Made by a program: the position numbers and the translations under genes. Positions 1 through 20,073 of a DNA stretch of 20,073 nucleotides are shown here, piece after piece. Origin of the DNA: a virus. Every line of letters begins with the position of its first letter. Within the stretch, counting starts at the first letter, position 1. The stretch lies in the IMG/VR virus record IMGVR_UViG_3300020385_000085, positions 1 through 20,073 of that record, one strand, 5' to 3'. Under the pieces are notes generated by a model that had not been told where the DNA came from, made no database searches, and was given only the letters and a program-made list of their open reading frames with translations.

Positions 1-80
1 CCGCCAGAAGCAGAGAAGTTGTGTGTCGCAGTTAGCAACTCGGTTTTGAACGATGTAGCCATCGCTTGTGAAATACTCAT
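1..80 (-). CDS. Phage virion-type protein, N-terminal fragment
   Basis: This is the first 26 codons of a minus-strand gene that leaves the window at its left edge. It begins MSISQAMATSFKTELL, continues with a THNFSASG stretch and stays open to the border. The start ATG shares one base with the TGA of the upstream 97-aa gene (TGATG). An AGGAG ribosome site lies inside the end of that gene. The opening resembles phage structural proteins that start with xMxTSFKxELLxGxHNF and are usually found among head-tail genes. That resemblance is from memory, and no function can be assigned from 26 residues. Confidence 0.75.
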   Translation of the reverse strand, partial: MSISQAMATSFKTELLTATHNFSASG

Positions 81-373
81 CACATTCTCCTAATAAGTTC
101 TGCGACCTCGGCATGACCGTTTTCGCGTAACACATTATACATGGTTGTTCGATCGCTGTTAACTGCTTCTTTCATGTAGTGAATAAGCAGCGGACGAATA
201 GCATTCTTGAACGCATGTGCTTGATCCCGAATAGCAGGGGGAGCCTGGTCTGAGATTCCGATAATGCGATCCAAGCACCGCTCAACAATCTCTTCGGGTT
301 TGTGACCACGATTTTGCGTAGTCGATACCGATACAATCGGCGTATTGGGTAGGTTTATTCCTACTTCAAACAT
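80..373 (-). CDS. Conserved phage hypothetical protein, 97 aa
   Basis: This is a short, soluble, mostly helical protein with no transmembrane segment. Its N-terminus is MFEVGINLPNTPIVSVST. A helical region follows containing PPAIRDQAHAFKNAIRPLL, and the C-terminus is NGHAEVAELIRRM. I recall close relatives in marine phages beside adaptor or tail genes, without a known function. The start ATG overlaps the stop of the upstream adaptor-like gene by one base (TAATG), and its own stop overlaps the next start, so it sits in a translationally coupled chain. Its position after two adaptor-like genes suggests a role in the head-tail junction or tail, which is inference only. Confidence 0.8.
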   Translation of the reverse strand: MFEVGINLPNTPIVSVSTTQNRGHKPEEIVERCLDRIIGISDQAPPAIRDQAHAFKNAIRPLLIHYMKEAVNSDRTTMYNVLRENGHAEVAELIRRM

Positions 374-1020
374 TAGGTTTTACCTCTACGTACCAGACCG
401 CCGCTGTATGCGTCACCGGTCTGTTTGGCCTCACCAAGATCTTTGAGTCGAGTAAGTGCTTCGCCGAACTTCTGATCATAGTTCTGGATAATATCCGGCT
501 CGCCCTTCATGAAAGTGTAAGCCTCAATTAAAGATCCATACAACATAGCGAACGGTGCGTTGTCACTCAACCATGTTTTGGCGGAATCTGCACCAGCGGT
601 CAGGCTGGCGGGTCGGTAGAAGTAATGAAGCTCAACCGCATACGCTGCATCAGGGGAGGGAGCAACAGTCAAGTTGCCCTCATCAAACTCGCCGTAATAT
701 TTAGGCAGTCCCTGCGTGGCAGCGTTCGGGTTGTAGTCCTCGATAAAGCTTACATCTTTATGTTGCAGAAACGACTTGTTGCTTGCGCTTGTTACAGACA
801 ATGAAAAAGACGAAAGGTAGTCATCTGGCAGCGCAAGAAACCTGTTGCCTGATGTAAGTGAGCTTGTTTGATTGCGGCGGAAAAATGTCAGTTGGACACT
901 TTTCAGAATACGCTCTTCGCAGTTGCGGATGAATACAGGCAAGTTAGAGACGAAGGTAGCCTCTTCATTCTCTGTGTAATCCTTGATTGCTTCTTTTAGT
1001 TCGCTAAATGTAAAACTCAT
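373..1020 (-). CDS. Head-tail adaptor-like protein (second copy), 215 aa
   Basis: This is probably a head-completion or adaptor protein that docks under the portal. It starts with a helical segment (FSELKEAIKDYTENEE), followed by a beta-rich part holding FLALPDDYLSSFSLSV and a segment ending in a hydrophobic HYFYRPASLT strand. A helical C-terminal half follows (MLYGSLIEAYTFMKGEPDII, then QKFGEALTRL). The order helix, then LPxDY with beta strands, then YY/FYR strand, then helices matches the gp4/SU10-type adaptor fold as I know it. It also resembles the layout of the 222-aa protein at 1307-1975. The start overlaps the upstream stop by four bases (ATGA), and the stop is coupled to the next gene. 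Assignment is by pattern; other tail-junction roles are possible. Confidence 0.65.
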   Translation of the reverse strand: MSFTFSELKEAIKDYTENEEATFVSNLPVFIRNCEERILKSVQLTFFRRNQTSSLTSGNRFLALPDDYLSSFSLSVTSASNKSFLQHKDVSFIEDYNPNAATQGLPKYYGEFDEGNLTVAPSPDAAYAVELHYFYRPASLTAGADSAKTWLSDNAPFAMLYGSLIEAYTFMKGEPDIIQNYDQKFGEALTRLKDLGEAKQTGDAYSGGLVRRGKT

Positions 1021-1307
1021 GATGTCGTCACCGTTACCTTACCAACGCCAGTCGTCATCTCTAAGTTTAGACCGCCTACTGGTTTGAATGAAAAATATGT
1101 ATCAACATGTGTGTCCGGCCGCGGATTGCGAAGTGCTTGCGGGTCGTTAATCTTTTTCGTCGGCGTTAGCTGCGGGTGCTTTGTCTCATACTCGTCTGGA
1201 CCAACAAGAGAACCGTTCCACTCGCGCTTCATGTCTCTCAAACGGTAGCGGAACCCAGAGCGGTCCGAGATGCCGTAAGCTTTCTTACCTGCTGCAAAAC
1301 GTGCCAT
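1017..1307 (-). CDS. Conserved phage structural-type protein, 96 aa
   Basis: This small protein starts MARFAAGKKAYGISDRSGF and continues RYRLRDMKREWNGSLVGPDE, with a KHPQL segment and a Thr/Val-rich C-terminus. I recognise the AYGISDRSGFRYR...EWNG..VGPDEYE..HPQL pattern as common in phages of several morphologies, usually among head-tail junction genes. No enzymatic motif or membrane segment is visible. It lies between two adaptor-like genes, sharing one base with the upstream stop (TAATG) and four with the downstream start. The tight coupling suggests a structural role in the same sub-complex, but the function is unknown. Confidence 0.75.
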   Translation of the reverse strand: MARFAAGKKAYGISDRSGFRYRLRDMKREWNGSLVGPDEYETKHPQLTPTKKINDPQALRNPRPDTHVDTYFSFKPVGGLNLEMTTGVGKVTVTTS

Positions 1308-1975
1308 TAGGTTACTCTCATGTAACTAATACTAGGAGTAAGTTTCAGTGCTACGCGATCCTCGTCCTCGTCCGCTGCACGTTGGAACTCTTCTTCATAT
1401 ATGGCTTTCAAAAGCTGAACACGATCAGGAGCGCGTTTGACAGCCATATAATATGCGAGACCAGCCACCATGCAAGGTAGGAAACGGAAAGGAGCGTCAA
1501 CATTATTAACAGCAGCATCGGCATCTTCTATCCTCTGGACATAGTAATACCGTATCACATCAGTGCTGTTTTCGGGAGCGGGCCAAACATTTACTTTCGG
1601 TGCTGTCTGACGATTGAAATATACCTGCGACGGCCGTCCCGTTGTCGATTTGTTTGGAATGTTTTGATACTCGCTGCGGCTAATTCTGTCGGCCTGAAAG
1701 TCTGTCCCGTCCCGTCGAATAACAACTTCGAGAATATCTACTACATCTTCCGTCAGGGTGTACTCTGTTGTACCTGCTACTAAGTTGATTGTACCGCTTT
1801 TAACTGTCCAGAGATTAACTCCCCGGTTGGCCCAGTCGGCGAACATAAGGTTCAAAGAACGACGAGCCGTACGTGAGTCGTAACCAGTGCGAACTTCCAT
1901 CCCGCACCGCTCGTAGGCTTCCTCTACAATTTCTGCGACATCGAGCGTGAAATCACGTGATCCTGACGTAGCCAT
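1307..1975 (-). CDS. Head-tail adaptor / connector protein, 222 aa
   Basis: This is a predicted portal-associated adaptor ring protein (gp4/SU10-adaptor-like). The N-terminal helices contain VAEIVEEAYERCGMEVRTGY and ARRSLNLMFADWANRGVNLW. A beta-rich middle contains TTEYTLTEDVVDILEVVIRR, SRSEYQNIPNK, GRPSQVYFNR and VNVWPAPENSTDVIRYYYVQ. Helical C-terminal segments follow (RFLPCMVAGLAYYMAVKRAP, YEEEFQRAADED). The YxL..DVxxI..V..R, then SRxEY..IPNK..GRPSQ, then WPxP, then YYYVQRIED order is what I expect of this adaptor family in marine phages. The ATG follows directly on the upstream TAG, and the stop is coupled to the next start. This is the better-supported of the two adaptor-like proteins in the window. 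Confidence 0.75.
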   Translation of the reverse strand: MATSGSRDFTLDVAEIVEEAYERCGMEVRTGYDSRTARRSLNLMFADWANRGVNLWTVKSGTINLVAGTTEYTLTEDVVDILEVVIRRDGTDFQADRISRSEYQNIPNKSTTGRPSQVYFNRQTAPKVNVWPAPENSTDVIRYYYVQRIEDADAAVNNVDAPFRFLPCMVAGLAYYMAVKRAPDRVQLLKAIYEEEFQRAADEDEDRVALKLTPSISYMRVT

Positions 1976-2254
1976 CTACTTCTTCCTTCTCTTCAGTGCC
2001 TTGACCCGGCGGGGCTTACCAGCAGGCTGACCGAGGCGTTTCTTCTGGGCTATTCTACTACGTTTCTCTGACGCAGTCATTTCCTTTGCGGTCTTAGGAG
2101 TTTTCTTAGAGACACGCTTTTTGGGGCGGCAGTAAGGCGTATCACGCTTCTCGCCTTTCTTACGTCCGCACGGCTTACCAGTGCGAACGTCAACCCACTC
2201 TTCCTTGAACCAGCGTTTTAGTGCTGCGCCTTTTTTAGTTTTTCGAACGGCCAT
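1976..2254 (-). CDS. Small basic Cys protein, DUF5872-like, 92 aa
   Basis: This is a very basic protein starting MAVRKTKKGAALKRWFKEEW. The core is WVDVRTGKPCGRKKGEKRD then YCRPKKRVSKKTPKT, with cysteines at about 29 and 42. A Lys/Arg-rich tail follows. The KRWF.E.WVDV...PCGR...YCRP.K.VS.KTPKT signature is, from memory, DUF5872, known in phages and large algal viruses. The start at 2254 is preferred over the longer frame to 2302 because it has a GGAG site about 8 bases upstream and begins at the conserved MAVRKTK. The function is unknown; the charge suggests nucleic-acid contact. The 90 bases upstream, to 2345, hold no gene I can support, only a short GCTATT/AATAGC inverted repeat near 2285-2305. 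Confidence 0.8.
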   Translation of the reverse strand: MAVRKTKKGAALKRWFKEEWVDVRTGKPCGRKKGEKRDTPYCRPKKRVSKKTPKTAKEMTASEKRSRIAQKKRLGQPAGKPRRVKALKRRKK

Positions 2255-2344
2255 ATCGTTTTCTCCATAAGAAATCGCCGAGCTTGCTATTCCATCTAAC
2301 AATAGCGTCTATGAAGCAACTATTCCAGAACCATTGGTACATGA

Positions 2345-2551
2345 TTAGTACATCTTCGTGGTGCGGTATTTATAGGCTTGACCGTTTGAATACTTCTTTT
2401 TGACCAAACCACCTTTGGCCTTCTTCTGAGCTTTGTTGCCCCAGTTCTTCGCGCCAACCTTACGGCATTTTGCAATGGCTCCAGATGCATACGCACTAGG
2501 GAAAACTTTGTACCTAGCTTTTACTTTTCTGTAACAAGCATCTTTGGGCAT
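2345..2551 (-). CDS. Small basic protein with YASGAxxKCRKVG motif, 68 aa
   Basis: The protein starts MPKDACYRKVKARYKVFPSA, continues YASGAIAKCRKVGAKNWG, and ends in a Lys/Tyr-rich tail that includes KGGLVKKKYSNG. Two cysteines (about 6 and 29) flank the KVKARYKV.PSAYASGA block. I recognise this pattern from many marine phages and some algal-virus proteins; the function is unknown. The start at 2551 is chosen over a longer frame to 2587 because it has a GGAG site 8 bases upstream and shares one base with the upstream TAA (TAATG). It is one of a run of short basic Cys proteins here. DNA or RNA binding, or a minor virion component, are both possible. Confidence 0.8.
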   Translation of the reverse strand: MPKDACYRKVKARYKVFPSAYASGAIAKCRKVGAKNWGNKAQKKAKGGLVKKKYSNGQAYKYRTTKMY

Positions 2552-2832
2552 TATCTTAGCTCCGTGAACGACGACTCTGAGGGCCACGCCGCCTTGCGGA
2601 GCGGGGCTTCTTCTTCATTGGCGGCTTGCTGATCTGTTTTGCCATCTGGCCTCGACTTATTGCCATGTATACGAGCCTCCTTATTTAGCATGGAGTGAAG
2701 TAACTCCGAGTTCTTTTCAACCTTAACCTCTATTACGGCAGTTCGTTTGTCCACCGCCACAAGAGTGTAGCAAAGCCACCCAATTCCTGTGACCACAAGT
2801 GCCGCTACTGCGTGTTGAAAAGCTTCTCTCAT
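2551..2832 (-). CDS. Small membrane-anchored protein, 93 aa
   Basis: One N-terminal transmembrane segment is visible (about residues 8-26, AVAALVVTGIGWLCYTLVA). A short charged helical stretch follows (VDKRTAVIEVKVEKNSELLH, a possible coiled coil), then a hydrophilic tail rich in Glu, Ala and Lys. There is no signal-peptidase or lipobox motif. The ribosome site is weak, with the upstream gene's stop only four bases before the start. The single N-terminal membrane anchor with a helical outer part could suit a lysis accessory or spanin-like role. A small phage membrane protein of unknown role is the safer call. Its stop is coupled to the next gene. Confidence 0.7.
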   Translation of the reverse strand: MREAFQHAVAALVVTGIGWLCYTLVAVDKRTAVIEVKVEKNSELLHSMLNKEARIHGNKSRPDGKTDQQAANEEEAPLRKAAWPSESSFTELR

Positions 2833-2836
2833 GACA

Positions 2837-3085
2837 CTACCATTTCTTACAGGACCAGTATCCTGCCGTTAGCTTGGATTTTTTCTGGTCGCATTTATGA
2901 CGAGCACGAAATGATTTACGTCTAGCAGGTATGCTCTTCTTAATCGTCATTTTCGGATCACCAAACCGAACAAGACGAACAGTGCTGCCCTCTTTGGCAA
3001 GAACAGCAAACTTCTTGTTTTTGCCGGGTGTTCTCTTTGGCTTGTTATAACCAGAAAACCGTTCGCCTCGGTGGGTGATAGCCAT
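2837..3085 (-). CDS. Small basic protein, GYNKPKRTP family, 82 aa
   Basis: The protein starts MAITHRGERFSGYNKPKRTP and continues with GKNKKFAVLAKEG and VRLVRFGDPKM. It ends in a basic C-terminal part with SFRARHKCDQKKSKLTAGYW and a final SCKKW. Cysteines lie at about 65 and 79. The RGE.FSGYNKPKRTP...VRFG...FRARH.C......AGYW.CK.W pattern is a widespread phage family of unknown function (possibly DUF6321, from memory). The start at 3085 is preferred to a longer frame to 3151 because it begins at the conserved MxxxHRGE region. The ribosome site (GGAT) is weak and overlaps the end of the upstream gene. Its charge and neighbours place it with the other short basic proteins. Confidence 0.8.
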   Translation of the reverse strand: MAITHRGERFSGYNKPKRTPGKNKKFAVLAKEGSTVRLVRFGDPKMTIKKSIPARRKSFRARHKCDQKKSKLTAGYWSCKKW

Positions 3086-3089
3086 GATT

Positions 3090-3371
3090 TTATCCGTAAA
3101 AAATAGTGACAGTTCCAGCGTCGCCAGTATCAACATAGATACCACTATCAAAGAGCACCCCAGTTCCGGGAACAGTAAGCTCTGCTACGGTGGCGTGTGC
3201 TGTGTCTAGCTCTAGAAGGACAGGGTCAGAGCCGCTAGTTCCGTTGTGGAATTTAACATGGTTAGCCGCGCTTGCATTGGCAACCATGTAAACGCCTTTT
3301 AGTCGGGCTGGGCCGCTGACCATCTGACCGTCTGCTGACGCGATGGCTGATTTTACATCTGCTGTGGACAT
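3090..3371 (-). CDS. Small beta-rich virion-type protein, 93 aa
   Basis: This is a Gly/Ala/Val/Thr-rich protein with alternating hydrophobic residues typical of beta sandwiches. Visible segments are GPARLKGVYMVANASAANHV, PVLLELDTAHATVAELTVPG and GVLFDSGIYVDTGDAGTVTI, ending FYG. There are no cysteines, membrane segments or enzyme motifs. I recall phage proteins with this GPARLKGVYM...VLFDSGIYV...TVTIFYG layout beside capsid genes, where they are annotated as structural or hypothetical. The start has a GAGGA site about 8 bases upstream. It is the first gene after the capsid terminator, so it may be read from read-through or a separate promoter. A decoration or minor tail role is inference. Confidence 0.7.
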   Translation of the reverse strand: MSTADVKSAIASADGQMVSGPARLKGVYMVANASAANHVKFHNGTSGSDPVLLELDTAHATVAELTVPGTGVLFDSGIYVDTGDAGTVTIFYG

Positions 3372-3388
3372 TATCTTTTCCTCAATAA

Positions 3389-3394
3389 ATTGTA
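3389..3394 (-). promoter_or_regulatory. Possible -10 element (TACAAT)
   Basis: On the minus strand a TACAAT hexamer lies about 20 bases before the start of the 93-aa gene and just after the capsid terminator. No convincing -35 hexamer sits 16-18 bases upstream of it. It is a weak candidate for restarting transcription after the terminator. Confidence 0.2.
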
Positions 3395-3420
3395 CGGCTT
3401 TATTTTAACCCAAGCGTCGA

Positions 3421-3450
3421 TAAAAAGAAAGGGCGGGAATTACCCCGCCC
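3421..3450 (-). terminator. Rho-independent terminator after the capsid gene
   Basis: A perfect 7-bp stem GGGCGGG/CCCGCCC (3431-3437 with 3444-3450) encloses a 6-base loop. In minus-strand reading it is followed by TTTCTTTTTA. It lies 26 bases past the capsid protein stop and before the junction genes. A terminator here is common in phages because it raises capsid protein output relative to the downstream genes. Confidence 0.85.
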
Positions 3451-3455
3451 CTTCC

Positions 3456-3471
3456 AGACTTGCGTAAGTCT
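3456..3471. repeat. Short hairpin AGACTT-gcgt-AAGTCT
   Basis: This perfect 6-bp inverted repeat with a 4-base loop lies between the capsid stop codon and the intrinsic terminator. It could protect the 3' end of the capsid message or be part of the termination region. It has no T-run of its own. Confidence 0.5.
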
Positions 3472-3475
3472 AACC

Positions 3476-4384
3476 TTATGCGCCCGGCGAACCGAAGATG
3501 CAACGAGGGTCAGAGAAACCGAAGCTGTAACGCTCACGGGCTTTGTAGCGCATGTTACCTGTATCGAAATCAGGTTCCATTTGCGTGGTCAAAGCCAGAC
3601 GTTCGAAGTGCTTCAAGCCATTCGGAGCATCGGTTTTGATAAAGAACGCATCCGAGTCGGTCAGGTAGTCGTTGACTACATAGCCTTCTGGGAGCAGTCC
3701 CATGTTGCGGATGGCGTTGATGTCGTTGTTAGCAGTCGCAACACGAAGTTCCGATTCCAGCAAACGAGTAGCAACGAACTGAAGCTGGCGAGGAATCACC
3801 AGTTTCGTACCGCGAAGGGCAATGATCAGGCCACGTTCGTCGGTGTAACCGGCGATGCTGATCAAAGCATTTTCCAAAGACGTTTCGTTCAAGTCAGCAG
3901 CAACTGCTGGCTCGTTAGAGAACGTGCCGCCATTGGTAAGCGGGTGGTCGGTGGCGCAAAGTTCTTTGCCGTCGCCGCCTTTAACAGTGCTATCGAAAGC
4001 GTTGTTAAGGACAGAAGCAGCTTTAACTTGCTTAGTGTGTGCCATCGAACGGGCCAACGCACGAGTATAACGAGCAGCCAGACGATCATAAAGATTGTCT
4101 TCTACAGCTTCCTCAGTGATTGAGAAAGCAGCAGCTACCGTTTCGTGGTTGTAACGCGAGGTGTATGCCTCTTGTGCGTCATCATACGATACGCTTCCAC
4201 CTTCAGATTTGGTGGGAGCAGCACCGAAGCCCGACAACATTACTTCTTCTTCGAATGCACGGTCAGAAGATTCCGTGTCGAAGATTTCAGCGTGTTGTCC
4301 TTCGTAGCGTCCATATTCCATGCCGAACAGAGCGTTGAGGCCCGGCTCGAGTTCTTTTGCGAGTTGTGCGCGAGAAATAGCCAT
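3476..4384 (-). CDS. Major capsid protein (HK97-fold), 302 aa
   Basis: This is the shell-forming subunit of the procapsid. The N-terminus carries LFGMEYGRYEGQHAEIFDTE, then SSDRAFEEEVMLSGFGAAPT and SYDDAQEAYTSRYNHETVAA. A helical region reads LYDRLAARYTRALARSMAHT, then KQVKAASVLNN. Next come DHPLTNGGTFSN, LVIPRQLQFVATRLL, NAIRNMGLLPEG and a C-terminal MRYKARERYSFGFSDPRCIF. This succession matches the capsid family I know from many marine phages (related to Mu gpT-like, HK97-fold heads). It has an AAGGAG ribosome site and lies directly after the decoration-like gene and before a strong terminator. There is no separate maturation protease in the window and no obvious N-terminal delta domain, consistent with a separate scaffold protein. 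Confidence 0.92.
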   Translation of the reverse strand: MAISRAQLAKELEPGLNALFGMEYGRYEGQHAEIFDTESSDRAFEEEVMLSGFGAAPTKSEGGSVSYDDAQEAYTSRYNHETVAAAFSITEEAVEDNLYDRLAARYTRALARSMAHTKQVKAASVLNNAFDSTVKGGDGKELCATDHPLTNGGTFSNEPAVAADLNETSLENALISIAGYTDERGLIIALRGTKLVIPRQLQFVATRLLESELRVATANNDINAIRNMGLLPEGYVVNDYLTDSDAFFIKTDAPNGLKHFERLALTTQMEPDFDTGNMRYKARERYSFGFSDPRCIFGSPGA

Positions 4385-4397
4385 TATTCTACACTCC

Positions 4398-5018
4398 TTA
4401 CGACACTACTGCTTCGGACGAGCCGTCGAGCAGAGCGTGGTTGTTAAAGATTACAATAACCGGCAAACCAGCAGCAGCGTAGTCTTGGTTTTCAACGTCG
4501 TCTTGGATGCCAACAACTTTCAGCGGGAACGAAAGGTCCGACGCGTCAGGGGTTGTTGTGTCCAGTTGAGCGTTGGAAAGACCTGTTGTGGTATTACCAG
4601 CGTTCGCGGTGATCATCGCTGCACTTTCAAAGATAGCTGCACGAGCAGTAGCTTTGTTAGTGAACGTTGCATCTGTGCAGATAACAAAACGTTGGAACGG
4701 ATTGTCATACACGAAACCGACGATATCGAAGTCTGTACTTGCTGAACCTGAACCAGGCCAGTAGTTTGAGAACTTCTTCTCGCCAGAATTTGCATCTACG
4801 TATTCGCAGCCAGCAAAAACGCCCAAATGCTTGTAAGTGTCACCAGTAGCAGAACCAGTGATGGCAATGGTGCCATCGTTAGTAGCAATAACCGGTGAAC
4901 CCTGAAACATTGCAGACGCGTCTGACTTAATGAAATACGGAGTTGCGCCTGTAGTACCGGCTACGCCGCCTACTACACCGATCGGCTTGAGGCCGAATTT
5001 GACATTGGAATTAGCCAT
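4398..5018 (-). CDS. Head decoration-like structural protein, 206 aa
   Basis: This is an Ala/Gly/Thr/Asp-rich, beta-strand-rich protein with few charged clusters. It starts MANSNVKFGLKPIGVVGGVA, followed by a TPYFIKSDASAMFQGSPV segment, DIVGFVYDNPFQRFVICTDA, TTTGLSNAQLDTTTPDAS and a final VIVIFNNHAL region. The layout of N-terminal FGLKPIG, YFI....A.FQG, the TTTG.S..QLD repeat-like block and FNNHAL recurs in phage proteins encoded immediately upstream of the capsid gene. It sits 13 bases before the capsid gene with a GGAG site and no terminator between them, so it is probably made with the capsid protein. A role as capsid stabiliser or decoration protein is likely; minor head protein is the alternative. 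Confidence 0.7.
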   Translation of the reverse strand: MANSNVKFGLKPIGVVGGVAGTTGATPYFIKSDASAMFQGSPVIATNDGTIAITGSATGDTYKHLGVFAGCEYVDANSGEKKFSNYWPGSGSASTDFDIVGFVYDNPFQRFVICTDATFTNKATARAAIFESAAMITANAGNTTTGLSNAQLDTTTPDASDLSFPLKVVGIQDDVENQDYAAAGLPVIVIFNNHALLDGSSEAVVS

Positions 5019-5044
5019 TGTCTTTCTCCATAGTTACTTGGTGG

Positions 5045-5503
5045 TTACTCTTTTTCGCCACCAAAAGTTACACGACTTTGCCTATCTTGAGTGATAGGCA
5101 TTGAGGGATGAGACTCCCTCATCAGGTTTTCATCGACGGCCTTCATTTGATTGCGGGTCTGGTCCCGATAATATTCAGTTCGTTCTTCTACCGTCTCTTG
5201 CGGAATGCGGCAAAGCATTAAGCCGCCACTTCCAATAACCCCAGCATGTTTTCCGTCTGAGATAACCGGGAACTCAGTTCCAGGATACTCGTCCGCTCGT
5301 ACCGGTTCCCAACCTTCTCTCATGCGAGAGTAAACGTTGTTCTGGTCCTCATCACCACGGATCGCAGTGCGAACCCAACGATGAAGGTAACCATGTGGTG
5401 CAGGCGGTGCATCTAACGTGCTGGGCGGAGCCCAAGGCTTCCGACGCGCAGCTTTTTCTCGTGTCTGCGTTTCACGCGGTGTACGTTTTTTAGAATCAGT
5501 CAT
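5045..5503 (-). CDS. Conserved phage head-region protein, 152 aa
   Basis: The N-terminus is basic and hydrophilic (TDSKKRTPRETQTREKAARR), followed by KPWAPPSTLDAPPAPHGYLH and RWVRTAIRGDEDQNNVYSRM. A core with EYPGTEFPVISDGKHAGVIG and SGGLMLCRIPQE follows, then a helical, charged C-terminus. The WxPPSxLDAPPAPxGYxxRWVRT...GWEPVRADEYP...GKHAGVIGSGGLML pattern is a conserved phage family placed between scaffold and capsid genes; its function is not known to me. Its ribosome site (AAGGAG) is made by the last codons of the scaffold gene. Co-expression with scaffold and capsid suggests a role in head assembly, which is inference. Confidence 0.75.
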   Translation of the reverse strand: MTDSKKRTPRETQTREKAARRKPWAPPSTLDAPPAPHGYLHRWVRTAIRGDEDQNNVYSRMREGWEPVRADEYPGTEFPVISDGKHAGVIGSGGLMLCRIPQETVEERTEYYRDQTRNQMKAVDENLMRESHPSMPITQDRQSRVTFGGEKE

Positions 5504-5509
5504 TTGTTT

Positions 5510-6469
5510 TTACTCCTTAACAAACTTTGCATACTCTTCGAGCGGAACACCAAGTTTCTTGGCGATTGCAACCTGAGATTGCGAAAGCTTGACTGTTCTG
5601 CGCCCCTTGGTTGACGAACGTGATGCCGTGGACTCAGCAGAGGCGACTCTGGGTTTAGCGGCTTTCTTGGGTTCTTCCTTCGTCGGCTGAACAGATTGTC
5701 CAAACCTCTGTGGGAAATCACCTTTGATACGTTTGTCGAGCTCAGTATAATACTCATCAGAGGTTGGGTCAAATCCTTCTTCTTCCACAAGTCTCCGGTG
5801 AATACCGAATGCAGCGTAGGTCATGGTATCGTCATTGCCGAACCAATCGTTACGCTCTGCCCAGGCTTGCGCCTTGGGATCTGGTTCTGGTGCAGCTTGC
5901 TGTGGAGCCTGCTGCGGGACCTGGGGAGCTTGATACTCCTCCGGCTCACGCTCCACACGAAGCTTGGCATCAGCGTGTTTGTCTTGATCGATAGTGATGC
6001 GGCTCACCATTTGCTGCGCTTCAAAGATACCGTCAGCATCATCGGCTTCGATAGCTGCCTTAAGTTTTGTCTTTGCCGCATCTAGGTCACGATCTAGACG
6101 ACCACCTAGTTCATCAACGTAAGACGCTTCACGACTACGAAGCTGTCCCTGCAAATCTTCGTTCTGCTTTTTAACCGCTTCTGCATATTGCAGAGCAGCC
6201 TCACGCTGTCGCTCTTCTTCACGAAACTTAGCTGTCAGCTTTCGGATTCGGCGTTGAACACTTTCTGAGTACTCAGCAAGCTCCTCCTCGCTCTTCTCCG
6301 GTTCAGCAGAAGCTTCTTGAGGCTGGGCTGACGCTTCTTCCTCAACAGATTCCTTCGGTTGCTCGGACGAAACTTCATCTTCCGACTCCTGTTCCTCTAC
6401 AGCATCAACCTCTTCAGACGTGCTCTCGTCCTCGATTTCGATGATGTGCTCTTCCTGATCTTCTTGCAT
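5510..6469 (-). CDS. Capsid scaffolding protein, 319 aa
   Basis: This is a predicted internal scaffold that guides capsid assembly and is then lost. The first ~75 residues are extremely acidic (runs of Glu/Ser/Gln such as EEVDAVEEQESEDEVSSEQP). A long charged coiled-coil region follows (about 70-180, with SVQRRIRKLTAKFREEERQR), then a Pro/Gln linker around 185-205. The C-terminus is basic, ending RTVKLSQSQVAIAKKLGVPL then EEYAKFVKE. Acid N-terminus, central coil and a small basic helical C-terminus that can bind coat protein is the normal scaffold plan. It lies two genes upstream of the capsid gene, with an AGGAG site. Its last codons (AAG GAG TAA) double as the ribosome site of the next gene. 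Confidence 0.82.
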   Translation of the reverse strand: MQEDQEEHIIEIEDESTSEEVDAVEEQESEDEVSSEQPKESVEEEASAQPQEASAEPEKSEEELAEYSESVQRRIRKLTAKFREEERQREAALQYAEAVKKQNEDLQGQLRSREASYVDELGGRLDRDLDAAKTKLKAAIEADDADGIFEAQQMVSRITIDQDKHADAKLRVEREPEEYQAPQVPQQAPQQAAPEPDPKAQAWAERNDWFGNDDTMTYAAFGIHRRLVEEEGFDPTSDEYYTELDKRIKGDFPQRFGQSVQPTKEEPKKAAKPRVASAESTASRSSTKGRRTVKLSQSQVAIAKKLGVPLEEYAKFVKE

Positions 6470-6478
6470 TTTAGTCTC

Positions 6479-6892
6479 CTATAGCACTACGTCTTCAGGG
6501 TTCATGATAGTGGCGATAACTTCGTCATCATTGATAATGCGAACCTCCCCGCCGTCTAATTTGAAGCGCGAACCAGCGTATCGGCCGATACAAATCCAGT
6601 CGCCTTCTTTGCACCACGGCTCACCCTGTTCGCCAAACTTGTCGGGGTCTTTGTAAGCCAGTGGTCCAATCTTAACCACGTAAGCAACAACTGTTGCTAA
6701 CGCCTCTCGATCTTTAGTGTCGTCAGGAATGATGACACCTCCGTGGGTTTTTTCTCGCCCCTTGTAGGGCATAACCAATATACGCCACCCTGTCGGCTGG
6801 GGTATACGTGCCATCGCGTCTTCTTCGGAAGCGCGTTGTGCCGCTTCTTCTTGCACTTTCACATAGTCAGGTAAAATTAGTCCGCTACTCAT
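6479..6892 (-). CDS. GroES-like co-chaperonin, 137 aa
   Basis: This is a predicted phage version of the GroES/Cpn10 lid that works with the host GroEL chamber to fold phage proteins, most likely the capsid protein. The core begins PTGWRILVMPYKGREKTHGG and continues VIIPDDTKDREALATVVAYV, then VKIGP. It ends with CKEGDWICIGRYAGSRFKLD, GGEVRIINDDEVIA and TIMNPEDVVL. The strand RILVMP, the flexible loop KGREKTHGGVIIPD and the closing IINDDEVIATI match the GroES beta-barrel. VII would be the hydrophobic tripeptide that contacts GroEL. It is longer than the usual ~97 aa because of an N-terminal ~34-residue extension. The start at 6892 has a GAGGAAG site; a longer frame to 7030 lacks one. It overlaps the upstream gene by 8 bases. 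Confidence 0.85.
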   Translation of the reverse strand: MSSGLILPDYVKVQEEAAQRASEEDAMARIPQPTGWRILVMPYKGREKTHGGVIIPDDTKDREALATVVAYVVKIGPLAYKDPDKFGEQGEPWCKEGDWICIGRYAGSRFKLDGGEVRIINDDEVIATIMNPEDVVL

Positions 6893-7085
6893 TGTCTTCC
6901 TCATCATATTTTCTAAGCAGAGTCGATATCTCTTCAACAGCAAACGAAAGACCCTGGATCTCGCCCACCATTGATCGGTACTGTTCCAGGTTTGAAACAG
7001 AGCCGCTAGTAACCGCCACCGATATATCATCGATGCGCTGTTCTAGATTACGTTTATATTTGGAAAGAAACTCTAATATTCTCAA
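6885..7085 (-). CDS. Small helical phage protein, 66 aa
   Basis: This is a short, mostly helical protein, probably a coiled coil: EFLSKYKRNLEQRIDDISVA, then SVSNLEQYRSMVGEIQGLSF, then AVEEISTLLRKYDEED. It uses a TTG start that overlaps the upstream TGA by four bases (TTGA), with a GGGGAT stretch upstream. The only internal ATG would remove the first ~38 residues. The EYRxxxGEIQGLxxAxxxIxxLL pattern occurs in small proteins of other phages located between portal and scaffold genes; the function is unknown. It may help head assembly. Confidence 0.65.
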   Translation of the reverse strand: MRILEFLSKYKRNLEQRIDDISVAVTSGSVSNLEQYRSMVGEIQGLSFAVEEISTLLRKYDEEDNE

Positions 7086-7426
7086 AGAACATCCCCATGA
7101 CTAGCAAAGCTCTCGTCCGTCAACGGACCACCTGCTACCCATGAGTCACATGTCTTTTCGGCCTCGCACACAAAGCGGTGCGTTTCACAAAAACCGACGT
7201 TATCGGAGTCGGTACCCAAGCAGTCGAGAATGCGACTGGACATGTTAAAGGCAGAGCAGGTGCCACAGATGGCCTCTGGTTCTGTAGGTGGACCGTAGTT
7301 ATACTCCTCAGTCGCCTGGAGTTTGTTCTCTTCGTTCTTGGCTTCGTCCTTAGTTTCAATAGGACAGCCTTCATCACCCGTCGATTGTACAGGAGTACCA
7401 CCGATGATGATCTTGATTTCCATCAT
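7082..7426 (-). CDS. Cys-rich small protein, possible metal binder, 114 aa
   Basis: The N-terminal half is acidic and of low complexity (MMEIKIIIGGTPVQ, then Glu/Thr-rich). The C-terminal half has six closely spaced cysteines in the order CxxC, then C about 11 later, C about 10 later, C about 6 later and C about 5 later. The visible pieces are ICGTCSAFNMSSRILDCLG, GFCETHRFVCEAEKTCDSWV and AGGP. This spacing suggests a zinc or iron-sulphur site, or disulphides in a particle protein. I recall Cys-rich phage proteins with a similar N-terminus (MEIxIxIG) near portal genes, of unknown function. Two adjacent ATGs occur; the first shares a base with the upstream TAA (TAATG) after an AAGAAG site. Confidence 0.7.
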   Translation of the reverse strand: MMEIKIIIGGTPVQSTGDEGCPIETKDEAKNEENKLQATEEYNYGPPTEPEAICGTCSAFNMSSRILDCLGTDSDNVGFCETHRFVCEAEKTCDSWVAGGPLTDESFASHGDVL

Positions 7427-7569
7427 TACTTCTTAAGATTCAGTGCAAGCTTTTGCACGAAGTCGTCAATCTTGGCGAGAATCTCGTTGTCTCGCATTGA
7501 CGGTGTGACGTTTGCAATAGCCGAGGCTGCTGCGACGATACCTGTGATCCAAGCAATAATCGTTTCCAT
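7426..7569 (-). CDS. Small single-span membrane peptide, 47 aa
   Basis: This is a short gene reading METIIAWITGIVAAASAIAN, then VTPSMRDNEILAKIDDFVQK, then LALNLKK. Residues 4-20 form a hydrophobic span, followed by an ANVTP turn and an amphipathic helix with a basic end. Support comes from a GGGAG ribosome site, a one-base overlap with the upstream stop (TAATG) and a one-base overlap of its own TAA with the next start. The ASAIANVTPxxxDxxxxxKxxxxxxxLALNxxx pattern recurs in phages near lysis genes. It could be a small holin-like or membrane-remodelling peptide. The role is inferred only from its size and hydrophobicity. Confidence 0.75.
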   Translation of the reverse strand: METIIAWITGIVAAASAIANVTPSMRDNEILAKIDDFVQKLALNLKK

Positions 7570-7919
7570 TACTTCACTCCCGTAAACTTTGCGCCGCCAA
7601 TGGCTGCGCCGGTGCCTCTAACAGTTCCGCGATGCGGACACTTCTTACCTTTAGCAAGGCCACCTTGGTTGTAGCCTTTGACCATGCCGCCATCGCGCAT
7701 GCGCTTTGGAAACACTTTGCTGCGAAGAGTGTTTGATTCGCTTTTCATCATGTCCAAGTAATCTTGTTTTTCTTTATCAGACACTTTGCCGTCTTCGTTT
7801 GTGTCCATTGCTTTTTGGACGGTGGAAAGGCCACCATCTTTGTAGCCCATAATTTTCTTGGCTACTTCTGGCTTGTCTTTAGCTAGGGCGTTCATGCCCT
7901 TATTTGGATACTTGCCCAT
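7569..7919 (-). CDS. Small protein with EF-hand loop and CPHRG tail, 116 aa
   Basis: A complete EF-hand calcium loop is visible at residues 39-50 (DTNEDGKVSDKE), with Asp, Asn, Asp, Gly, Val and Glu at loop positions 1, 3, 5, 6, 8 and 12. Predicted helices lie on either side (LSTVQKAM and KQDYLDMMKS). A basic, Gly-rich tail follows: RDGGMVKGYNQGGLAKGKK, then CPHRGTVRGTGAAIGGAKFT. I recall the CPHRG.VRGTGAA..G.KF.G tail in short marine-phage proteins. The pairing with a perfect EF-hand loop suggests a calcium-stabilised minor virion or scaffold-like protein, which is inference. The start has a strong AGGAGG site 5 bases upstream, and the stop is coupled to the 47-aa gene. Confidence 0.75.
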   Translation of the reverse strand: MGKYPNKGMNALAKDKPEVAKKIMGYKDGGLSTVQKAMDTNEDGKVSDKEKQDYLDMMKSESNTLRSKVFPKRMRDGGMVKGYNQGGLAKGKKCPHRGTVRGTGAAIGGAKFTGVK

Positions 7920-7950
7920 AACGGCCTCCTGTGATTTGGTTCAGTATACC

Positions 7951-8649
7951 CTAGCGTTTTAGCTTTGTCTTCTTTTTTAAGTACTCGGCGGTTACGTCAA
8001 ATTCACCCACAAAACCAATCCGCCTCCAGTAATTTGGGTCACTTTCTACTTTAGCTGTTACCTTAGGCAGTGTCTCAGTCAGTGGTACAATGTAACAAAG
8101 CGGGTCGCCTCGTTTAATAGTGTACTCCCACACTTGGCCCAAGGGCGGTCTTTTAAGCCAAAGATTAACGTTAAAGACATGGTGTTTGTCAGCATGAGGT
8201 TCCCATGCGCCCGTCGCCGCTTCCCATTCTGGGTTCGGTGGCATGACTGGGACAACCATGATGTCTAAACCTTTTGTCCCCTCTAGCGTCCAGTAGTCTG
8301 TGAGTTTAATATTATCGTATTGTTCAAAAGCTCCGGGATACTGCTGTCTACTGTGACTTGTAATACCATCGCCATCTTCCGGCCAAGGATTTGGAACTCG
8401 CGCTAAAAAGCTGCCGTCCTCATGATACTTAACAGCAACGTCTGTCCAAGAAGGCACTAAAATTGATCTCTGAAAAAACAGGGAAAAGCCCGGACACCGT
8501 TTAATCGTTGTCGAGTCTGTGCTATCGTTTGGCATATTAGAAAACCAAGAAGGCTTCAATTGAGAAAGATACCTCGGAGCAATCTCAGGGGTAACCTCGA
8601 AGTTGGTCCTAAAAACCAACTCCGATTTTTTCTTGCGCGAAAAAATCAC
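7951..8649 (-). CDS. Phage protein of unknown function, 232 aa
   Basis: The start is GTG, which overlaps the upstream TGA by four bases (GTGA). The protein is rich in aromatic residues and Pro, with beta-type alternation. Visible segments are PSWFSNMPNDSTDSTTIKRC, PGFSLFFQRSILVPSWTDVA, YWTLEGTKGLDIMVVPVMPP, NVNLWLKRPPLG and GDPLCYIVPL. The C-terminus is basic. The PSWF...TIK.CPGF..FF....I.P.W.D motif, then a late GDPL.YIVPL motif, resembles a family in cyanophages and other marine phages whose role I do not know. There is no membrane span, no signal peptide and no catalytic signature I can name. It is probably a late protein given its operon. Confidence 0.7.
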   Translation of the reverse strand: MIFSRKKKSELVFRTNFEVTPEIAPRYLSQLKPSWFSNMPNDSTDSTTIKRCPGFSLFFQRSILVPSWTDVAVKYHEDGSFLARVPNPWPEDGDGITSHSRQQYPGAFEQYDNIKLTDYWTLEGTKGLDIMVVPVMPPNPEWEAATGAWEPHADKHHVFNVNLWLKRPPLGQVWEYTIKRGDPLCYIVPLTETLPKVTAKVESDPNYWRRIGFVGEFDVTAEYLKKKTKLKR

Positions 8650-8783
8650 GGGCGGCCCTGACCTCGATACTTCTTCCTAGTAGCTCGTTTGTTTTTATTC
8701 TTAGAACGTGTTGAGTTACCAATCGACGTACGTTTCTTGATAGGTTCCCGCTTGGTGCCGGTAGTTTTTGATTTCGATGCCAT
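8646..8783 (-). CDS. Tiny highly basic peptide, 45 aa
   Basis: This short gene reads MASKSKTTGTKREPIKKRTS, then IGNSTRSKNKNKRATRKKYR, then GQGRP. Lysine and arginine make up roughly 40% of residues and there are no hydrophobic stretches. It is supported by tight coupling on both sides: its ATG shares a base with the holin stop (TAATG) and its TGA overlaps the next GTG start (GTGA). The KRTSIGNS...KKYRGQG pattern recurs as small basic peptides in related phages. Such a peptide could bind DNA or RNA or neutralise packaged DNA. The function is unproven. Confidence 0.75.
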   Translation of the reverse strand: MASKSKTTGTKREPIKKRTSIGNSTRSKNKNKRATRKKYRGQGRP

Positions 8784-9247
8784 TAATTCGTAGAGCCCCG
8801 CCGTTTGTCGATAGCACGAGAGCCAAACCAGAAACTAATAATAGCAGCAAAAATTGCCTTGGTGTCTTCATCCCAAAGAACATTGATCGCATCCGCAAAG
8901 TTAGCACCTGTTTCCAGGGCTTGTTGTAAGAGAGTTAATTCTATCAGGCAGAACAGCCCGAAGAATACGTAGGTTATAACAGGTCTTACACTGCGCTGCA
9001 ATCCGGATATGAACCCGGTGCCTTTATTTATTGAAATATCATGTTCAACCAGACGAGCGTGTTCACTGTCGTCTGCTTTAGTCTCATACATACGGTATTC
9101 TTGGTCAAAACCAGCCGCACGTAATTCAGCCATTTTAGACATTTTAGCTAATTCGAACTTCTGTTCTTGTTTAGCTTTGAAATGATCAGTAACTGCCGGA
9201 ACCGCCGAACCAGCAAATCCCAGAAGGGACCCAATAACACTTAACAT
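8783..9247 (-). CDS. Three-transmembrane holin (GTA-holin-like), 154 aa
   Basis: This is a predicted holin that would permeabilise the inner membrane at lysis. A short hydrophobic N-terminal segment is visible (about 4-20, VIGSLLGFAGSAVPAV). A charged coiled region follows (about 22-78, with FKAKQEQKFELAKMSKMAEL). Two hydrophobic spans come next (about 90-107, PVITYVFFGLFCLIELTL, and about 128-143, AIFAAIISFWFGSRAI), and the end is basic (DKRRGST). SGLQRSVRPVITYVFF...LWDEDTKAIFAAIISFWFGSRA is the signature of the 3-TM holin family known from gene-transfer-agent release. It is coupled to both neighbours by one-base overlaps. An endolysin is not in the window. Confidence 0.82.
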   Translation of the reverse strand: MLSVIGSLLGFAGSAVPAVTDHFKAKQEQKFELAKMSKMAELRAAGFDQEYRMYETKADDSEHARLVEHDISINKGTGFISGLQRSVRPVITYVFFGLFCLIELTLLQQALETGANFADAINVLWDEDTKAIFAAIISFWFGSRAIDKRRGSTN

Positions 9248-9447
9248 TACTCTTTCTTTCCGCTACCTAAGAATAATCCAAACGCGCCGGTCAACGCGCC
9301 AGTCATAACTGAAACCAATCCTGCCTGTTCAAGGGTGGGTGTGTCAAGAGTCATGAACCACTCAACAACTCGATACGTCATTACGAGCATTGCTAACATT
9401 AGCAACCGTGGGATGATACGCCATTCGTTTAATTGTTGAGGGTTCAT
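9247..9447 (-). CDS. Small two-span membrane protein, holin-like, 66 aa
   Basis: Two hydrophobic segments are visible: about residues 11-32 (IPRLLMLAMLVMTYRVVEWF) and about 43-62 (GLVSVMTGALTGAFGLFLG). They are separated by a short polar turn (MTLDTPTLEQ), and the end is GSGKKE. The MTYRVVEWFM.L..PT..QA.LVSV.TGA.TGAFGLFLGSG pattern recurs in small phage membrane proteins next to a 3-TM holin. A small two-span protein paired with a larger holin could act as a second holin or antiholin, which is inference from position. The start has an AGGA site about 10 bases upstream. Its TAA overlaps the holin ATG by one base. Confidence 0.72.
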   Translation of the reverse strand: MNPQQLNEWRIIPRLLMLAMLVMTYRVVEWFMTLDTPTLEQAGLVSVMTGALTGAFGLFLGSGKKE

Positions 9448-9459
9448 ACTTTTGTGTTC

Positions 9460-9651
9460 CTAAATGGTAATCGCAGCTTTATCGTCAACCTTCTTCACAG
9501 GAGGCTGTGCCAATACGGGGCGTTGATTGTGTTGTGACTTAAAGAACTCGTCCCAGCGACCAGCCCATTTAGAGATAGGCATACCTTTGTCAGACATTCC
9601 CTTTCCAACTCCTTCATGTTCAGATAGTAGTTTAATAGTTAGAAAGGTCAT
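9460..9651 (-). CDS. Small phage protein, 63 aa (or 45 aa)
   Basis: This is a short protein of unknown role between portal and the holin-like genes. The first ATG (at 9651) has a good GGAG site 8 bases upstream and gives an N-terminal MTFLTIKLLSEHEG. An internal ATG (at 9597) would give a 45-aa product starting MSDKGMPISKWAGRWDEFFK, preceded by AAGGAG 11 bases upstream. The second half is hydrophilic with a Pro-rich tail (QRPVLAQPPVKKVDDK). No domain is recognised and the start is uncertain. Confidence 0.55.
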   Translation of the reverse strand: MTFLTIKLLSEHEGVGKGMSDKGMPISKWAGRWDEFFKSQHNQRPVLAQPPVKKVDDKAAITI

Positions 9652-9683
9652 TGTAGCTTCTCCGTGCTAGGATGTGAAGAGAC

Positions 9684-12113
9684 TCATTGTCGTCTCTTGT
9701 TCATTTCTCTCAAAACTGCGATGTCTTCTTGGGTTTCGATACGCTCTCGGTTTACCTCCGAGCGATCTTCAGCGATGCCCTTGGTCAAGTCCATGCGATC
9801 ATAAGCCTGCTGGTTCTGCTGCTGAAGCCTTGCCTGCTCCAGCATTGCGTCCACTTGGTCTTTCGCCTGCTTGCGTTGCTGGTCAGCCGCGGCCAACTGA
9901 AGCTCGGCTTGGCGAATACCAACCAGAGGATCCTGCTGCTGTTGCGGTGCCAGTGAAGGAATAATCTGTTGTGTCAATTCTGCAACACGTGCAGCGACCA
10001 TTGCTTCCATTGCTTCGGGCGGCAGCATCTGTCCAAGCTGTGCAACCTGCTCGGCTACCTGCTCACGTGCCATGTAACCGATACGCTGCTGGATGTTCGC
10101 CAACAGCGGACCAAGGAACTGGGGTGCTCCTTGTACCATGGGTGACTGCATAAACACGATGTGCGCCTGGATGTGAGCCATGTGGTTCTGACCAGGAAAC
10201 GCTTGGATGGGTTTTGTGTTCAGCACCAATGCCTGCTCCATAGCCGGATCGATTGGTTGCGGTTGCGCTGGTGCTGGCAACAGTGCTTCGATGTTTTTGA
10301 CTTCCAAAGCTTCGTACATACGGCGGTAAGCTTCCTGAAGATTGTGAATCTCCGGATTGCTTTGTGCCATTTGAAGCTGAGTCTGTGCCAAGCTCAAACG
10401 CTGTGCCATGGAGAAGATGTTCGGGTCAGAGACCGGCATCACATCTACACGGGCATCAAAGTCAGCCTGTACAATCTGTTCGCCTGCCGAAGTGGCATAA
10501 GGGTATGCCTCAACAGTGTCCGCAAAAATCAGTGACAGTAGACGAAACTCCTGACGCTGTGCGTAGTGCATCCGTTTGTGAATCGCACTCATCACACGAG
10601 AGCCGCGCTCTAACAATGCAACAGTTGTACCAACCGGAGCATTGGCGTTCATGTCACCAATTGCTTGATCAGCGATCGCCGCATAGCGACGGCCGCTGTC
10701 TACGATTACACCTAACAGTTGACCCAAAGTACCCGACGGTTCTTTATACGGCAGCGGGACGATAGCGTTACGAAGATCCCCACCAGGGGCATCGATGTCA
10801 CGGAACTCACCGGGGTTCAGCGGTTCATCGTCATTACGAATGCGAACACCACGAGCTTTGAATCCTGCCGGGAGGTTAGACAACGTTCCCGCATCGATTA
10901 GCTGGCGCAAAATCGACGTAGCGGCTCGGGAGAGTCCTCCAATCATATGGATGAGACCGAATCCATAGAAGCCCAAACCCGGCAGGAACTTGTAGTGGAC
11001 AAAGGTCTGCATCGGCTTGCGCTGCGGATCTTCTTCGTCCCAGTTACGGACGATGGAGAGAATAGTGCCGCTATCCTTCTCCATCGTTACAACGTACGGA
11101 AGCTTCAGGCCAGTTGGCTCACCATCAGCATCCGTGTCCTCAAAGCCTTCCAAATCCAAATAGGTTTGTATCTCTAGGATTGTGTAAACATCATCACCCA
11201 TCGCGGATGGGCGTACGCCTTGCAGTTGATCTTTCTTGTCCTGCAACTCTCCGTCATCTTCCATGCCCGAAGATCCAAGATCCACGTCACGATAAACGGT
11301 AGCCAACTGCATCTTAACAATGTCGTTATCAGACATCTTCATGACGTGTGTAATACGTTCAGCCGTACGGATGTCTGTGGCGTAGTAAGGAACAACCACA
11401 TCCTCGGCCGGTACAAACTTGGACACCGCACGTTGACGCGCCAAGTCGAAATAAACTTTCTTAAATGTCGAACCACTCAACGGCAGGTGGAACAACATCT
11501 GATCCATGTCCGGATCATACTCTTCCATCACTTCCGTGATCTGGTAGTTCATAAACTGTTCAACGCGATTTGCTTGTTGAACAACTTCAGGTGTTTCATT
11601 ACCCACGCATATCGTACGAACAGGGCCACCCGCTGGTAGCATTTCCTTGTACGCCTGTGCTTGGAACTGGGTCACCGACTCCGAGATGAGGGGGTGCGTA
11701 ACTCCGGTTGCCCCGGCGAACGGTTCGTCACGCTCTTCGTAGTTGATACCCAGTAGGCCGAGACCCTTTGTTAAGGCTTCTTCCCACTCGCTGCGGGACT
11801 CCATGTCGTCGTCGAATGAAGCTCCGAGATCCGAGGACAGTGATCCCAGGATACCGTCGTCAAGAATTTCAGAGAGGTTTGCCGTGTGACTATATTCTTC
11901 TTCCGTCAAAACCTCAGTCGGGTCTGCGTCCAAGAAATCCGCGGAGCCGTCTTCGTTCATCTGGAGAATCATCTCCTCCAGTACCTCATCCGTGAGACCC
12001 GGAACTTGGCCCTCGATCTCAATTGCAGTTTCGGCAGAGGGATCTAACGCGGGGCCACCGGCACCCATCGCTTCTTCAATCTGACCACCAAAAGGATTTC
12101 CTGTTTGTGACAT
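9684..12113 (-). CDS. Portal protein (SU10-like), 809 aa
   Basis: This forms the dodecameric portal ring through which DNA enters the capsid. The acidic N-terminus is followed by EALTKGLGLLGINYEERDEP, GATGVTHPLISESVTQFQAQ and AYKEMLPAGGPVRT, typical of the portal clip/wing start. Next are VEQFMNYQITEVMEEYDPDM, FHLPLSGSTFKKVYFD and PGLGFYGFGLIHMIGGLSRA. Then come ILRQLIDAGTLSNLPAGFKA, DIDAPGGDLRNAIVPLPYKE and RYAAIADQAIGDMNANAPVG, followed by TTVALLERGSRVMSAIHKRM. The C-terminal ~150 residues are Gln/Ala-rich with coiled coils, like a barrel or crown. It lies in the usual place downstream of terminase, with a GAGG site somewhat far (14 bases) from the ATG. Length is in the range of large portals. 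Confidence 0.92.
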   Translation of the reverse strand: MSQTGNPFGGQIEEAMGAGGPALDPSAETAIEIEGQVPGLTDEVLEEMILQMNEDGSADFLDADPTEVLTEEEYSHTANLSEILDDGILGSLSSDLGASFDDDMESRSEWEEALTKGLGLLGINYEERDEPFAGATGVTHPLISESVTQFQAQAYKEMLPAGGPVRTICVGNETPEVVQQANRVEQFMNYQITEVMEEYDPDMDQMLFHLPLSGSTFKKVYFDLARQRAVSKFVPAEDVVVPYYATDIRTAERITHVMKMSDNDIVKMQLATVYRDVDLGSSGMEDDGELQDKKDQLQGVRPSAMGDDVYTILEIQTYLDLEGFEDTDADGEPTGLKLPYVVTMEKDSGTILSIVRNWDEEDPQRKPMQTFVHYKFLPGLGFYGFGLIHMIGGLSRAATSILRQLIDAGTLSNLPAGFKARGVRIRNDDEPLNPGEFRDIDAPGGDLRNAIVPLPYKEPSGTLGQLLGVIVDSGRRYAAIADQAIGDMNANAPVGTTVALLERGSRVMSAIHKRMHYAQRQEFRLLSLIFADTVEAYPYATSAGEQIVQADFDARVDVMPVSDPNIFSMAQRLSLAQTQLQMAQSNPEIHNLQEAYRRMYEALEVKNIEALLPAPAQPQPIDPAMEQALVLNTKPIQAFPGQNHMAHIQAHIVFMQSPMVQGAPQFLGPLLANIQQRIGYMAREQVAEQVAQLGQMLPPEAMEAMVAARVAELTQQIIPSLAPQQQQDPLVGIRQAELQLAAADQQRKQAKDQVDAMLEQARLQQQNQQAYDRMDLTKGIAEDRSEVNRERIETQEDIAVLREMNKRRQ

Positions 12114-12119
12114 AACTAC

Positions 12120-14573
12120 TTATAACACCTCTTTGCCCATTGAGCCAATGCCTTTCATGACAAGGCCACCTTGGGCATACCCTTGAATTAACGGCTTACC
12201 CGTGCCGCGCTCTTTCGGAAACTTGATCATCGTAGCGGGGAACTCGGCTCCTGGGAGCTTCGTTGTACTAACCTCGATACCCGGATACCGTTCTTTCAAT
12301 CGCTTGATCACAGCTTCCGGTGCATCCTTATACCCAACCTTAAAAGCCTCGGGCATGTCTCCGGTACCACGACTAGGCACAGAAGCAATGTCCCGATAGT
12401 CTGGAAGGACAACACCGTTTAGTCTTGAGTTGCTCAATGCACGTTCGAACATCGTCTCGTAAACAAACTGAGTTGTATCATTCAATGAACTAAACGGCAT
12501 CGACGGGTTGATCGGGTTGATTTGGTTTCGACCACGTCTTCCAGAGCGGACTTGCAGATAGTAAAAAGCCATGCTGTCTTCATCTGCCGTCTTCATCCGA
12601 CGCTCGTATTCTTCTCTCTTCAACCTACTGGAGGCTGCGATGGAATCACTAGAGTCGTATGTGCTTTCAAGCGCGTCTATTCTTTTCTCTAGATTCTTTA
12701 TGCGCGCTTTACCGCTTACCATGTTTTCCTTGTCGCCCTTTAAGATTCTCTCCCTCATCACAGGAGAAGCGTCTTTCAAGGAAGGGTGCTCTACACCGGA
12801 AATCTCTCGTTCTTCGTAACGATCAAGCCGCGCGTGTTCTTCTTTTACTTTTTCTCTTAGCTTCTCCGCTTCTTCGAGAGAACGACCGGCTTCTTGACGT
12901 GCTGTCGTAGCTTTACGATCCATTTCTTCATATTTAGAATAAAGCTCTTGGAACTTCGGGTCTTCTGCACGTTCAACTACTCGCGGAGACATTTGAGGAA
13001 GCACCTGCATATCAACGGCATCTATCGCTTTGTTTTGAGCACGAGACGCGTCTCTCATCAAAAGGCTTAGACCTCCCTGTAGATCAGTAGTTTCAAGAGT
13101 ACGGAAATCGGTCAACTTATTAGCAAGGGCCTTGTCTTCAGCACCACCGCGCCTGTTAACAGAGGTAGCGAGATCATACATCAGGTTGTTGCTTGAGCTC
13201 CAAGCAGAGGCCAGTTCCCCCTCCGCATCTCTTAGCTCACGCACAGTCTCAGCCACAAGATCGGGGTCGTTGGGGTGCATCTTTACTCGGTTGTCCAAGA
13301 AATCAATCTTGTCCTTGTAACGCTGTGCATGGGTTCGAAGACGCTTCGCAGTGCGGCGCATTGTTTCAGCCCGATCCCCAATGATCTCGTATCTGCTGTC
13401 CGCCAATACACCTTCAATAAGTTCAGCGGCTTCTTCTGCCTTGGGGGTAGAGGCATCTGCAAGTACACGAGCATTACGAGAAGCGGACTTAATCGCCTTC
13501 ATCGTCTTGCTGGGGTCCTTGGCATCCAAGTTGTTCTGGTAGGTCTTGAACAAATCAGACTGCACTTCCTCAATCAGTTCCACACGACCAACACCCGGCT
13601 CCATGTACTCTGATGTACGAGCGTGGGCAAGCTCACCACGAGATCCTTTGAACCCACCCATTCCATGAGTTCCTGCTGTGGTGAACTCGGCGGATATTTC
13701 TGGGTTTTGATTCCGGAAAACAACCTCGCTGTAGTTGACGTGTTTTACCGGATCGTACTCGCTCGTACCCTCGGCAAGCTCCATAATACGCTGCTGACCT
13801 GCATACGTCGTGTCTTGACCCGCGCGAGACTCGACAGTTATCTGCGGAGCGAAACGCTCGTGCTGTGCAACCAGTTCTTCTTTGGTCACATTCGGTTTGC
13901 GATCAAGTAGAGCCGTGATCCCCGATGCTTCCATCTGGTCGTTCGTAACACCGCGCTTGTTCAGTTCTTTTACAACCTTCTGCTTGTCCCATGGGTTCGC
14001 GCCCATGCCAATCGATTCGAGTTCCTGGCGAACCTTGGACACTGAAGTGATATCGGACCTATCAACCAGTTTTTCTTCCTCGTAGTCAACGAGGTACTCT
14101 TCATCGAAGATGGTGTTCTCTGCTTCGGGTTTGATACGAGCACGTTCCTGGGCAGGGGCCTTACGCGCTTCACGAGCAGCTTGCACCGCTTCAGCTAAAC
14201 CATCGTCGTCCATCGGAGGACCACCATTGCCACCAAGGCCACGTAACCCACGACGCAAAGGACCACCAAAAAGAGGGATCGCAGAAAGGGGAACACCAAT
14301 ACCGGTAAGGAAACCCGGGTCTTCTACAAAATCAGCACCAGCAACAGCGACACCAGCAGGTCCACCCAAGACATCCGTGGCTCTCACCACAGGGGCTTCT
14401 TCCGGACGTGAGAAACCAACTGCACCAGCCAAGTCACGAGCTACGGGTCGCGAGACCCCCGCTCTATCAACCATGAAATCCTGTAGTTGAGCACCAATGC
14501 CCTCAAGCAGGCCAGGCTCATACGGACGAAGCGTGCCAAACGCCGGACTGTTTTTGGTTGGTTTTTCAGCCAT
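12120..14573 (-). CDS. Large phage protein with EVQSD-type domain, 817 aa
   Basis: The N-terminal region is Gly/Pro-rich and partly hydrophobic (ATDVLGGPAGVAVAGADFVE; LTGIGVPLSAIPLFGGPLRR), which could insert in a membrane or shell. The middle has NYSEVVFRNQNPEISAEFTT, AGTHGMGGFKGSRGELAHAR and RVELIEEVQSDLFKTYQ (around residue 340). It resembles the NYxEV...H....LAH.R......V.FIEE.QSD domain of large phage polyvalent proteins. A charged coiled coil fills about 380-680. The C-terminal part has YETMFERALSNSRLNGVVLP and ends in an AQGGLV motif and KGIGSMGKEVL. The ATG at 14573 shares one base with the TerL stop (TGATG); a TTG one codon earlier is less likely. It may be an internal or ejected protein. 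No enzyme activity is proved. Confidence 0.6.
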   Translation of the reverse strand: MAEKPTKNSPAFGTLRPYEPGLLEGIGAQLQDFMVDRAGVSRPVARDLAGAVGFSRPEEAPVVRATDVLGGPAGVAVAGADFVEDPGFLTGIGVPLSAIPLFGGPLRRGLRGLGGNGGPPMDDDGLAEAVQAAREARKAPAQERARIKPEAENTIFDEEYLVDYEEEKLVDRSDITSVSKVRQELESIGMGANPWDKQKVVKELNKRGVTNDQMEASGITALLDRKPNVTKEELVAQHERFAPQITVESRAGQDTTYAGQQRIMELAEGTSEYDPVKHVNYSEVVFRNQNPEISAEFTTAGTHGMGGFKGSRGELAHARTSEYMEPGVGRVELIEEVQSDLFKTYQNNLDAKDPSKTMKAIKSASRNARVLADASTPKAEEAAELIEGVLADSRYEIIGDRAETMRRTAKRLRTHAQRYKDKIDFLDNRVKMHPNDPDLVAETVRELRDAEGELASAWSSSNNLMYDLATSVNRRGGAEDKALANKLTDFRTLETTDLQGGLSLLMRDASRAQNKAIDAVDMQVLPQMSPRVVERAEDPKFQELYSKYEEMDRKATTARQEAGRSLEEAEKLREKVKEEHARLDRYEEREISGVEHPSLKDASPVMRERILKGDKENMVSGKARIKNLEKRIDALESTYDSSDSIAASSRLKREEYERRMKTADEDSMAFYYLQVRSGRRGRNQINPINPSMPFSSLNDTTQFVYETMFERALSNSRLNGVVLPDYRDIASVPSRGTGDMPEAFKVGYKDAPEAVIKRLKERYPGIEVSTTKLPGAEFPATMIKFPKERGTGKPLIQGYAQGGLVMKGIGSMGKEVL

Positions 14574-16054
14574 CAATAATAATTCCTGCGCCGCCGGGGT
14601 TCGTAGTCATCCTCTTCGTCTTCTTCGAGAGACACAAGACCACCCTGGCGAAAACGAATTAAAGCCATGGTCATACTATCACAAAAGTCATCATGTTCGC
14701 CATTAGGAAATGATGCAACCTCTTCTATAACCTCTTCCGCGAACTTAGTATCAGGAACCCAGACTCGCCCAGCTTCAAAGATAGGAGAGACCATGTGCAT
14801 CCGGGTGGTCTTATCAACGCCACCACCTCCCCGTCTTCGGCCGGGAGCGAACGTATTGACCGGGATGTTAATCCGCATGAGCTCGTCGGCAAGAGGTGTG
14901 CCACTCGCCTTGGCTTCGATAAGAACCATGTCCGGCTCCCAGTATTCATACTCCTCGGTGGCAACTTCTTTAAGCTCCGGGAAATTGTATCGGTCTTTTT
15001 TCGCGTCGAGCAAAATGATGTGGTCAACGCCGTCCTCTTCCGGGTCAAACACGCCCCATGTCGTGATAGCCGTGTAGTCCGCTGTTTCCTTTTTTGAAAA
15101 CGCGGTGTCGTACGATTGTAATACATACTTGAGCCTCGGTACCTTTTCCTTTTCCCATGTGCGCCACCAATCGCGCTTGATCATGGCTACTTCCTCGGAT
15201 GTCGGATCTTGTTGCCACTGCGCGTTCCACTTGGTGGGTGACAATGATGACTTCACCCCCAGTAGTTCTTCCTTTTTCCAAAACTCAGGCCACAATGGGG
15301 ACCCGGACGGAAGTATCGCAGGAAATTCTACCACCTCCCATTGATCCGCCATAGTATCTTTTGATTGCTCGTTCAGTAACCGGCCCGTCAGGTCTTTCTT
15401 CGACCAGCGGGTTTGCACGATAATTATGGTTCCCCCCGGCTGGAGACGTTGTCGGGGACCCGAGGTATACCATTCGTATGTGTTGTCATACGCGGTAGAC
15501 GACAAAGCATCTTGTTCCGAGTGCGGATCATCGATGATCAGCAAGTCCGCACCACGACCAGTCATCGCCGCGCCAACACCAGCAGCAAAGTACTCGCCTT
15601 TCTGCTCAGTCTCCCAGCGACCAGCGGCCTGACTATCAGCCTTGAGCCTAGTATCAGGGAAGATCTCTTTGTATAGCGGGTCATCAACAAGGTCACGAAC
15701 CTTACGGCCGAAGCGGGTAGCTAGTTCGGTGTTCATCGTTGCCTGAATTATTTTCAGCTTTGGGTTTCTGCCTAAAAACCAGGCAGGCATTAAGTATGAT
15801 GCTAGTTCACTTTTAGAGTGCCGGGGTGGCATGTTTACGATCAGGCGTTTTAGTTCCCCCCGGGCAACTTTTTCAAGCTTTTCGGAAATCACACGGTGGT
15901 GGTTCCCCTCAATGAAATTATCATACACGTGGTGAGCGAAAGCCATAAACTTCTCTTTCGCTTCAGCGCGGCGATGCAGGACTTCTTGCTGTTCTTGCAG
16001 GGCAAGGATCTCTAGCAGGTCTTCCTGGGGGATAGCGTCTAATGCTCGGCTCAT
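14573..16054 (-). CDS. terL: Terminase large subunit (ATPase-nuclease), 493 aa
   Basis: This is the DNA-packaging motor and headful nuclease. The ATPase domain has a deviant Walker A in LIVNMPPRHSKSELASYLMP (about 72-90), the region IIQATMNTELATRFGRKVRD, and Walker B GADLLIIDDPHSE (catalytic Asp-Asp at 175-176). A coupling motif follows in GGTIIIVQTRWSKKDLTGRL. The RNase H-like nuclease starts at YVLQSYDTAFSKKETADYTA (first acidic residue), then DHIILLDAKKDRYNFPEL, VLIEAKASGTPLADEL, and HDDFCDSMTMAL near 455 (last acidic pair). The C-terminal tail (RFRQGGLVSLEEDEEDDYEP then Arg/Tyr) is acidic then basic. There is no clear ribosome site. It is the first gene of the long minus-strand operon. 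The small subunit is not adjacent but lies at 18662-19279. Confidence 0.95.
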   Translation of the reverse strand: MSRALDAIPQEDLLEILALQEQQEVLHRRAEAKEKFMAFAHHVYDNFIEGNHHRVISEKLEKVARGELKRLIVNMPPRHSKSELASYLMPAWFLGRNPKLKIIQATMNTELATRFGRKVRDLVDDPLYKEIFPDTRLKADSQAAGRWETEQKGEYFAAGVGAAMTGRGADLLIIDDPHSEQDALSSTAYDNTYEWYTSGPRQRLQPGGTIIIVQTRWSKKDLTGRLLNEQSKDTMADQWEVVEFPAILPSGSPLWPEFWKKEELLGVKSSLSPTKWNAQWQQDPTSEEVAMIKRDWWRTWEKEKVPRLKYVLQSYDTAFSKKETADYTAITTWGVFDPEEDGVDHIILLDAKKDRYNFPELKEVATEEYEYWEPDMVLIEAKASGTPLADELMRINIPVNTFAPGRRRGGGGVDKTTRMHMVSPIFEAGRVWVPDTKFAEEVIEEVASFPNGEHDDFCDSMTMALIRFRQGGLVSLEEDEEDDYEPRRRRNYY

Positions 16055-16142
16055 GCCCGAATGATATTACGTTCCAATGAATTTATCAATCTAACTAATA
16101 CACGCGCATATGTTAACTATGCACCCGCAAATATGGGGGTGG

Positions 16143-16177
16143 GGGGTCTTTAGAATCGTTCTAGATAATCCGACCCC
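16143..16177. repeat. Nested inverted repeats upstream of terL
   Basis: GGGGTC at 16143-16148 pairs with GACCCC at 16172-16177. Inside it is a perfect TAGAA-TCG-TTCTA palindrome (16151-16163). A G-rich run (GGGGGTGGGGGG) precedes it. It sits about 90 bases upstream of the terL start on the terL 5' side and about 70 bases upstream of the divergent promoter. It could be a leader hairpin or a protein site. There is no T-run that would make it a clear terminator. Confidence 0.5.
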
Positions 16178-16237
16178 GAACCAAGTTACCCCGACGGCGG
16201 CGCGAGATAAGGCGGCGAAAAAAGATTATTTATTTTC

Positions 16238-16253
16238 TGTCAAGCTATTGACA
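16238..16253. promoter_or_regulatory. Operator-like palindrome TGTCAA-gcta-TTGACA
   Basis: This is a perfect 6-bp inverted repeat with a 4-base centre. Its right arm is the -35 hexamer of the promoter at 16248-16276. Such a site would let a bound repressor block RNA polymerase. No repressor gene is recognised in the window. Confidence 0.6.
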
Positions 16254-16276
16254 TCTATTTAATGACAGTTTAATGT
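16248..16276 (+). promoter_or_regulatory. Sigma70-type promoter for the plus-strand set
   Basis: TTGACA (16248-16253), a spacer of exactly 17 bases, and TAATGT (16271-16276) form a good promoter about 35 bases before the 67-aa gene at 16311. It is embedded in TGTCA/TGACA palindromes, so it is probably repressible. Confidence 0.7.
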
Positions 16277-16286
16277 CATAGACATT
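16262..16286. promoter_or_regulatory. Overlapping palindromes across the -10 element
   Basis: ATGACA-gtttaa-TGTCAT (16262-16279) and AATGTC-ata-GACATT (16272-16286) are two overlapping perfect inverted repeats. They cover the -10 and the likely transcription start. Together with the palindrome over the -35 they use the same TGTCA half-site, so one protein could bind all of them. Confidence 0.55.
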
Positions 16287-16310
16287 AACCAGCAACAAGG
16301 AGTTATTGCT

Positions 16311-16514
16311 ATGAATATCAAAGACCAAACATTACGCAAGCGGTTCGCCGCTGCTAAAGAAGCAAAGGCAAAGGCAGACAAAGAGTTTGCCGCGCTGCGC
16401 GCTGAAGTCCTGAACCGCGGTTCGCGTGAAGGGCTTTGGGCTATCACGCTGCGCGACCGCGCCGCGTATCATGTCGACGCTGGCACTCAGCAAGTCGTCA
16501 AACTTTTAGGATAA
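16311..16514 (+). CDS. Small helical protein, 67 aa
   Basis: This is the first gene of the rightward set. The N-terminal two thirds form a Lys/Ala/Glu-rich amphipathic helix (IKDQTLRKRFAAAKEAKAKA, then DKEFAALRAEVLNRG). A short beta-like end follows (LWAITLRDRAAYHVDAG, then TQQVVKLLG). There are no cysteines or membrane spans, and I do not recognise a family. It has an AAGGAG ribosome site and the strong promoter just upstream. The next gene follows after 10 bases with its own AAGGAG formed around this stop codon, so both are probably on one message. Confidence 0.75.
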   Translation: MNIKDQTLRKRFAAAKEAKAKADKEFAALRAEVLNRGSREGLWAITLRDRAAYHVDAGTQQVVKLLG

Positions 16515-16524
16515 GGAGAATACC

Positions 16525-16998
16525 ATGTCATTGAATTGGAATTTAGCAGACGTAAGAGACGAAGTGTGTTGGAGAAAAAGCACGGAGACGTGGCCAGATA
16601 AAGGGGATTGCTCCGACGAGCAACGCGCCGCAGGCCTCGAATTCATGCACCCGGCGACCGATAAACTTGTTTGGGCAACCATGGCCGTCGGTATGCCGAC
16701 CATCAAGGAAGAAAACTATCTCGAGTTTTTCTGCCGCGTTCAGATATACGAGGCACTGATGGGCAAGATGGGCTGGCACACCGAAGGGTCGGCCCCGTTT
16801 TGGACTGAGATGGACAAGCATCTCGGCTGGGAGTGGCGCGAAGGCGAAAGCTGGCTATCGAAGGTCGAGGTTATTCACGCAAACATTGGGCTTGGCACCA
16901 ATGCGACGCGAGAGACCCGAACCCAGTTTGTCAGCCGCATCACCAAGCGGTTCAAGGAAGACTATGAACGCATCATGAAGCGCAAACTAGAAGCATAA
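16525..16998 (+). CDS. Conserved phage accessory protein, 157 aa
   Basis: This soluble protein contains FMHPATDKLVWATMAVGMPT, IKEENYLEFFCRVQIYEALM and a late VIHANIGLGTNATRETRTQF block, followed by VSRITKRFKEDYERIM. The TxxLVWATMAVGM.xIxxxNxxEFxxRxxxYE, then xHxGLxTNxxxxxRxQFxxR order is a family I recall in many phages and plasmids of diverse hosts, without a known function. Here the TN..RETRTQF..RI part resembles a helix-turn-helix-like surface, but that is a guess. It is in the same unit as the 67-aa gene and is closed by the hairpin at 17005-17034. Confidence 0.75.
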   Translation: MSLNWNLADVRDEVCWRKSTETWPDKGDCSDEQRAAGLEFMHPATDKLVWATMAVGMPTIKEENYLEFFCRVQIYEALMGKMGWHTEGSAPFWTEMDKHLGWEWREGESWLSKVEVIHANIGLGTNATRETRTQFVSRITKRFKEDYERIMKRKLEA

Positions 16999-17004
16999 AC
17001 ACGG

Positions 17005-17034
17005 GGCGCGGCTGGACATCTGGCCGCGCCTTTG
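17005..17034 (+). terminator. GC-rich hairpin, weak intrinsic terminator
   Basis: A perfect 8-bp stem GGCGCGGC/GCCGCGCC (17005-17012 with 17023-17030) has a 10-base loop and is followed by TTTG. The T-run is short, so termination may be partial. The loop contains the -35 hexamer of the next promoter. Confidence 0.6.
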
Positions 17035-17041
17035 CTACTAT
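17013..17041 (+). promoter_or_regulatory. Promoter with extended -10
   Basis: TGGACA (17013-17018), a 17-base spacer, and TACTAT (17036-17041) preceded by TGC. It would drive the 57-aa membrane gene. The -35 lies in the loop of the upstream hairpin, so terminator and promoter are interlocked. Confidence 0.5.
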
Positions 17042-17057
17042 TTACTGTCAATCAATC

Positions 17058-17081
17058 AACGGGAGTTTATCAAATGACAAA
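17058..17081 (+). repeat. 24-bp direct repeat, copy 1 (ribosome site and start)
   Basis: A 24-base block beginning AACGGGAGTTTATC and running through the ATG into the second codon is identical to 17639-17662. It supplies the GGGAG ribosome site, spacer and start of the 57-aa gene. A CTGTCAA box lies just upstream in both copies. Confidence 0.85.
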
Positions 17082-17247
17082 CGGATTATTTACCATCTTC
17101 TACTTTCTCGGCGCGTTGTTCACGTGGCACATGGCTGCGGCCTTCACCATCATGGGCAGCTTGTGGCTCGGTGTTCTATGCATGGCAATCGGTGCCTTGT
17201 TCTTGGTGCTGATGTATAAAGACGGGATTATGGCTTATGACCAGTGA
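17074..17247 (+). CDS. Small membrane protein, 57 aa
   Basis: The start at 17074 is chosen because it has the GGGAG site inside the 24-bp repeat; a longer frame from 17032 lacks one. Almost the whole protein is hydrophobic. Two spans are visible: about residues 5-25 (LFTIFYFLGALFTWHMAAAF) and about 28-50 (IMGSLWLGVLCMAIGALFLV). The end is polar (YKDGIMAYDQ). This is an inner-membrane protein of unknown role; superinfection exclusion and holin-like roles are both possible. It overlaps the next gene by 11 bases. Confidence 0.7.
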   Translation: MTNGLFTIFYFLGALFTWHMAAAFTIMGSLWLGVLCMAIGALFLVLMYKDGIMAYDQ

Positions 17248-17473
17248 GACAAAAGTTTTCTTCCGTAAGTGTAGCACCTGCGGCAAGGGCATGAACGAAG
17301 GCTATGTCGGAGAGGATGGAAGCTATGGCTGCTCAGATGCCTGCTGGTTTACAGGCGAGTATACACGCGAGATGTATGCCGACGACTACGAAGCAGGTTC
17401 AGCCTACTGGACTGAGTGGGAAGAGTATGACGGCGGCGGCGAGCTATACACGGAAGACGGCACCGAGCTATAA
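17237..17473 (+). CDS. Zinc-ribbon-like small acidic protein, 78 aa
   Basis: Two cysteine pairs are visible, CSTCGKGMNEGYVGEDGSYG followed by CSDACWF (cysteines at about 12, 15, 32 and 36). This is the CxxC-x16-CxxxC spacing of a treble-clef or zinc-ribbon fold. The second half is very acidic and aromatic (YADDYEAGSAYWTEWEEYDG), ending GELYTEDGTEL. The family is one I recall from phage and bacterial small proteins (CxxCxKGMNEGYV...CSD.C). The function is unknown; the acidic tail could mimic DNA, which is speculation. The start overlaps the previous gene by 11 bases, and a strong terminator follows 13 bases after the stop. Confidence 0.75.
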   Translation: MTSETKVFFRKCSTCGKGMNEGYVGEDGSYGCSDACWFTGEYTREMYADDYEAGSAYWTEWEEYDGGGELYTEDGTEL

Positions 17474-17486
17474 GACTGAAACACGG

Positions 17487-17512
17487 AGACCAGGCGCAAG
17501 CCTGGTCTTTTT
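17487..17512 (+). terminator. Strong rho-independent terminator
   Basis: A perfect 8-bp stem AGACCAGG/CCTGGTCT (17487-17494 with 17501-17508) has a CGCAAG loop and is followed by TTTT. It closes the transcript of the zinc-ribbon gene. The loop sequence is the same CGCAAG found in the heptad repeats downstream. Confidence 0.88.
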
Positions 17513-17524
17513 GATTAAGCAAGT

Positions 17525-17575
17525 CGCAAGGTTTCGAGTGGCGCAAGTCGCAAGGCAACATAGCCAAGCCGCAAG
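17525..17575 (+). repeat. CGCAAG repeat cluster A
   Basis: Four CGCAAG copies lie at 17525, 17542, 17549 and 17570; the two in the middle are exactly 7 bases apart. They lie in non-coding DNA between the terminator and the promoter of the GP88-like gene. The same unit recurs at 18349-18384 and 18429-18448. Confidence 0.75.
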
Positions 17576-17593
17576 ATTCGCGGATCTCGGGGC

Positions 17594-17622
17594 TTGCATC
17601 TACTAACAAAAAAGGCTATTCT
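17594..17622 (+). promoter_or_regulatory. Possible promoter of the GP88-like gene
   Basis: TTGCAT (17594-17599), a 17-base spacer, and TATTCT (17617-17622), followed by a CTGTCAA box and the 24-bp start repeat. The -35 match is weak. The poly-A, TATT and TTTTCTGTCAA layout closely copies the stretch at 16218-16243. Confidence 0.35.
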
Positions 17623-17638
17623 TTTTCTGTCAACTATT

Positions 17639-17662
17639 AACGGGAGTTTATCAAATGACAAA
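17639..17662 (+). repeat. 24-bp direct repeat, copy 2 (ribosome site and start)
   Basis: Identical over 24 bases to 17058-17081, again spanning the GGGAG ribosome site, the spacer and the first codons of a gene. This suggests duplication of a translation-start cassette, or selection for a shared leader. Confidence 0.85.
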
Positions 17663-18281
17663 GAATCTAGGAACATTTAACGGGTCGGCGATCCTATCCA
17701 ATACCAGCAAAATGCCAGGCTATTCTATCAGTACGCCCGCGCAAGATTGTAAAACAGGGGCAAAGCTTGCCAAGGTCAAGGGCTCGGTTTGTTCAAGCTG
17801 CTACGCGCTTAAAGGGACTTACAATTTTCCAAGCGTCAAGCTGGCAATGCAAAACAGGCAGGCCTTTATGGCCTCGCCTAAGTGGATCGAAATCATGACC
17901 ACAACTATCAATCGAACAAAGTCGCCTTGGTTTCGGTGGTTCGATTCTGGCGACGTGCAAAGCGTCAAGCATGCACTCGGCATCTTAAAAGTTTGCAAGG
18001 CCACGCCTAGCAAAGCTCATTGGATTCCAACCAAGGAAAAAGCAATCTGGCGCAAAGCCTTGGCCGCGGTCGACTTGCCCGACAATGTAACCCTAAGACT
18101 ATCGGCCGCAATGGTCGACGGCGAACCGCCCAAAGGCTGGAACGGTCAAACGTCTACCGTGGACAAAGAAAGCGACGCGATCGGGCACTCTTGCCCCGCG
18201 CCAACACAAGGCGGAAAGTGTCAAGACTGCCGCGCCTGCTGGTCGCGCGACGTGCCGAACGTTTCATACCACGCACACTAA
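17655..18281 (+). CDS. GP88/DUF7227-like Cys-motif protein, 208 aa
   Basis: Visible in order: a Cys at 32 followed by VCSSCYALKGTYNFPSVKLA with Cys 46 and 49; FRWFDSGDVQSVKHALGIL near 93-111; HWIPTKEKAIWRKAL; VTLRLSAAMVDGEPPKGW; and a C-terminal CPAPTQGGKCQDCRACW (Cys 180, 189, 192, 195). It ends NVSYHAH. The C..CYA, then RW.DSGD, then W.PT.E, then LR.SA.MVDG, then CPAP..GGKC..CRACW order matches the phage GP88-type family as I know it (called DUF7227 in some annotations). The clustered cysteines suggest an iron-sulphur or zinc centre; a relation to radical-SAM-like phage proteins is possible, but the standard CxxxCxxC is not present. It has its own leader and a terminator after it. Confidence 0.75.
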   Translation: MTKNLGTFNGSAILSNTSKMPGYSISTPAQDCKTGAKLAKVKGSVCSSCYALKGTYNFPSVKLAMQNRQAFMASPKWIEIMTTTINRTKSPWFRWFDSGDVQSVKHALGILKVCKATPSKAHWIPTKEKAIWRKALAAVDLPDNVTLRLSAAMVDGEPPKGWNGQTSTVDKESDAIGHSCPAPTQGGKCQDCRACWSRDVPNVSYHAH

Positions 18282-18291
18282 CAACTCCCGG

Positions 18292-18322
18292 CCCCGTCAC
18301 CCCTAAAAAGGTGGCGGGGTTT
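18292..18322 (+). terminator. Hairpin terminator after the GP88-like gene
   Basis: CCCCGTCACC (18292-18301) pairs with GGTGGCGGGG (18310-18319) through 10 bp including one G-T pair, with an 8-base loop, then TTT. It lies between two convergent genes. On the minus strand it has no T-run, so it acts mainly on the rightward transcript. Confidence 0.7.
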
Positions 18323-18336
18323 GGCGTTTCGCGCTA

Positions 18337-18738
18337 CTATTCGCTATCCGCAAGCCGCAAGATGCAAGACACGCAAGACGCAAGGCTCGTGCCGTGAAAC
18401 ACGGGGCTACATTCAGGGTCTGATAACCCGCAAGACGCAAGGCGCAAGGCTTTTCCCCCTTCAAATAAAAATAGATCGCCCTTCGAGGGGCGTGATACTA
18501 GGATAAAACTAATACCGCCAGCCGCAGAATAAGCCATATTCCACGCAATTTGGGATGGTCTTATGTTTACCGTGTTAGCTTTTGCTATTTTTAACTCAAC
18601 CCAAACGGCAACCCCGTCATGCACCAGATGCACATCAGGAACGCCCGACCCCGCACGGTTTTCAATCCTTGTCGTGTGGGTTTTCGGTGGTAAGTTCTGC
18701 CTCAATCGCTTCCACAGGTTTTGTTCTGGTTTCGACAT
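18337..18738 (-). CDS. VRR-NUC-type PD-(D/E)XK nuclease, 133 aa
   Basis: This is a predicted small metal-dependent DNA nuclease. The start at 18738 (MSKPEQNLWKRLRQNL) has a GAGG site 6 bases upstream and matches the conserved S.PE..LW..L opening; the longer frame to 18837 is not needed. The catalytic core is RIENRAGSGVPDVHLVHDGV with Glu 26 and Asp 35, then VWVELKIA with Glu 48 and Lys 50, then RPSQIAW with Gln 62, then GGISFILVSRPSKGDLFLF. This is the VRR-NUC pattern. It overlaps the end of the TerS gene by 77 bases, so the two are co-expressed. It may act in packaging or recombination. Its last ~35 residues (LRLASCGL, later SLASCVSCILRLADSE) are written by CGCAAG-type repeats and may be a repeat-derived tail. 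Confidence 0.82.
   Translation of the reverse strand: MSKPEQNLWKRLRQNLPPKTHTTRIENRAGSGVPDVHLVHDGVAVWVELKIAKANTVNIRPSQIAWNMAYSAAGGISFILVSRPSKGDLFLFEGGKALRLASCGLSDPECSPVFHGTSLASCVSCILRLADSE
18349..18384 (+). repeat. CGCAAG repeat cluster B
   Basis: CGCAAG begins at 18349, 18356, 18372 and 18379, with a TGCAAG variant at 18363; steps are 7, 7, 9 and 7 bases. It lies within the last codons of the nuclease gene and encodes SLASCVSCILRLAD on the minus strand. Confidence 0.8.
18429..18448 (+). repeat. CGCAAG repeat cluster C
   Basis: Three perfect copies at 18429, 18436 and 18443 have an exact 7-base period (CGCAAGA CGCAAGG CGCAAGG). On the minus strand they encode the ALRLASCG part of the nuclease. 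A small CCGTG-aaa-CACGG hairpin (18392-18404) lies between this cluster and cluster B. Confidence 0.8.
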
Positions 18739-19279
18739 CCGTCGCCTCGCTATATTCGCCCTCGATAAATGCCGCAGGATATTTGTCTTGCAGCTTTGCC
18801 AGCCTCGCTGTGATTTCTTCGCGGCTGAGTTCATCATACTTATGCACGTTGGTTGTCTCGCGCCTGTCGATAGTCAGGCCACCAAGTGATGAGCGGATTT
18901 TCTCTGCGTTAATTGCAGCGGAAAACTGTCCCGCCTCTTCCGCGTTGTGGGATAATTCGTCGAAGCGTTTAAGCTGGTTGATCAGCGTCACCCCATATTT
19001 GCGCTCCCGTGCCTCGCGTTCTTCAGCGATATACTCGACCACCAGCGGGAAGTCTCGCCCGTTCAAAAGTTTTGAGGCTTGAACGTTGGCACTGTCTTCA
19101 GCATAACCAGCCTTGCGCGCGCACTCGGCATTTGAAAAACGCCCCTCAATGTAGTGCCTTGCAAATTCCTTTTGGCGATTGGTCAATCGGCGGGTCGGTT
19201 CGGCTGTTTCGATAGCTGTTTTGCTGTCAGTTTTCTCTGTTTTTTCAGTCAAGTTTCCGCTCCAATAGGCTTTTCTCAT
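18662..19279 (-). CDS. terS: Terminase small subunit, 205 aa
   Basis: This is the DNA-recognition part of the packaging motor. The core is RRLTNRQKEFARHYIEGRFS then NAECARKAGYAEDSANVQAS, followed by KLLNGRDFPLVVEYIAEERE. This is the Terminase_2-type helix-turn-helix (LT.RQ..F...Y......A..A...AGYS....V.A..LL....V..YI). An oligomerisation region follows (NQLKRFDELSHNAEEAGQFS) with SSLGGLTIDRRET, and the C-terminal tail is acidic. No ribosome site is seen before the ATG at 19279; a TTG nine codons later (19252) has GGAG 7 bases upstream and may be the real start. It is unusually far from terL (about 2.6 kb) with opposite-strand genes between them, and it overlaps the nuclease gene. Confidence 0.85.
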   Translation of the reverse strand: MRKAYWSGNLTEKTEKTDSKTAIETAEPTRRLTNRQKEFARHYIEGRFSNAECARKAGYAEDSANVQASKLLNGRDFPLVVEYIAEEREARERKYGVTLINQLKRFDELSHNAEEAGQFSAAINAEKIRSSLGGLTIDRRETTNVHKYDELSREEITARLAKLQDKYPAAFIEGEYSEATDVETRTKPVEAIEAELTTENPHDKD

Positions 19280-19609
19280 GAGATATATACATTAAAAAAT
19301 CAAAAATCATAAGTCCCGACAACGTTAAAAAAGGTCAAAATATGCGTTTGAAGTGTTACAACGTAACAGAAGTGTTACAGCTAGACCCTCTGTAAGGCGC
19401 ATAAAACCTAGCTTTTTGTGATGCTGTAACAGTGTAACACTTGTAACACCTATATTCTGCGAAGTTTTCCAAAAACTTTTTTCGTGGGAGATTACTACTG
19501 TTACAACGGTCATTTTAGTGCTTTTTTCCCTGACAGTTTTATGCTACAAAATAGGGGTATCCCATGTGGTTTGGGACACACGATTATAACAGATTACAGG
19601 AGTTTATCT
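19280..19609. other. Divergent intergenic region, AT-rich
   Basis: These 330 bases between divergent genes contain no ORF I can support. Next to terS there is an AT-rich stretch with a TATATAT. The TGTTAC repeats follow (19354-19504). Nearer the plus-strand gene is an extended -10-like TGC-TACAAA (19542-19550) without a good -35, and a TCCCA/TGGGA inverted repeat around 19560-19580. The region may hold a promoter pair, an operator array, a replication origin or a packaging site. Confidence 0.6.
19354..19504. repeat. Seven TGTTAC/GTAACA sites in two clusters
   Basis: TGTTAC occurs at 19354, 19374 and 19499; its complement GTAACA begins at 19363, 19426, 19434 and 19443. The first two sites form a TGTTAC-aac-GTAACA palindrome. 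The second cluster has three same-direction copies spaced 8-9 bases. This looks like a binding-site array for a phage repressor or replication/packaging protein. Confidence 0.75.
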
Positions 19610-20065
19610 ATGTCGTTTGAAATGAAACTAAGTAATGGGGTAGCTACTATCACCCATGAATACAAAACCAAAGCGCACTGCTATCGCGCTTTTATGGTCG
19701 AGCATCTTATGCGTAACAATAAGGTATTTGAAACCTGTGAACAGGAAGACTTGCAGGATGCGTTTCAGGAACTGATCCTGACCAACCGCACCAAGATCCG
19801 AGTTCCGCGTCACAAGGATGCTGACTTGTATATGTTAAAGCCTGTCCTTTACAACATCGAGATTACTGACCTCGACGAATCTGCCCAGAAATGGGGTCAC
19901 GACTTTACGTTTTATTTTTCGTTCAGCGGAATGGGTGAGCATTGGAGTGAGGAAATTAGCCCCGCCGATTTTCGCTTCAAGTTGCTGCAATCGATTGGCA
20001 ACTGCGATGGCGAAGATTTAATGGAGCGCATTGAGATTGCATCTAGTTATGAGGAGACTTTTTAA
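19610..20065 (+). CDS. Phage protein of unknown function, 151 aa
   Basis: The start at 19610 is preferred because it has ACAGGAG 8 bases upstream and a leader (GGAGTTTATC) like the one before the 57-aa and GP88-like genes; a longer frame from 19484 runs through the repeat region. The protein is soluble and charged: MSFEMKLSNGVATITHEYKT, HCYRAFMVEHLMRNNKVFET, KPVLYNIEITDLDESAQKWG, HDFTFYFSFSGMGEHWSEEI, and the C-terminus LMERIEIASSYEETF. It alternates helices and strands with no recognised motif. It is rightward and probably early. A further gene starts one base after its stop. Confidence 0.75.
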   Translation: MSFEMKLSNGVATITHEYKTKAHCYRAFMVEHLMRNNKVFETCEQEDLQDAFQELILTNRTKIRVPRHKDADLYMLKPVLYNIEITDLDESAQKWGHDFTFYFSFSGMGEHWSEEISPADFRFKLLQSIGNCDGEDLMERIEIASSYEETF

Positions 20066-20066
20066 A

Positions 20067-20073
20067 ATGGCTA
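20067..20073 (+). CDS. Start of next gene (two codons)
   Basis: An ATG at 20067 with a GAGGAG site 10 bases upstream begins Met-Ala and runs off the right edge. It follows the previous stop by one base, so it is very likely the next gene of the same transcript. Nothing can be said about its product. Confidence 0.5.

Follow-up and report, generated by a model that had tools for sequence, protein, structure and literature searches.

The window, a stretch of viral DNA of 20,073 bp that was analysed as a whole, overlaps contig L062 (G001, 37,619 bp) at both of its ends by exactly 77 identical bases, positions 1–77 and 37543–37619 of the contig being shared with positions 19997–20073 and 1–77 of the window. 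Together they close into a circle of ~57.5 kb, close in size to the genome of HTVC027P (57,595 bp). This phage and HTVC023P, both Pelagibacter phages, are related to the present one, with identities of 63% and 55%, respectively, in TerL and of 37% and 32% in TerS. The terS gene (18662–19279, minus strand) encodes a small terminase (Terminase_2), the DNA-binding domain of which is predicted to have the SF6/SPP1 TerS fold. Its 3′ end is overlapped by a small nuclease-like gene of PHROG 2165 (18337–18837, minus strand), and the two are presumably on one transcript; a homologue of the nuclease-like gene has a weak match to Hjc. In several relatives, this nuclease-like gene, itself downstream of terS, is followed by GC-rich CCCGACC/GGGTCGG repeats (L166 6696–6860 and L038 about 6778–6910). 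A gene for a protein of 151 amino acids (19610–20065, plus strand) is divergent from terS; some relatives have different genes in its place although the repeat array, located between the two, is retained.

This array consists of seven TGTTAC/GTAACA hexamers within 151 bp, between the start of terS (19279) and that of the 151-aa gene (19610). The terS-proximal group of three units (19354–19378) comprises TGTTAC at 19354 (+), GTAACA at 19363 (−) and TGTTAC at 19373 (+), and the second group of three (19426–19448) comprises GTAACA at 19426, 19434 and 19443, all on the minus strand. The seventh unit, TGTTAC at 19499–19504 (+), is an outlying one, and an A/T-rich tract (CCAAAAACTTTTTTCG, 19458–19495) is located between it and the second group; similar AAAAAnTTTTTGAAAA tracts adjoin the array in relatives. 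A preliminary description of this DNA had reported seven hexamers in about 150 bases, forming two tight groups in the divergent region between terS and the 151-aa gene, and these positions are confirmed exactly. The clustering is far above chance: against the seven copies observed, the densest TGTTAC/GTAACA cluster per 151 bp reaches at most four when the window is shuffled 1000 times with its dinucleotides preserved, and the maximum for any hexamer in 151 bp is five in 200 such shuffles. The array is the sole dense cluster of the hexamer in the ~57.5-kb genome (the window plus the overlapping contig), in which the octamer GTGTTACA has four copies in the array and one elsewhere. The preliminary description also emphasized that the hexamers occur in both orientations. 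They do, but TGTWACA is near-palindromic, and therefore the orientation of the bare hexamer carries little weight. Outside the array, just upstream of the 151-aa gene, is an inverted repeat (GGTATCCCATGTGGTTTGGGACACA, 19556–19580) with an 8-bp stem and a 7-base loop, possibly an operator or a hairpin.

All seven copies are present in L001–L008, where both three-unit groups are identical to those of the window and the outlying unit is kept. In the alignment of the window with L008, the TerS of which is 82% identical, 42 of the 42 hexamer columns are unchanged, as compared with 86 of the 109 spacer columns (Fisher P = 6e-4). The window and its close relatives are thus characterized by one site in multiple copies with drifting spacers, as expected of an operator array. 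More distant relatives with a TerS about 64% identical (L009, L010 and L012) have 8–9 copies in a different order, and in L009–L012 a single unit copy past the A/T-rich tract is the counterpart of the outlying seventh unit of the window. The far-side gene of L010 and L012 differs from the 151-aa gene. Since the array persists beside terS while the gene on the far side changes, the array goes with terS rather than with its 151-aa neighbour. A second search with TerS provided 80 loci, partly overlapping the first set of relatives, and the array is present in nearly all of them. Conservation of the repeats in related phages, which the preliminary description had listed as a check of its proposal, is accordingly borne out both in the close relatives and in this broader set.

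In the further TerS relatives, the unit takes the form of a constant CACTT preceded by a lineage-specific 5-mer (nnnnnCACTT). The types found are CGTTA, TGGTA, TATA-type, GGGAA, CGTGA, CGTCC, CGTAC, CGTGG and CGTAA, with CATGA in a further group. The 5-mer is mostly uniform within one array and changes in step over the copies, giving about ten forms. As an exception, L151, L157 and L163 have GGGAC in the left units and another 5-mer in the right units, and single unit copies deviate from the array consensus in other relatives, too. The nnnnnCACTT unit is directional: left units point one way and right units the opposite way, facing each other across a spacer, and in most lineages the left units are reverse complements of the right ones. 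The two three-unit groups of the window correspond to these left and right groups. In most distinct arrays, the right units are spaced by 11–12 (or 21) bp, then 9–10 bp, then 20 bp, and therefore the units lie on one helix face.

The unit can change while TerS remains almost the same. L121 and L114 are only one residue apart in TerS (204 of 205 residues identical), although their array units are different. The array block of ~117 bp in L121 is 61% identical to that of L114 and 84% identical to that of L137, which has TATA-type units, whereas the flanks and terS of L121 follow the reverse pattern, being close to those of L114 (92–97% for the flanks) and less like those of L137. A comparable change of units is found between L044 and L101, in which the DNA-binding domain of TerS is identical. 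The array is therefore exchanged as a cassette of ~117 bp without change in the DNA-binding domain of TerS; a double misassembly within 250 bp behind the swap in L121 is possible but unlikely. Since different units accompany near-identical TerS proteins, TerS does not read the 5-mer. A sequence-specific (cos-type) TerS site would involve recognition residues that change with the site, and neither of the two pairs shows such a change. The proposal of the preliminary description that the repeats are a packaging site read by TerS is contradicted by L121 and L114 as far as the variable half of the unit is concerned.

The geometry of the array relative to TATATA elements is also fixed. The sole TATATA of the 20-kb window (19284–19289) is located just before terS and would serve as a −10-like promoter element. 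TATATA is infrequent in several of these genomes, no more than about one copy being expected in several of the stretches, and the intergenic copies of L177, L181 and the window are located at the array. Among 48 distinct arrays, the last right unit is 68–71 bp (typically 69 bp) from the terS-side TATATA in 42, 80–81 bp in three, and 51–52 bp in three, for which an overlapping A/T run was picked first as TATATA. On the other side, the left TATATA is 54–55 bp from the first left unit in 30 of the 33 measurable arrays and 62–63 bp in three. In the relatives, the distances to the putative promoter elements are fixed and helically consistent, as in an operator array. In the clade of the window, the terS-side TATATA of L002 is separated from the unit by 71 bp, and a variant of TATATA is found at 69 bp in L008. 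The early side lacks a clear TATATA in this clade, and therefore the layout with two promoters is a property of the relatives. A scan of the window region for sigma-70 promoters gave no matches above chance. In L166 and L153, the array and TATATA are parted from terS by an inserted ORF (156 aa in L166, at 5415–5885; from about 185 in L153), which by eye resembles a GIY-YIG-type endonuclease. The array of these two relatives is >450 bp from terS and its distance to TATATA stays as usual, a retention across the insertion that fits a promoter-linked element.

The fixed distances to two likely −10 elements, the helical phasing and the fact that array and promoter stay together point to a regulator that binds cooperatively between divergent promoters. 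With a probability that we put at about even, the array serves as a control element of regulation, in which helically phased putative sites between divergent transcription units are cooperatively bound by a sequence-specific regulator. One of the flanking transcription units would comprise terS and the nuclease-like gene, and the other would be that of the early genes. A sequence-specific DNA-binding protein would bind the array cooperatively on one helix face, and the bound regulator would turn both promoters up or down. In this scheme, TATATA is taken as the −10 element, and the ligand as a transcription regulator encoded by the phage. Among the roles that had been suggested in advance for the repeats, namely an operator, an origin and a packaging site read by TerS, the operator fits best because of the fixed TATATA distances and because the array stays with TATATA in L166 and L153. 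The sigma-70 scan and the lack of a clear early-side TATATA in the clade of the window count against the operator, as do the relatives L151, L157 and L163, in which left and right groups have different 5-mers, since one ligand may then not bind both groups. A regulator array and a packaging function could also share the region upstream of terS.

Packaging is indeed the basis of the first alternative, which is rather improbable on the whole, namely that the locus is a pac region of the SPP1/SF6 type, where a TerS ring binds DNA mainly by its shape, TerL cuts nearby and the terS promoter is self-repressed. The repeats would then help to shape the DNA without being read base by base. A TerS of the SPP1/SF6 fold is encoded beside the region (Foldseek E 0.07, prob 1.00, for the domain only), and its DNA-binding domain best matches SF6/SPP1 TerS, with TM scores of 0.88 for 4zc3 and 0.83 for 2cmp normalised by the target, in a model that is confident only for residues about 30–95 and has a mean pLDDT of 64 as a whole. 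DNA binding by SF6 TerS shows little sequence specificity, and the protein is a repressor of its own operon; the pac site of SPP1 overlaps with the promoter of terS, and SPP1 TerS likewise represses its operon (PMC4737164; PMC6316719). The phasing of about 10 bp would suit helix-turn-helix motifs one helical turn apart on the TerS ring, the circle formed by window and contig runs across the array, and the cassette swap is tolerated with an unchanged TerS. On the other hand, binding by shape leaves the in-step change of the 5-mer in all copies unexplained, in L166 and L153 a distance of >450 bp separates the array from terS, to which it is adjacent in most relatives, and the periodicity of the A/T tract is not above that of shuffles. 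Contig ends are found near the array in 3 of 62 cases as against 3.6 expected, which is weak evidence, because pac phages need not show an excess.

As compared with known SPP1/SF6 pac regions, in which the promoters PL1 and PL2 precede gene 1 (terS), the present locus is similar in that repeats and putative promoters are placed directly before terS, in the predicted fold of the TerS DNA-binding domain, and in that TerS is tolerant of different repeats. It differs in that its repeats are short, strictly spaced and changed in step between phages, and in that they form an exchangeable cassette separable from terS by an inserted gene. In HTVC023P, TAGGAA occurs eight times upstream of a related terS (L065 8424–8970), a similar placement, although the sequence is unrelated and does not contain the CACTT half. 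In HTVC027P, the region of about 2.4 kb that precedes terS contains GCTTGA 14 times (L064 6551–8990).

A replication origin, in which the repeats would be iterons for a phage initiator and the adjoining A/T-rich tract the unwinding element, is unlikely. The genome has one array, and the repeats are next to an A/T-rich region as in an iteron origin, the tract being a putative site of unwinding; SPP1 origins consist of direct repeats and an A/T-rich unwinding element (PMC6316719). PLE satellites show modular exchange of iterons and initiator (PMC8263062). These clustered direct repeats with an A/T-rich neighbour, in SPP1 oriL and oriR and in the PLE satellite ori with RepA, resemble the present array, as does the modular exchange of the repeat type in the PLE ori. 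In contrast to them, the array is tied to terS, the replication genes being about 10 kb off, and no initiator that tracks the 5-mer was found among the few protein families checked for covariation. Near the array, low values of the cumulative GC skew are found, but the skew tracks gene direction. The fixed distance to TATATA and the start codon, kept upon gene insertion, better suits a promoter.

It is very improbable that the array acts in cis with no protein reader, left and right units pairing as hairpins of RNA or extruded DNA and covarying to keep the pairing. The left units are reverse complements of the right units in most lineages and the array block is exchangeable without a change in TerS, but the window region folds no better than usual (z = −0.99), the left units number two to three as compared with four on the right, and in L151, L157 and L163 left and right units mismatch, yet the right units agree with each other; a search of the window region against Rfam gave no match. 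A host DNA-binding protein as the ligand, with array types following host species, has the slimmest prospect, since the near-identical phages L121 and L114 would need different hosts and so many unit types would be unusual for one host protein family, although none of the tested phage proteins tracks the 5-mer.

For the regulator favoured here, several phage proteins other than TerS were considered as the reader of the 5-mer. A conserved RHH-like protein encoded near the replication genes was rejected, since its putative DNA-binding strand, SVAV in most cases and always preceded by K or R, is nearly invariant across unit types. A second RHH-like protein (L069 4260–4574) is confined to the close relatives of the window. 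The Cro/C1-type protein p66 (HTH_3, E 1.7e-9) varies at the 434-type specificity positions, but one recognition segment (IGTSTIENYERRKI) accompanies CATGA, CGTAA and CGTGG arrays, and p66 is absent from the TATA lineages; L146, which stands for one of these three array types, may be chimeric owing to the assembly. Another candidate reader of the array is a small CxxCxGxG zinc protein, present in most lineages and fast-diverging. TerS or the RHH-like protein could still contact the constant CACTT half.

Some further differences have been observed around the array. When L036/L146 is compared with L020/L151 and L034/L144, the early genes of L036 are L020-like and its array and terS are L034-like, so that L036 is a natural mosaic or an assembly chimera. 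A cytosine-methyltransferase gene (PF00145; L114 2032–2790) and a second methyltransferase-like ORF (L114 667–1614) are located near the array, and the latter is shortened in L121 (880–1239) relative to L114. The cytosine-methyltransferase genes of L020 (2207–3250) and L030 (1522–2625) are the same at the start and only 62% identical over their whole length, a pattern suggestive of an exchange of the part for target recognition.

Multi-site control regions are already known. The sites of phi29 protein p4, located between the divergent promoters A2b and A3, belong to an early/late switch region. The present array is similar to this switch in having putative sites between likely divergent promoters, several helical turns upstream of a putative −10 element and on one helix face, and differs from it in having six or more short units per array with many spelling variants. 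No description of an array in uncultured marine phages that combines one constant and one variable half-site with in-step switching and cassette exchange was found in a limited search of the open literature.

Collectively, what began as a guess from one phage has become a rule over many uncultured marine phages, consisting of fixed geometry, a constant and a variable half-site, and exchange as a cassette. This rule is a computational handle on the organization of the intergenic region between the early genes and terS in this phage group, and it frames a clear search for the putative reader protein. The array is probably a docking site for a phage control protein, and position next to terS is by itself no sufficient ground for regarding repeats as a packaging site that TerS reads. 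It is further conceivable, although somewhat improbable, that these marine phages carry an exchangeable specificity cassette of ~120 bp, composed of a constant half-site and a 5-mer that switches simultaneously in all copies, with a fast-diverging putative reader. If so, a single phage family would be divided by the cassette into groups of regulation or compatibility, akin to the immunity groups known from temperate phages, although the present phages are apparently lytic, and parasites or competitors targeting the array might perhaps drive the switching.
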